Part shown: positions 1 to 64,000 of the stretch, in pieces
Layout: every line of letters starts with the position of its first letter
Numbering within the stretch: the first letter of the stretch is position 1
NCBI RefSeq assembly: GCF_910593725.1
Contig: NZ_OU343031.1
Location: forward strand, 558,001-622,000
DNA: 64,000 nt
Direction: 5' to 3'
Origin: Candidatus Vallotiella hemipterorum
GTDB taxonomy: Bacteria; Pseudomonadota; Gammaproteobacteria; Burkholderiales; Burkholderiaceae
The notes under the pieces: model-generated
The model's input: the letters and a program-made list of their open reading frames with translations, nothing else
The model's database searches: none
Told to the model about the DNA's origin: nothing
Translations under genes and position numbers: made by a program

Positions 1-500
1 GCGACCAGCTAATTATTCTGTCCGTCGTATTCCGCTTACCGAAGCGGTGGTGCGCACGTAATTTATATGCGGATGTTGCAAGTCGTCTTGCTGTAAATAA
101 TATTAGCAAGCCAACCGCGCGTCAAATTTTTGACGTGATTACCGAGATCCGTCGTGAAAAACTACCTGACCCTGCAATTTTAGGCAGCGTAGGAAGCTTT
201 TTTAAGAATCCGATTGTCGATACTGAGCAGTTTTTAGTACTTCGGGAAAAAGAGCCGGATATCGTATATTATAACCAACGTGATGGGCGAGTTAAGCTAG
301 CGGCTGGTTGGATGATTGATCGCTGTGGGTGGAAGGGGCGCTCCATTGGCAAAGCAGCCGTACATAAGAGTCAGTCTCTTGTACTAGTTAATCGTGGCGG
401 TGCAACCGGGGAACAGATATTAACGTTGGCACGGGCAATCCGTTCTGATGTCAGCCGGCGCTTCGGCTTGAAGCTAGATATAGAGCCGCGTATTATTTAA
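1..500 (+). CDS. murB: UDP-N-acetylenolpyruvoylglucosamine reductase, C-terminal part (cut by window edge)
   Basis: MurB is the cytosolic FAD enzyme that reduces UDP-GlcNAc-enolpyruvate to UDP-MurNAc in peptidoglycan precursor synthesis. The frame is open from base 3, giving about 165 residues; the FAD-binding N-terminal half lies outside the window. The fragment shows the family substrate-binding motif GSFFKNP near fragment residue 64, whose Ser is the proposed proton donor, then AGW...GWKG and VHK..LVLVN.GGATG. It ends in an EP pair that matches the C-terminal catalytic Glu region. An internal GTG at 135 is not the start, because recognisable MurB sequence runs through it from the window edge. 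It converges on argF with about 214 bp between the stops. Identification is firm; the missing part cannot be judged. Confidence 0.93.
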
Positions 501-580
501 ATATTCACATCCTCAGCAATAATTCTATCCGTCCTGCAATTACAAACATAAGTTTTTTATATTTATATAGTCTAACATAA

Positions 581-594
581 ACCTAGATCTAGGT
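581..594. repeat. 14-bp perfect palindrome between murB and argF
   Basis: ACCTAGATCTAGGT is a perfect self-complementary sequence in the short convergent gap between the murB and argF stops. It has no loop and no T-run after it, so it is not a standard terminator. It could be chance, a protein site or a decayed bidirectional terminator. Confidence 0.3.
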
Positions 595-714
595 CAGGTC
601 AGTGCCGTAGCATGTGCGGGGCATGCATGACTCATCTGAATCTATTGGCGCACCGCACAACAGTACAGTGGAATAGTTTATTGTTCTGTTGTGATGCGCG
701 CCCGATATTAGAAT

Positions 715-1647
715 TTAATGATTTAGGCGCCCGAGCGTTAAAAATTCCATTAAAGCCTTTTGTACGTGCAGTCGGTTCTCGGCCTCATCCCACACAACGC
801 TTTGCCGACCATCAATAACCTCAGCAGTTACTTCCTCGCCGCGATGCGTAGGCAGGCAATGCATGAAAAGCGCATCGGGCTGTGCGCACGCCATTAGTTT
901 CGTATCGACACACCATTCTGCAAATGCAGCCTTGCGTATATCATTCTCTTTTTCGAAACCCATACTTGTCCATACATCAGTTGTAACTAGGTGAGCACCG
1001 TTGCATGTAGCACGTGGATCGTCTATTTCTTCAACCGAACTTAGATGTACTGAGTTAATTAATGCATGATTAAGCCTATATCCAGGCGGTGTAGAAACGC
1101 GAAGCTTAAAACCGAGAATATACGCAGCTTCGATCCATGTATAGGCCATATTGTTCGCGTCACCTACCCAGGCGACGGTTTTTCCACGAATTGATCCCCG
1201 ATGCTCGTAGAATGTGAAGACATCAGCTAGCACTTGACACGGGTGGTACTCATTAGTCAATCCATTTATAACTGGCACTCGTGAATTACCCGCGAAGCGC
1301 CGCAGAATATCCTGACCGAAGGTTCTAATCATAATGATATCGACCATTCTCGATATCACTTGTGCGGAATCTTCAATTGGCTCGCCACGGCCTAGTTGTG
1401 TGTCTCGCGTGCTCATAAAGACGGCGTGCCCCCCCAGTTGGAAAATGCCGGCCTCGAACGAGAGCCGTGTACGCGTTGAGTTTTTCTCAAAGATCATGGC
1501 TAACGTTCGATCGTGCAATGGGTGATAAGTTTCGTAGTTTTTGAACTTCCGTTTCAAAATCCGAGTGCGCTCCAACACGTAATCGTAATCATCGGCAGAA
1601 AAATCTTGGAACCGCAGGTAGTGTCGAATTATCTTAGTAGAAGTCAT
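715..1647 (-). CDS. argF: Ornithine carbamoyltransferase
   Basis: Cytosolic trimeric enzyme joining carbamoyl phosphate and ornithine to citrulline, the sixth step of arginine synthesis. The 310 residues are full length for the family. The carbamoyl-phosphate motif STRTR is at 57-61, HPCQ at 136-139, and the ornithine-binding HCLP at 264-267, with the following HRGEE conserved. The start MTSTK fits the usual N-terminus just ahead of the HYL..FKD segment. No clear Shine-Dalgarno precedes it. It converges with murB and is divergent to the DUF3579 gene, the neighbourhood seen in Burkholderia. With argH at 61-62 kb, two of the last three arginine steps are kept in this window. No sign of decay. 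Confidence 0.97.
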   Translation of the reverse strand: MTSTKIIRHYLRFQDFSADDYDYVLERTRILKRKFKNYETYHPLHDRTLAMIFEKNSTRTRLSFEAGIFQLGGHAVFMSTRDTQLGRGEPIEDSAQVISRMVDIIMIRTFGQDILRRFAGNSRVPVINGLTNEYHPCQVLADVFTFYEHRGSIRGKTVAWVGDANNMAYTWIEAAYILGFKLRVSTPPGYRLNHALINSVHLSSVEEIDDPRATCNGAHLVTTDVWTSMGFEKENDIRKAAFAEWCVDTKLMACAQPDALFMHCLPTHRGEEVTAEVIDGRQSVVWDEAENRLHVQKALMEFLTLGRLNH

Positions 1648-2038
1648 AGAAACAAATATAGCCGACTGACGCCGGTTAGTACGTGAAGCGCCGCCATTGC
1701 TATGTTTAATAAACGTTATGCAGCATAAAGGATTTTTTTGACTTTGACGAGCCGCCTATCCACGTGGTGTAACATCTAATAGTTAGATGCGGAAAATATA
1801 TAGTTTACTAACAAGTTATTGTGGAATTATAGCGGAACGACAAAAAACCGCGGATTAAGCGTCTAGCGTGTAGTGGTGTGCTGCGGCTAGGGAATATATG
1901 GGCTTATAACAAGCAAGTTTCTTGGCGATTTTACCGCCGAGGTATCACCGCGATAGTGGGGCGTGTGAAAACACACGCACTGTATGCTGCGGGAACCTCT
2001 AGGTGTCGTCGGGGGGGTTGTCTTTCGGGGTGTTCCAC
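1648..2038. other. Divergent spacer between argF and the DUF3579 gene
   Basis: A 391-bp region between two divergent genes, so it should hold both promoters, but I cannot pick convincing -35/-10 pairs. It contains a run of seven G at 2011-2017, 22 bases before the DUF3579 start. ORFs read through it in other frames show no family resemblance. Confidence 0.5.
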
Positions 2039-2386
2039 ATGGGCAACTCATCCTCAACTGAATATTTCATTCAAGGCATTACTAAGAGTGGAAAAAAGTT
2101 TCGGCCGAGTGACTGGTCAGAACGGCTATGCGGCGTGGTATCTTCGTTTGGTCCAGGTGCGACAGGACCTAACGCGAGACTAAAGTATTCACTATATGTA
2201 CGGCCCGTAATGCTCGGTGATATTAAGACAGTGATTGTCGATTCGCGGCTGCGCGATGTAGAGCCCATGGCTTTCGATTTCGTAATGAAATTTGCTCGAG
2301 ATAATGATCTGCTGATGACCGAAGCTTGCGAGCTGCCACTCGAACATCCAGCACAGCGAGCTGTCACTATACGCAACAGTAGTTAA
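2039..2386 (+). CDS. DUF3579 family protein
   Basis: A 115-residue soluble protein of the betaproteobacterial DUF3579 family; its function is unknown. Family hallmarks are clear: EYFIQG near the start, GKKFRPSDWSERLCG, the GPNA..KYS.YV.PVML block, DSRLRDVEPMA and FA.DNDL..TEACE near the C-terminus. I chose the ATG at 2039 (MGNSSS) because family proteins begin shortly before YFIQG. A GTG at 2003 in the same frame adds only 12 non-family residues after a G-tract. Its place between argF and rpsT matches Burkholderia. Retention in a reduced genome suggests a useful role, but none can be assigned from sequence. Confidence 0.85.
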   Translation: MGNSSSTEYFIQGITKSGKKFRPSDWSERLCGVVSSFGPGATGPNARLKYSLYVRPVMLGDIKTVIVDSRLRDVEPMAFDFVMKFARDNDLLMTEACELPLEHPAQRAVTIRNSS

Positions 2387-2596
2387 GTATTAAGATCTGG
2401 TAATTGATTTAGTAGATAGCCGTCTTATTTCTTTGGATATTTATTTATCTTAATTATACGGTAGTACAGCAGCCTAGATTGCTCCTGGTATACGACGATC
2501 GATTTAGGTTCATAGTTTTACTTCCTAATCGAGTTGGAAAAACTAGCATGATTACGTAAGTCTACTCAGTGCTGCATTATTGCACTAAACTGTTTT

Positions 2597-2646
2597 CTTG
2601 CAGCCCGATTGATTACCTGTAATATATGTAAAAAGCGGGCTGCAAG
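2597..2646 (-). terminator. Stem-loop after rpsT
   Basis: An 11-bp perfect stem (CTTGCAGCCCG at 2597-2607 with CGGGCTGCAAG at 2636-2646) encloses a 28-base loop and starts five bases past the rpsT stop. Position argues for transcript end or 3' protection. There is no T-run after the stem on the rpsT strand, so intrinsic termination is uncertain. Confidence 0.5.
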
Positions 2647-2650
2647 GGGT

Positions 2651-2926
2651 TTATGCTGCAGTTTGCATAAGGCCTTTTATAGCGGAAGCTAGGCGACTTT
2701 TGTGGCGAGCGGCCTTATTCTTATGAATAATTTTTTTATCAGCGATAATATCTAGTGTCTTTGACGATTGCTTTAGCACCTCGATAGACCTTTCTTTGTT
2801 GCCGGAGTTAATCGCCTTACGAACAACCTTAATCGCGGTACGCATTTTGGAGCGTAGCGCAGAATTATGTGAGTTAGCTTTCGCAGCCTGACGGGTACGC
2901 TTTCGCGCTTGCGCGGAGTTAGCCAT
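2651..2926 (-). CDS. rpsT: 30S ribosomal protein S20
   Basis: Primary 16S rRNA-binding protein of the small subunit, 91 residues, full length. The N-terminus [10 protein letters not shown] is typical, followed by a strongly basic helical protein with the conserved SKMRTAIK segment and the closing [14 protein letters not shown] motif. An AGGA stands about 11 bases before the ATG. A long stem-loop directly follows the gene. It is convergent with DUF3579 and divergent from murJ, the standard Burkholderia arrangement. Confidence 0.97.
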
Positions 2927-3251
2927 AACGGTTTTTATCCTGTTTACAACGGAATATAATCATAAGAAGCGGGCTATTGTGGTGCCTAACAAGGCACTTT
3001 AGTGTATCAATAAAATTGAGGACACACAATCGACGTTTACTCTTTTAAATCCGCTAGGCAGAAGCATCTAGCTAGATGGATGAGCTATTAGTGGGGAAGT
3101 GATTAATTTACCATTGACACAGGACCCTAGCAATAGAGATCCACCCTAGTTCTGAAGATAGGCAAGTGTCTGCTACTTCTTGATTAGAGGGCGCAGCTAA
3201 CAGCACATAGCCTGGTCGTTTTTTAGCATAGGATCCGTATAATGTTAGCGT
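2927..3251. other. Divergent rpsT/murJ spacer
   Basis: A 325-bp gap that must carry the promoters of rpsT (minus) and murJ (plus). I see no coding potential and no repeat. No promoter is clear enough to place. Confidence 0.5.
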
Positions 3252-4802
3252 ATGAATCTACTTCGCACTCTTTTTACTGTTACTAGCTTTACCCTTCTTT
3301 CACGGATCACTGGATTAGTGCGCGAAATATTAATTGCTAGCACTTTTGGGGCTAGCGTATACACTGATGCCTTTAATGTTGCGTTCCGTATTCCGAACCT
3401 GCTACGCAGACTCTCTGCTGAGGGGGCGTTTTCGCAGGCTTTTGTACCAATCTTAGCTGAGTTTAAGAGTCAAAAAGGACATGGTGCAACGCATGCATTA
3501 GTTGATGCGACAAGTATCGTATTAACTTGGGTTTTGGTTGGCTTCTCGATGCTAGGAATTGTTAGCTCTGGATTTATTGTATGGGTGGTTGCATCGGGGT
3601 TGCATCACAATAATAAAATATTCGCACTTGCGGTGACAATGACTCAGATCATGTTTCCGTATATTTTATTGATCTCACTGACTGCGCTAGCAACTAGCGT
3701 TTTAAATACCTATAATAATTTTTCGCTTCCAGCATTTTCTCCAGTTTTATTAAATATTAGCTTTATTATCAGCACATTAGTTATTGCGCCGAGATTAGAT
3801 ACTCCAATCTACGCACTTGCTTTCTCAGTGTTGGCTGGCGGTATTCTACAGCTACTTATTCAACTTCTAGGACTAAAGCGAGTCCACATGATACCAAGGA
3901 TTAGGCTTAATCTAGTTATCGCGCTGGCACACCCCGGAATAAAGCGTGTCCTATGGAAAATGATGCCAGCTAGTTTCGCGGTATCTGTCGCCCAACTATC
4001 ACTGATAGTGAGCACTAATATTGCTTCGCATCTAGAGGCTGGTAGCGTATCATGGTTATCTTATGCGGATCGACTGATGGAGTTCCCGGCAGCGCTTCTA
4101 GGTGGTGCGCTTGGAACAATTTTATTACCTAGTTTGTCGAAAGCACATACTAATGCTGACGCATCAGAATATTCTGCGCTGCTTGACTGGGGTTTAAGAC
4201 TTACATTTCTACTAGCCGCTCCTAGCGCTGTCGCGTTGTTTATCTATGCTAAACCCCTGACGGCTACATTATTTAATTATGGACAGTTTTCTAGTCATGA
4301 CGTATCAATGGTATCGCAGGCGCTGTCTGCTTATGGAGTAGGGTTACTCGGGCTGACCTTGACTAAAATCCTTGCGCCTGGTTTTTATGCTAAACAAGAC
4401 ACTAAAACACCAGTCAAAATCGCATTGATCGTAATGGGCATTACACAGCTGTGTAATGCCTTATTAGTCCCCCATCTTGCACATGCGGGTCTATCGCTAA
4501 GTATTAGTATCGGTGCATGCGTAAATGCGCTGCTTCTATTTTTTGGCTTGCGTCGGCGATCAATCTACACCCCATCAGCCAGGTGGGGTGTATTTTTTAT
4601 GCAGTTGATTATCGCGTGCATCACGCTAGCAATTGTAATGCACTGGTTTGCCCAATTATTTGATTGGGTAGAACTAGGGCGTTACCCAGGTATTCGTATT
4701 GCTGTATTAAGTGTAACGTTAGTTATACTTGTCATACTATATTTTATGATGTTATCCCTAATGGGATTTAAGTATAAATGCCTCTATCACCGTGCGAAAT
4801 AA
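3252..4802 (+). CDS. murJ: Lipid II flippase MurJ (MviN)
   Basis: Inner-membrane MOP-superfamily flippase that moves lipid II to the periplasmic face for peptidoglycan assembly. The 516 residues match the usual length. The N-terminus carries the family signature: SRITGLVREILIA, then FGAS..TDAF.VAFRIPNLLRRLSAEGAFSQAFVP. About 14 hydrophobic segments follow. The central YADRLMEFP...LGTILLPSLSK segment is typical of TM7-8. The gene stands alone after rpsT. Together with murB it shows the cell still makes peptidoglycan even though PBP2 (mrdA, 31.8 kb) is dead. Confidence 0.96.
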   Translation: MNLLRTLFTVTSFTLLSRITGLVREILIASTFGASVYTDAFNVAFRIPNLLRRLSAEGAFSQAFVPILAEFKSQKGHGATHALVDATSIVLTWVLVGFSMLGIVSSGFIVWVVASGLHHNNKIFALAVTMTQIMFPYILLISLTALATSVLNTYNNFSLPAFSPVLLNISFIISTLVIAPRLDTPIYALAFSVLAGGILQLLIQLLGLKRVHMIPRIRLNLVIALAHPGIKRVLWKMMPASFAVSVAQLSLIVSTNIASHLEAGSVSWLSYADRLMEFPAALLGGALGTILLPSLSKAHTNADASEYSALLDWGLRLTFLLAAPSAVALFIYAKPLTATLFNYGQFSSHDVSMVSQALSAYGVGLLGLTLTKILAPGFYAKQDTKTPVKIALIVMGITQLCNALLVPHLAHAGLSLSISIGACVNALLLFFGLRRRSIYTPSARWGVFFMQLIIACITLAIVMHWFAQLFDWVELGRYPGIRIAVLSVTLVILVILYFMMLSLMGFKYKCLYHRAK

Positions 4803-5467
4803 TAAGTTTATACGACAATGGTTAAGTAGATTACTTATAAAAGTATAAGAACCTCCACTAAACTAAAATATAGTAAAAACCTTTCAGACATTGATATGCT
4901 AGTGCTGCAGCAGTGTAGATACTTAACATAATATGATGATCTAGAACAAAACTTTTAGGGCTGCATCATTTATTCTCATGGGAATTAAGAGTTTCCTAAA
5001 ATTTAAATAATGATGCGGAATCTAGTTTCGTTTGCTACAAGCTCCTGCTTATAGGTAGCGGGCAATATACATTGCACTATTAAGTGTGCGTGGTTTCATG
5101 GTCATTAGAAAGCAATGTAATGCCAGCAGTCTCATAACTGCTTGAGTTTTTTAAACGAATAATCAAATGAGAGATAGTTTGGTAAATTTTTTATAATCCG
5201 GAGCCAATAGTCCCTAGCTTTTGCTAGGGACTATTGGCGATAACTTGGAATTTGATTTATGGCACTCAACTAGGCTCTTCAAGAGAATGGAACGGCTGAC
5301 GTGACCTGTACACTATAAAAGTAGTAGCAGGGTTTAAATCAGTCTTTTATATTAACAGTACTAATAAGTGCTCTACTCTAAAGTAGAGCGGCTTGCCGTA
5401 TGGAAGGAATCGAATAGAAACCATCACTTCCATCCTAGATGGAGGATTCTTAGAGTTACCCTGCATT
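4803..5467. other. Spacer between murJ and adk
   Basis: A 665-bp convergent gap. AT-rich with many stops in all frames and no recognisable gene remnant. Its only structured element is the 16-bp perfect hairpin at 5203-5238. The open frame at 5368-5604 overlaps the adk 3' end on the opposite strand and looks non-coding. Confidence 0.5.
5203..5238. repeat. 16-bp perfect inverted repeat with 4-base loop
   Basis: GCCAATAGTCCCTAGC (5203-5218), TTTT loop, and its exact complement at 5223-5238. It is the strongest simple hairpin in the window and sits 400 bp past murJ and 230 bp past the adk stop. No T-run follows on either strand, so a classical terminator is doubtful. It may be a small structured RNA, a remnant terminator or a leftover of a mobile repeat. 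Confidence 0.6.
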
Positions 5468-6139
5468 TTATACTAGTGGTTGTAGTATCTCAAACACGTC
5501 CTTTCGAATCTCGTCTACCGTACCAAGCCCAGAGATTTTTCGGTACTTTGGAGGGCTCAGCCCATTTTCCTCACCACGTCTTGCCCATTGCATATAGTAA
5601 TTAATTAACGGGTACGTTTGCATGAGGTAAACGTCTAGGCGCCTTCGAACTATTTCCTCCTTATCGTCATTACGCTGGACTAGGGGTTGGCCAGTAATAT
5701 CATCAACCAAACCAAATTTTGGGGGGTTAAACTTAATATGATATGTACGTCCAGATGATGTGTGTGTGCGTCGCCCACTGATACGCTCAATAATTTTATT
5801 AAATGGTACATCAATCTCTAGCACGTAGTCGATTACTATGTCGGCCTGTTTCATTGCATCAGCCTGCGGGATCGTACGTGGAAAGCCGTCGAATAGGTAG
5901 CCATGCTTGCAATCTGGATGTTGTAGTCGTTCCTTAACTAATTTAATAGTCAGCATATCCGGCACAAGCTCACCAGCGTCCATATAAGGCTTGGCATCAA
6001 TGCCGATCTCTGTTCTAGTTTTTACGGCTTCTCGTAACATGTCACCGGTTGAAATTTTGGGGATCGCAAACTTATCTTTGATAAAGGTTGCCTGGGTGCC
6101 TTTACCCGCCCCAGGGGCGCCTAATAAGATTAAACGCAT
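5468..6139 (-). CDS. adk: Adenylate kinase
   Basis: Catalyses ATP + AMP = 2 ADP in the cytosol. I start at 6139 (MRLILLG); an upstream in-frame ATG at 6184 adds 15 residues absent from the family, and GGAAAG lies the right distance before the chosen ATG. The 223 residues show the P-loop GAPGAGKGT at 7-15, STGDMLR for AMP binding, LFDGFPRT, and a LID with GRRTH...NPP..GLVDD and no zinc cysteines, as in other proteobacteria. It stands upstream of kdsB, Trm112 and lpxK in reverse, on the same strand, but ends the set rather than sharing a tight operon (204-bp gap to kdsB). Confidence 0.96.
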
Positions 6140-6343
6140 GATGATTATCTTTCCGATATGACTGATGAATTTTTGAGTAACCAATCAGCATTGAACGCCA
6201 ATTTAACTAGCTACAACTTTAACATGCGTTTTGAAAATTTATTATTGCTTGAGACGCTCTATACATACTGCCTATCCCCCGCCTACCCCTAGCAGGGTAT
6301 AACAACCAGCGTAAAGCCTTCGCTTATGCCATGCAGTTTGTGC

Positions 6344-7147
6344 TTACGTAGCAAACATGGCGCGAACTCGCTCTAGGTCTGCTAGAGTATCAACTCCAGC
6401 TGGAGATGCTTGTGGCGTAAGCAATACCGCAATTCTTTCTCCATGCCATAGTGCTCGTAGTTGCTCAAGTGCCTCGGTAATCTCAATAGGAGATTGCGTC
6501 AGTCCTGGGTAGCGGCGTAGAAAGCCTGCCCGATATGCATATAGGCCTATATGGCGATGTACGGCTGCAGTACTTAGAGCAAGCGGTCTAGTTACGGGTA
6601 AAGCACTATTTTCCGACCTCCATTGGGGCTGATACACATCGCGTGACCATGGAATTGGCGCACGAGAAAAATATAGCGCGAGACCGCGAGCGTTAAGGAC
6701 TACCTTGACAATATTCGGATTAAAAACTTCTTCTAGCTCAGTAATGGGATGAGCGGCGGTAGCAATTGCACAATCCTGGTTGGCAGCTAGGTGCGTAGCA
6801 ACGTCCGCGACTAGACGAGGTTCGATTAGTGGTTCGTCACCTTGTACATTCACTATTAGTGCGTCGTCGGAAAATCTACAGGCCTCAACCACTTCAGCTA
6901 GTCGATCAGTTCCGGTCGGATGATCTGTTCGAGTTAGCAGTGCCTCAATCCCATAGGCCTGGCACACATCCAGTACAGCTTGAGCATCGGTAGCAATTAA
7001 TACGCGACTTGCACCTGAAGCACGGGCCCGCTCGGCTACGTGCACTATCATAGGCTTCTTAGCTAGGTCGACTAAAGGTTTTCTCGGCAAACGAGTAGAG
7101 GCGAGACGAGCTGGCACGATAACGGTAAACGCAACTACAATAGACAT
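6344..7147 (-). CDS. kdsB: 3-deoxy-manno-octulosonate cytidylyltransferase (CMP-KDO synthetase)
   Basis: Activates KDO with CTP for addition to lipid A, so the cell still makes LPS inner core. The 267 residues are full length. Motifs: [14 protein letters not shown] at the nucleotide-binding N-terminus, [22 protein letters not shown] for Mg binding, YFSRAPIPW, and [14 protein letters not shown] stands before the ATG. The gene follows the Trm112-like gene by 4 bp and lpxK beyond it, forming an lpxK-Trm112-kdsB operon as in Burkholderia. Confidence 0.96.
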
Positions 7148-7151
7148 TGGT

Positions 7152-7346
7152 TTAATTTCTACCTGAATTGCCTAATGTGTCTTTAACTATATGACGCGCC
7201 TCATCAATTAACATCACTGGAATGCCATCTCGGATAGGGTATGCGAGCTTATCAGAATTACAAATTAGTTCTTGCGCACTGCGCTTATGCTGTAAAGATC
7301 CCTTGCATAGGGGGCAGACAAGGATTTCAATCAGACGAGTGTCCAC
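7152..7346 (-). CDS. Trm112 family protein (UPF0434-like)
   Basis: A 64-residue protein of the Trm112/YcaR family; bacterial members lie between lpxK and kdsB and have no settled function. It shows [12 protein letters not shown] with the CxxC pair, a third Cys in [12 protein letters not shown], and the RDGIPVML signature. I start at the GTG at 7346, where family proteins begin (M/V-D-x-R-L-x-E-I-L) and which has GGAG 8 bases upstream. A start at 7370 would add eight foreign residues. It overlaps the end of lpxK by 20 bp and precedes kdsB by 4 bp, so it is probably translationally coupled. Confidence 0.85.
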
Positions 7347-8358
7347 GAAGTTTCTCCACAATAAGCGCAATTAGACGAGGATCCAATATAGCGTCGACAG
7401 GTACTGCCCATATACGCGGATCATGCCAAAGCTCGCATTTTACCGCATCTTTTTCAGTAATAAGGATTGCATCAGCTATATCGGTCACGAACAGATTTTT
7501 ATCGAAATTATAATGGTCAGGTAGCGGGCGTGTTTCTAGCACGAGGCCGATTGCACGCAATGTTTCGAAAAAACGCTCTGGTGCGCCGATGCCAGCAGCA
7601 GCGAGCACGCGTTTACCGGCGAACTGGACTAGTGGCCGGCGTAGGTCCGGATTATCTAGATGCCATGCGTCGGTCGGCTTTAGAGCAAACGTAAAAATAG
7701 ACGGCCATAATGGTAGGCTATGCCGATTAGAGTAATTAATCAGCGTTGCGTCTCGGGTACGACTTAACGGTTCTCTTAAGGGTCCAGCTGGCAGCAGGAA
7801 CTTATTTCCAGCCAGTCGATAGTCAAAGACTACTAGTTCAATATCTCGCACTAGCCGATAGTGCTGTAAACCATCGTCACTAATGATTACGTCTATCTCT
7901 CGGTGAGCCTGTACCAGTGCACGGGCCGCCGCAACACGATCTTGGCAAACCCACACCGGTACACCGGTGCGGCGGGCAATTAATAGCGGCTCATCGCCTG
8001 TCAACGCGGGTGTCGACGCGAGGTTAACCTCGGTAGGCTGCAGGATGCGTGCGCCATAACCTCGCGACACTACGCCGGGTATGAACGCTGCATCTCGTAA
8101 TGCATCAATGAGTGCGATGACTGTTGGAGTTTTGCCAGTTCCCCCAACCGTTATATTGCCCACTACCACGACCGGTACGCTAATATGATGCGTTTTGATC
8201 CAGCCGTGAGCATACATGAAACGGCGCAGCGCAGAGATACTAGAGAACAGTTGTGAAAAAGGCCATAACATGTAAGCGAGCACACCACGGCGCTGCCATT
8301 CACGCGAGAACATGAGACTGAGATAAGTAACGATGACACGGTGCAGTAGTATAGCCAT
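7327..8358 (-). CDS. lpxK: Tetraacyldisaccharide 4'-kinase
   Basis: Inner-membrane-associated kinase that phosphorylates the lipid A precursor at the 4' position. With the ATG at 8358 it has 344 residues, near the family length. WQRRG near the start, the Walker A GGTGKT at 72-77, SRGYG, GDEP.L.A, and [11 protein letters not shown] are all present. An in-frame ATG at 8481 would add 41 residues unlike LpxK, and an ATG at 8313 is the other candidate. First gene of lpxK-Trm112-kdsB. In Burkholderia exbB/exbD lie just upstream; they are not recognisable here. Confidence 0.93.
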
Positions 8359-8767
8359 AGTACTAGTGTGAAAATAGGGGGAAGAGATATTGGATATTAA
8401 GCATAGGTACAGCAGCAGGCCGTAGCTCTTTATAATAGCGCCGCAGACTATACGATGAGAGAACCAACTAGAATTAGGCACTATTCCGGGCCTAGAGACT
8501 CCAGATCATATTTCTTTATAATTAGATCTGCTATCTCTATGTATGTTAAATAACCCTGTAAGGATCTAGGGTTACGCCGGGTAGCGCGGTCTGTGAACGG
8601 AAAATTGTCAGTGATTTTCAGCTCACTAGGGTAGTGCGTAAAGTCTGGTGTAAAAAAACTTAGTGCACTGGCGTCGACATAGATGGTAGGTGTGATGCTA
8701 AAACTGATATAAGCGTACATGTAGATAGCTGCTCTACCGTCTCAGTGCAGCACATCCTATCATCTTT
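8359..8767. other. Divergent lpxK/xseA spacer with an unrecognised 79-codon ORF
   Basis: This 409-bp gap holds an open frame at 8481-8720 on the minus strand (79 codons, ending DLESLGPE). It resembles no family I know. In Burkholderia exbD and exbB sit here, and the frame could be a scrambled piece of exbD, but I could not align it to the ExbD anchor or periplasmic core. I treat it as probably non-functional. Confidence 0.35.
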
Positions 8768-10144
8768 ATGACAACAGAACTTCCCTCTTCTATTCCTTTT
8801 GTAAGCCGAGATATAGTGATTCCTGTTTCTGATGTGAACCACGCTATTGGAATTCTACTCGGGCGCACGTTTTCTCTTTCCTGGATCGCTGGTGAAGTCT
8901 CGAACTTTACGAGGGCGGTTAGCGGCCACTGGTATTTCTCAATCAAAGACCATTATGCACAGATTCGTTGTGTAATGTTCCGTGGACGCGCTCAATATGC
9001 ACAGCTAATACCTCAAGAAGGCGACTTGATCGAGGTTCGTGCCACAGTTGCGATTTACGAGCCTCGCGGCGAGTTGCAACTTAACGTAGAGGAAGTTCGG
9101 CATACCGGGCAAGGCCGGCTGTATGAGGCTTTCCTAAAACTAAAGACCCAGCTTGAGACAGAGGGCCTATTCACCATTGAACGAAAACGCGAGCTTCCGT
9201 TGCACCCGCGGGCTATTGGCATTGTTACGTCGCCGAAAGCAGCAGCGCTGCGGGATGTATTAATCACGCTTTCACGACGCGCACCACATGTGCCGATTAT
9301 CGTCTATCCAACACAGGTACAAGGCGCTGAAGCAGCTTCACGTGTCGTAGAAATAATTGGTACAGCTAACCGACGCGCTGAAGTCGATGTACTAATCTTG
9401 TGCCGCGGAGGTGGTTCTATTGAGGACTTATGGGTTTTCAATGACGAATCGCTCGCGCGGGCCATCGCCTCTAGCGTCTTACCAATTGTGTCTGGAGTCG
9501 GGCACGAAACTGATTTCACAATTGCAGACTTTACGGCCGATATTCGCGCGCCGACACCAACGGCAGCGGCAGAACTAGTTAGTGCGCCGCGCGCTGTATT
9601 ATTATGTGAGTTGGTAAATCGCCATGCAGCGCTAGCGGGCGGCTTCAGACGGATGATAGAGCGCCGAGCTCAACACCTAGATTCGATTGCACACCGCCTC
9701 GTAAGCCCTGCTGAGCGGATCGCTAGGCAGTTGCAATACCTAAGGCAGGTATCGTTGCGATTGCGTTTGGCCGGCAAGCGTCCGGCGCGCGATGCGCGCG
9801 CACGGCTAACGATGGTTCTGTTGCGCTGGAAGTGCGGTCATCCAGATATAGACCGGGCAACCGAACGTATGAATCAGCTCTGGCAGAACTTACACGTCGC
9901 GATGCATAGATATAATGAACGTCGAAACTCTCAAGTATATGAATTAGCAACCCGTATAGAGCTACTTAGCCCACAACGTACACTAGAACGTGGCTATGCG
10001 GCGTTGATAGACCTGAATAGCGGCTCAGCCGTGCGAACACCAGCTGAGCTTAAGGCGGGTCAGAGGGTAACAGCGCATCTTGCTCAAGGCAGTGCAGATA
10101 TTAGTATTGCGCATGTGCAGCTGCGTCTAAATGACGAATTCTAG
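8768..10144 (+). CDS. xseA: Exodeoxyribonuclease VII large subunit
   Basis: Large subunit of ExoVII, which degrades single-stranded DNA in both directions and works with XseB (not in this window). The 458 residues are full length. An N-terminal OB fold (SWIAGEVSNF, SGHWYFSIKD, RC.MFRG) is followed by the catalytic core with GIVTSPKAAALRD, ILCRGGGSIEDLW.FNDE, GVGHETDFTI.DF..D.RAPTPTAAAE, then a long basic helical stretch and the C-terminal ERGYA. Divergent from lpxK and upstream of sodB, the Burkholderia order. Confidence 0.96.
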   Translation: MTTELPSSIPFVSRDIVIPVSDVNHAIGILLGRTFSLSWIAGEVSNFTRAVSGHWYFSIKDHYAQIRCVMFRGRAQYAQLIPQEGDLIEVRATVAIYEPRGELQLNVEEVRHTGQGRLYEAFLKLKTQLETEGLFTIERKRELPLHPRAIGIVTSPKAAALRDVLITLSRRAPHVPIIVYPTQVQGAEAASRVVEIIGTANRRAEVDVLILCRGGGSIEDLWVFNDESLARAIASSVLPIVSGVGHETDFTIADFTADIRAPTPTAAAELVSAPRAVLLCELVNRHAALAGGFRRMIERRAQHLDSIAHRLVSPAERIARQLQYLRQVSLRLRLAGKRPARDARARLTMVLLRWKCGHPDIDRATERMNQLWQNLHVAMHRYNERRNSQVYELATRIELLSPQRTLERGYAALIDLNSGSAVRTPAELKAGQRVTAHLAQGSADISIAHVQLRLNDEF

Positions 10145-10419
10145 TGGATATTTGGGTGATTCAACTCGGCAAAACTGGCAGGCAATGCGAATGCGGACGG
10201 GGAAGTAATTCATCTGTCATCCGGGTATTACAAACTTGTATAAATATGAGTATTAATTTCTGAATTGCTGGATAGTGAAGACTTATTTATAGAAATAAAA
10301 GATAGTGCTGTATATAAAAAAGATAGAAATTTGCGAGATTATTCGTGCTCATCTAAAATCGAATGGCCGGCAGTATACATTTATCTAGTTTCCAATCTGT
10401 TATAAAGGATGTTTTCACT

Positions 10420-11004
10420 ATGACGAAACACACACTACCTCCCTTGCCATTCTTGAAGAATGCGCTGGCTCCGTACATCTCAGAAGAGACTTTAGAATTT
10501 CATCATGGCAAACACCATCAGGCTTATGTTACAAACCTAAATAACCTGATCCAGGGTACAGAGTTTGATAGCCTATCGGTAGAGGAGATTATTCAGAAAT
10601 CAACGGGTAGTATTTTTAATAATGCAGCACAAGTGTGGAACCACACATTCTTTTGGAATAGCCTTTCGCCTCAGGGCGGCGGTGCACCAACAGGAAGTCT
10701 TAATGATGCGATTAATGCACAGTGGGATTCGTATGATACCTTTAAAAAGGCTTTTACAAAAATAGCGGTCGGCACGTTTGGATCCGGCTGGACTTGGCTT
10801 GTAAAAAATCCTGATTGCTCGCTAGATATTATCTCTACAAGCAACGCAGCGACGCCGTTAACAGATAATATAATGCCATTGTTAACGCTAGACGTCTGGG
10901 AACATGCATACTACATCGACTATCGTAATGCGCGCCCGAAATTTGTCGAGATGTTCTGGGAAGTTGTAAACTGGAATTTTGCCGCTCAGAACTTTAACGT
11001 ATGA
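10420..11004 (+). CDS. sodB: Superoxide dismutase [Fe]
   Basis: Cytosolic enzyme that dismutates superoxide. I start at the ATG at 10420 ([11 protein letters not shown]), which has AAAGGA at about 13 bases and the normal N-terminus; the frame opens 19 codons earlier at 10363 without family similarity. The 194 residues include the metal ligands: His in EFHHGKHH, His in WNHTFFW, and Asp and His in [18 protein letters not shown] and FGSGWTWL favour the iron type. A stem-loop follows at 11041-11068. Confidence 0.95.
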
Positions 11005-11040
11005 CATTCTCACCTAGAGTTGATGCTTAGAGTATCTATG

Positions 11041-11068
11041 ACGTGTCGCCATTATGTAAGCGACACGT
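11041..11068 (+). terminator. Stem-loop after sodB
   Basis: ACGTGTCGC (11041-11049) pairs perfectly with GCGACACGT (11060-11068) around a 10-base loop, 36 bases past the sodB stop. Only a weak T-rich tail follows (TATTCC), so I call it a probable transcript end rather than a strong intrinsic terminator. Confidence 0.55.
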
Positions 11069-12093
11069 TATTCCTGCAATGTCAATATATACAAGACCGT
11101 TAAACACTCCAAAAGCCTGACTTTTGATTAAAGAACGGAATCGCCTACTATAGTAGGCCTAACTAATTTTTAAAGTCGAATAATTAATTACTTACTATTA
11201 GTACATCTAATAGATTAGATGTACTAATTATTACATAACTTATAATAAAGCGCTATTAGTAAAGTTTCTTACTAGAACTAAGTAGATTAACTGCTACACT
11301 AATGTATATTAAATGCTACCGTGTAAGTAAGTACTTCATTCCGAATAAGTAAATTCATATGGGCTAGTAAGTAAATATTGTTATAGGTTGAACAGTAGTT
11401 GTCTTCTTCCGTGATTGTGCCATCGACGCGGGTGCAGACTAGACAGGGTCGTATCACTGGCTAAATGCTAAGAAAATATTACTAATATAATATTAGAGTT
11501 CTAACAGCAATCCTACGACCACGCCTCTCTATCCTAACTAGCGGTTATAACTAAATATAACTTAATCTATTTTTCTAAAACTAGGCCGTAATATACTGCT
11601 AATAAATTGCGCCGTCGTTAGTTAGATAAGATGCTATGTAAAATGACTTTATCAATATTTGTTTACATATCGTTATGGTCTATAGTTCACAGTCTATTGT
11701 TTAATAGTAAATCTTTATTGCCTAAAGGCAAGATTAGTACGATATACCCGTTTGCCCATCATCAGTACGCTATAGAAATTTCTTGCTGCCTTCTATCGAA
11801 TACCTACTAGACAAGTATACGATACCTCAATATGTATCACTAAATTACATACAGATACCGAAATCTACATCCGCAGTAAATAGTGAAATACGCGCGAGTA
11901 TTACGGGACACTAGATCGATATCTTAATAAGATTAAATCTTCTGGCGTGCTGAAATAGCTCTCCGATACGGAACTGCCAACCTACAAATCTCAGATAAGG
12001 CTATTGCAAGCTATCTTGACAGTCGACTCAGAAATAAAGCATGTTTCTGATGCGTAGTACACTTTTAATCTGTCCCCACTATTAGAGTCGAAT
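11069..12093. other. Spacer between sodB and icd
   Basis: About 1.0 kb with no intact gene. Short stretches read protein-like (for example near 11930-12040 on the plus strand) but are broken by stops and I could not match them to a family. It probably holds one or more eroded genes plus the icd promoter. Confidence 0.4.
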
Positions 12094-13347
12094 ATGCTAT
12101 ATCAGCACATCAAAGTTCCATCCGGTGAGAAGATTATTATTAATCAGGATTTTTCGCTTAACGTTCCGGACCATTTAGTTATTCCGTATATTGAGGGCGA
12201 TGGTATTGGCTTTGATATTACACCAGTAATGATCAGGGTAGTCGATGCGGCGGTTGAGAAAGCCTATGGCGGGAAAAAAAAGATTGCATGGATGGAGATC
12301 TTTGCGGGTGAGAAGGCAGCCAAGATCTACGGATCTGATGTGTGGTTGCCAGAAGAAACACTACAGGTCTTAAAAGAGTATGTCGTCTCAATCAAGGGGC
12401 CCTTGACTACGCCAGTTAGCGGCGGAATCCGCTCCCTGAATGTCGCGCTGCGCCAGGAGTTAGACCTGTACGTATGCCTGCGTCCGGTGCGGTACTTTAA
12501 GGGCGCTCCATCACCAGTACGTGAACCCGAGAAGATTAATATGGTAATTTTCCGGGAGAATTCGGAAGATATCTATGCGGGGATTGAATGGGCTGCGGAG
12601 TCTGCGCAGGCAAAGAAAGTAATCCGCTTTCTTCGTGAAGAAATGGGTGTTAAGAAAATCCGTTTTCCCGAAACATCAGGGCTTGGTATCAAGCCTGTAT
12701 CGAGAGAGGGCACAGAGCGACTGATTCGTAAAGCTATTCAGTATGTACTTGATAATAACCGAAAGTCGGTCACGCTTGTGCATAAAGGAAATATAATGAA
12801 GTTTACTGAAGGCGCATTCCGCGACTATGGATATGCCCTCGCTCAAAAAGAGTTCGGTGCGCTACTGATTGACGGTGGTCCATGGATGAAAATTAAGAAC
12901 CCGAAGAGTGGTACTGAAATACTGATTAAGGATATGATCGCCGATGCGTTTCTCCAGCAGATACTGCTACGCCCATCTGAATATGATGTAATCGCTACAC
13001 TGAATTTAAATGGAGATTATATCTCAGATGCATTAGCGGCTCAGGTCGGTGGTATTGGTAGTGCGCCGGGCGCTAATCTGTCAGATTCTATCGCGATGTT
13101 TGAGGCGACTCACGGGACGGCTCCAAAATATGCTAGAAAGGACTACGTGAATCCTAGTTCTGAAATCCTCTCAGCCGAGATGATGCTACGACATTTAGGT
13201 TGGACTAAGGCGGCTGATGTAATTATTTCCTCGATGGAAAAGTCGATTTTGCAAAAACGAGTGACATATGATTTCGCACGTCTTATGGATGGAGCAATAC
13301 AAGTCTCATGTTCCGGTTTCGGTCAAGTATTAATTGAAAATATGTAA
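12094..13347 (+). CDS. icd: Isocitrate dehydrogenase (NADP)
   Basis: TCA-cycle enzyme converting isocitrate to 2-oxoglutarate with NADPH. The 417 residues are full length. The signature [10 protein letters not shown], the substrate loop [11 protein letters not shown] with the regulatory Ser, NLNGDYISD for metal binding and the [12 protein letters not shown] site are intact. C-terminal CSGFGQ replaces the more usual CSEFG. It precedes the dead clpS and clpA, matching Burkholderia order. The start MLYQHI agrees with family proteins. Confidence 0.96.
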
Positions 13348-15054
13348 TCGAACTCTAAACGGACCGGTATTTTACACTAACATAGTATGTCTACAATGTA
13401 GATTCTGTATTATATGAATAATATCGGCCGTTTACAGCGCTAAATATGGTGTCTTGACGTTAATAACGTTGGCTCAAGCAACTCGCTACTAATCTGTAGC
13501 CGTGCTGTCTTCGAGAAGATCCCTGACTAATCGCAAAAGGTAATATACCAATTCTAGTTCCTATTAGAACAACCTAAATTAGCTCAGGCAGCGCTTTATG
13601 CATATAACTCACTCCTTCGATGCATCGCGCATTTGTATTACCTTAAAGAAGAACGCGCTTAAGGATCTGTAGCCTATATTAGGATTAATAATATGAATTA
13701 ATAATCTATTGATTTTATATATATCAGACATCGGACCCAACTTCGCTAGAAGTCGAACACGTATGTACATGTTAATACCACCATAGTACTGGTATTACTA
13801 GAGGGGAGACCTGTAAACGACTCCATTGAGATTCAAGTAAGTGTTCTAATTAGTTTAATCTAAAGTGGGTAAAATATATAAAAATCACTGTGCGTTTGAC
13901 AAGCGGATCCCGAAACGGGCTATCGCTAAACAAAAATAGCTTACAGAAATTCTTAGAAACTATGTGTAGCATTAACGAGTAAATCTGACGCGTTCCGAAA
14001 TTAATATAGTCAAAGACTGGTGGGGTCAGCATTGTCTACAGCAAAATCAAGACGATAAATCCAACAGACAATGCGCAACGCGAGCGCTTCTACTCCAGTA
14101 GATTTTTATATTACAGGCAATGGTGTCACTATATGATGGTATCCGTTGTAGGCTATCGAAAGATAACGTATCAAGCATTTCCTAGCACCATTAAGTGCTG
14201 TTTGTTACGAACACTGTACTCGATCTTCCTATCAACGTGTTTATGTTGCCGCTTTTCATCGAAAAGACTACGCAAACTAGATATCACTGCTTTATACGCG
14301 TCAGGTGCCTTGATGCTTAAGTTTTAATATGTTCTATAATAATATGTAGGATGTATCTCGTTAACTAGGTATTTGGCTTATATAGCCAGCTAGTTGCGTA
14401 ACCATAGGTATTGCTAAACTGGTCCTTGACAATGAGTTACCAGCTGCACGTGAGGGAAGCATTAGTACTGCATAGTTGCGTAGTTGCTAAAGATGATTTT
14501 TGATGCAGTATTCGAGATTTATTTTTATTCCCGAAAAATCGTAAAGCTAATAATTTTAGCTACTTTAAGTACATTAAAGGTTTTATCTAGAAACATAAAA
14601 ATGTGCTAAAAGATTTTTACTGGCTCAAGCTAAAAATAATAAATATTCTTTTTAAGATACCACTTAATTTATTGACATTTTTAGTTATTAACCCAATTTA
14701 TCCATTACCCTTTCTTTTCCATACAAGCGTAAAAATAATTTTTTACAGTATTCTTATCAAGTTATGACTTGATTATTAATAATCTACAAAAGATTTAATA
14801 ATTTTATGGTCGATAACCTACTATCTAGCCTATTAAATATAGGGTTGTATAACGTATAATAGTTATCTTAACGCTATATATTATCAGCCTAAAAATTCAA
14901 AAGCTGCATTATGCTGTATTAGAGCTATCTCAGTACCACTTTTCATAAGAAAAGTTAGTCAAACCTTATTTTTTCTTACCTGAGAATAGGGGATTATCTT
15001 TAATAAGATTCCGGGCTTACTTAAGTAGACAAGTTCATTAGAATCGGTATATTT
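13348..15054. other. Long degraded spacer between icd and the clpS remnant
   Basis: About 1.7 kb with no intact gene. Burkholderia usually has a cspD-type cold-shock gene here; I looked for the KWFN...GFGFI core and did not find it. The part from 14500 to 14900 is extremely AT-rich. The open frames at 13850-14032 and 14133-14327 look random. Confidence 0.45.
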
Positions 15055-15252
15055 CTACCATTCGCCAGAAATAAGAAGTTACGGTACTAGATCAGCAAGA
15101 AAAAAAGCTAATCAGCCATCGATATATCGCGCCATTTTAATGAATGATAATTCTAAAATTATTATACCCCTATGCGGAGTATATTCCAAGTGCATCTCGA
15201 GACATGCGAAGTTTAACCAAGTTGTAATGCAGCGCATGATGAAGAAGGTATG
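15055..15252 (+). pseudogene. clpS: clpS remnant (ClpA adaptor, N-end rule)
   Basis: ClpS delivers N-degron substrates to ClpAP. Reading across frames gives TVLDQQEKKL (15082 on), then after a frameshift QPSIYRAILMND, matching the conserved KPPSMYKV.LLNDD, and later LCGVYSK followed by NQVV..., matching CGVYTRDIA...KVEQVV. In-frame stops, at least one frameshift and a missing middle (the TPMEFVV...IMLKVH part) rule out function. It ends at the clpA start, as in living relatives. The boundaries are approximate. Confidence 0.75.
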
Positions 15253-17022
15253 ATTTCCAGGGAGCTAGAAGTCAGTCTGCATACGGTATTTATAGAGGCC
15301 CTCTAAGGCAGGAATGAGTGCATCATTGTCAAGCACTTATTGCTTGCATTATTAGATAACCCTACTGCAGTAGAGGTTCTTCGTGGATATGACGAGAATA
15401 TCAAGAATATGCGTAAGAGCCTACAAAATTTTAGTAATGACAACACGCTACTTGTACTAAAAACATGATGTTGATACTCAGCCAACCCTTAGTTTCCAGC
15501 GAGTAATTTACTGTACGATTATGTGTGTGCAGTCGACATCAAGCAAGGATAAAAAGTGACCTATATTCGATCTTTAAGAGAAAAGACTCATAGGCCTACG
15601 CTATCTGCAAAAATATATCATAACTAGGTTAGAGGTGGTCAACTTTATTGCGCATGGCATTTCGAAGACTGTGGGGCCAGATGTAGTAAAACTGACAAGT
15701 AAGTCATTAGTGAATAGTAGCGATGCTAGTAGAAACGACGCTAGCACAATTTACTAAAAATCTAAATCATCTAGCGCATAATGGAAATATCGACCCATTA
15801 TAGAGCGAATGGTGCGGGTGCTATGCCGACGTCGCAAGAGTAATCTCCTAATTTAGGTGAAGCTGGAGTAGGTAAGATTGCTATCGTTAAAAGTCTGGCA
15901 TGATGAATCATATTCAGCAGTATGCTATTTTCCTAGAAGATGCGGACATGTATTCACTTGATATAGGAACGCTGCTAGAGGGCCAAAGTACCTGGGCGAC
16001 TTCGAGCAGAGACTGAAAACGGTGCTAAGAGAGTTAAAGGATTGTTCGAATGCTATTCTATTTATCGATGAGATTCATGTATGAATTGGCGTGGGCACCG
16101 CCTTAGGCGGCACACTTGATGCGTCAACTTTCTAAAACTAGCTTTAACCTCTGGTCAACTTAAGTATATCTGGGCAACAACCTTCACCGAATTGCAAAAT
16201 TTTTTTGAAAAAATACGGAATTTAGCCCGGCGTTTCCAGAAAATTGACGCAAGAGAGCTAACAGCTGAGCAAACAGTAGCGATCCTGCGTGCTCTAAAAC
16301 CTAGTTATTTCGTTTTGAGGAGAACCACTGTATTACATACTTATCTGGTGCTCTCTCGATAGAGTTTGAGTTGTCCACACGATTTATTACAGACCGTCAT
16401 TTACCAGAGAAAGCCATCGACGTGATTGACAAGGCGGGAGCCACACAACGGATCTTACCCAAAGCTAAGTAAAAGAAAAGGATTAGCAAAGCCAAGATAA
16501 AAACTCTTATTTCTAAGATCACTCGGTTACCAGTATAAAGTATATCTCAGAATAACCGTAGCAAGCTAAAAATGCTGGATAATAGCTTGAAAAGTATAGT
16601 ATTTGAGATAGATAAACCGATAATTTATATGTTCTTATTCTCTAGGCCTACTGGTGTTGGTAAAACGGAGGTGGCACATCAATTAGCTTTTACGTTTAGA
16701 TTAAAGTTAATACGATTCGATATCTCTTGGTATATGGGGCGTCATGCGGTAAGTCAGCTAATAAGTGCGCCGCCTAGCTATGTTGGATTTAATCAAGGTA
16801 GGCTTCTAACGGAGTCAATCACAAAAAAGGCCATGTTTCATACTATTGCTCGACGAAGTTGAAAAGGCGCACGATGACATTTTTAATGTGCTGCTACAAG
16901 TAATGGATCCCATGATGCCAAGGTATTTCGTAAGCACTTAGCTAACCATGGTTTTGACCCATTAATGAGCGCATATCTAATGCAGAGACTGATCCAGGAG
17001 ACAATCCGACTTGCCTTAGCAT
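15250..17022 (+). pseudogene. clpA: clpA remnant (ATP-dependent protease ATPase subunit)
   Basis: ClpA is the Hsp100 unfoldase of ClpAP. The wreck is readable in order: ISRELEVSLHTVF then a stop; HLLLALLDNPTAVEVLRG; DTQPTLSFQRVI; LEVVNFIAHGISK; FTKNLNHLAHNGNIDPL; first Walker A (GEAGVGK across a shift); LKELKDC-like and [43 protein letters not shown]-like second Walker A in the open frame 16572-16862; [15 protein letters not shown]; then a jump near 16915 straight to [13 protein letters not shown] and QRLIQETIR. It has many stops and frameshifts, and roughly 150 codons are deleted before the C-terminus. Confidence 0.9.
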
Positions 17023-17392
17023 ACTAAATACTCTTCAATTAGGTTGTCTTTCAACATTTTTTAGCTGAAGAGTACGAACGTAAGTTAGATGTCAACTCTT
17101 GTAGCTAGCAGAGCACCAAAGTGCTTGATCTAAAAACCATATCACTATAATCGTTTTCGACATAGTGCTATGGCACGCAAGTCTTATCGCGAGTCTTCTA
17201 TAAGTTAACCTAAAAAAATAACCTGGCAGTTTCGTTGCTCTCGCCTAGAGAAACCTGACGCGATATATAAGTTAACGAGCTAAGTGCATTGTTCTGCCTG
17301 ATATATAACTCGATCTGGAGTAGCTGTTATCAGTGATATTTAACTAAGTATTACAAGTTATAATGATAAAAATTAGGTAGTATGCCGACCGC
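17023..17392. other. Spacer between dead clpA and coaBC
   Basis: A 370-bp convergent gap. In Burkholderia dut (dUTPase) follows coaBC on this strand; I found none of its conserved motifs here (GSAGxDL, PRSGLG, GxIDSDY, ERxAQ), so it seems to be lost or moved. Confidence 0.45.
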
Positions 17393-18628
17393 TTAGCAAT
17401 CCGAGAGTTGATGCATAGCCCCTGGATCATGCAAAGTGTTACCTAGTACGCGTTGCGCAATCTCATCGACTAACGTGCGCGCGAGTGATTGTTTATCGGC
17501 TAGAGGTAATGGTGTCGAGCCAGTTTTATCGAATAGCACAACTTCATTTCCATCCTTCCCAAATGTTTTCGGACCTAGATTACCGATAAGAAGCGGGACG
17601 TTTTTACGCCGCCGCTTTGCCTCACCATTAATACTAAGCTCACTGCTTTCCGCCGCGAAGCCAACGCAGTAAGGTGGCGTAGGCAGAGCAGCGACACTAG
17701 CAAGAATATCTGGGTTCTCAACGAAGTGCAGCGGTGGTAGCGGCTGACCAGCCGCCTTCTTTAGCTTATGCTCAGATACTTGAGCGGCACGCCAGTCGCC
17801 AACCGCAGCAACAGCGATAAAAATATCTATGTCAGCAATCGTCGCCATAACAGAGTTATACATTTGCTGTGCTGTCTGTATATTCTCCCGGCTCACACCC
17901 CATGGAGTTGCAAGTTCAACTAAGCCGGCAATAAGATGCACTCGCCCACCAGCTTGCGCAGCAGCTCGCGCGAGTGCGAATCCCATCTTGCCACTTGAAC
18001 GATTAGTGATGCCACGGACAGGATCGATGGGCTCAAAAGTCGCACCCGCTGTAATCAATATCCGTTTCCCAGAGAGCTTCTTTGGATGCAAAAGAGCGAT
18101 AATCGCTTCGTATATAGCTTGAGGCTCAAGCATTCGGCCATTGCCAATTTCGCCACATGCTTGTGATCCAGCATCTGGGTCAAGTACAATAATATCATCA
18201 CAACGTAACTGAACAACGTTACGTTGTGTTGCCGAATTTTGCCACATTTGACGGTTCATTGCCGGCACGATTAGTAAAGGGCAGTCACGAGCTATAGCTA
18301 GTGTAGACAGTAGATCGTCGCATAATCCAGTAGCTAGCTTAGCTATAAAGTCAGCCGATGCAGGCGCAATCACGATTGCGTCTGCGCGGCGCGACAAAGC
18401 AATATGCGGCATGTTGTTATCGATCCGCGCATCATATTGGCTGATATAGACTGGATGACCAGAAAGTGCCTGCATTGTGATCGGCGTGATGAATTGCGCG
18501 GCAGATTCTGTCATCGTTACTTGGACTGTAGCACCAGCTTGCGTTAGTAGACGAGTAAGTTCAGCTGACTTGTAGCATGCGATGCTACCTGTTAGTCCAA
18601 GCAGCAGATGTTTGCCTGCAAGATTCAT
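17393..18628 (-). CDS. coaBC: Bifunctional phosphopantothenoylcysteine decarboxylase/phosphopantothenate-cysteine ligase
   Basis: Carries out two consecutive steps of coenzyme A synthesis in the cytosol. The N-terminal CoaC flavodomain shows GLTGSIACYK, the catalytic His75 in MPHIALSRRAD, PAMN and Cys158 in ACGEIGNGRM. The CoaB domain shows ITAGAT.EPIDPVR.ITNRSSGKMG and the lysine-rich EHKLKK. 411 residues is the usual length. It is last in the ribF-ileS-lspA-coaBC set, 49 bp after lspA. With panC at 50 kb, the pantothenate-to-CoA route is retained. Confidence 0.96.
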   Translation of the reverse strand: MNLAGKHLLLGLTGSIACYKSAELTRLLTQAGATVQVTMTESAAQFITPITMQALSGHPVYISQYDARIDNNMPHIALSRRADAIVIAPASADFIAKLATGLCDDLLSTLAIARDCPLLIVPAMNRQMWQNSATQRNVVQLRCDDIIVLDPDAGSQACGEIGNGRMLEPQAIYEAIIALLHPKKLSGKRILITAGATFEPIDPVRGITNRSSGKMGFALARAAAQAGGRVHLIAGLVELATPWGVSRENIQTAQQMYNSVMATIADIDIFIAVAAVGDWRAAQVSEHKLKKAAGQPLPPLHFVENPDILASVAALPTPPYCVGFAAESSELSINGEAKRRRKNVPLLIGNLGPKTFGKDGNEVVLFDKTGSTPLPLADKQSLARTLVDEIAQRVLGNTLHDPGAMHQLSDC

Positions 18629-18677
18629 ATTGTTTCTTCCACTATTGCGTATAACTCAGCTAAGATTGTCTCTTAAT

Positions 18678-19190
18678 CTAGGCTGTCATGGCATTGCGCC
18701 TGCGCCTAAGTTCGTCTAACACCAGGAGTACAGTACCGCTCGTAATACTGCTGTCAGCAATATTAAACGCTGGCCAATGCCAGCTTCCAATATGAAAATC
18801 AATAAAGTCGATTACATATCCATATACTAACCGGTCAATGACATTGCCGAGCGCACCACCGAAAATTAGTGCTAAAGCCGCACAAAATAGTTTTTGTCTA
18901 CTATTTTTCTTAAATAAAAAAGTTATCACTACCATGGATAGGGTACCTAACGCGGTGAATGCCCAGCGTTTCCAGCCACCGGCTGTCGCTAGAAAATTGA
19001 ACGCTCCGCCACCGTTATAAATAAGCAGAAGATTAAAAAGTGACGTAATAGGGTACGGGTAGCCATACGTCAACAGGTATGACATCACAATTTTAGATAA
19101 TTGGTCGAGCAGGACCACGATAAGCGATATACTAAAGTATGGTATAAGCATTATCGATTGCGCTAGTTTTCGAGATAAAGTCTGTATCAT
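18678..19190 (-). CDS. lspA: Lipoprotein signal peptidase (signal peptidase II)
   Basis: Inner-membrane aspartyl protease that removes signal peptides from prolipoproteins after Lgt action (lgt is at 45 kb). The 170 residues have four hydrophobic segments. The two catalytic Asp lie in GNVIDR and FNIADSSI, both intact. The usual N-x-GAAF motif reads YNGGGAF, an Ala-to-Gly change. Its ATG directly abuts the ileS stop with no gap, so translation is probably coupled. Confidence 0.95.
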
Positions 19191-22028
19191 TTATGCGATA
19201 CTCCGGTGTTCGCCTTCCCCAAATAAACTAGCTATACAACGTGCGCATAGGGTTGGATGCTCTATGTTTATACCTACGTCCTCGCAGTAATGCCAGCAGC
19301 GCTCGCACTTTAGGTAATGAGATATAAGTACCTCGATCGTCTCGTCACCCTTGTTCTCGGCCTTGCTCAACCAAGCTGCAGAGGTTATTAGAATGAATTT
19401 TAAGTCATTACCGAGACTCGCAAGGGTGTTATGGCGTGTGCCATGCGCCCGAATCCAAACTTCAGCTTGTAGAGACGAACCGATTCGTCCAGATTTACGT
19501 GCTATCTCGAGTGCTTTAGTAACATCGCCTCGCAATTGTCGGATAAGGGCCCATTTATTTAATAATGCTATGCTATTTGGTATCAACGGATAAACATAGT
19601 ATGTTTCAGTGAAGATTGTTATGTGTCCCGGCTGGAAAATCTTCCACGCCTCCTCGGCTGTAAACGATAGAAAAGGTGCCATTAGCCGTAGCAATCCATG
19701 CGTGATATGATATAGCGCTGACTGGGCGCTGCGTCGCGCATGTGCATCGACTGCTGATGTATATAATCGATCTTTCAGAATATCAAGATAAAAGCTGCCT
19801 AGGTCTTCTGAGCAAAAAGTCTGCAGCTTAGCTACGACCGGGTGAAATTCATACGCGTTATAGTGATTAATCACTTCTTCTTGTAATACTGAAGCTCTTG
19901 CAAGTGCGTAACGGTCGATTTCGAGCCAGTGCTCGGATGGCACCATATTTTTGTTTGGATTGAAATCTGATAAATTGGCCAGCAAGAATCTTAATGTGTT
20001 GCGAATTCGCCGGTAGCCTTCGAGTACACGATTAAGAATTTCATCAGAGATTGATAGTTCCCTAAAGTAGTCAGTTGATGCGACCCAAAGACGAATAATC
20101 TCAGCACCGAACTTATTCGAAATTTCTTGTGGGGTAATAATATTACCGACAGATTTTGACATTTTCCGGCCCTGCCTATCGACTGTAAAGCCGTGCGTTA
20201 ACAAAGCTTTATAGGGTGGGTAACCATCAAGCATCGAGCCAGTGAGTAGCGACGAATGAAACCATCCTCGATGCTGATCTGAGCCCTCAAGGTACAGGTC
20301 TGCAGGCCAGCGCAGCTGCTCGGCGTGCGAGCCCCTTAGCACATGCCAATGTGTCGTGCCAGAATCGAACCAAACATCTAGCGTATCTCGATTCTTTACA
20401 TACAGATCGGCATCGTCGCCAAGCAACTCGCGCGCATCGAGCAATTGCCATGCCTCAATGCCATGTTTCTCTACTCGTTGCGCAACTTGTTCAAGCAATT
20501 CTTGCGTTTGGGGGTGTAACCGGCCCGTCTTTTTATGAATAAAGAAAGCTATTGGTACCCCCCACTGGCGCTGGCGCGATAATGTCCAATCTGGTCGATG
20601 CGCAATCATATTATGCAGTCGCTTCTTACCCCATTCTGGATAGAATGCGGTCGCCTCAATACCATCTAGCGCTATTTCGCGCAGTGTCTTACCACCACCA
20701 ACAGGTGCCAGGTCCATACTGGCAAACCATTGCGTCGTCGCGCGATAGATAATTGGCGTTTTATGCCGCCAGCAATGCATATAGCTGTGAGTATAAGGGG
20801 TCATGTGAAGCAAAGAACCAGCCTGACGCAAGGCGTCAATAATCTTTGGGTTTGCATCCCAAATTGATAAACCACCGAATAACGGCAATGATTTAGTATA
20901 GTGGCCGTCGCCCATTACTGGGCTTAGAATAGCAGCATCTTCGATACCATATGCCTTACAGGACTCGAAGTCCTCGATGCCATAGGCTGGCGATACATGC
21001 ACAACACCAGTACCGGAATTAATGGTTACGTGGTCGCTAAAATAGACTGGCGATGTGCGATCGTAGCCCGGGTTCAAATTAGCAAGCGGATGATAGAATT
21101 GGATTCTATCTAGTACGGAACCCGGCGCTGATGCGATCACCGTGCCGTCTAAGCCGTATGTGGCTAGGCAAAACTCAACGCGGTTAGAGGCAAGGATTAA
21201 AAATCCACGGCGCGTATCTACAAGGCTATATAATAACTTTGGATTCACATTTAGCGCCTGATTTGCTGGAATGGTCCATGGTGTAGTGGTCCAGATTACA
21301 ATCGCGCCGTCAGCGCAACGCAGCCATGGCATGTTAAATGCCTCAGCGATTCTATCCGGCTCGGCGAATGGAAATGCGACGTCCACAGCTGAATCAACGC
21401 GGTCATGGTATTCAACTTCGGCCTCCGCCAGCGCGGAGCTGCAGTCAAAGCACCAGTTTACCGGCTTGAGTCCGCAAAACATGTAGCCCTTTTTAAAAAT
21501 GCGCGCTAGCGCACGGATTTCGTTCGCCTCGTTCTTAAAGTTCATCGTGTAATAAGGGTTGTCCCAATCTCCGATTAACCCAAGCCGGAGAAAATCAGAT
21601 TTTTGACGCCTAATCTGCTCGGCAGCATACTGTCGTGCGTTACGTTTAACTTGCTCAATTGGCAGCGACTTTCCAAAGCGCTTCTCGATCTGGATTTCGA
21701 TGGGCATACCATGACAGTCCCATCCTGGTACATAATCTGCGTCAAACCCCGCTATATTTCGCGCCTTGACAATTATATCTTTTAGGATTTTGTTCACCGC
21801 ATGTCCAATATGGATATCGCCATTAGCATAGGGTGGGCCATCATGCAGCACAAATTTAGGCCGTCCGCGACTAGCCTCTCGAATTGCTTCGTAAACCTTA
21901 TTTTGTTGCCATTCGCGAACCCATTGCGGTTCGCGCCTAGGCAAGTCACCACGCATTGGAAATGGTGTCTTAAGCAGGTTAATAGGATATTTAGGAGACT
22001 GCTTAGAATCGGCTTTCATGTCACTCAT
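19191..22028 (-). CDS. ileS: Isoleucyl-tRNA synthetase
   Basis: Class I synthetase charging tRNA-Ile. The 945 residues are full length. HIGH is at 73-76 ([13 protein letters not shown]), KMSKS lies in [10 protein letters not shown], and the large CP1 editing domain is present between them with [10 protein letters not shown] and the editing Asp region GTGVVHV.PAYG.ED. The C-terminal zinc site is intact (CERCW...CARC). It abuts lspA and lies 222 bp from ribF. Confidence 0.97.
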
Positions 22029-22250
22029 GATCAGGGGTAGTGGAGAAGTTCAGCAGTCACTGATTACTTATGCAGATTATGCTGGGAGGTTAGGGCATAT
22101 TATGAGGGAGCTAGACACATGTCTCGGGCTAAAAAGCTTCTCTAGATCACTGACTGGTGTGCGGCACAACCCAAGAGCCTATCTCATTCGTTGTTGAAGG
22201 ACATCACAGAATTGCTATCCAGGATATATGGGTGCGCTATACTAATCAGA

Positions 22251-23213
22251 TTAAGTAAGGGGTTTTGCTGCCGCTAAAGCACTATGCTCTGCGAAATATT
22301 CTCGAGCACGGGCGATGTCGCATACTATCGCCCGGATAAGTTCCTCTAAGTCTATGAACTTCTGTTCATCACGCAATTTCTCGAGAAATTCAACCCGCAC
22401 TAGCTTGCCATATGCATTACCATGCCAGTCTAGTAAGTGTATTTCTAATAGGGGTCTGCTGAAATTAGCTACGCTGGGACGCCAGCCTAAGCTGGCTACG
22501 CCAGGCAATGGGTTTGCTTCAATGCCACGTACCCGAACAATAAAGATGCCGGCTAGCGCGGGACGCTTGTGCAAGATTGGAAGATTTAGCGTTGGAAATC
22601 CTAGGTCTCGGCCTACTTTCATGCCATGCACAACGTGACCGCTTATTATAATTGCCCTACCAAGGGTGGTTCGAGCTGAATGGAGGTCCCCAGCAAGAAG
22701 CGAAGCTCGAATATCTGAGCTGGAAATACGCATCCCGGATGGGCCTGACACGGTAGGCATTTGCTCAACCTCGAATCCATACCGTATGCTATCCGCCCTC
22801 AATGATAGAAAATCACCAGCACGCTTTGCCCCATACCGGAAGTCGTCACCAATCATTATCCAGCGGGCTCGCAATCCATTGACGATAGTATGCTCGACGA
22901 AAGAGCCCGGAGACTGATCAGCAAACCTATGATTGAAATGCTCAACAACAACCTGATCCACGCCACTGCATCGCAATGCTTCAAGTTTGTCGCGCAGCAT
23001 TGCAATACGTGGTGGCGCGCCATCTGGATCGAAGAACTCGCGGGGGTGCGATTCGAACGTCATCACGCAAACCGGAAGCATGCGTGCGCTAGCGGCAGCG
23101 CAAACGCGAGCTAACAAAGCTTGGTGGCCACGATGCACACCGTCGAAGTTACCGATCGTCAACGCGCAAGGCGCGCAATGCTCGGAATTTGGAAGACCCC
23201 TGAAGACTTTCAC
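22251..23213 (-). CDS. ribF: Bifunctional riboflavin kinase/FMN adenylyltransferase
   Basis: Converts riboflavin to FMN and FAD. The N-terminal adenylyltransferase domain shows LTIGNFDGVHRGHQALL, GDDFRYGAKRAGD and SSSDIR. The C-terminal kinase domain shows GRDLGFPTLNL, GIFIVRV, GVASLGWRP and the closing DWHGNAYGK..RVEFLE..RDE. The 320 residues are close to family length, and the C-terminal tail is slightly degenerate. Head of the ribF-ileS-lspA-coaBC cluster and divergent from purN. Confidence 0.95.
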   Translation of the reverse strand: MKVFRGLPNSEHCAPCALTIGNFDGVHRGHQALLARVCAAASARMLPVCVMTFESHPREFFDPDGAPPRIAMLRDKLEALRCSGVDQVVVEHFNHRFADQSPGSFVEHTIVNGLRARWIMIGDDFRYGAKRAGDFLSLRADSIRYGFEVEQMPTVSGPSGMRISSSDIRASLLAGDLHSARTTLGRAIIISGHVVHGMKVGRDLGFPTLNLPILHKRPALAGIFIVRVRGIEANPLPGVASLGWRPSVANFSRPLLEIHLLDWHGNAYGKLVRVEFLEKLRDEQKFIDLEELIRAIVCDIARAREYFAEHSALAAAKPLT

Positions 23214-23349
23214 GATGATTAGCTGGGTCAGGCCCTGCAGCGTTTGATGGCCTCGCCAATATCGGCGTGGGCTCGATGCCGCAAAGTCTCTGATTATAGA
23301 CGCTCAAACTTAATGGCAGCAGGAACTAGAAGATTGGCGTAGGCAGTCA

Positions 23350-23358
23350 GGGGGGGGG
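23350..23358 (+). repeat. G9 homopolymer in the purN leader
   Basis: Nine consecutive G end 18 bases before the purN ATG, in the 163-bp divergent gap with ribF. Such runs are prone to slippage and here could alter promoter or leader spacing. Others of 7-9 G occur at 2011, 24216, 24739, 46873 and 48843, with a C9 at 63700. Confidence 0.6.
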
Positions 23359-23376
23359 TAATGATAAAATCCTCGT

Positions 23377-24018
23377 ATGAAAAAACTCGTCATTCTAATT
23401 TCCGGACGTGGCTCTAATATGGAGGCGATCGTGCGCGCGTGCGCTTCGCAGCGATGGCCAGCGAGCGTTGCTGCGGTTATATCTAACCGCCCCGACGCCG
23501 CAGGTTTAACTTTTGCTACCACCCATTCTATTGCCACAGTAGTTGTCGATCATATGCAATTCGATGGGCGCGATGCATTTAATTCTGCTCTCATACGTGC
23601 GCTAGATACGTATGAGCCGGACCTTGTCGTTCTGGCTGGATTCATGCGCATTCTGACACCAGCGTTTGTAAAGCGCTATTCAAATCGAATGATGAACGTG
23701 CATCCATCGTTACTACCGAGCTTTACGGGTTTGAATACGCATCAGCGTGCATTGGATAGAGGAGTTACGGTACATGGCGCTACAGTACATTTTGTAACTG
23801 CTGAATTAGACTATGGCCCGATTATTGCGCAGGGTATAGTACCAGTACTCTCGGGCGATACTGCCGACGTGCTTGCTGCACGGGTTCTGCGGCTTGAGCA
23901 CGAGCTCTATCCGCGCGTAATACGGTGGTTTATCGAGGATCAGTTGCGTGTATGTAATAACCGAGTCGAGCTAGCGGTTACTAAGACGCGACTCCTATTT
24001 CGTCTGGACGCTATATGA
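23377..24018 (+). CDS. purN: Phosphoribosylglycinamide formyltransferase
   Basis: Transfers a formyl group from 10-formyl-THF to GAR in purine synthesis. The 213 residues show ILISGRGSNMEAI for phosphate binding, LAGFMRIL, the catalytic Asn and His in MMNVHPSLLPSF, the H..GATVHFVT loop, and the catalytic Asp in ELDYGPII. No clear Shine-Dalgarno stands before the ATG; a G9 run is just upstream. It overlaps rsmB by 4 bp (ATGA), so the two are co-transcribed. Confidence 0.96.
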   Translation: MKKLVILISGRGSNMEAIVRACASQRWPASVAAVISNRPDAAGLTFATTHSIATVVVDHMQFDGRDAFNSALIRALDTYEPDLVVLAGFMRILTPAFVKRYSNRMMNVHPSLLPSFTGLNTHQRALDRGVTVHGATVHFVTAELDYGPIIAQGIVPVLSGDTADVLAARVLRLEHELYPRVIRWFIEDQLRVCNNRVELAVTKTRLLFRLDAI

Positions 24019-25301
24019 GACTACATAGATTTCTGATTGGACAAACTGGTGTGTTATTGAATGACGTATTAAAATTTACTGATTCAGCTCATGCGGCTAC
24101 GAGTAAATTTTTTTGTGCACATCCGAAACTCGGTCAGATCGAGCGCCGCCTAATGAGAGAAGCGATATTTGCAGTTCTGCGCCGTAAAATGGAATATGAG
24201 TATTTAGCCGAAAAAGGGGGGGGGACTTTAACGCGGAGTCTAGCACTTCTTGGCTTAATGCAGACTGCTGGTCTAAGTGAGTTGCGCCTATATGTATCAC
24301 AACAGGAACTTGTATGGCTTCACTATGTATCAAATATTGATCCGGCAAGCCTTCCAACACGTGTGCGCATTAATTTACCTCTATGGATTCAGTCTATAGT
24401 GAAATCGCGCCTGACTACCATCAATACTCAGCCAGATGCGGTGGAAAAAAAGCTATTACAGCTTGCTTCAGCTCTAAACTATCCGGCACCATTAGATCTA
24501 CGGGCAAATCTGATGCGAGTTAATCGCGATACAGTTCTAGCCGCTCTAAAGCGATCTGGTGTAGAAGCAAAACCGACGCCTTATGCACCGCTAGGAATCC
24601 GTGTAGTTAGTAAACTAGAAATCTATAAAACCCCTGCTTTTCAGCAGGGGTGGTTTGAGGTACAGCCTGAAGGTAGCCAGTTATTGTGCGAACTTGTCGC
24701 ACCCCAATGTGGAGAGATGGTCGCAGATTTCTGCGCCCGGGGGGGCAGTATGACGCTTGCACTTGGCGCGATGATGCGTTCTTCCGGGAGACTATATGCG
24801 TTTGATGTGTCAAATAAACGATTAGAGAAGATTAAGAGTAGGCTCGCGCGCAGCGGTTTATCAAACGTACACCTAGTAGCTATCGCTAGTGAGCATGATG
24901 TGAAGATTAAGCGACTGTCAGGTAAGATCGATCGCGTACTAGTTGATGTGCCATGTAGTGGCCTGGGTACACTGCGCCGAAATCCAGATCTCAAGTGGCG
25001 CCAAACACCGCAATTGGTTGCCAAGTTAGTGGTAAAGCAGATATCGATTCTTACCGCTGCCGCACAACTTCTCAAGCCAGGCGGTCGCCTCGTTTATGCG
25101 ACCTGTAGCTTACTTGAAGATGAGAATGAGGGCATTGTTAGACAATTTATTGCCGCTTCTTCAGCGTTCGAACGTGTAGCGGTAAGTCAAGTGCTAGTTG
25201 ATCAAAAAATCGCACTTAACACTGGTGATAATCTCATGCTGTGGCCGCACCAGCATGGTACTGATGGTTTCTTTGCAGCAGTGATGCAACGGGTAGCCTG
25301 A
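24015..25301 (+). CDS. rsmB: 16S rRNA m5C methyltransferase, RsmB family
   Basis: SAM-dependent RNA cytosine-5 methyltransferase acting on 16S rRNA C967 in E. coli. The 428 residues hold an N-terminal NusB-like helical domain and a C-terminal Rossmann methyltransferase. The PCSGLGTLRRNPDLKW motif (Cys about 314) and the nucleophile motif ATCSLL (Cys about 364) are present. The SAM motif reads DFCARGG. Two G-runs lie inside the gene: G9 at 24216-24224, encoding a GGG tripeptide near residue 70, and G7 at 24739-24745 at the SAM motif. Both keep frame. Starts within purN and ends 1 bp before the MscS gene. Confidence 0.93.
   Translation: MRLHRFLIGQTGVLLNDVLKFTDSAHAATSKFFCAHPKLGQIERRLMREAIFAVLRRKMEYEYLAEKGGGTLTRSLALLGLMQTAGLSELRLYVSQQELVWLHYVSNIDPASLPTRVRINLPLWIQSIVKSRLTTINTQPDAVEKKLLQLASALNYPAPLDLRANLMRVNRDTVLAALKRSGVEAKPTPYAPLGIRVVSKLEIYKTPAFQQGWFEVQPEGSQLLCELVAPQCGEMVADFCARGGSMTLALGAMMRSSGRLYAFDVSNKRLEKIKSRLARSGLSNVHLVAIASEHDVKIKRLSGKIDRVLVDVPCSGLGTLRRNPDLKWRQTPQLVAKLVVKQISILTAAAQLLKPGGRLVYATCSLLEDENEGIVRQFIAASSAFERVAVSQVLVDQKIALNTGDNLMLWPHQHGTDGFFAAVMQRVA
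24216..24224 (+). repeat. rsmB: G9 homopolymer inside rsmB
   Basis: Nine G inside an otherwise AT-leaning gene, read as AAA GGG GGG GGG ACT. Loss or gain of one base would truncate the enzyme before its catalytic domain. In this sequence the frame is correct. Confidence 0.65.
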
Positions 25302-25302
25302 C

Positions 25303-26640
25303 ATGCAGCATAGAATGCTGCCTCGCCTATTTAGTGAATTGATGCACGACTTAAGTCGGCCGACGATTCTCTGGCAAGTTGCTGCGTTAATTGGCGCCAT
25401 AATGATGGCATATGGGCTTTCTGGTTATGTCCGCAAGCGTTTTGATTCGTATGCCCGAGTACGTAACGCAGCAGTACGCTTCGGTGCAGACGGGCTAGAA
25501 AAGGCATTATTTCCATTCCTCGGCTGGTTAATCGTGAGTGGTACTAAGCTTGTGCTAGGTCAGGTGATGAAAACATCGCTACTGGACCTTGCGCGTGTAC
25601 CGCTGTTCGGGATTGCGCTAATTTATGTTGCGTTATATCTAATGCGCCGGGTGTTTTCTCGTGATGGGCACTTACACGGGCTCGCATACCTCATTGAAAA
25701 GATTGTCACCGTTTTGGTATGGGTTGGTACGGTACTAACCATAATGGGCATTGAGAATGATGTGCTGTGCTGGATGCGCAGTATAGAGTTTCGCATAGCT
25801 ACTGTACATCTGAGCTTGCTATCGTTATGTAGCGGTCTGCTATGGGTTATGATCACGTTAATCGTAGCGCTGTGGGCTGGCCGCATATTGGACGAATGGC
25901 TGTTACGAGCTAGCTTACTTGATGCGAACTTACAGGTTGTGTTATCGCGCATTAGTCGTGGATTGTTGATCTTGTCTGCTGTGCTTATAAGTCTATCGAT
26001 TGTCGGCATAGATATTACCGTACTTGGTCTATTTAGCGGTGCGCTCGGCGTCGGACTGGGTTTTGGATTGCAAAAGATTGCAAGCAACTATGTATCTGGC
26101 TTTATTATTCTTCTAGATCGCTCGCTACGGCTCGGTGATACAATTTGCGTAGGCGGTCTTCAAGGCCGGGTTACCCAAATTCGCACCCGCTATACGGTGG
26201 TGCGTGGACTAGATGGAGTCGAGACTCTCGTGCCGAATGAGAGGCTTATTACCGACATTGTACAAAATCAGTCATCCTTCCTTACGCGTGGCTTAACTAA
26301 AGTATCAATCCAAGTGGAGTATAGTTCTGACGTCCATCTAGCAATGCGCGTACTCGTACAAGCTACACAGGATGTAGAGCGCGTATTACAGGACCCGGCT
26401 CCTTGCTCCTATCTTGCAGGATTTAGTGCTAATGGAATTAACTTAGAGTTAGGATTCTGGATTACAGAAGCGGCACTCGGCACTGCCTCGGTGCGCTCGG
26501 CTGTCAATTATAATATCTGGGTGGGTTTTGCGGCGCATGGTATTCGTGTTCCGTCTGCGCAACACGAGATTCGGATCTTAAATGCTGCCACAATTGAACC
26601 GGTGCCGGTTACTGTAATTGAAGCTAAGAAATCAGCTTAA
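25303..26640 (+). CDS. MscS-family mechanosensitive ion channel
   Basis: Inner-membrane small-conductance channel that releases solutes on osmotic downshock. 445 residues with about six hydrophobic segments, larger than E. coli MscS (286). The pore helix and beta domain are typical: LGLFSGALGVGLGFGLQKIASN, YVSGFIILLDRSLRLGD, GRVTQIRTRYT, then LVPNERLI and the alpha/beta C-terminal domain. It starts 1 bp after rsmB. Which MscS paralogue it equals cannot be settled here. Confidence 0.9.
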   Translation: MQHRMLPRLFSELMHDLSRPTILWQVAALIGAIMMAYGLSGYVRKRFDSYARVRNAAVRFGADGLEKALFPFLGWLIVSGTKLVLGQVMKTSLLDLARVPLFGIALIYVALYLMRRVFSRDGHLHGLAYLIEKIVTVLVWVGTVLTIMGIENDVLCWMRSIEFRIATVHLSLLSLCSGLLWVMITLIVALWAGRILDEWLLRASLLDANLQVVLSRISRGLLILSAVLISLSIVGIDITVLGLFSGALGVGLGFGLQKIASNYVSGFIILLDRSLRLGDTICVGGLQGRVTQIRTRYTVVRGLDGVETLVPNERLITDIVQNQSSFLTRGLTKVSIQVEYSSDVHLAMRVLVQATQDVERVLQDPAPCSYLAGFSANGINLELGFWITEAALGTASVRSAVNYNIWVGFAAHGIRVPSAQHEIRILNAATIEPVPVTVIEAKKSA

Positions 26641-26836
26641 TCTCTCTTCTTGGGAGTATGTTGCTTAGCTCTTGCTAAAGGTTATAAGCATGGGCTAGAC
26701 CATAAAAATATTTTTATAAAATCGCCTATTGGTGACTAAGTAAAATTCTCAACTAGACTTTTTCTAACCGCTATAGCAAGCTATATCTATAGTTCCAACT
26801 AGGCAATTTTCGAAATTTATTATCCAGGTATAAATT

Positions 26837-28030
26837 GTGAATTCTGTACTTGATTTTGTTGCCCATGGCTTACTAAATTGGTCTTGGTGGAAAATTATGC
26901 TTTATACGATTGTGATGACACACATCACAATTATTGGTGTTACTGTATATCTACACCGGCACCAGGCACATCGCTCATTAGACTTGCATCCAATTGCAAG
27001 TCATTTTTTCCGATTTTGGCTATGGCTAACTACAGGTATGGTTACCGGCCAGTGGACAGCGATTCATCGTAAGCACCACGCAAAATGCGAGACTGATGAG
27101 GATCCGCATAGTCCTCAGACGCGTGGAATATGGAAGGTACTTCTAGAGGGCGCCGAACTATATCGTGCCGAGGCGAAGAATACACAAACATTAAAGAAGT
27201 ACGGTCGGGGTACGCCAACTGATTGGCTAGAGTGTTTTGTTTATGCAAAGCATGCGTTACTCGGTGTGACAATTATGGCGCTAATCAACCTAACGTTATT
27301 CGGAATTGTCGGGATTTCGGTATGGGCTATCCAGATGCTATGGATTCCATTCTGGGCTGCTGGTGTGGTAAATGGCCTAGGTCATTTCTGGGGCTACCGA
27401 AACTTTAATTGTTTGGATACGAGCACAAACCTATTCCCATGGGGACTTTTAATTGGCGGAGAGGAATTGCATAATAATCATCATACCTACGCGACATCAG
27501 CTAAACTTTCAAACAAGTGGTATGAGTTTGATATTGGTTGGATGTATATTAAAATTATGTCTGCATTCGGGCTTGCAAAAGTTAAAAGGATTGCGCCAAC
27601 GCTGACTCTAGCGACGCGCAAGGCTGTACCAGATTTAGATACATTACACGCTGTACTTGCTAATCGCTATGAGGTGATGGCCCGCTATGCAAAGACAGTC
27701 AACAGAGCGTATCGGCAAGAGTTAGCAGAACTCAAAGAATTAAATGCGCATGAGAAATATGCCCTAATTAAGAGCGCACATAGATGGATTCATAAAGATG
27801 AAGCAGGCTTAGATGAACCACAAAAACGGCAATTAATGCAGATTTTTTCCAGTAGCCAAAGTCTGCAGACTTACTATCAATTGCGTATTGAACTCATGCA
27901 GATATGGGATCACTCACACGCTTCACGTGAGCAGTTACTATTGCTCCTACAGGGCTGGTGCTATCGCGCGGAACAAAGCGGTATTCATGCATTACGGGAT
28001 TTTTCATACCACTTACGTCGTTACGCTTAA
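26837..28030 (+). CDS. Fatty-acid (acyl-CoA/acyl-lipid) desaturase
   Basis: Di-iron membrane desaturase that introduces a double bond in acyl chains, probably setting membrane fluidity. The 397 residues show the three His boxes: HRHQAH at 40-45, HRKHH at 77-81 and HNNHH near 211-215, with four main hydrophobic segments. After about residue 255 a hydrophilic helical tail is appended that is typical of the betaproteobacterial members. It follows the MscS gene by 196 bp and is convergent with rpmG. Regiospecificity (delta-9 is likely) cannot be read from sequence. Confidence 0.9.
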   Translation: MNSVLDFVAHGLLNWSWWKIMLYTIVMTHITIIGVTVYLHRHQAHRSLDLHPIASHFFRFWLWLTTGMVTGQWTAIHRKHHAKCETDEDPHSPQTRGIWKVLLEGAELYRAEAKNTQTLKKYGRGTPTDWLECFVYAKHALLGVTIMALINLTLFGIVGISVWAIQMLWIPFWAAGVVNGLGHFWGYRNFNCLDTSTNLFPWGLLIGGEELHNNHHTYATSAKLSNKWYEFDIGWMYIKIMSAFGLAKVKRIAPTLTLATRKAVPDLDTLHAVLANRYEVMARYAKTVNRAYRQELAELKELNAHEKYALIKSAHRWIHKDEAGLDEPQKRQLMQIFSSSQSLQTYYQLRIELMQIWDHSHASREQLLLLLQGWCYRAEQSGIHALRDFSYHLRRYA

Positions 28031-28994
28031 AATAAGAAATGAAATTAGTATTAATACTTATTAAAGACCAATAAAATTCATAATATATATTGTTAGCTAC
28101 TCAATAGAATTAAATAGAGTAAGTAAATAAATTGTTTATCGCTAGCTAATTAAATAGAAAATGCAACCTGCGGCTTATGATTATATAAATCCTTAAATTT
28201 CTTTCGGTCGTAAAGTAATATTTTAATTTTGTAGGATTTTAAGCTTATGGCATTAATATCATATTTAAATATTCTACTTTTTCTATAAAATTTCTAGAGT
28301 TATTATTAATATTTTTAGTATAAATACCCCAAATTTTATTTAGAAAGTAGAATTATTTAGCACATAGAAACTATGTTTATATATGAAGGTTATACATATT
28401 TTATGTATAGATATGTCAATTGTATAACTCTGCTTATTTTTTAAGCTTTTAGCATTTTTATATATGAGATTTTACCCTAAAAAGATATAGTAATCATGTA
28501 CTAATACTATGGAGCTATAAACAACATTTATTAAAAGCTAGCAATATACTATAATTTGTTATAATAAATAGAATATATGACGGCCTATAAAATAAACAAT
28601 TAAAATAACTATGATTAAGGTTATAGCATAAATAATCTATATAAAATTATGAATTTATTAGAAAGCTATAACATAGTCGACTATAGATGGTATACAAGAT
28701 AGTATAATATTAAATTAGTGATAATTTAGTATATATCTGATACTCCAACTATTGTCTTAAAGAATAAAAAATAAAATAAACGTTATCAGAGTGTTGAGTG
28801 AGGCAAGACTCGTTATTATATAATATAATTAACTAGCTTTAGAATATCTACAACTAGACGCGTACACAAAGCGATTATGATATATAATCTAGAAATCGGT
28901 AGTATTTTTTGTGTTTAACAGAATTTTTATGTTTTTAATACAGGCTCCACGAATTTTTATAAATTTTTATTTAATATAGTAATAATTATTTATA
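28031..28994. other. Very AT-rich convergent spacer
   Basis: About 960 bp between the desaturase and rpmG stops, among the most AT-rich stretches in the window, with stops in every frame. I see no gene remnant, tRNA or clear terminator. It looks like fully eroded DNA. Confidence 0.5.
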
Positions 28995-29162
28995 TTACTT
29001 AATTTTCGTTTCTTTATATTCCACGTGCTTACGTGCAAACGGATCAAACTTCATGATTGCCATTTTTTCGGGCATTGTGCGTTTGTTTTTTGTTGTAGTA
29101 TAGAAGTGACCTGTACCAAGTGTCGATTCTAGCTTGATCTTATCGCGACCGCTTTTAGCCAT
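28995..29162 (-). CDS. rpmG: 50S ribosomal protein L33
   Basis: A 55-residue large-subunit protein. Translating the minus strand from the ATG at 29162 gives [20 protein letters not shown], then [15 protein letters not shown] and [13 protein letters not shown] before TAA. This is the zinc-free proteobacterial type (no CxxC pairs). It lies 24 bp after rpmB in the conserved rpmB-rpmG pair. Confidence 0.95.
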
Positions 29163-29186
29163 ACTGTAGCTCCTTTTCTTTAAGCT

Positions 29187-29411
29187 TTACCGGAAACGCA
29201 AAGAGACAAGTACTGTGTCGATACCATTCTTATCAATAAGGCGCAGGCCGGCGTTAGAAACACGTAGCCGCACCCACTGATTTTTACTTTCTACCCAGAA
29301 CCGACGGCTTTGCAAGTTTGGTAAGAAACGACGCTTAGTTTTATTATTTGCGTGAGAAACATTGTTGCCAACCATAGGCAACTTCCCAGTAACTTGACAT
29401 TTACGTGTCAT
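29187..29411 (-). CDS. rpmB: 50S ribosomal protein L28
   Basis: Large-subunit protein, 74 residues. [32 protein letters not shown] and [16 protein letters not shown] are intact. The C-terminus is a few residues shorter than the usual ADLRARGE ending. It precedes rpmG by 24 bp on the same strand. Confidence 0.96.
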
Positions 29412-29980
29412 CGAAGCATCCCTACAATACGCTTAAATTTAGATGAATAAAAATAGACAGCTTAAAAAGCTTTTTATTGCGACATAGAATATCATAAAAA
29501 CGATGCTAGATAAATTATAAAATGAGCAAATGAGAATATTTCTGCTAATCTCTCCTAGAGAGGATAGGAGGATCAGTAACGCACTGTAGTATAGCTCTTA
29601 TTATATTTACAATAGACAACTAGAATGTTTAAGAAATAAGTCTATAAACATCTTATAAGAGCGATTATTTATTATAAGCATTAAATCTTTTTGAAATATT
29701 TGAGATATCTTACGCACTGAATTTTGGAACTCAGGTACTGCTCATCCGACAATTTCTCTTTTTAGCTGAAATGAATAACTATATTGAGCACCTTTAAGGT
29801 ATAAAAGTAATCTCTAAACGAAACCTATTTAAGCACAGCACAACTAACCGGCTACCGAGTGGGTCGGTACATTACCACTAAAATAAATTATTGCTTCTTT
29901 AGCTCATTATTTTAATCATTAGCATATTCTGAATTTAGCTTTTAATATTTACATTATTAGTATTTTATGGAATTAATACT
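29412..29980. other. Divergent rpmB/ispH spacer
   Basis: 569 bp without a gene. Burkholderia normally carries radC and an FKBP-type isomerase between rpmB and ispH. I could not recognise either, so both appear deleted or eroded beyond reading. The promoters of rpmB-rpmG and ispH must lie here. Confidence 0.45.
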
Positions 29981-30925
29981 TTGAATACAATCATAAAACA
30001 CCCAGGTGAGGTGTTATTAGCACAACCGCGTGGATTCTGCGCGGGAGTTGATCGGGCAATTCAGATCGTTGAGCGTGCTCTAACGCTATTCGGCTCTCGG
30101 ATCTACGTATATCATGAAATTGTGCATAATGCATATGTTATAAACGAACTGCGTCGTAAGGGCGTAGTATTTGTTGAATCGCTTGACGACGTTCCAGATA
30201 GTGCAACGCTAATATTTAGCGCACATGGAGTATCAAAGATGGTACGTGCTAGAGCACTTAATAGGAACTTGCGGGTTTTTGATGCAACTTGTCCATTAGT
30301 CACTAAGGTACATATGGAGGTAGCAAAGTTTTGTGCCGAGGGTTTTGAGGTCATAATGGTCGGTCATCGAGGCCACTCAGAGGTTCAAGGTACGATGGGG
30401 CAAAGTAGTGTAGGCATGCATTTAGTTGAAACTTTGGTAGATGTTGCAATGCTAGAGGTTAATGATCCAGATCGGCTAGGATACGTAACACAGACTACAT
30501 TATCTATTGATGATGTGGTAGAGATGGTAAGCGCACTAAAAGCGCGATTTCCAGCTATTCGTGAACCAAAGAAGCAAGATATTTGCTATGCAACCCAAAA
30601 TCGGCAGGATGCTATAAAATTTATAGCGCCGCTGTGCGATGTTGTAATTGTCGTTGGTAGTCCGAATAGCTCTAACTCACATCGTCTATTCGAAATGTCG
30701 AAAAAATATGGCGAGATAGCTTACATGGTAGATGCGCCAGAGCAAATAGACCCTGCTTGGCTAGGTGGTAAGCAGCGTGTTGGGGTCACGGCAGGGGCTT
30801 CAGCACCTGAAGCCCTAGCACAGGCCGTCGTTAAGCGACTACAAAAATTGAGCTTCTGCTATGTCCGAATACTAGATGGCGTCCAGGAAAACATTTCATT
30901 CCCCTTACCTAAAGGATTAGTATAA
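29981..30925 (+). CDS. ispH: 4-hydroxy-3-methylbut-2-enyl diphosphate reductase
   Basis: Last step of the MEP isoprenoid pathway, an Fe-S enzyme making IPP and DMAPP. The 314 residues carry the three cluster cysteines at C20 (PRGFCAGV), C104 (DATCPLV) and C202 ([10 protein letters not shown]), plus YHEIVHN, SAHGVS, VGHRGH and [10 protein letters not shown]. The start appears to be the TTG at 29981 ([14 protein letters not shown]...). No ATG lies nearby before the essential GFCAGV motif, so a weak start is likely real. Confidence 0.95.
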
Positions 30926-31266
30926 TACAGCTAATCGCACTAGAATATATTTTTGTATTTAAGCAGCATTTTATGATTTTTATAAACTGCACTGTCCTAT
31001 AGAAAAACAGCTTGTGAAAAGATAATAGTCTTATATTAGTTAATAATACTATAAGCTAATAGCGCTATATCAAAAGAATAACAAGTAAAAGAAAAACACA
31101 AGCTTAAACAAGGTTGTATATAGCATAATAAATATGCTTTAGGCGGCTGTAACAGAACCTTGTTGCTGATATTAATAAGGCGAGTTATGTGGCATATTAT
31201 ATTATTTAAGAATAGAAGTATAATCGCTTCGAAAAATCGATGTGCGCATTTGTATGCAGGGCGCTG
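30926..31266. other. Spacer after ispH
   Basis: About 340 bp, AT-rich, with no recognisable content. The open frames on both strands around 31036-31342 look random and have skewed composition. Confidence 0.45.
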
Positions 31267-31620
31267 TATATTACAGCGCATGATTAATCATGCTATCAAG
31301 CATTTTAAACATCTTGTCAATTTCCGATCGTGCAACATTTAATACTGGTATGAGGCGTACATATCAGGTTGGGCAGCATAAATATAATAGGTATTCTAGG
31401 CCTCGGCTTATGTATTTTTTATTTAGATGATTTACGGCTCAAGATTTTTATCAAGCAATAAAGAATGCAATAAACAGGCCTTTGCTGCGTTCTCTAGCTA
31501 GCTCACACTCTTTAAATAGCGACTGCAATCAATTGCGCATGTATCGTGCATTCTTACTCACTCGCTTTAGAAAGATCAGTGTAATCGGTTGAGAGACCAC
31601 TGCGCTTCTAACCACGATTA
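31267..31620 (-). pseudogene. C-terminal remnant of a class-III (ArgD/GabT-like) aminotransferase
   Basis: On the minus strand the segment reads, through several stops, RERSKGLFIA (compare the family RGKGLFIG), then VRLIPVLNVARSEIDKMF to a stop near 31270. This matches the C-terminal VRLIPPLNV...EID pattern of PLP class-III aminotransferases such as acetylornithine or 4-aminobutyrate transaminase. At least four internal stops. Which member it was cannot be said. Confidence 0.45.
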
Positions 31621-31822
31621 TTAATAGGTTATCTCATTATATGCTACCCTGATTGCCAGTTTCGCAGCAGCGCTCTCGTTACAGGCGGGTAATATAGCTA
31701 GTTGCCGAGTGAAATATAAATAGCGCTTACCATGTTATCGTGTAGCTACATCTCATGCTATAGATGAAAACGATAGAAGGATGATCATCTATGTACATGT
31801 CAGGAACTTCGAGTACTTATAC

Positions 31823-32190
31823 TTACTTTGCAAGTACCGACTTAGCCATTACTACCTCTGCTTTGGCTAAGTTCGATATGTCCTGTATTGGGGTTTGAGC
31901 ACTACGGAGGTCGATTGTCGAAGTTTTCATCGCGATGGAGGTAGTGGCTTTGGAATCGAGCTTCACGCGGTCAATAAAGTAATAATCAAGTACGGTTCGG
32001 GCAATAGGGCTAGCCGCCTGCCCTCCCCAGCCGCCATTCTCGACTATTAATGCTATAGCTATTTTCGGTTGCTCAACCGGCGCAAACGCAATAAATAATG
32101 CGTGATCACGTAAGTGCTCAGATAATGCATGTGCGCGGTATTTTTGTCCTTGTAGCGAAAATACCTGCACCGTACCAGTCTTGCCAGCTC
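31823..32190 (-). pseudogene. mrdA: 3' remnant of mrdA (penicillin-binding protein 2)
   Basis: PBP2 is the elongation transpeptidase of the rod complex. Only about the last 120 codons of a gene normally near 2.2 kb remain: AGKTGTVQVFSL with the third active-site motif KTG, then LRDHALFIAFAP, IALIVENGGWGG and PIARTVLDYY. A TGA stands just before the AGKTG. The SxxK and SxN motifs are absent, so it cannot work. Upstream the sequence switches into a different dead gene. Confidence 0.88.
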
Positions 32191-32978
32191 AAAACCTAAT
32201 AATTATAAATCGCGCCGCTCTGTTGGTACAGAGTAATAGGATGCTTAGTACCCTTTATTAAGGCTATTACTCTCGCTAATCTCCTTAATGGGCGGTAGTA
32301 GCTAAAGCCTGTTCTAGATGCAAGTAGCACAAATTGGTTTATAAGAGTCCTCGCGCAAAAACGTGCCTAGAGGATCATCGAAGTAGAGAGTATCGTACTC
32401 CTTCATTACACCTAAACAGGTAGTCGGTGAGAATACTACCAGATATATGCTTAATATGCAGATGCAGCTCGAGTAGTCCCTCATGGTCTAGCATACTCGG
32501 TATTACATAGCTTTAGCGCTCGCTATCTTTTAAAGGGATCTCGACCATACTAGAACTTCTAGATCGTGCAGTCGCTTATTAACGAGCGGCTGTAGCCTAA
32601 GAATGCTTACGTCGTGCGTTACACGCTTTAGCGAATTAACTTGACACGGTAACTTTCTTACCTATATAGTTAATATTACTAATTTCGAGGATACTAATCT
32701 CTAAGTCTGATTATTCGGTAGTGCCGCATAGCAGCATTATGATGCGGGTTTTTATCCCTTGATAGAGCCAAAGATAAGATAGAGCTAAAGATAAATATAA
32801 CCGCTGATTCCGCACTGCACTTACCAGATGACGCTTACATGAATCTATATGCACTGTTCTTGGGCCGTATTGCAGCTATATGTAAAATATAAATCCTGAC
32901 GCAGTACGGTGTCTAAAGCGGTTTATTAACTTCTACTTAGAACGACTGTCCGCTTTGTTCCAGCGTTACTTGAATGCT
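32191..32978 (-). pseudogene. Ferredoxin-domain NAD(P)H reductase remnant (CDP-6-deoxy-glucoseen reductase-like)
   Basis: Readable from high to low coordinates: SIQVTLEQSGQSF (2Fe-2S domain start), a ruined cysteine loop, CCYAALP, DLEISILEIS, KLPCQVNSLKRVTHDVSILR, IPLKDSER then a stop, LDHEGLLELHLHIKHISG, LTDYLF, DDPLGTFLREDSYKP and HPITLY. The order equals the Burkholderia oxidoreductases annotated as CDP-6-deoxy-delta-3,4-glucoseen reductase (2Fe-2S ferredoxin, FAD and NAD domains). There are many stops and shifts, most cluster cysteines are lost, and the NAD-domain end is missing, replaced by the mrdA tail. Confidence 0.8.
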
Positions 32979-34590
32979 TTAATTTAATTAATTAATAATA
33001 CAAGCATTTGCTAGGCTAGCTTTCTATATGATGCGAAAACTTTTTAGCCAACTCTAGCAATGACTTACTAGTCATGAGTATGCGTTTTACTGTCTATATA
33101 ACATATACGATTATTAAGTATAATGCTTATAAGCGCTATTTTACTGGTGTAGTAAGTCGCATGCCAATCACATTGGATTAGTTCTCGAATAGCTATAAGG
33201 CTTATCAATTCTTAGTGGAGTAAATGCTCCATTGCACGGTATGGATAGTCAAGCCAGTTTTATTCAAAATCCCAGGTAAGTATACTGGCCACATCTCTAT
33301 AACTACCTTAACGCTATCGAGGGGAAGATACAGGCCCCATTTTGTAGCTGCGCCGAGCGCGCGTTATTTATATTATCTGACTCCTTCTCATTAGGGATCG
33401 AACAAATTTTTTCACCGCATTATTCATATGCCTGATCTCTATACCATGTATTATCTTTTCCAAAAATAGTAAATACTATGCTTATAAGCAGTATTGTTTC
33501 TGGCTATACGAGAATTTCCTCAATTAGCTCAGCGTTTTTAGTGAGACAGTCTTACTAGATAGTTACGCTCTACCTTAATAGCTAAAAGTTTTTGCGATAA
33601 AGGAAATAGTAGACAATTCTAGAATGTTTATTATCTCTATGCATCGCTTAGTATTGCGTTAGGCATAGCGCATATAATTTCGCGAGTGTCGCGGCAATTA
33701 TAGCAATTTTTTCCTAAAAAATGCTCATCGGGTTTTGTGTTTTTTATAAGCACATGACTAAGACGATATGCGCTACTATAGTATGCTTTCGTATTTAGGC
33801 CTGTCGGCACGATAGTCGAGATGGCCATAGGCCCAGTGCAATCGATTATGCTTTTCACCACACCCGGTTACAGCGCACTATAGTGCTATGGATGTGAATT
33901 ACCCACCCCCATTCATTTTCGAGAAAATGCCTTAGACATATACAACATCTGTTAGGTCTAATACCATCTAGGGTGACACGAGGTCGATTTAGGCATATAA
34001 ACGTCATATGTTGTTTCTTCTGTGTCGGATAGCTTATAGTCACGACATGCGTATTTGTTATTTTATGCCTGTTCTAGCCTTTATATTAAAAGTTGCCAGC
34101 ACGTTATAACATGGGATTTATATCGAGAATGTTTAAGGTATTAACAGAAACTAGCCTTGAGCTAGCGGAGCTACTTATGTAGCATTTTAAATGCTGCCGT
34201 GGCGAATTTAAGTACTTATGGCCCGCGCTATTTATTACTTAAGTGGGGTATGTTTTGTTTTTTTCAAAAACCCAGCGGGTGCTGTCTATACAGAATAAAT
34301 CACATACCCTATCGAATACGGAATACGTCTAGGCTTCATGAGTAAATGCTTTTAGGGGCTATGCTATTAGACTCTAATAATACCCCGATTACTCCAAGGT
34401 CGCTGGAGACCCTATTCTTTCTATTGCAACTGGAATACTATCGTTTTCAGATCTGCTGGTGTTTTATGTTTTGTACAGTCTAGGCAACCGAGTAATACTT
34501 ATATATCAGGCATAACAGATATCATTATCATGATGGCATACAATGCTGTTTTATTCCCGAGCGTAGGTAAGCGCTGGTTCAATTTTTCTG
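32979..34590. other. Degraded spacer before the CBS/CorC gene
   Basis: About 1.6 kb without an intact gene. Minus-strand frames at 33637-33861 and 33855-34043 are open but unrecognised. Composition is more even than in the AT-rich spacers, so eroded genes are likely, but I could not identify them. Confidence 0.4.
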
Positions 34591-35904
34591 ATGCAGACAT
34601 TTCTAACGTTTGTTGCTGTCCTACTTCTAGTACTTCTAAATGGTTTTTTTGTTGCCGCAGAATTCTCGCTAGTGAAGCTCCGTAGTACGCGAGTCTCAGC
34701 TATTTCGCGCCAATATGGCTGGCGAGGACGAGTCTTATTACGTGTGCATGCTAACCTAGAAGCTTACTTGTCAGCCTGTCAACTAGGTATCACGCTTGCA
34801 TCGCTCGGCCTAGGCTGGTTAGGAGAGCCGGCGTTTGCACATTTTATAGCCTTACTATTCAGTAGGCTCCATATTATGCCGCCGCTTGCTGACGCGCTTT
34901 CGCTTGCGCTAGCATTTCTAATGATTTCATTTTTGCATATTGTTGCGGGTGAGCTTGCGCCAAAATCTCTCGCCATCCGTATGCCAGAGCGAGCTAGCTT
35001 GCTTACTGCTGTTCCACTATGCCTATTCTACTGGATTATGTATCCGGCTATTGCACTGCTTAATGATAGCTCGAACCGTATGCTTGCGTGGTTTGGTCTG
35101 TTAGGCGATGGTAGGGAGATTGAAGCTCCGTATGGTCGTGATGAACTAAAACTAATTGTACGTGCAAGCCGATGCCATCGTCAGTTCTCAAGCGATGAAC
35201 TAAGCACACTGTCTCACTCGCTAGAATTCAGCGAACTGACCGCATCAGATTTAATGCGGCCGCTTCGTGAGGCACTGAGCCTTAATGTCAATCTATCATT
35301 TGACGAAAATTTGGCATTAGTGGCAAAAAGCCGATATGGCCGGTATCCGTTATTTGATGAAAGCGGTGATCAGGTGCTTGGCATGGTCGATGTAAAAGAT
35401 TTGCTCTTTTGTCGTCTCGAAGGACATATAGCGAATGATTTGCGCGAACTCGCACGTCCTGTGCTCGAAGTATTACCGGAGATGCCCGCACCTGAACTAT
35501 TACGGCGTTTTCGTTCAGGTTCGCCGCACTTTGCAGTGATTGGGCGTCCCGGGCTGAAACCAGTTGGTTTTGTTACATTACCAGATCTACTTGCAGCGCT
35601 AGTCGGTCAGATTCAAGACGATACTCGTACGACTGATATTGAATGGCAGAGGCAGCCAGATGGTAGCGTAATTGGTCGTGGTAGCCTATCAATTGTTTCG
35701 CTAGAGCACCTTCTAAGTGTGGATTTTGGTGAGCAATCTGCCGAGTCAGTTGGTGGTATGATTTTAGATAAGCTTGGCGAACTACCTCAGCAGGGTCAAA
35801 TAGTAGATTTTGGGCCGTGCCTGATTACTGTTGATGAACGAGTCGGCCCACGAATTGTAATGGTTAAAGTCTCGCCAAAAATGCCATCAGCCGAGATAGC
35901 TTAG
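34591..35904 (+). CDS. CNNM/CorC-HlyC family membrane protein with CBS pair
   Basis: 437 residues: an N-terminal DUF21/CNNM domain with about four membrane segments (NGFFVAAEFSLVKLRSTRV, GITLASLGLGW.GEPAF, ELAPKSLAIR.PE), a CBS pair (ASDLMRPLREA; RYGRYPLFDESGDQVLGMVDVKDLL), and a CorC-type C-terminal domain (DGS...G), with GGMILDKLGELPQQG. Relatives are linked to Mg/Co efflux or cation homeostasis, often mislabelled hemolysins. No membrane-damaging role is implied. Single gene, flanked by decayed DNA and the tRNA-Leu. Confidence 0.9.
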   Translation: MQTFLTFVAVLLLVLLNGFFVAAEFSLVKLRSTRVSAISRQYGWRGRVLLRVHANLEAYLSACQLGITLASLGLGWLGEPAFAHFIALLFSRLHIMPPLADALSLALAFLMISFLHIVAGELAPKSLAIRMPERASLLTAVPLCLFYWIMYPAIALLNDSSNRMLAWFGLLGDGREIEAPYGRDELKLIVRASRCHRQFSSDELSTLSHSLEFSELTASDLMRPLREALSLNVNLSFDENLALVAKSRYGRYPLFDESGDQVLGMVDVKDLLFCRLEGHIANDLRELARPVLEVLPEMPAPELLRRFRSGSPHFAVIGRPGLKPVGFVTLPDLLAALVGQIQDDTRTTDIEWQRQPDGSVIGRGSLSIVSLEHLLSVDFGEQSAESVGGMILDKLGELPQQGQIVDFGPCLITVDERVGPRIVMVKVSPKMPSAEIA

Positions 35905-36090
35905 CTAAATTTCTTAGATCGACTTATAGCTATTCGTACTAGAAAAACTGGCGTAACCACGTAAAAGTCCCTGATGCATAAAAACAAGGTATTTTATGCT
36001 GTCTACATTAATTTGGTGTCGGAGTACATGCCGATTTAGGTGGTTTCTAGAAACATGAAGCTTTGTTTATGACTATAAATAAATATTTAT

Positions 36091-36409
36091 TGGTGCCCGG
36101 AGCCGGAATCGAACCGGCACGCCTTTCGGCGGGGGATTTTCTTCTCACTTCGGCTTTCGCCGCCGCCTCTTTTTAAGAGTTAGCGTTCGTGGTCTGGAGC
36201 ACGCCTTCACCTTAGCTTTTCGGGCTTTAGGTGCCCGCCGTCTGCTCTCTACACCTTCTAAGGTATTTTTTAGTTCCCTAGCTTGGATCGGCATTAGCTC
36301 GAAATACATTCAGGGCTTTTACCGAGTTTGACGGGCTTCACCCTCAGGATTTCTCCTGAGGGGCTCAAATTTTTGAGTCCCCTGCGTCTACCAATTTCAC
36401 CACCCGGGC
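36091..36409 (-). tRNA. tRNA-Leu(CAA), interrupted by a group I intron; CCA encoded
   Basis: Exon 1 (36409-36375) begins GCCCGGGTGGTGAAATTGG and ends at anticodon position C34. Exon 2 (36140-36091) starts AAAATCCCCC, has the variable arm CGCCGAAAGGCG, the T-arm GCCGG-TTCGATT-CCGGC and encoded CCA. Joined, they make an 85-nt tRNA-Leu with acceptor GCCCGGG/TCCGGGC (last pair G-T), anticodon stem GGGGA/TCCCC, loop CTCAAAA and anticodon CAA for UUG. The intervening 234 nt are described separately. No other junction gives both a CAA anticodon and an intron ending in G. Confidence 0.92.
36141..36374 (-). ncRNA. Group I self-splicing intron (tRNA-type, IC3-like), no ORF
   Basis: Inserted between anticodon bases 34 and 35, the site used by the cyanobacterial tRNA-Leu(UAA) intron. 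Seen: a guide (GAG then CCCC) able to pair with exon CUC and GGGG as P1; P2, a 9-bp stem capped by GAAA (36341-36362); a GTCAAACTCGG core segment; GAAGGTGTAGAG then GCAGACGGC; P7 pairing GAGCA (36243-36247) with TGCTC (36197-36201); a second GAAA-capped hairpin (36151-36162) and CTCTT/AAGAG (36167-36179) at the P9 end; and a terminal G at 36141. Core order and spacing resemble the Azoarcus tRNA-Ile intron from memory. No endonuclease gene. Confidence 0.88.
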
Positions 36410-37690
36410 AAAATATCGAGATATATACTACTTTACACTTATTATTTATAAAATAAACGTGCTTTTTAGGGTAGAAGTTATTCTACGGCTTGTGAACATG
36501 AGTACGCTGCAATCTGACACGTTCAGTATAAATACTAACACAGATTCTAGCGAAGAAAGGTATAAGTGCGGGATTTCTAGAATCGTATCTATAATTTAAT
36601 CGCTATATGACAAAAATATCGTAACTGTGGCCGTATAATTTTTCCTTGTATATCTAGTTAAGTAGCCTGACTATGTATTCTTCACTATACAAAAATTCGA
36701 ATGTACAGACTATGTATCACGTTGTATAACGCTATCTATGCATTAACTTCTAATGTAGTGTAAGAAGAGAAATTCGAGGAATATATAAACTCTATATCGC
36801 AGGTATAGCTCTTTGTATTGGTGAAAATTAGTATAATATACAAAGTATTAAATGAGTTATTAATGTGAATTAAAGCCTAATACTCAACAGTAATGTTTTA
36901 AGTTTTATGTAACTTCGATCTATGCTTCTCGAGCTTCACCTCCTATAGAACTTATAATATTTATCTCTAATACGCTAAGAATAATATCTGTTATAAGTCC
37001 GCGGGAAAATACCTAGTTGATATTTAAAAGTTTTATGAACTTATTGTTATAGGTGATCCACAAAAAGTGCACGAGAGATTGTCGAGCGTAATCTATTTTT
37101 TATTAAAAGTATATTCGGATATAAGGCCCAAGAATAATGCATCTAGATACCTTATAGGTTAGCGTCACTGTACTGCCCAGTGGTAATGGCGGTCATTTAT
37201 AGAATAGTGCGCAGTCCAGGAAGACTCAGTAGCATATAAGCTGCATCGAATCCAGTAAAATAGAGGTTAAGAAAACTACGACCGCCCTACAATGCGTAAT
37301 GCATGTTACGAAAAAATAGGAGTAACGTATCTTGTAGCTCTACATTGATATACATAGATGTATTTCCCGAGAAACGCGAGCCAGTTTCGATACATACAGG
37401 GCACTATAAGCCATAGATAGCTAAATAATAATAATCGGGCCGCACTAATTAGTGAATTATACGATAACTAGTTCTATAAAAGTTGTATTCACTACAAGCA
37501 TGTACATAATCTTAAGTCTCTACGCAGCTATGCTTTTACTAGCATAGCTGCGTCAAAAATATAAGCTCATTGCATACGTCTCGTTTAAAAACAACTACCC
37601 ATAGAAATGACACTGACATGACGATACTCCTCTAGTCGATTATGCAAAAGCACCATATGCTATGTGATGGGCATGACGGTAAAATAAGAA
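36410..37690. other. Spacer between tRNA-Leu and lptG
   Basis: About 1.3 kb, AT-rich, stops in all frames, no recognised remnant. It contains the 13-bp perfect hairpin at 37522-37553. The tRNA-Leu promoter should lie just above 36409 on the minus strand, but I cannot place it with confidence. Confidence 0.45.
37522..37553. repeat. 13-bp perfect inverted repeat downstream of lptG
   Basis: ACGCAGCTATGCT (37522-37534) and its exact complement at 37541-37553 around a 6-base loop, about 140 bp past the lptG stop. On the lptG strand the stem is preceded by a T-rich stretch rather than followed by one, so it is not a textbook terminator. Confidence 0.5.
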
Positions 37691-38839
37691 TCAATGGCAG
37701 TTAACCCAGAGTAGTGCAAGCAATCCTATTACTAGATAAACTAGACTGGGTGTTGCAGCTGTCAGGGGCGCAGGCCAGGCGTTAAGCGTGCCAATATGCG
37801 AGAATAAAGTATTAAATAGCTGAAAGCTCATGCCAACCATAATGCCGCCAAACATTTTGGTGTTTACAGAACCTGCTCGAGTGTGTAAATAAGCAAACGG
37901 GAGTGATAGTGCTAGCATTACTAATACCGCGAACGGATACAACAACTTTTTCCATAAAACAATCATGTAGCGTTGTGCATTTTGATGGTTAGCATGCAAA
38001 TGCTGTACGTACGAAAATAAGTGCATTATTGACATCCGGTCTGGCGAGACTAGTAATGCAGATAGAATCTGCGGTGTTAGCTCGGAGCGCATCTTATATT
38101 CCGGCATTAAAATTAGCGAGGACTTATATACGGGATTAAGGGAATCCTTTACCATTGTATCGGTTAGTGCCAGCTGATATAGCCGTACCTCGGTCACGCC
38201 CTTAAGCAGCCACTGGCCTGGTCGGACGTAAAGTCCGATATCAGCTGTGCGTATACTGGTAAGATGGAATTGTGCATCGAATTCGAAGATTCGCACGTTT
38301 GAAATAGTTTCATCTGGTTTTAGCTCTCCCACGTTTACAAAACGTGTGACTTTTTTGGTTGTTCCATTACAAAATAACGTATCTTTAGCCCATACACCTG
38401 ATTGAAAGTTGCTTGATATTGAAGTTCTTGGTACCTCTAGGCTTATATGTTCAGATAACTGATCAGCATAGGGGCCAACGACTTCGCCGAAGATAAAAGT
38501 TAATATAACAATTGGCCAACCAATTTTTACCAGCGATCTGAGCGCATAAGGTGCAGACAATCCAGAGACACGAAAAATTGTGAACTCAGAACTAGTTGAC
38601 ATTTGTGTAAATACATAGATTGCGCTAATCAGCGTAGCAATAGGAATAATTTCGTAAAACCGAGATGGTATTTGTAATACTGCTCGTAGCACCGCATACA
38701 AGAATTTATAGTTGCCTCGCCCAATAAAGTGCAGTTCATTAATTAGATCAAAGAAAAAAAATAATCCCGAGAACGCAAATAGGAGCAAAGAAAGCGTTAA
38801 GTAAACTTTTTTAGCGAGGTACCTCTCGTAGAGGCGCAT
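37691..38839 (-). CDS. lptG: LPS export permease LptG
   Basis: One of the two membrane subunits of the LptB2FG ABC transporter that extracts LPS from the inner membrane. The 382 residues show six hydrophobic segments split by a periplasmic beta-jellyroll. N-terminal RYLAKKVY and SSEFTIFRVSGLS near the coupling helix are typical. It begins 3 bp after the lptF stop, so lptF-lptG form one operon. Confidence 0.94.
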   Translation of the reverse strand: MRLYERYLAKKVYLTLSLLLFAFSGLFFFFDLINELHFIGRGNYKFLYAVLRAVLQIPSRFYEIIPIATLISAIYVFTQMSTSSEFTIFRVSGLSAPYALRSLVKIGWPIVILTFIFGEVVGPYADQLSEHISLEVPRTSISSNFQSGVWAKDTLFCNGTTKKVTRFVNVGELKPDETISNVRIFEFDAQFHLTSIRTADIGLYVRPGQWLLKGVTEVRLYQLALTDTMVKDSLNPVYKSSLILMPEYKMRSELTPQILSALLVSPDRMSIMHLFSYVQHLHANHQNAQRYMIVLWKKLLYPFAVLVMLALSLPFAYLHTRAGSVNTKMFGGIMVGMSFQLFNTLFSHIGTLNAWPAPLTAATPSLVYLVIGLLALLWVNCH

Positions 38840-38842
38840 TAG

Positions 38843-39940
38843 TTAACGTCTAGCCTTGATACGCATAAGTAGACGCCGTAGCGGTAGCTGGTTGCAGACG
38901 CGTAACCAGAATATGAAAATAGTAATAGCTAATATGATCAAATGTAGCCCTAGTAGCCCGGACATAAACGCAATTTTTCCTTGTTCGATCCAGGCTTGAA
39001 CTAAATTCATAAGGTTGGAATACGTCAGGTATATAAACACCCCAAGCGCTAGACTAATTGTGCGTCCATGCCTTGGATTTTGATATGCTAGTGGAATTGC
39101 CAGAAGCATTAGATTGAGCGCAGTTAACGGCAGGCTAGCCCGCCATGCAAACTCAGCTAGATTAGTATTATTCCGTGCACGTAGCAGCGTAGCTGTGGAT
39201 AGACCAGGAGTCATTGGCCTATCCACTAGTTGTTCACTTTGGATTTTTATGCCATAACTAAAAAATTCCATTATTCGAAGATCGATCTGGCCTAGTTCAC
39301 CATCATAGCGGCGTCCATTTTTTAACACAACGAAGCGGTCACCATTCGGGTGGATTTCCATATAACCAGTCTTAGATACAAGAATATTGACTCTGCCATT
39401 TTCTGTGCTCGCTACGAATATATTTTCGATATCTTTTTGACTGGGACCCACTTTTTCAACAAAAAATACTCGATGCTTTGAGGTAGACTCACAGAACTGG
39501 CCGGGGGCTAGCAATAATATCTCATCACGCTGTTGGAAGCGCTCTCGAATTAGCCTACTTTGCTCGTTTGCCCATGGCCACCCGACAAATGAAAAAAAAG
39601 AGATTAGAACGATGATCGGCACAGAGAACATCGTAATTGGTTTAATTAGCCGAGTCAAACTCACGCCGCATGAAAGCCAAATCAGCATTTCGGAGTCTCG
39701 GTACCAACGGGTGAGAACGAATAAGATCGCTGAGAATAAGGACGCCATCAGCATTACCGAAACATATCTGATCATCGTTAAGCCTATTAAAACAACGACG
39801 TCCTTAAGATCAATTTCACCCGAGGCAGCAGAGCCAACGATCCGGATCATCATCGTCGTCAGTACGAGAGTCAGCAGAACGAGAAAAACTGTGGAGCCTG
39901 TATAAGCGAGTTCACGCTGCAAGGAACGTTCAAGGATCAT
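38843..39940 (-). CDS. lptF: LPS export permease LptF
   Basis: Partner of LptG. The 365 residues have the same six-segment plan. It starts with the ERSLQRELAYT type N-terminus, has a WYRDSEMLIWLSCGVS segment matching the coupling helix, a central periplasmic domain, and C-terminal RNNTNLAEFAWR and PLAYQNPRHGR. With lpxK and kdsB this shows that LPS is made and exported. Divergent from pepA across 231 bp. Confidence 0.94.
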   Translation of the reverse strand: MILERSLQRELAYTGSTVFLVLLTLVLTTMMIRIVGSAASGEIDLKDVVVLIGLTMIRYVSVMLMASLFSAILFVLTRWYRDSEMLIWLSCGVSLTRLIKPITMFSVPIIVLISFFSFVGWPWANEQSRLIRERFQQRDEILLLAPGQFCESTSKHRVFFVEKVGPSQKDIENIFVASTENGRVNILVSKTGYMEIHPNGDRFVVLKNGRRYDGELGQIDLRIMEFFSYGIKIQSEQLVDRPMTPGLSTATLLRARNNTNLAEFAWRASLPLTALNLMLLAIPLAYQNPRHGRTISLALGVFIYLTYSNLMNLVQAWIEQGKIAFMSGLLGLHLIILAITIFIFWLRVCNQLPLRRLLMRIKARR

Positions 39941-40171
39941 CTGGACAAAACATATTTGTATTTCGTCAACCAGCTTAGAATGCAGACAGTATTTATCAAT
40001 TTACAGATCTTTCACGATAGGCATTTCTGCGTGGATAACACACCCCCGCCCCCGCATATGCTCACGAAAAACGAACGCCCTGCTGTAGCGATGCTTCGGT
40101 AGAAAAAATGACAGATAATTTCAGTTTGTTTTTAACACAATATCCAGACTTTTAAAGAAGGACTAGCAATA

Positions 40172-41692
40172 ATGGACTTTATCATAGAAGCCTATGATTG
40201 GAAGAAAGCCGCAGATAGCACATTACTTCATATAAATACAGATTGCATCATAGTCGGCGTTTTCCATACGCAGACGCTATCTGGTATCGCACAAAAGCTG
40301 GATGTTGCTACTAAGGGACTTATTAGTCGTCTAGTTAAAAGTGGCGACCTAAACGCTAAAGCTGGCTCGACTCTAATGCTGTATGAGGTGGTTGGTATTA
40401 GTGCGCCGCGTGTATTGCTAGTAAGCCTAGGCCGGCAGGTCGCCCTAAGCCCAAAGACATTTATCGATGTGTCTCGAGCAGCTTGGCGTGCTGTATTAGA
40501 CACGCGTGCAGCTAGTGCAACCTGGATGCTTACGCAGGTAGATATTAACAACCGAGATTCTAGCTGGGGTGTGCGCATGAGCGCTTTAACACTGCGTGAA
40601 CTAACCTACCGGTATACACAGACTAAGTCTAAAGTAGAAATCGATGCTAACAATGACAGCATAATAAAAAAAGTAGTTATAGTCGTAGACCCTGAATATA
40701 AGCAGGCGGTAAGACACGGCTTAGATGAAGGCATTGCCATTGCTAATGGTATAGATTTAACCCGTGAGCTGGGTAATCTACCGGGCAACATCTGTACGCC
40801 AGCATACCTAGCCAGCATCGCGAAACACCTAGGGATTAACTGGTCGCTAAAAGTCGATGTGCTTGAGCAGAAGCAAATTGAAATATTAAAAATGGGCTCG
40901 TTTTTATCGGTTGCTAAGGGTTCGGCGCAGCCACCAAAATTTATTGTGCTAGAGCACCAGGGCACTGATGCAAAGCAGGCACCAGTAGTGCTCGTTGGAA
41001 AAGGCATCACATTTGACTCGGGTGGTATCTCGATTAAACCAGGTGAAAGCATGGACGAGATGAAGTACGACATGTGCGGTGCCGGCTCAGTACTCGGTAC
41101 ATTCAGGGCGATTGCCGAGATCAACTTACAGCTTAATGTCGTAGGACTGATACCTGCTTGCGAGAATATGCCGAGCGGCAACGCGAATAAGCCAGGTGAT
41201 ATTGTGACTAGCATGTCTGGACAGACCATTGAGGTCTTAAACACCGATGCAGAAGGACGGTTAGTTTTATGCGATGCGCTAACTTACGCGGAGCGTTTTA
41301 AACCAGCTGCTGTGATTGATATCGCGACACTTACTGGCGCCTGCGTGATTGCTCTAGGACACCATAATAGCGGATTATTCTCAAAGAACGATGCACTAGC
41401 TGACATGCTACTTGCCGCTGGTCTTTATGCATCTGATACAGCATGGAGGCTACCTCTAGATGAGGAATATCAGGAGCAATTAAAGTCGAATTTTGCGGAT
41501 ATGGCTAACATTGGAGGGGGGCGTTCAGCAGGGAGTGTGATGGCCGCCTGCTTTCTTGAGCGTTTTTCACGGTCTTACCCTTGGGCACATCTAGATATTG
41601 CTGGAACTGCATGGAAAGGTGGCCGAGAAAAAAGCGCAACTGGACGTCCTGTGTCACTGCTCACGCAATTTCTGATCGATCGCGCTAAGTGA
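40172..41692 (+). CDS. pepA: Leucyl aminopeptidase (PepA)
   Basis: Hexameric M17 aminopeptidase with two metal ions. The 506 residues include [12 protein letters not shown] with the metal-binding Lys and Asp, MKYDMCGAG, and the signature [10 protein letters not shown] with catalytic Arg. AAGGA precedes the ATG by about 10 bases. PepA can also act as a DNA-binding architectural protein in E. coli; nothing here tests that. It is followed by holC, as in many proteobacteria. Confidence 0.96.
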
Positions 41693-41749
41693 TATGCTCA
41701 TCATCATATACTTCATTGAATCAATAAACCGGCATGGCCAGGGTTGTCT

Positions 41750-42166
41750 ATGACCCGTGTGGACTTTCATACTCACCTTAAAGATCCACTGGGCTATGCT
41801 TGCCGGCTAGTACGCAAAGCTTACCAAGCTACACACCAGCTGATCGTGCTAGGTGAACCAGCCGTGCTGTATAATTTCAATAAGCGGCTGTGGATATTTT
41901 CCCCAGTAGATTTTATACCGCACTGCATGGCCGACTCAATATTGGCTAGCGAGACCCCAGTAGTGTTAACCACGGACGTAGATCAGGCACCACACTACCA
42001 AATTATTCTTAATCTCGGCAGTAGAGTGCCGCAGCAATTTACGAGTTTTGAGCGGTTGATTGAGATCATCAGCAATGATAGGCATGAGCTTGCAGCCGGA
42101 CGCGATCGATACTGCTTCTATCGGAAGCAGGGCTATACATTAAACATGTATAAGCAAGGCATGTAA
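41750..42166 (+). CDS. holC: DNA polymerase III chi subunit
   Basis: Clamp-loader accessory subunit contacting SSB. The 138 residues begin MTRVDFHTHL, the usual start. A TTG six bases earlier would add only two residues and I reject it. Family features: ACRLVRKAYQA, LWIFSP.DFIPH, ETPVVL, and the closing Y.LN.YKQG. It lies 57 bp after pepA. Burkholderia has valS further along; here 664 bp of spacer follow. Retention of chi is notable because many small genomes drop it. Confidence 0.93.
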   Translation: MTRVDFHTHLKDPLGYACRLVRKAYQATHQLIVLGEPAVLYNFNKRLWIFSPVDFIPHCMADSILASETPVVLTTDVDQAPHYQIILNLGSRVPQQFTSFERLIEIISNDRHELAAGRDRYCFYRKQGYTLNMYKQGM

Positions 42167-42830
42167 CGATTGCTAGTATGATATCGATAGTATCGTTTTA
42201 GTGGCGCTAGCTACCTAGCTGCAGTCAGCTCTTAACATAACTAGAGCCACTAATAATTTACATATTTTATAACAGGCTATAGTAGATACTAAAGTAGCAC
42301 CAGGATATTTTTATCTTCATTTAATAGTTTTTCCCTGTTCTATCACGCTAGCATAGAGGCCTATGCGTCAGAGATCGATAGCTGCATAGCTATGCTATAA
42401 AGCAGCTGATTGCCTGTACCTCATACAGGGGGTGTCCTTTATGAACTTATATAGAGCGGGCTATCTCAAGCTATCTCAGTCCAAGGATTAAGATAGAACG
42501 TGTGGCTCTTATTTTTCTATAGTTATCCGTGTATAGATGATAATCAGCTCGTTACTTAGCATACCTATGCTAAATATTAACGATACTATGTTGTGTCTAT
42601 GCTAAGGTAGCTAACTCATGATCCAATATACAGGGACCTCCACAAATAACTATACCCGAATCTTATGCGTTATTAATATTCTGTATATGCCCACGCAATA
42701 TATAAAATCAGCCTAAATGCACTACCGATAAGCACTTAACCCGTTCCTTATTAAATCTATAGTTAGTATATAAGATTGATTATATGGAAGGGGTTCCGAA
42801 TGAGGCTATTGAAAAACTTTATTGACCGAT
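42167..42830. other. Convergent spacer between holC and ilvD
   Basis: 664 bp without a gene. valS usually follows holC in relatives, but none of its motifs is readable here, so it must be elsewhere. No structure beyond short chance palindromes. Confidence 0.45.
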
Positions 42831-44504
42831 CTAGTAGGTCATTGCTCCTTTATCTGCTGGACTTGCGAGCTTTGCATACTTAGAAAGCACACCGCGTGTG
42901 TATCGGGGTTTAGGCTGAATCCATTCAGTTCGGCGGCGCGCGATTTCTGCCTCATCAACGTTTAATTGAAGAAGAAGCTTATGCGAATCGATAGTAATCG
43001 AATCACCTGCTTTTACTAGTGCAATTGTGCCGCCAGAAAAAGCTTCTGGCGACACATGGCCAACTACCATACCCCAGGTGCCGCCAGAGAAGCGTCCGTC
43101 GGTGATGAGCCCTACTGATTCGCCAAGTCCTTTACCGATGAGGGCAGAAGTAGGTGCAAGCATTTCTGGCATACCAGGCCCGCCTTTAGGGCCTAAATAG
43201 CGTAGAACCATGATATCACCAGCTTTTATCTGTTCTGATAGAATTGCCTCGAGCGCACTTTGCTCGTCGTCGAATACATGGGCCGGCCCTGTGATGATGG
43301 GATTTTTAAGGCCAGTGATCTTCGCGACTGCACCGGACTCGGCTAAATTACCTTTGAGGATTGCTAGGTGCCCATCGCTGTACAGCGCCTTATTAATCGG
43401 GAAGATTACCTGCTGATCAGCACGGGGCTGGCTTGGTACGTTTTTTAGTTCTTCTGCAATTGTGTTACCTGTAATTGTTATGCAGCTTTCATGTAGCAGA
43501 TTAGCTTCTAGTAGAATTTTCAGCACTTGCGGAATACCGCCGGCTTTATGTAGATCAGTAGCTACGTATTGGCCAGATGGCTTAAGATTGCAGATTACTG
43601 GCACGCGTTTTCGGATGCGCTCGAAGTCATTAATGGACCACTTAACATCGGCGGCATGCGCGATAGCTAGATAGTGTAGAACCGCGTTTGTCGATCCACC
43701 AGTTGCCATGATTAGAGATATCGCATTTTCAATCGATTCACGTGTGATAATATCGCGTGGCTTTAGGTCATTTTGCACTGCTTTAACAAGAGCACTTGCC
43801 GAAGCGGTGGCGGATGCAATCTTCTCATCGTCTGGGTTAGCCATCGTCGACGAGTATAGAAGCGACATACCCAGAGCCTCGAACGATGAGCTCATTGTGT
43901 TCGCAGTATACATGCCGCCGCATGAACCAGTGCTCGGGCATGCATTGCGCTCCACTCCCTCAAAGTCTTCTTGTGTCATGCGCCCTGCCGTAAATTCGCC
44001 AACCGCCTCGAACGATGACACGATTGTTAAATCCTGACCTTTCCAGGTACCGGGACGAATCGTTCCGCCATAGACGTAGATGCCTGGCACGTTCATCCGA
44101 GCCAATGCCATTATGCCTCCAGGCATATTCTTATCACAGCCCCCGATTACTACTACGCCATCCATCCACTGACCCTGTACACAGGTCTCAATACAATCCG
44201 AGATTAATTCTCGCGATACTAACGAGTATTTCATACCTTCTGTACCCATCGACATGCCGTCCGATATAGTTGGCGTTCCAAATGTCTGTGCATTAGCGCC
44301 AGCATTTGTAATGGCGACGACTGCTGCATCTGCAAGCCGTTGTAATCCCGCATTGCATGGTGTGATCGTTGAGTGACCATTAGCAATGCCAATCATCGGC
44401 TTATCAAAGTCCTCTTTTTTATAGCCGAGCGCGTAATACATCGAGCGGTTTGGCGAGCGGGCGACACCTTGAGTGATATTCTTCGAACGAAGGTTATGCG
44501 ACAT
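42831..44504 (-). CDS. ilvD: Dihydroxy-acid dehydratase
   Basis: Fe-S enzyme of valine, leucine, isoleucine and also pantothenate synthesis (it makes ketoisovalerate). The 557 residues are full length for this type. Cluster cysteines lie in [10 protein letters not shown] and [43 protein letters not shown] and [11 protein letters not shown] are intact. It sits back to back with lgt across 749 bp. With panC it suits a vitamin and branched-chain amino acid supply role. Confidence 0.97.
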
Positions 44505-45253
44505 AGTGCGGAAGCTCCTATTAGTTTGAATAAAAGAATGCGGCGGCGCTAATTAAATGTCCAATGTATTTTAGAAAAATACAGTTGTAAACTTTATCGG
44601 TTTCTAGATGTTTATGCGTCTCGTAATTTTCAGAAGTTCTTTTCCTTAGCCCTGTTAGCTAAGGAAAAGTATCTAGAGCTAATAGACTGATGTCGCAATG
44701 AACAGGAATGGGTCTTATCCAGGGCTGACCATTCTCAGCTACCCACAGATTTCTATAATTTTTAGAATTCTTCCTCGGCGTTAGTCTACAGTAGTATCGG
44801 GAAATGACTAGTAATAGCCTGGTTAATAAACTGGTAGCGGGATAGATAAATGCTGGCATCTCGATCCAGCCAATATGTAGACGCACTGTTAATCTGCTAC
44901 TCACGCGTAAGTTCTGACGCATTATTGCTATTTTGCTTAACTAGTTTAGTTGCTAGATGCGACGTACAACCTGTTGCAAATCGATGAGCACAGTTTACTA
45001 ATATTCTATTGGTAAACTTCCACATAGTATTCGATGATTAGTTTCATAGTACTATTATAGGCTGTTATAGGAATATAGGCTTTTGCCTCGGATTAGCCGG
45101 GAAGCCATCCAAATGCCGACGAGCTTCAGAGTTATATTGGCTCCAGTAAGAGGAGTATTGTGACAATTGTGCTTCTCAATTTTGTGAGTATCAATTGCCC
45201 AGCACTATGCGCCAATCTAGCGCTTTCCTGATATCAACTGACTTAGGGGTCTA
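44505..45253. other. Divergent ilvD/lgt spacer with an inverted repeat
   Basis: 749 bp. It includes a perfect 11-bp inverted repeat (TTTTCCTTAGC 44641-44651, complement 44659-44669) and an unrecognised minus-strand frame at 44659-44922. Burkholderia may carry a LysR-type regulator here; a weak likeness to its helix-turn-helix was not convincing. Confidence 0.4.
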
Positions 45254-46159
45254 ATGGTGCTGATTCATCCAAATTTCGACCCCATTGCTTTTCACCTTGG
45301 CGAACTCGCGGTGCGCTGGTACGGACTAATGTACCTAATCGCATTTATCATGGCCCTTATTCTTGGTCGACTGCGGTTGCGTTTGTCACATGTTTCAGCG
45401 CAAGGATGGAGATCGCATGACATTGACGATATGCTGTCTTATGGTGTACTAGGCGCGATCCTTGGTGGCCGATTTGGCTATGCGCTATTCTATAAACCTG
45501 ATTTTTACTTTGTCTATCCAGTTGATATCTTAAAGATCTGGGAAGGTGGCATGTCATTCCACGGAGGTTTCCTCGGCGTGACGTTTTCTATGATTGTGTT
45601 TGCGTACCGGAGAAAACGTATGTGGCTTCAGGTCACTGATTTCATCGCGCCCATAGTTCCAGCTGGGTTAGCCGCCGGTCGGTTTGGAAATTTTATTAAT
45701 GGTGAACTGTGGGGGCGTGTCACGATGCTAGATATTCCGTGGGCCATGGGATTTCAGGGAGCAATTAATGAAGATCTGGAGTGGATCGCATCGCATCCAC
45801 TGGAATCCTCGCAGTGGCACCTGCTAGAATGGTTTCAGCATTACTATATGTTGCCTCGCCACCCGTCACAGCTTTACGAAGTCGCTCTGGAGGGCGGTAT
45901 ACTCTTCCTCCTGCTGTGGCGTTTCGCGCGCAAGTCGCGTCCTGTTGGAGCTACCTCGTCAGTCTTTTTAATTGGCTATGGGATCGTGCGCTTTATAGTC
46001 GAGTTTGCTCGCGAGCCAGATAATTTTCTTGGATTACTTGCCTTCCATCTATCGATGGGACAGTGGCTTTCTGTACCGATGATCTTTGTCGGCCTATTAA
46101 TTCTCATCTTATCTAATCGAAAAAATAAGCGTCTGCCTAGTACCCGTTTAGGTAGCTGA
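45254..46159 (+). CDS. lgt: Prolipoprotein diacylglyceryl transferase
   Basis: Inner-membrane enzyme that attaches diacylglycerol to the lipobox Cys, the step before LspA. The 301 residues have seven hydrophobic segments. Essential motifs: [28 protein letters not shown] with the catalytic His, [21 protein letters not shown] and [10 protein letters not shown]. The ATG at 45254 starts a normal N-terminus ([10 protein letters not shown]). Confidence 0.96.
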
Positions 46160-47164
46160 AGTATACTACTTTTACATCTGCTATCTGTAAAGATAGCACT
46201 TACAGTATATGTTTACTAAAGAAACGGGCGGGCACTCCTTATATCTAGATTCGGTTACCTTAATAGGTAATCTTATTGATCCATTTAGTAGAGAGCGTTA
46301 GTAAGGTCGCTTGTCTCACAGAACGGCGTGATACAAACCATCTCTTTTTTAAAATGGATATTTCGACGTATGTTTAGAAAAAAAGACTAGAGGGCTGTAT
46401 TCATTTATACGCATCTTAAATGTTAATATGCCTGCGATTCTTAATAAAATTGTCGATTGTGTAGTAATATGCGAGGTAATGCTTATTGTGAGCATATTCT
46501 TAAAATAAACTCGCGCTTGTTTCCAGCTAGTCTTAGTTAGTATTTTTAATTATTCGGTGACCCCTATTAATTTAGAGTAATCGTCAGGGATTCTTGATGC
46601 GGATACTTATCTGCATCTCTATCTAAGGCAGAGTATTCCTGTAGTTTTCTTGATTCACTTAATGAATAACGTCTGGTGCACGCATATATTGACTAAGCAA
46701 CAGTGATAAAAGTCAAGATAGTGGCAAGAGCTAGCTTAGCAAAAAATTGTGTTGGATATGATATACTATAGAAGTGATTCTGCCTAAGCTTGTGATGCTT
46801 AATTTTGAAATAAGTATTCTACTCTATAACGGCACTCCGTTATTCATTATACTATAAATGTAGTGGCTGTGCGGGGGGGTTTTATAGCAATGTGTAGCTA
46901 GAAGCTAGAATACAGTATGGGTATGTGCTTGTTTCGATAATTTTTCTCTACATCATCTAGTAGTCTGAAACTGGATTTGTAGTACTATTTATAGTACTCT
47001 AATTACAGAATTATGCACGCCTACGTTAAAAATTCATGTGACCGTATAATACTCCTTACTATTGCATTTATAGCAGCTCTGCCCTTAGTAACGCAGACGG
47101 AAAATATATAGGCTATGCAGCCTTTAAGCTGAAGACCACACAAAAATATCAATGTAATGCAAGT
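46160..47164. other. Convergent spacer between lgt and zapA
   Basis: About 1.0 kb with no gene. A G7 run lies at 46873-46879. 6S RNA (ssrS) often follows zapA; I looked for its long hairpin with a central bubble next to 47164 and could not make it out, so I do not call it. Confidence 0.4.
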
Positions 47165-47485
47165 CTATTCTTTCTCTGCGTTATTCTGACGCAGAGCCTC
47201 TGCGAGTTTATTATTTATTTGAGCTATTGTATGCTGAATTTCCACCACTGGGTGTCTTTCTCCGTCCTGCACAAGCTTGTTCAATTGAAGTAGTTCAGAG
47301 GCAATAGACAGCGCGGCCATTACCGCTATTCGGTCATAGCTCCGAACGTTGCTGGCTGCTCGGACTTTATTCATCTCCCTATCCACGCGCTTAGCAGCTT
47401 CGAGCAGCTCGGGCTCGTTCTCAGGCAGAGTAGAGAGTCGGTATGATTGGCCAAGTATTGATACTTCAATCTGTTTCGTCGTCAT
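47165..47485 (-). CDS. zapA: Cell division protein ZapA
   Basis: Cross-links FtsZ filaments at the division site. The 106 residues show the family core: VSILGQSYRL near the start, ELLEAAKRVDREM, DRIAVMAAL..A.ELL and a C-terminal coiled coil. Its ATG overlaps the TGA of the upstream coiled-coil gene by 4 bp. Confidence 0.93.
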   Translation of the reverse strand: MTTKQIEVSILGQSYRLSTLPENEPELLEAAKRVDREMNKVRAASNVRSYDRIAVMAALSIASELLQLNKLVQDGERHPVVEIQHTIAQINNKLAEALRQNNAEKE

Positions 47486-47772
47486 GCGCTTTCTCCTGAG
47501 TGTCTGTCCCTGACGTCGAGAGGAGAATCAGAGAGTCGTATGTGCGACAGTTTTTCTAGGATTGCATTCAGGCGGACTTGTGTATTAATAATCTTCTCAG
47601 ACAGAATATCACGCTCACGTTGCACCTGTTCGAGATGTACGCGAAGTGCGTCGCGTTGTATGCGTATATCTTCGAGCTGCTCTTCTGCGGCTAGATGCGC
47701 TTGACGATTCTGATCGCTGACCTCAATCAGTAGATCAATATTTTGAGATAACTTTTTAAGTTCGGTAAGCAT
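47482..47772 (-). CDS. zapB: ZapB-like coiled-coil protein
   Basis: A 96-residue protein that is almost entirely coiled coil (heptads through residues 1-75), in the position always taken by the small TIGR02449/DUF904-type gene before zapA. ZapB in E. coli binds ZapA and helps Z-ring alignment with the chromosome. That this protein does so is inference from position and shape. It overlaps zapA by 4 bp. Confidence 0.8.
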   Translation of the reverse strand: MLTELKKLSQNIDLLIEVSDQNRQAHLAAEEQLEDIRIQRDALRVHLEQVQRERDILSEKIINTQVRLNAILEKLSHIRLSDSPLDVRDRHSGESA

Positions 47773-50234
47773 TGTTGCATTCTCTCTAGAAGAGGCATGC
47801 TAGCGCGCTTCTAGCGGTAATCGATACCCTAGCTCATGTCTAGAAAAACAGTGAGTGATGCGTACTAGTTATTAGTTGCCCACGTAATAGGTATCTATAC
47901 TTCCCACACTGTTAGTGTGCCCTTATAAAGGCACGCGCGGGCATAGGTTAAACGCGCACAACTGGGAGCGCAGTTTACACACGAACAGACCAACCTGTAC
48001 AGGTCCTATAATGGAAGCGAGGGTTCAGTGCCGAGCTTTTCATACTCAGCGAGTGTTTATATATAGGTAGCGCGGTAGTTAATGATTACGTTTGCCTAAA
48101 GAGCAAATAATGCCCTATTAAAAAACAGCTTAATTACGCGATAAAACGCTAGTATCCGCTATTTTAATAATTCTCCGGAATCTGTTTCAATAATCGTGAA
48201 ATATACAAACCTGTAAGCAACAAATTAAATTACGTTGAGCAGGTGTCAGATTCATCGGCAAAATATAAGAGACCTACGCAACACGTCCTTAACCGTCATA
48301 AAATACTTAATACAAAGCTTCGCGACGCATAGGTTATTGCCCATTCTATCTTTGATAGTGCACATAAACCCTACCTTAAGGCTATCATAGTAGACAATAT
48401 CGTATGCGATCTCGATTAGATATAAGCTAGTTAGAACTGTTATGGTTAGGGCCGAAGCAGTTAAGCATCATGAGAGAAAATTCTGAAATATACTCTTACT
48501 CTAGTATAGTCATACAGCTAAAAGCCGCTCAGAATCAGGCTGAGACAGTAATCTGTACGATGGGTAATAATAGGGGGTTCTCGCTCAGCTGCACCAGTGT
48601 TCTGCAATCCATACTACATCAGATAATGCAGTTACTCTATAAAGCCTGTAGGCTAAGAGTGGCCCGATTCGCTCTATGTTAGGTAAATAGTCTAATAGAC
48701 AGGGGGTCGCCTTAAGATTAGCAGAGATACTTTATATACGGCTCTGTCTGCGTTAGTGCGCCCAGCGCAGACCTTATAGTTAAGGTTAACCTAACACGGA
48801 GATTATATTATGACATGATATTCTCGCGATTCAGGATTCTCAGGGGGGGGTAAATACCATATCTATTAATTAATATGAAGCTCGAACAAGGGCGCATCTA
48901 TAGACCTGGTTTTGAGCGGTGTACCCATATAAATTAATAATTAGTACGATGTACTATTAAATGGTCAACATCTAGAGAAACATTAATCGTTTGGATGATA
49001 TAATATTTAATCGAATTGAATGCGATACGTACACGACGTACCCTAATTGTTTATTACTGAGGCTTCGAAAGATTTTAGAACTATGCGCTACAGCCTAGCG
49101 GACTTAGCAGAGGGTAATAAGCTTTTATACTTTAAGTATGATTAGTAGATATGCTTATCATAAATAAATAATCTGCCTCTGTAATATTTATACGATCTAG
49201 GTTCGCTACTCTACCGAACCTAGATCGACCTGTTATTATCGGTGCTCGTAGCTCACGCTAGTCTAAATTAGTAATTTAGACCTATGTATACATACAAATT
49301 CAGGCTGCTGTTTTAAATTAATATTTAAATTCCGTAAACTTCTTAAATACTAATTTTTATAATCTTAATGCCTATTTCAGACTACTAGCTAACCCCCTTA
49401 AATTTGTAGTCGTTAGTGTTGTTAACTATCCTAGTAAGCCGAAAATACACTAGCCCGTTAAACATCACATATATCTAAATCTAGATGGTGATATAACCGG
49501 AATTTTATGTAAACGTTTATACCAGCTATGTAAATTTTGTATACTAATTCGGTAGTTAATTTTACCTACTAGTACTCTATTACTTTCTAATACATTAAGC
49601 TATATATAACTATTTTTTATAACTTATTGTTGTTAAACATGCACTTTGAGTAGATCTTTTGCCACTGAACTTCAGAATAGAGCATTCGATTATTACATGG
49701 ATATACTATAAACTACAGAAATAGTAGCATGCTCTTGCATTCTTGATTAAAGCGCTCAGAGCATACCTCTTTTTATATTAGCACCTGATTTAGGTTAAAC
49801 GTGTTATTTGATATCAGTGGCACTCATTAGGATAAACATGGCAATAAAATTAGATCGCTGACTTGCGTGTGCCGGATAGGCGAACTTGTTCAGTGAACGC
49901 ATAATACTACCCCGATCATTATAGATAGCGTAAGGTACGTCTAATGTTTAGAATTATTGCTACTTTAAATTTAATCTTCTCATTCTCCAATGATGTTAAA
50001 GGCTCCTTTCCAGGAAATTGTCTCCGATTATATAGAGAACTTAAAAGTACTATCTGATAGGATGATAGTGCGTAGTCTATTAAATTAAGCATCAGTATAT
50101 ATATTAACCTCCCCATATCATGGGCTGCGCTATCCTGTAATGTATTCCCTCCGCACTACTATGCGCTAGATTAGAGATTGGGAAAAGCATAAGGCATAAA
50201 ATCGGAGAGACTAATAGATAGCTACGGATAATGA
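47773..50234. other. Long spacer between zapB and panC
   Basis: About 2.46 kb, the second longest gene-free stretch. It holds a G8 run (48843-48850), the 13-bp hairpin at 49193-49227 and AT-rich blocks. Open frames at 48470-48682 and 49919-50116 do not look like proteins. No tRNA or rRNA seen. Confidence 0.45.
49193..49227. repeat. 13-bp perfect inverted repeat
   Basis: CGATCTAGGTTCG (49193-49205) pairs with CGAACCTAGATCG (49215-49227) around a 9-base loop in the empty zapB-panC spacer. It has no T-run and no adjacent gene. Its CCTAGATC core also occurs in the palindrome at 581-594, which may be chance. Confidence 0.5.
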
Positions 50235-54033
<3,799 letters not shown>

Positions 54034-55713
54034 TTATTGGTTGGCTAAAAGAAGTTTATTGATTTGTTGTGGCTCTATTCGGCGCATCAAATCCTGGTAC
54101 GGCCGAATCGGTCGCATTGAGGATAGGGGCACCGTGACGTCGGCCCATGTAAGAGGTTCAATCGAGAGAAATCTCTCAACCGATTCAGCAAGTTTTGGCA
54201 ACACAGGCTTAAGAGCTAGCGTAAGCAATCGGAATCCTTCAAGGCTAATGCTACATGTCTCATGTAATGCTATCGAATGATTTAAATCTTTTGCTTGTCT
54301 CCAAGGCTTAGCCTCATCTATATACGCGTTAACAGCGTTCGCCAATACCATGACCTGGCGAACTGCTCGGCCGTATTCTCGACTTTCGTAGTATGTCGCA
54401 ATTGCCGGGATTGCGGTGCGCAACTGAATTAAAAGTTGATGATTCATCGCGCTATCTAACACGCACGCATTAAACCCCTTAACTAAAAAAGTAGCAGTGC
54501 GGCTTGCAATATTTACATATTTTCCCAGTAGGTCACTATTGACGCGTGCCCGGAAGTCATCAAAGTTTAAATCGATATCCCCCATTGTGCTGTTGAGCTT
54601 CGTGGCGAAGTAGTACCGCAGCCACTGCGGATCTAAACCAGTTGTAATGTAGCTATTCGCGCTGATAAAGGTACCACGCGACTTCGACATTTTTTTACCT
54701 TCTACAGTCAAGAAACCATGTGCGAAGACGTTTGTCGGCGTGCGGTAGCCTGAGAATTTCAGCATGGCAGGCCAGAATAGTGTATGGAAATACAGAATGT
54801 CTTTGCCAATAAAATGATATTGCTCAGTAGTAGACTCCGGACGAACCCATTCATCGAAATTTAGGCCGTGTCGATCACATAGGTTTTTAAAACTTGCATA
54901 GTAACCAACTGGTGCATCAAGCCAGACATAGAAGTACTTTCCAGGCGAGCCTGGTATTTCGAAGCCAAAATATGGTGCATCTCGTGTAATATCCCAGTCA
55001 GCAAGCTTCGCGTCTCCGCCCTCGCTAAGCCACTCTAGCATCTTATTAGTAGCTTCCTTCTGTGCAAGCTGCCCAACCCAGCCGCGTAAGAAAGTTTCAC
55101 AGAGTGGGTCAGATAGCTTAAAGAAATAGTGTGTTGATGTTTTATTTACCGGTGTAACACCGGATAATACTGAATATGGTTTAACTAGTTCGGTTGTTTG
55201 GTATATTGATCCACACGCCTCGCAATTGTCACCATACTGATCTTTCTCACCGCATCTCGGACAGTTGCCTTTGATAAAGCGGTCTGGGAGAAACATCTTC
55301 TTTATTGGGTCATACGCCTGCTCGATATCGCGTACTGCGATTAATCCGCGATTATAAAGTGTAGTAAAAATTGTCTCAGACAACACTCTATTTTCATCCG
55401 AGTCTGTTGAGTAGTAGTTGTCAAATGAGATGCCGAAATAGTTAAAATCACGCTTATGCTCATGCCAGACACGCTGGATCAGCTGACATGGTTTAATCTC
55501 CTCAAATTGAGCGCGTAGCATGACCGGTGTGCCATGTGTATCGTCCGCACAGACGTAGTACACCTCATGACCGTGCATTCGCATTGCGCGCACCCATATG
55601 TCTGTCTGGACATATTCAATTAGATGGCCAATATGAATTGGGCCGTTTGCGTATGGTAGTGCGGATGTGACGAGCATGCGGCGAGGTACACCAGCTAAGA
55701 CAGAAGATGACAT
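54034..55713 (-). CDS. metG: Methionyl-tRNA synthetase, lacking the C-terminal tRNA-binding domain
   Basis: Charges tRNA-Met and initiator tRNA. The catalytic core is complete: HIGH at 27-30 ([11 protein letters not shown]), a zinc knuckle with CPRCG and CEACG near 149-166, KMSKS in [13 protein letters not shown], and the anticodon-binding helical domain with [14 protein letters not shown]. It stops at 559 residues after [12 protein letters not shown], where Burkholderia MetG continues for roughly 150 more to the EMAPII-like dimerisation and tRNA-binding domain. The core alone is active in known truncated enzymes, so it is probably functional. Confidence 0.94.
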
Positions 55714-56385
55714 AATTCATCAAAAACGGGAAGGATGCAGATTTTAGCAAGCGTGTCTGTGATAACAGACACCTAAAGTGGATGTGAAAGGGTAGGACCG
55801 CATTATGCAAGGATTAAATGCAGGATAAACCTTAGGATCAACAATTTAGCACTGGTTATCCAGCTACCTTTAGAAGGTACAAAATTAAGTTAATAATAGC
55901 TATTATATCGCTATATATGGCGTCGATTGATGTCACAGTAAGATTAAGTTATTATTTTAACATAAAAGAGTTAATATAATATTGATAGCTACCTAAGACT
56001 TATTTTATCGCATGATAGTTATACCTGGTCATACCAAGATAGCATCGCTCCTACTACTACAAAGACGGATAATTGCAGTGAAAAAGAGAGTAAATGCATG
56101 GTACGCATAGTTACCAACCAGGGCGTCGTTTACAAGCTAAATCAGAACACAGTTTCTAGACGACGAAGCATTTTAAACATCAGTAGATCTAGGGCCACTA
56201 AAATTCCACCAGCAATACAGCAACTAGCTAATAGCTGCACACTATGTTGTGTATAACGGTTAGCTTAGCTGCTGCGAAATAATTTTCGCAATGCTTAACT
56301 TGATTCTTCTAAAAAGGCAACCCTATGCTGAAGGCTAAATGCTCGCATTCGGTATTCGAATAAAAGACTTGATAACAGGGAAATA
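55714..56385. other. Divergent metG/mrp spacer
   Basis: 672 bp with no recognisable gene. Promoters of metG and mrp should be here. Shortly before the mrp ATG, CAGGGAAATA gives a usable ribosome-binding site. Confidence 0.45.
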
Positions 56386-57474
56386 ATGACAATTGATAGG
56401 GATCAGATCGATGCTGTTCTGCATGGCATCATCGACCCGAATACAGAACAGCCGGTAACAGCGAGCAAAGGAGTGCGCAATATTAAGATTAACGGCGATA
56501 CTCTATCACTCGAGGTTGTGCTGAGCTATCCAGCCAAAAGTCAGTATTTACTGATTGAGACGCATATTAAACAGGCGCTATGCGCTATACGGGGGTTGGT
56601 GCATTTACGTGTAGGGGTATCCCATCAAATTAGGGCGCACGTAGTACAACGCGGCATACAGTTGCTACCAAACGTGCGTAATATTATCGCGGTTGCTTCT
56701 GGCAAAGGCGGAGTCGGCAAGAGTACAACGGCCGCAAACCTCGCGATTGCGCTAGCTAACGAAGGCGCGTCTGTTGGCGTGCTAGACGCGGACATCTACG
56801 GTCCGTCTCAGCCAACGATATTCGGTATTGTTGGTCGTCCAGTATCCGGAGATGGCAAAACAATGATTCCACTCGAGGGCTATGGTGTACAGGTTAACTC
56901 GATTGGATTCCTCGTCGAACGGGATGACCCGATAATGTGGCGCGGGCCTATGGCTACGTCTGCTCTCGAGCAGTTGCTGCGTCAAACGAATTGGCGAAAC
57001 CTAGATTATTTAATCATCGATATGCCACCCGGAACCGGCGATATCCAGCTCACGCTATCTAATCGGGTTCCACTAACCGGTGCGGTGATTGTTACAACCC
57101 CTCAGGACATTGCGCTAATGGATGTACGAAAAAGCCTAAAAATGTTTGAGAAGGTTGGTGTACCTATCTTAGGCGTTATTGAGAATATGAGTGCTTATAT
57201 TTGCTCGCAGTGCGGCCATGCCGCATCGATTTTTGGTGACAGCGGTGGAAAGCATCTTTGTAAACAGTATAGTATTCCGTTTTTAGGTAGCCTGCCGCTA
57301 GATCTTGAAATACGGGAGTATACCGACACGGGGTACCCAATTATGGTCGCTAATCCTCATGGGCGTATTTCGAACCTATATCGTGATATTTCTCAACAAG
57401 TTGCAATACGGATTGCAGCCCTGCCGCGCGATATGAGTGCGAAATTTTCAACCATAGTTGTTCAGAATACCTAA
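56386..57474 (+). CDS. mrp: Mrp/ApbC family Fe-S cluster carrier ATPase
   Basis: Deviant-Walker P-loop NTPase that transfers Fe-S clusters to apoproteins. The 362 residues have an N-terminal DUF59/MIP18 domain (about 1-85) and the ATPase with ASGKGGVGKST at 105-114, DADIYGPSQP, DMPPGTGD and the CxxC cluster ligands in ICSQCGH. It likely serves Fe-S enzymes in this window such as IspH and IlvD. Divergent from metG, the typical betaproteobacterial order. Confidence 0.95.
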   Translation: MTIDRDQIDAVLHGIIDPNTEQPVTASKGVRNIKINGDTLSLEVVLSYPAKSQYLLIETHIKQALCAIRGLVHLRVGVSHQIRAHVVQRGIQLLPNVRNIIAVASGKGGVGKSTTAANLAIALANEGASVGVLDADIYGPSQPTIFGIVGRPVSGDGKTMIPLEGYGVQVNSIGFLVERDDPIMWRGPMATSALEQLLRQTNWRNLDYLIIDMPPGTGDIQLTLSNRVPLTGAVIVTTPQDIALMDVRKSLKMFEKVGVPILGVIENMSAYICSQCGHAASIFGDSGGKHLCKQYSIPFLGSLPLDLEIREYTDTGYPIMVANPHGRISNLYRDISQQVAIRIAALPRDMSAKFSTIVVQNT

Positions 57475-58091
57475 CATTCCTCTATTAGAATACTCCATAC
57501 GATGTCCCATCAGATGCGTCTAGCACAGCATGATTCTAATCATTCAGTATCTTGGACTTTAATGGGGCTACGATTAGGATGGGATCCTTTTAAAACACTA
57601 ATTTCGATTCTCATAATTAGTGCTATGTATAGCTAGCATGTATCGTCGGCAATTACGAATAGCATGCGACTGTCTAGATCTCGTCTGTCGCTTTTTATGA
57701 AGCATGATTACACTGATCGCACATATTGACGTAGTGCTAGGCATCCACAACTTAAGTAGGGTTACCCACTAGACGGTGACTATATTCTTAAGAGCTATAA
57801 GCGAAAACTGTAAGTTTTCCGTCGACGTAAGTAGGAGTTTCGCCGCGAGGCGTAACACATAATATATCAGTGGGTTAAATTCTATAAAGTGACCTGGTAA
57901 ACCCGAACGCAGAAGCAAAGAACACGACAGTCGGGCTCACTGGTATATTTCTGTTGACTGAATGACTTGGATCCCGTTCTAGTCTTAGAGGCATCATGCA
58001 TAATCATAGTCGAAGTGAGATAAGGCGACAAAGCACTAAACTCCGTCCGATCATTTTTAACCCGCGGCCTAGCCGCCTTTCGATTGCATAT
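57475..58091. other. Spacer between mrp and dcd
   Basis: 617 bp. The dcd frame is open from 57996, but that upstream extension shows no family sequence. No other content recognised. Confidence 0.45.
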
Positions 58092-58661
58092 ATGACGATT
58101 AAATCGGACAAATGGATCCGGCGCATGGTTGGACAGTACGATATGATCGAGCCATTCGCACCGGATCAGGTGCGCATCGCCTTAGATGGTCAAAAAATTG
58201 TCAGCTACGGTACCTCAAGCTATGGCTACGACATCCGATGTGCAAATGAATTCAAGATCTTCACTAATATTAACTCGACTATCGTCGATCCAAAGAATTT
58301 CGATGAGAAATCTTTTGTTGATTTTAATGGTGATGTATGCATCATCCCACCGAACTCGTTTGCTCTGGCGCGCACCGTCGAATACTTCCGAATCCCACGA
58401 AATGTGCTAACTATATGCCTTGGTAAATCTACGTACGCACGCTGCGGGATTATTGTCAACGTTACGCCTTTCGAGCCAGAATGGGAGGGGCATGTGACAC
58501 TGGAGTTCTCAAATACGACGCCACTTCCGGCGAAGATCTACGCGAACGAAGGCGTAGCGCAAGTTCTATTCTTTGAGAGTGATGAAGTTTGTGAAATCTC
58601 CTATGCGGACCGCGGTGGAAAATACCAGGGCCAATATAGCGTTACGCCGCCTAAAATTTGA
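58092..58661 (+). CDS. dcd: dCTP deaminase
   Basis: Deaminates dCTP to dUTP, feeding dTMP synthesis. I start at the ATG at 58092 ([12 protein letters not shown]), giving the standard 189 residues; the frame opens 32 codons earlier with foreign sequence. [42 protein letters not shown] with the catalytic Glu, and G.YQGQ..VT.P are intact. No dut is visible in the window, so dUTP removal must come from elsewhere or be missing. Confidence 0.95.
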
Positions 58662-58776
58662 GTTTTCTCACGTCATTATTGCGCTATCAGCGGAGTGTAT
58701 TACACTGATACATCACCTACTACCGCTGCATGCTTAAAAATAGAGCGCGCTGCCTTATTTTCGGAAAATTACGCCA

Positions 58777-61062
58777 ATGAAGTTCCGCTATCCTGTCGTT
58801 ATCATCGATGAAGATTTTCGCTCAGAGAATATCTCCGGTTCAGGTATTCGAGCGCTTGCCGAAGCGATTGAACGCGAAGGAGTTGAGGTGCTTGGCTTAA
58901 CGAGCTACGGTGATTTAACCTCGTTTGCGCAACAATCTAGCCGCGCGTCCTGCTTTATACTCTCGATCGACGACGATGAGATAGCACTAGTTGATGAAGT
59001 CTCTGTGACACACGACCAAGTGCATGATCTCGCTCATGCAATATTAGCATTGCGATCGTTCGTTGCCGAAGTCAGACGTCGCAATGCCGATATCCCAGTT
59101 TTTCTATATGGTGAGACGCGCACATCACGTCACATCCCGAATGATATTCTTCGAGAATTGCATGGCTTTATTCATATGTTTGAGGATACGCCTGAGTTCG
59201 TTGCTCGGCATATTATCCGCGAGGCGAAAGTATATCTAGATTCATTGCCACCTCCATTCTTCAAGGAGCTGGTGAAGTATGCGGACGAAGGCTCTTATTC
59301 GTGGCATTGCCCAGGCCACTCTGGGGGTGTCGCGTTTTTAAAGAGTCCGCTCGGTCAGATGTTTCATCAGTTTTTCGGAGAAAATATGCTGCGTGCAGAT
59401 GTATGTAATGCCGTAGATGAGCTTGGACAACTATTAGATCATACTGGGCCGGTAGCTGCTTCCGAGCGTAATGCGGCGAGAATCTTTAGCGCGGATCATT
59501 TATTCTTCGTGACCAATGGAACGTCTACATCAAACAAGATCGTGTGGCACGCTACTGTCGCGCCCGGAGACATCGTAGTAGTAGATCGAAATTGCCATAA
59601 GTCAATTCTGCACGCGATTACGATGACTGGTGCGATTCCAGTTTTTCTGATGCCTACTCGTAACCATTATGGCATTATCGGGCCAATTCCTCAAGATGAA
59701 TTCCAACCGGAGAATATTCGTCGCAAGATCGCTGCCAATCCGTTCGCGCGTGAGGCAATCGTGAATAATCCAGGACTTAAACCGCGGATTTTAACGATTA
59801 CACAAAGTACATACGATGGTGTGGTCTATAACGTAGAGATGATTAAAAGCCTGCTGAGCGACACGATCGATACGCTGCATTTTGATGAGGCATGGCTTCC
59901 GCATGCTGAGTTCCATCCGTTTTACCAAGATATGCATGCAATCGGGCAACACGCTCGCCAGACTGACGCCCTAGTATTTGCTACTCATTCGACACATAAG
60001 CTCTTAGCCGGCATCTCGCAGGCATCTCAAATCCTAGTACAAGATTCGCGACTACCACGCTTTGATCGGCATCGTTTTAATGAGGCATACCTAATGCATA
60101 CGTCAACTAGCCCGCAGTACGCTATTATTGCATCATGCGATGTAGCTGCGGCGATGATGGAGCCGCCAGGTGGTACCGCTCTTGTCGAGGAGTCAATCGC
60201 CGAGGCGCTTGATTTCCGTCGCGCGATGCGTAAGGTTGATGCCGAATATGGCGATGATTGGTTTTTTAAGGTATGGGGGCCAGATCGTCTTGTTACCGAA
60301 GGTATTGGTTCGCGCGAAGACTGGATATTGCCACCGAACGATCGCTGGCATGGTTTTGGTAATCTAGCTAAGGGTTTTAATATGCTAGACCCAATAAAAG
60401 CTACAATTATTACCCCCGGGTTAGACGTAGAGGGCGAGTTTGGCGAGGCGGGCATTCCAGCTGCAATTGTTACCCGCTATCTTGCGGAACATGGCATTAT
60501 TGTAGAAAAGACAGGATTGTACTCATTCTTTATTATGTTTACAATTGGTATTACAAAGGGCCGATGGAACTCAATGGTTACTGAGTGCCAGCAGTTTAAA
60601 GACGACTATGATAGAAACCAACCGCTATGGCGCGTACTACCAGAATTTATTGTACAGTATCCAATATACGAGCGCGTAGGACTACGTGATCTGTGTCAGC
60701 AGATTCACAGCGTATACCGTGAAAATGATATTGCGCGACTGACTACCGAGATGTACCTGTCTAATATGGAGCCAGCGATGCGCCCAACTGACGCATTCGC
60801 AAAAATTGCGCACCGAAAAATTGATCGCGTTCCAATTAACGATTTAGAGGGCCGTATCACAAGTATTTTGCTAACGCCTTATCCTCCCGGAATTCCATTG
60901 CTTATTCCGGGAGAACGATTTAATAAGACCATCGTGCGCTACTTGAGCTTTGCTCGTGAATTTAATGCACTATTTCCAGGCTTCTATACTGATATTCATG
61001 GGTTAGTCACCAAAGTTATTGATAGCAAGGTTGAATATTTCGTAGATTGCGTACAACTCTAA
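58777..61062 (+). CDS. Arg/Lys/Orn decarboxylase (PLP fold I, group III)
   Basis: Large biodegradative-type decarboxylase that removes CO2 from a basic amino acid to give a polyamine or its precursor (agmatine, cadaverine or putrescine). 761 residues: N-terminal wing domain (1-130), PLP domain with WHCPGHSGG, TNGTSTSNKIV, HFDEAW and the PLP Lys408 in ATHSTHKLLAG, then the C-terminal domain. Substrate cannot be decided by eye. It is 115 bp after dcd and probably separate. In a genome that keeps argF and argH, an arginine or ornithine substrate would give polyamines. Confidence 0.93.
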   Translation: MKFRYPVVIIDEDFRSENISGSGIRALAEAIEREGVEVLGLTSYGDLTSFAQQSSRASCFILSIDDDEIALVDEVSVTHDQVHDLAHAILALRSFVAEVRRRNADIPVFLYGETRTSRHIPNDILRELHGFIHMFEDTPEFVARHIIREAKVYLDSLPPPFFKELVKYADEGSYSWHCPGHSGGVAFLKSPLGQMFHQFFGENMLRADVCNAVDELGQLLDHTGPVAASERNAARIFSADHLFFVTNGTSTSNKIVWHATVAPGDIVVVDRNCHKSILHAITMTGAIPVFLMPTRNHYGIIGPIPQDEFQPENIRRKIAANPFAREAIVNNPGLKPRILTITQSTYDGVVYNVEMIKSLLSDTIDTLHFDEAWLPHAEFHPFYQDMHAIGQHARQTDALVFATHSTHKLLAGISQASQILVQDSRLPRFDRHRFNEAYLMHTSTSPQYAIIASCDVAAAMMEPPGGTALVEESIAEALDFRRAMRKVDAEYGDDWFFKVWGPDRLVTEGIGSREDWILPPNDRWHGFGNLAKGFNMLDPIKATIITPGLDVEGEFGEAGIPAAIVTRYLAEHGIIVEKTGLYSFFIMFTIGITKGRWNSMVTECQQFKDDYDRNQPLWRVLPEFIVQYPIYERVGLRDLCQQIHSVYRENDIARLTTEMYLSNMEPAMRPTDAFAKIAHRKIDRVPINDLEGRITSILLTPYPPGIPLLIPGERFNKTIVRYLSFAREFNALFPGFYTDIHGLVTKVIDSKVEYFVDCVQL

Positions 61063-61227
61063 CTAAAGGCACTAGCAATACTGCAGCTCTTGGATTATTG
61101 ATTAACAAATTCTATCTAGAGATTACCTATAGCACGAAAGGTATACGATTAATAATGGCTAAGTAATTTAATCTGATTTAATATATACAGTGCTATAGCT
61201 AATTAATATAACATTATAGATTTCTTA

Positions 61228-62637
61228 CTACGTGGATAACATAGTTCGGGCCACTATTATGGCAGCTCGAACCTGTTCGGGTGCGGTGCCACCGATGTGG
61301 TTTCGGCTAGCGACCGATCCTTCTAGAGTCAGGTAATCAAATACGTCGTCACTTAACAGATGTGCGATATTTGGTAATTCTGTTCGTAGCTTCTCAAGAT
61401 TTAGATCTAGTAGGTCACGATCCTCATCTATGCATATTCGTACTGCATGTGAAACGGCTTCATGCGCGTCGCGAAACGGTAAGCCTTTTTTGACAAGATA
61501 ATCGGCTAGGTCAGTCGCAGTTGAAAATCCCCTCAATGCTGCCGAGCGCATCATACTCGGATTAACTATAATGCCAGCGATCATTTCAGTAAAGATGCGC
61601 AGTGTATTAATCACCGTATCCACGGTATCGATCAGCGGCTCTTTATCTTCTTGATTATCTTTATTATACGCAAGAGGCTGTCCTTTCATAAGCGTAAGCA
61701 GCGCGACCAGATGCCCATTTACTCGGCCGGCCTTGCCGCGCGCAAGCTCGGGCACATCAGGATTTTTTTTCTGTGGCATAATAGATGAGCCTGTGCAAAA
61801 ACGGTCGGCTAAGTCGATAAAGCTAACCATCGGGCTCATCCACAATACAAGCTCCTCAGACAGCCTAGAGAAGTGACTCATAATTAGGGCGGCGGCTGCT
61901 GTGAATTCGATTGCAAAGTCTCGATCTGACACCGCATCAAGTGAATTTGTACAGATGCTATCGAAACCCAGCGTCTTAGCGACTTGCCAGCGGTCAATTG
62001 GGTAGCTAGTACCGGCGAGTGCCGCAGCGCCAAGTGGTAACTGATTAACCCGCTTACGACAATCTAGCATCCGCTCAGTGTCGCGCGTAAACATCTCTAC
62101 ATATGCTAAAAGATGATGGCCAAATGTCACGGGTTGAGCGACTTGCAAGTGCGTGAAACCAGGCAGAATTGTATCGGCATGCCGTTCCGCAAGGTCAAGA
62201 AGCGCGCCTCGAAAACTTTTAATGAGGTTAATAATCTTATCAATTTCCCCGCGGAGCCAGAGCCGAATATCAGTAGCAACTTGGTCGTTACGCGATCGTC
62301 CAGTATGTAATTTTTTTCCCGCATCGCCGATCAATGCGGTTAGTCTAGCCTCAATATTTAGGTGGACATCCTCGAGATCGAGCTGCCATTCGAATTCTCC
62401 CCGCGTGATCTCGCCTCGAATTTGCTCCATACCTTTTAGGATTGCTACCCCATCATCTTTGCTAATAATTCCTTGAGTACTGAGCATGGCCGCGTGAGCA
62501 AGCGAACCTTCAATGTCAATAAGTGCAAGTCGCGTATCGAATAACACGGACGAAGTGTAGCGCTTAACCAGACTAGATATTGGCTCAGAAAAACGCGCAG
62601 ACCAGATTTCGCCCTTTTTATACAATTGAGATGTCAT
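61228..62637 (-). CDS. argH: Argininosuccinate lyase
   Basis: Last step of arginine synthesis, splitting argininosuccinate into arginine and fumarate. I start at 62637 ([16 protein letters not shown]); five extra upstream residues in the open frame are not family-like. 469 residues. [25 protein letters not shown], the catalytic His in [15 protein letters not shown] and the fumarase-superfamily signature [11 protein letters not shown] are intact. Convergent with the decarboxylase. With argF this points to a kept arginine pathway. Confidence 0.97.
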
Positions 62638-63969
62638 GACAGATTGACGCAATAGTGAGAAGATGTGCCGCTTGCCGCGCTACTATGCGACAAAGCCATT
62701 ATTATAGCATCGTGATGTAATAGTGCTAACATACCAAGGTGGGCATTACGAGTTTCATATCAATACACACTCATCTAACTGGCTATCAAGAAGTGAAGTA
62801 GGCGCTAAAACGGTCCGGTTGATGGAGCTCTATAACATGCTTCTAAACACACTAAAATTATGTCTAGTAGATACTGTATATATCGCCTTCCTTGCCGGTT
62901 TCTATGAAAAAAGAGGTGAGAGAGATATGTATCCTAACCCTAGCCGACGCGACGGCAAGCCATATAATACACCTTTGTGGTGTAGATCTAATCTAATACG
63001 GATTTGTCTATTAATAGACGAACAGCACTATCATTCCTAGGCGTTGATTGGTGCACTTATTATTATTGCTTTTGCCGCAGAGATTAACTACCCTGAGGAA
63101 GTTGAAGATATTATTAGCGCAGCCGATGGCAGACTCGAGTTACTCTTCAATACTTTATACGTATGCATAGCACGATTATTTAGAAGGATCAATACGCACT
63201 ACCAGGATGCTATCTATATCTAGCCCGGAAGCATAGCAGGGCCTGTATGTGTGTGTATAAACGCCTGCTTGCGGACTGTATTAGAAGTATAACGAGATGT
63301 ATACTCGGGTTGCACAACGTATTAATGCTTTGAAATCTCATAGCGTGTACTGCAGTAGCTATATAACAGAGTAAAGTAACTGAGTTTCAGTACCCAAATT
63401 ATTAAAGATGCTAGAAATCGCTAGACAACCTAGCCCACAATGGCGATATGCCTGATATAACTCATAGTAAAGTATAGAATTACTTAATTAGCGGCATAAT
63501 GCTGAGACGTCTTTAGGCGCTAGTAATCACCCATCTCTATCGCGCATCAGTTGCTCTGCATCTCAAATTTAGCTGGTGGAATTGCTTATCGTTTTACAGT
63601 TGTCCAACCGATGCCTATAGGATCGTTTAAGGAGCGTTTTCGAATTCATAGGGTCTGATAAATCCTACACCGATACACGGACTGTGCAAGCGATAAGATC
63701 CCCCCCCCTTTCCGTTCGTTGAGTCAGCAGCGCGCACAGAAGCATAGTACGACAGGCACCAGGAGGATGCTAGACTTTCTTTTAGGGTTTTTGACTTGCA
63801 ATCACAGCCATATAGCATATGATACAGGCATTTCTTAATCTGGCGCTCAAGCTCATAGCGGATAATAAATGATACAGATTGTCGCGAATCACACGCTCGC
63901 AGCCAGTTAGTTGATAAAATTAACGCGTTCTCCCCACTATTTATTTTATCGTTATCAGGATAATCCGAT
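62638..63969. other. Degraded spacer between argH and ppa, with an unrecognised 105-codon ORF
   Basis: About 1.3 kb. A plus-strand frame at 62723-63040 (105 codons, partly hydrophobic, ending DEQHYHS) is followed in the same frame, past one stop, by a further protein-like stretch (GALIIIAFAAEI...EEVEDIISAADGR) to about 63220. This suggests a broken membrane protein gene, but I cannot name it. Burkholderia carries ppc and hemCDXY between argH and ppa; I recognise none of them. A C9 run lies at 63700-63708. Confidence 0.4.
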
Positions 63970-64000
63970 ATGAGCTTCGATCATGTTCCGTCCGGCAACG
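63970..64000 (+). CDS. ppa: Inorganic pyrophosphatase, first codons only
   Basis: The window ends ten codons into a frame reading MSFDHVPSGN, which matches the Ppa N-terminus (MSFxxVPAGK). An AGGA 13 bases upstream of the ATG supports a start. Ppa follows argH-ppc-hem genes in Burkholderia, which fits the position. Only a short N-terminus is visible, so this rests on motif plus context. Confidence 0.7.
   Translation, partial: MSFDHVPSGN

Follow-up and report, generated by a model that had tools for sequence, protein, structure and literature searches.

The split tRNA-Leu(CAA) gene and its intron

The window (the whole 64-kb stretch of DNA analysed) comes from Ca. Vallotia tarda, whose genome (G000) consists of two replicons of 1,123,864 and 72,431 bases. 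At 36091-36409, on the minus strand, a complete tRNA-Leu with the anticodon CAA is restored once the 234 nt that follow C34 are removed. Run without its intron search, ARAGORN found no tRNA in the entire window. An initial annotation had described the gene as cut after C34 by 234 nt and had proposed an intron-tolerant tRNA search; ARAGORN run in this mode agreed, calling at the locus a tRNA-Leu(CAA) that has, at gene position 36, an intron of 234 nt. The sequence also shows the features recorded in the same annotation: P2 and a P9-type hairpin, both capped by GAAA, P7 paired as GAGCA/TGCTC, and the terminal G. The features, with the evidence for each, are:

36410-36469, minus strand: leader upstream of the tRNA, in this copy without significant likeness to mobile-element leaders (leader shuffles)
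36375-36409, minus strand: 5' exon of tRNA-Leu(CAA), last base C34 (exon base -1) (ARAGORN with introns, exon sequence)
36141-36374, minus strand: group I-type intron, 234 nt, terminal G at 36141 (ARAGORN, core covariation, model R1)
36364-36366, minus strand: guide GAG, with G 36366 opposite exon base C34 (36375) as a C-G pair (site comparison, P1 fold)
36342-36361, minus strand: P2 hairpin with GAAA loop (fold, sequence)
36330-36336, minus strand: P3 5' strand GCCCGTC, partner 36233-36239 (alignment, covariation count)
36317-36319, minus strand: J4/5 AAA, 36317 opposite 36296 as an A-U pair (site comparison)
36294-36296, minus strand: J5/4 UAA (site comparison)
36243-36247, minus strand: P7 5' strand GAGCA, partner 36197-36201 (alignment, covariation count)
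36233-36239, minus strand: P3 3' strand GGCGGGC (alignment, covariation count)
36197-36201, minus strand: P7 3' strand TGCTC (alignment, covariation count)
36151-36164, minus strand: P9-type hairpin with GAAA loop (read from sequence)
36091-36140, minus strand: 3' exon of tRNA-Leu(CAA), CCA encoded (ARAGORN, sequence)
34591-35904, plus strand: CNNM/CorC-type gene adjoining the tRNA, present there in all eight genomes of the genus (neighbour comparison)

Elsewhere in the window (26837-28030, plus strand), a 397-aa open frame joins the N-terminus of a fatty acid desaturase to the C-terminus of an ISL3-type transposase; this is perhaps a gene cut by an insertion sequence and still in frame.

Across 26 related introns, 95.6% of the cells of the P3-P8 core, including the P3/P7 pseudoknot, are paired (shuffled mean 85.0) and 103 cells show two-sided changes (shuffled mean 40.2); none of 500 shuffles reached the observed value for either measure. 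Sliding the partner strand by one to three columns left just 25.5-44.4% of the cells paired, a control that by itself favours the drawn over the slid versions, the core having been drawn by eye on the same alignment. Covariation is plainest in P7, which reads GAGCA/TGCTC in 13 of the sequences and GACTA/TAGTC in 13. Folded alone, the intron is stabler than its shuffles (z -3.1), one of 200 being as stable. Most of what a group I intron is expected to have is in place: the conserved core (P3, P4-P6, P7 and P8 with the P3/P7 pseudoknot), a G as last base and a guide that pairs with the 5' exon (P1). The exception is the U.G wobble at the 5' splice site, which is replaced by C-G in all 48 CAA introns, that of the window included; this weakens the claim of a typical group I member, not that of the class itself.

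The initial annotation had also proposed a covariance search with the Rfam model RF00028, the lack of a match to count against the intron. This proved negative at the gathering score in the window, at E<=5 in the 901 bases around the locus and at E<=0.001 in the genome; the same search matched in 4 of 14 control genomes. Four weak Rfam matches at the locus (E 0.9-4.1 in the 901 bases) were dismissed as chance. The RF00028 threshold is a property of the search model rather than a biological one, and we take the failure as a limit of the model because the core is recovered in 143 of the 299 family genomes searched (E<=0.001) by R1, a covariance model built from relatives of the window intron. 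R1 matches the window intron with 146.7 bits (G000:C1:594185-594336), a score obtained on a member of its own training set. The original description of a group I-type intron in a CAA host is therefore borne out by core covariation and anatomy and, judged from sequence, the window intron belongs with the group I introns of bacterial tRNA genes.

The intron is like those of cyanobacterial tRNA-Leu(UAA) and tRNA-fMet genes and of alpha- and beta-proteobacterial tRNA genes in its small size, its P3-P8 pseudoknot core, its GAAA-capped peripheral hairpins, its terminal G and its place in the anticodon loop; presumably it also resembles the Azoarcus intron. The UAA relatives found in this study share its insertion site, after base 34. 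What sets it apart from known bacterial tRNA introns is the CAA host, the C at exon base -1 and an extra pair between J4/5 and J5/4, as well as the presence of its relatives on mobile elements (see below). A review of bacterial tRNA introns (PMC4033280) gives Leu(UAA) and fMet as hosts, and the tRNAscan-SE 2.0 paper (PMC8450103) adds Ile2 introns in Acidovorax and Burkholderia. A Leu(CAA) intron goes unnamed in the relevant passages of either, the Leu-CAA mentioned in the latter being a human gene. Within the scope of a literature text search that leaves most subscription journals outside, no paper linked a group I intron to tRNA-Leu in Betaproteobacteria or to tRNA-Leu(CAA).

Sole copies in the genome and distribution of the intron

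Forty-one uninterrupted tRNA genes were typed on the chromosome, with CAG, TAG and GAG as the sole leucine anticodons; no uninterrupted tRNA-Leu(CAA) or tRNA-Leu(UAA) gene was found in the genome. A tRNA-Leu(UAA) gene with its own 262-nt group I-type intron, of a different subtype (P7 GACTA), lies on the plasmid (G000:C2:16965-17311, equivalent to L062:7966-8312). In the plasmid record NZ_LR890046.1, where no RNA genes are annotated, this gene is overlapped only by a hypothetical protein. For the adelgid symbiont Vallotia, Table 1 of PMC8692619 lists 41 tRNAs on the chromosome and none on the plasmid. As this count matches the uninterrupted genes, the CAA gene of the window and the UAA gene of the plasmid are absent from the published set, and the tRNA set of the symbiont has two members to add. 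The plasmid carries the only tRNA-Leu(UAA) found, a further reason for its retention; this gene may help explain plasmid upkeep beside argG and tyrB, which PMC8692619 names in that connection.

Both intron-bearing genes are present in all eight genomes of the genus (Mycetohabitans and Vallotia) that were examined, always on different contigs. In the reduced genomes, the small second replicon carries the UAA gene; in M. rhizoxinica, this gene is on pBRH01 (822,304 bases). In its passages on the Mycetohabitans second replicon, a 2025 study (PMC12696581) describes it as carrying catalytic introns and no tRNA; we suggest that one of these introns hides the tRNA-Leu(UAA). The uninterrupted sequence GGGGACTCAAAATCC, with up to one mismatch allowed, is absent from all eight genomes, and GACTTAAAATC is absent from seven of them, with three raw matches in G001. 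The initial annotation had made the tRNA dependent on splicing, to be refuted by a second intact tRNA-Leu(CAA) elsewhere with this copy unspliced; no uninterrupted CAA gene was found in the genome, which supports that dependence. The tRNA-Leu(UAA) may read UUG by wobble, so the CAA tRNA may not be strictly needed for this codon, though the UAA tRNA is itself intron-dependent.

The window-type CAA intron occurs in fungal symbionts of the genus with genomes of 3.3-3.8 Mb as well as in the reduced genomes (8/8), so it is older than genome decay. In the seven other genomes, tRNA and intron are 82-90% identical to those of the window, while the spacers on both sides of the tRNA no longer align between Vallotia and Mycetohabitans. 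The comparison with related genomes, suggested at the outset, thus upholds the earlier view that the intron is maintained. The notion of a peculiarity of a decaying genome does not survive it, being contradicted by the 3.3-3.8 Mb members of the genus and by 50 named CAA stretches (see below). With tRNA arms and core kept where the spacers fail to align, the intron is very probably spliced. A decaying, unspliced pseudogene, with UUG read by the UAA tRNA through wobble, would suit a genome that is losing genes, and one genus copy (G005, L290) is altered at a J5/4 adenosine kept by the other 47 CAA introns. We nevertheless regard such decay as highly improbable: the P3-P8 core pairs hold in the eight genus copies, save for the P3 end pair in one copy and the P8 end pair in some, the tRNA arms are complete beside spacers that no longer align with Mycetohabitans, and the UAA tRNA that would have to stand in is itself split by an intron.

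In wider sets, R1 matched 62 of 399 genomes at order level and 50 of 369 at class level (E<=1e-6; the genome sets overlap). Hosts were called for 204 loci, which are part of the survey matches and include 17 fetched twice: 144 Leu(UAA), 24 Leu(CAA), 21 CAU, 5 Arg(CCU), 3 Ser(UGA), 2 Thr(UGU), 4 single odd hosts and one locus without a call (L165). Outside the genus, CAA hosts came from G218, G188, G081, G202, G123, G638, G500 and G458 and, at class level, from G691. A pattern scan of named genomes yielded 50 stretches with a CAA intron, mostly from Betaproteobacteria, among them Bordetella, Pusillimonas, Variovorax, Polaromonas, Comamonas, Cupriavidus, Caballeronia, Mycetohabitans, Vallotia and others; in viral contigs, the CAA intron pattern had no match. 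In a plasmid collection, 23 records matched, among them two Vallotia plasmids that matched over the whole length; in these two the match is the UAA gene. Related introns also lie in tRNA-Thr(UGU), tRNA-Arg(CCU), tRNA-Ser(UGA) and, apparently, tRNA-Arg(UCU) (L102, L103, L104, L148, L150, L151, L253, L275 and L276), hosts that go unnamed in the literature passages on bacterial tRNA introns.

Intron-bearing spare tRNA genes on integrative elements

In Variovorax Root473 (G638, L342), Caballeronia ptereochthonis (G123, L312), Paraburkholderia silvatlantica (G218, L338) and a Ralstonia metagenome-assembled genome (G188, L318), a tRNA-Leu 5' half lies ahead of the intron-bearing tRNA and stops in the anticodon loop (...GACTC AAAAATAGG). 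Three of these were followed outward, and in each the second half of the native gene was found, 49.6 kb (G123), 18.0 kb (G218) and 66.9 kb (G638) away. The acceptor stems of the two halves match (GCCCAGG/CCTGGGC in G123, GCCTCGG/CCGAGGC in G218, GCCCGGG/CCCGGGC in G638); at the far junction in G638 the core sequence is less cleanly copied. Directly adjoining the far half in all three is a phage-integrase-family gene with an arm-binding domain, the proteins being 81.6-95.8% alike. Homologues of TrbI, TrbG, TrbF and TrbL adjoin the complete, intron-bearing second gene (hereafter the spare) in G638 and G188; TrbI is present in G218, and G123 has a TrbI match. G638 and G188 belong to different families and have 1,955 bp in common at 99.7%, identical tRNA and intron included. 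Variovorax UMC13, Pseudorhodoferax and Diaphorobacter have matches to the TrbI of Root473 with 100% identity in the portion that aligns.

A second tRNA-Leu 5' half ends 218-292 nt before the intron in 24 of the 50 named CAA stretches, a count that excludes L308 (half 86 nt away) and L337 (7 mismatches) and in which L310, the same record as L283, was unparsed. A Trb match was obtained in 18 stretches, half and Trb together in 15, either in 27 and neither in 23, the four of the genus among the last; just one parsed stretch ends too near upstream to reveal a half. An uninterrupted tRNA-Leu(CAA) arm is present in G015, G036, G021 and G500 and was found in none of G123, G218 and G638, so that the spare seems to be the only tRNA-Leu(CAA) of these three genomes. 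In Allopusillimonas soli (G500), an island has an intact CAA tRNA at one end, a 3' half at the other and an intron-bearing copy inside. As the named set was found through the intron itself, it cannot prove that spares always bear one. A search for attachment junctions made independently of the intron gave hits in 1 of 399 and 3 of 299 genomes, and an intron-bearing spare follows all four junctions, which are of a single type. The same layout, with a UAA half and TrbI, occurs at three Leu(UAA) introns (L087, L125 and L149; 6, 0 and 3 mismatches in the half). It was seen in 3 of 25 UAA introns with P7 GAGCA and in 0 of 102 with P7 GACTA, most loci of the latter kind having been fetched with less than 600 bases upstream.

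Trb genes, an integrase and attachment halves in tRNA-Leu, the hallmarks of a Tn4371-like integrative conjugative element (ICE), are found together in G638; G123 and G218 have the halves, the integrase and one TrbI match each. The elements thus look like members of the Tn4371 family, a name resting on the Trb genes and the tRNA-Leu target. None of the three features was found near the window tRNA, and the window holds at most an element remnant. Trb-type conjugation genes, a tyrosine-type integrase and a tRNA-Leu target are likewise shared with the Tn4371-family ICEs ICE_KKS102_4677 and ICEbphKF708, whose published attachment sequence is GATTTTAAG; elements of this family are known to use tRNA-Leu (PMC9960961, PMC6563109). 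We read the reverse complement of that attachment sequence, CTTAAAATC, as the anticodon loop of tRNA-Leu(UAA). The elements described here, in contrast, split tRNA-Leu(CAA) at GGACTCAAAA and bring an intron-bearing spare; neither a spare tRNA nor an intron is mentioned in the literature passages on Tn4371-family ICEs. Genomic islands that follow the Islander rule similarly have an anticodon-loop crossover by an integrase and a tRNA fragment marking the far end. Such islands usually restore the split tRNA gene from their own fragment (PMC4383910), whereas here the gene stays split and a separate, complete, intron-bearing copy is supplied. Among its ranked matches, the literature search described above returned no paper joining group I intron with ICE, integrase and attB, or with genomic island, anticodon loop and integrase.

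Two intron-less tRNA-Leu(CAA) genes have a second 3' half 0.9-1.7 kb away (L289 in G021, 8920-8958 and 9861-9927; L295 in G036, 7727-7765 and 9377-9443), and the same anticodon-loop site may also serve small islands in these genomes. The second copy in G021 has an arm with one anticodon change. The elements or the island that bear the spare also encode a SIR2-like protein, an OLD-like ATPase and a YhcG/DUF1016 nuclease-like protein (L281 10504-14295, L283 10216-11988, L350 16384-17721), a content suggestive of defence genes.

Splice site, descent and proposed origin of the genus copies

In a scripted comparison of 175 Leu introns, exon base -1 is C in all 48 CAA introns and T in all 127 UAA introns. 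Guide base G12 (G9 in V. tarda, 36366), which stands opposite, is invariant, so P1 of the CAA introns has C-G in place of U.G. Group I introns usually carry U.G at the 5' splice site, a very common though not universal trait; two introns with C.G there are reportedly on record (Hur and Waring 1995). Outside the 175 Leu introns, the impression that CAA hosts alone lack U at -1 was gained by eye, since the ARAGORN boundaries of some hosts, CAU and Thr among them, slip by one to several bases; the class-level Tyr locus L277 has A at -1. Eight intron positions are typical of CAA (at least 85% in CAA and at most 25% in UAA introns of the same type), and three of them (61, 83 and 86) lie in the J4/5-J5/4 loop, which receives the splice-site pair in known structures. 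A standard pair joins bases 61 and 83 in all 48 CAA introns (45 G.U and 3 A-U, the window being among the latter with 36317 and 36296); among UAA introns, it occurs in 3 of the 25 that are of the same type and in 2 of the 102 that are of the other. The three of the same type (L091, L131 and L172) form a group adjoining the CAA clade (97/88 together), so the pair seems older than the host change. It may help accommodate C-G at the splice site, though shared descent alone could give the same picture. In V. cooleyia (L290), C replaces the J5/4 adenosine kept in 47 of 48 CAA introns, and this intron might splice poorly.

A tree of 72 introns places all 48 CAA introns on one side of a branch with support 93/65 (unstarred), among UAA introns with P7 GAGCA. 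Left out of it were L305 and L317 (no intron parsed), five identical introns and the long-branch UAA rows L119, L137 and L043, the twin of the last (L136) being kept. The eight genus introns form a clade (100/95), whose sister (97/84 together) comprises four introns, from elements of Bordetella genomosp. 7 and Pusillimonas caeni and from Verticiella and Parapusillimonas; the last two stretches are without element signs. The genus' own UAA introns lie far from its CAA introns, and descent of the latter from the former was rejected on this ground. In a related scheme, an intron-bearing tRNA-Leu(UAA) gene was duplicated and its U34 changed to C. A single anticodon base separates the two genes and CAA introns nest among UAA introns; we still hold this switch to be very unlikely, since the exon bodies match the native CAA, not UAA, genes of relatives and the UAA intron of the genus is remote in the tree, and for the genus it was rejected on exon sequences.

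The direction of transfer might also be reversed, with intron-bearing CAA tRNAs arising on chromosomes and being captured by elements as ready-made spares. CAA introns lacking detected element signs do exist (for example L285, identical to L325; L286, identical to L311; L327; L332), and their branches of the CAA clade differ from those of most element-borne introns. An element could, however, escape notice in stretches that reach no further than 8 to 20 kb, and the genus copy is nested among element-borne introns; we consider capture by elements unlikely.

The 60-nt leaders of all four Mycetohabitans copies, which are near copies of one another, resemble 15 leaders bearing both element signs (0, 0, 0 and 1 of 1000 shuffles as high), the best match of each being Bordetella genomosp. 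7; against four native leaders, none stands out. The four Vallotia leaders, that of the window included, gave no signal in this comparison. A LysR gene lies upstream of tRNA-Leu(CAA) in three of four intron-less relatives (G015, G021 and G036; not G016) and upstream of three of the four Mycetohabitans copies, the fourth stretch ending before it. The CNNM gene that accompanies all eight genus copies was not found near the tRNA of the four intron-less relatives. Neither the window nor the flanks of five other genus copies (20 kb each) yielded a Trb gene, an integrase or an attachment half, and a search for relics of the native tRNA halves near the genus copies gave nothing above shuffles. A short stretch some 70-90 nt upstream in Mycetohabitans resembles a worn 5' half by eye and is not claimed as one.

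These findings bear on an alternative in which reverse splicing, or gene conversion in the anticodon arm, brought the intron alone from an element-borne or chromosomal relative into the genus ancestor, the tRNA-Leu(CAA) gene itself being native. The exons of the four Mycetohabitans copies are those of the intron-less CAA genes of G021 and G015 (the window differs at two bases), the genus copy occupies the native locus beside LysR, and element traces were not found there. Some element-borne spares have the same exons, however (L316 and L326, for example), and the Mycetohabitans leader is like element leaders and unlike the four native ones, so that arrival of the intron by itself strikes us as improbable. 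From its nesting among element-borne introns and the element-like leader in Mycetohabitans, we read the window tRNA instead as a spare left at the native site after loss of its element by deletion. With no element trace at the genus copies, this step draws on lineage, leader and position.

The history we propose, and regard as probable, would run as follows. The lineage would stem from intron-bearing spare tRNA-Leu(CAA) genes on integrative conjugative elements resembling the Tn4371 family. Such an element would split the resident tRNA-Leu(CAA) at the anticodon loop, at the shared sequence GGACTCAAAA, without rebuilding it, and its cargo would include, some 180-260 bp in from its end, a complete second tRNA-Leu(CAA) gene whose intron separates C34 from A35. 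As the intron breaks up, in the spare, the anticodon-loop sequence that is cut in the native gene, the spare would be shielded; with moderate confidence, we infer that it keeps the integrase off the spare's attachment site. In the ancestor of Mycetohabitans and Vallotia, the element would have been lost and the spare, having replaced the native gene, would have become fixed, the passage from element to chromosome being itself a part of the proposal. The cell would from then on rely on splicing, which would have to use C-G instead of U.G, with the extra J4/5-J5/4 pair possibly accommodating it.

A broader idea, which we offer tentatively, is that of the intron as a shield: elements that break a host tRNA would carry a spare whose self-splicing group I intron hides the integrase target in the DNA and leaves the RNA. 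The shield would come in a tRNA-Leu(CAA) and a tRNA-Leu(UAA) version, of which the first would need a splice-site receptor re-tuned for C-G, and the Vallotia intron would be a captured, indispensable fossil. The 48 distinct introns with C-G at the 5' splice site form a natural set, with 127 UAA relatives as controls. If the shield idea is true, bacterial tRNA introns gain a concrete use, the protection of a tRNA from a site-specific integrase, which would explain both their spread between species and their anticodon position; and it would be seen how a symbiont comes to rely on a ribozyme that stayed when its element was lost.
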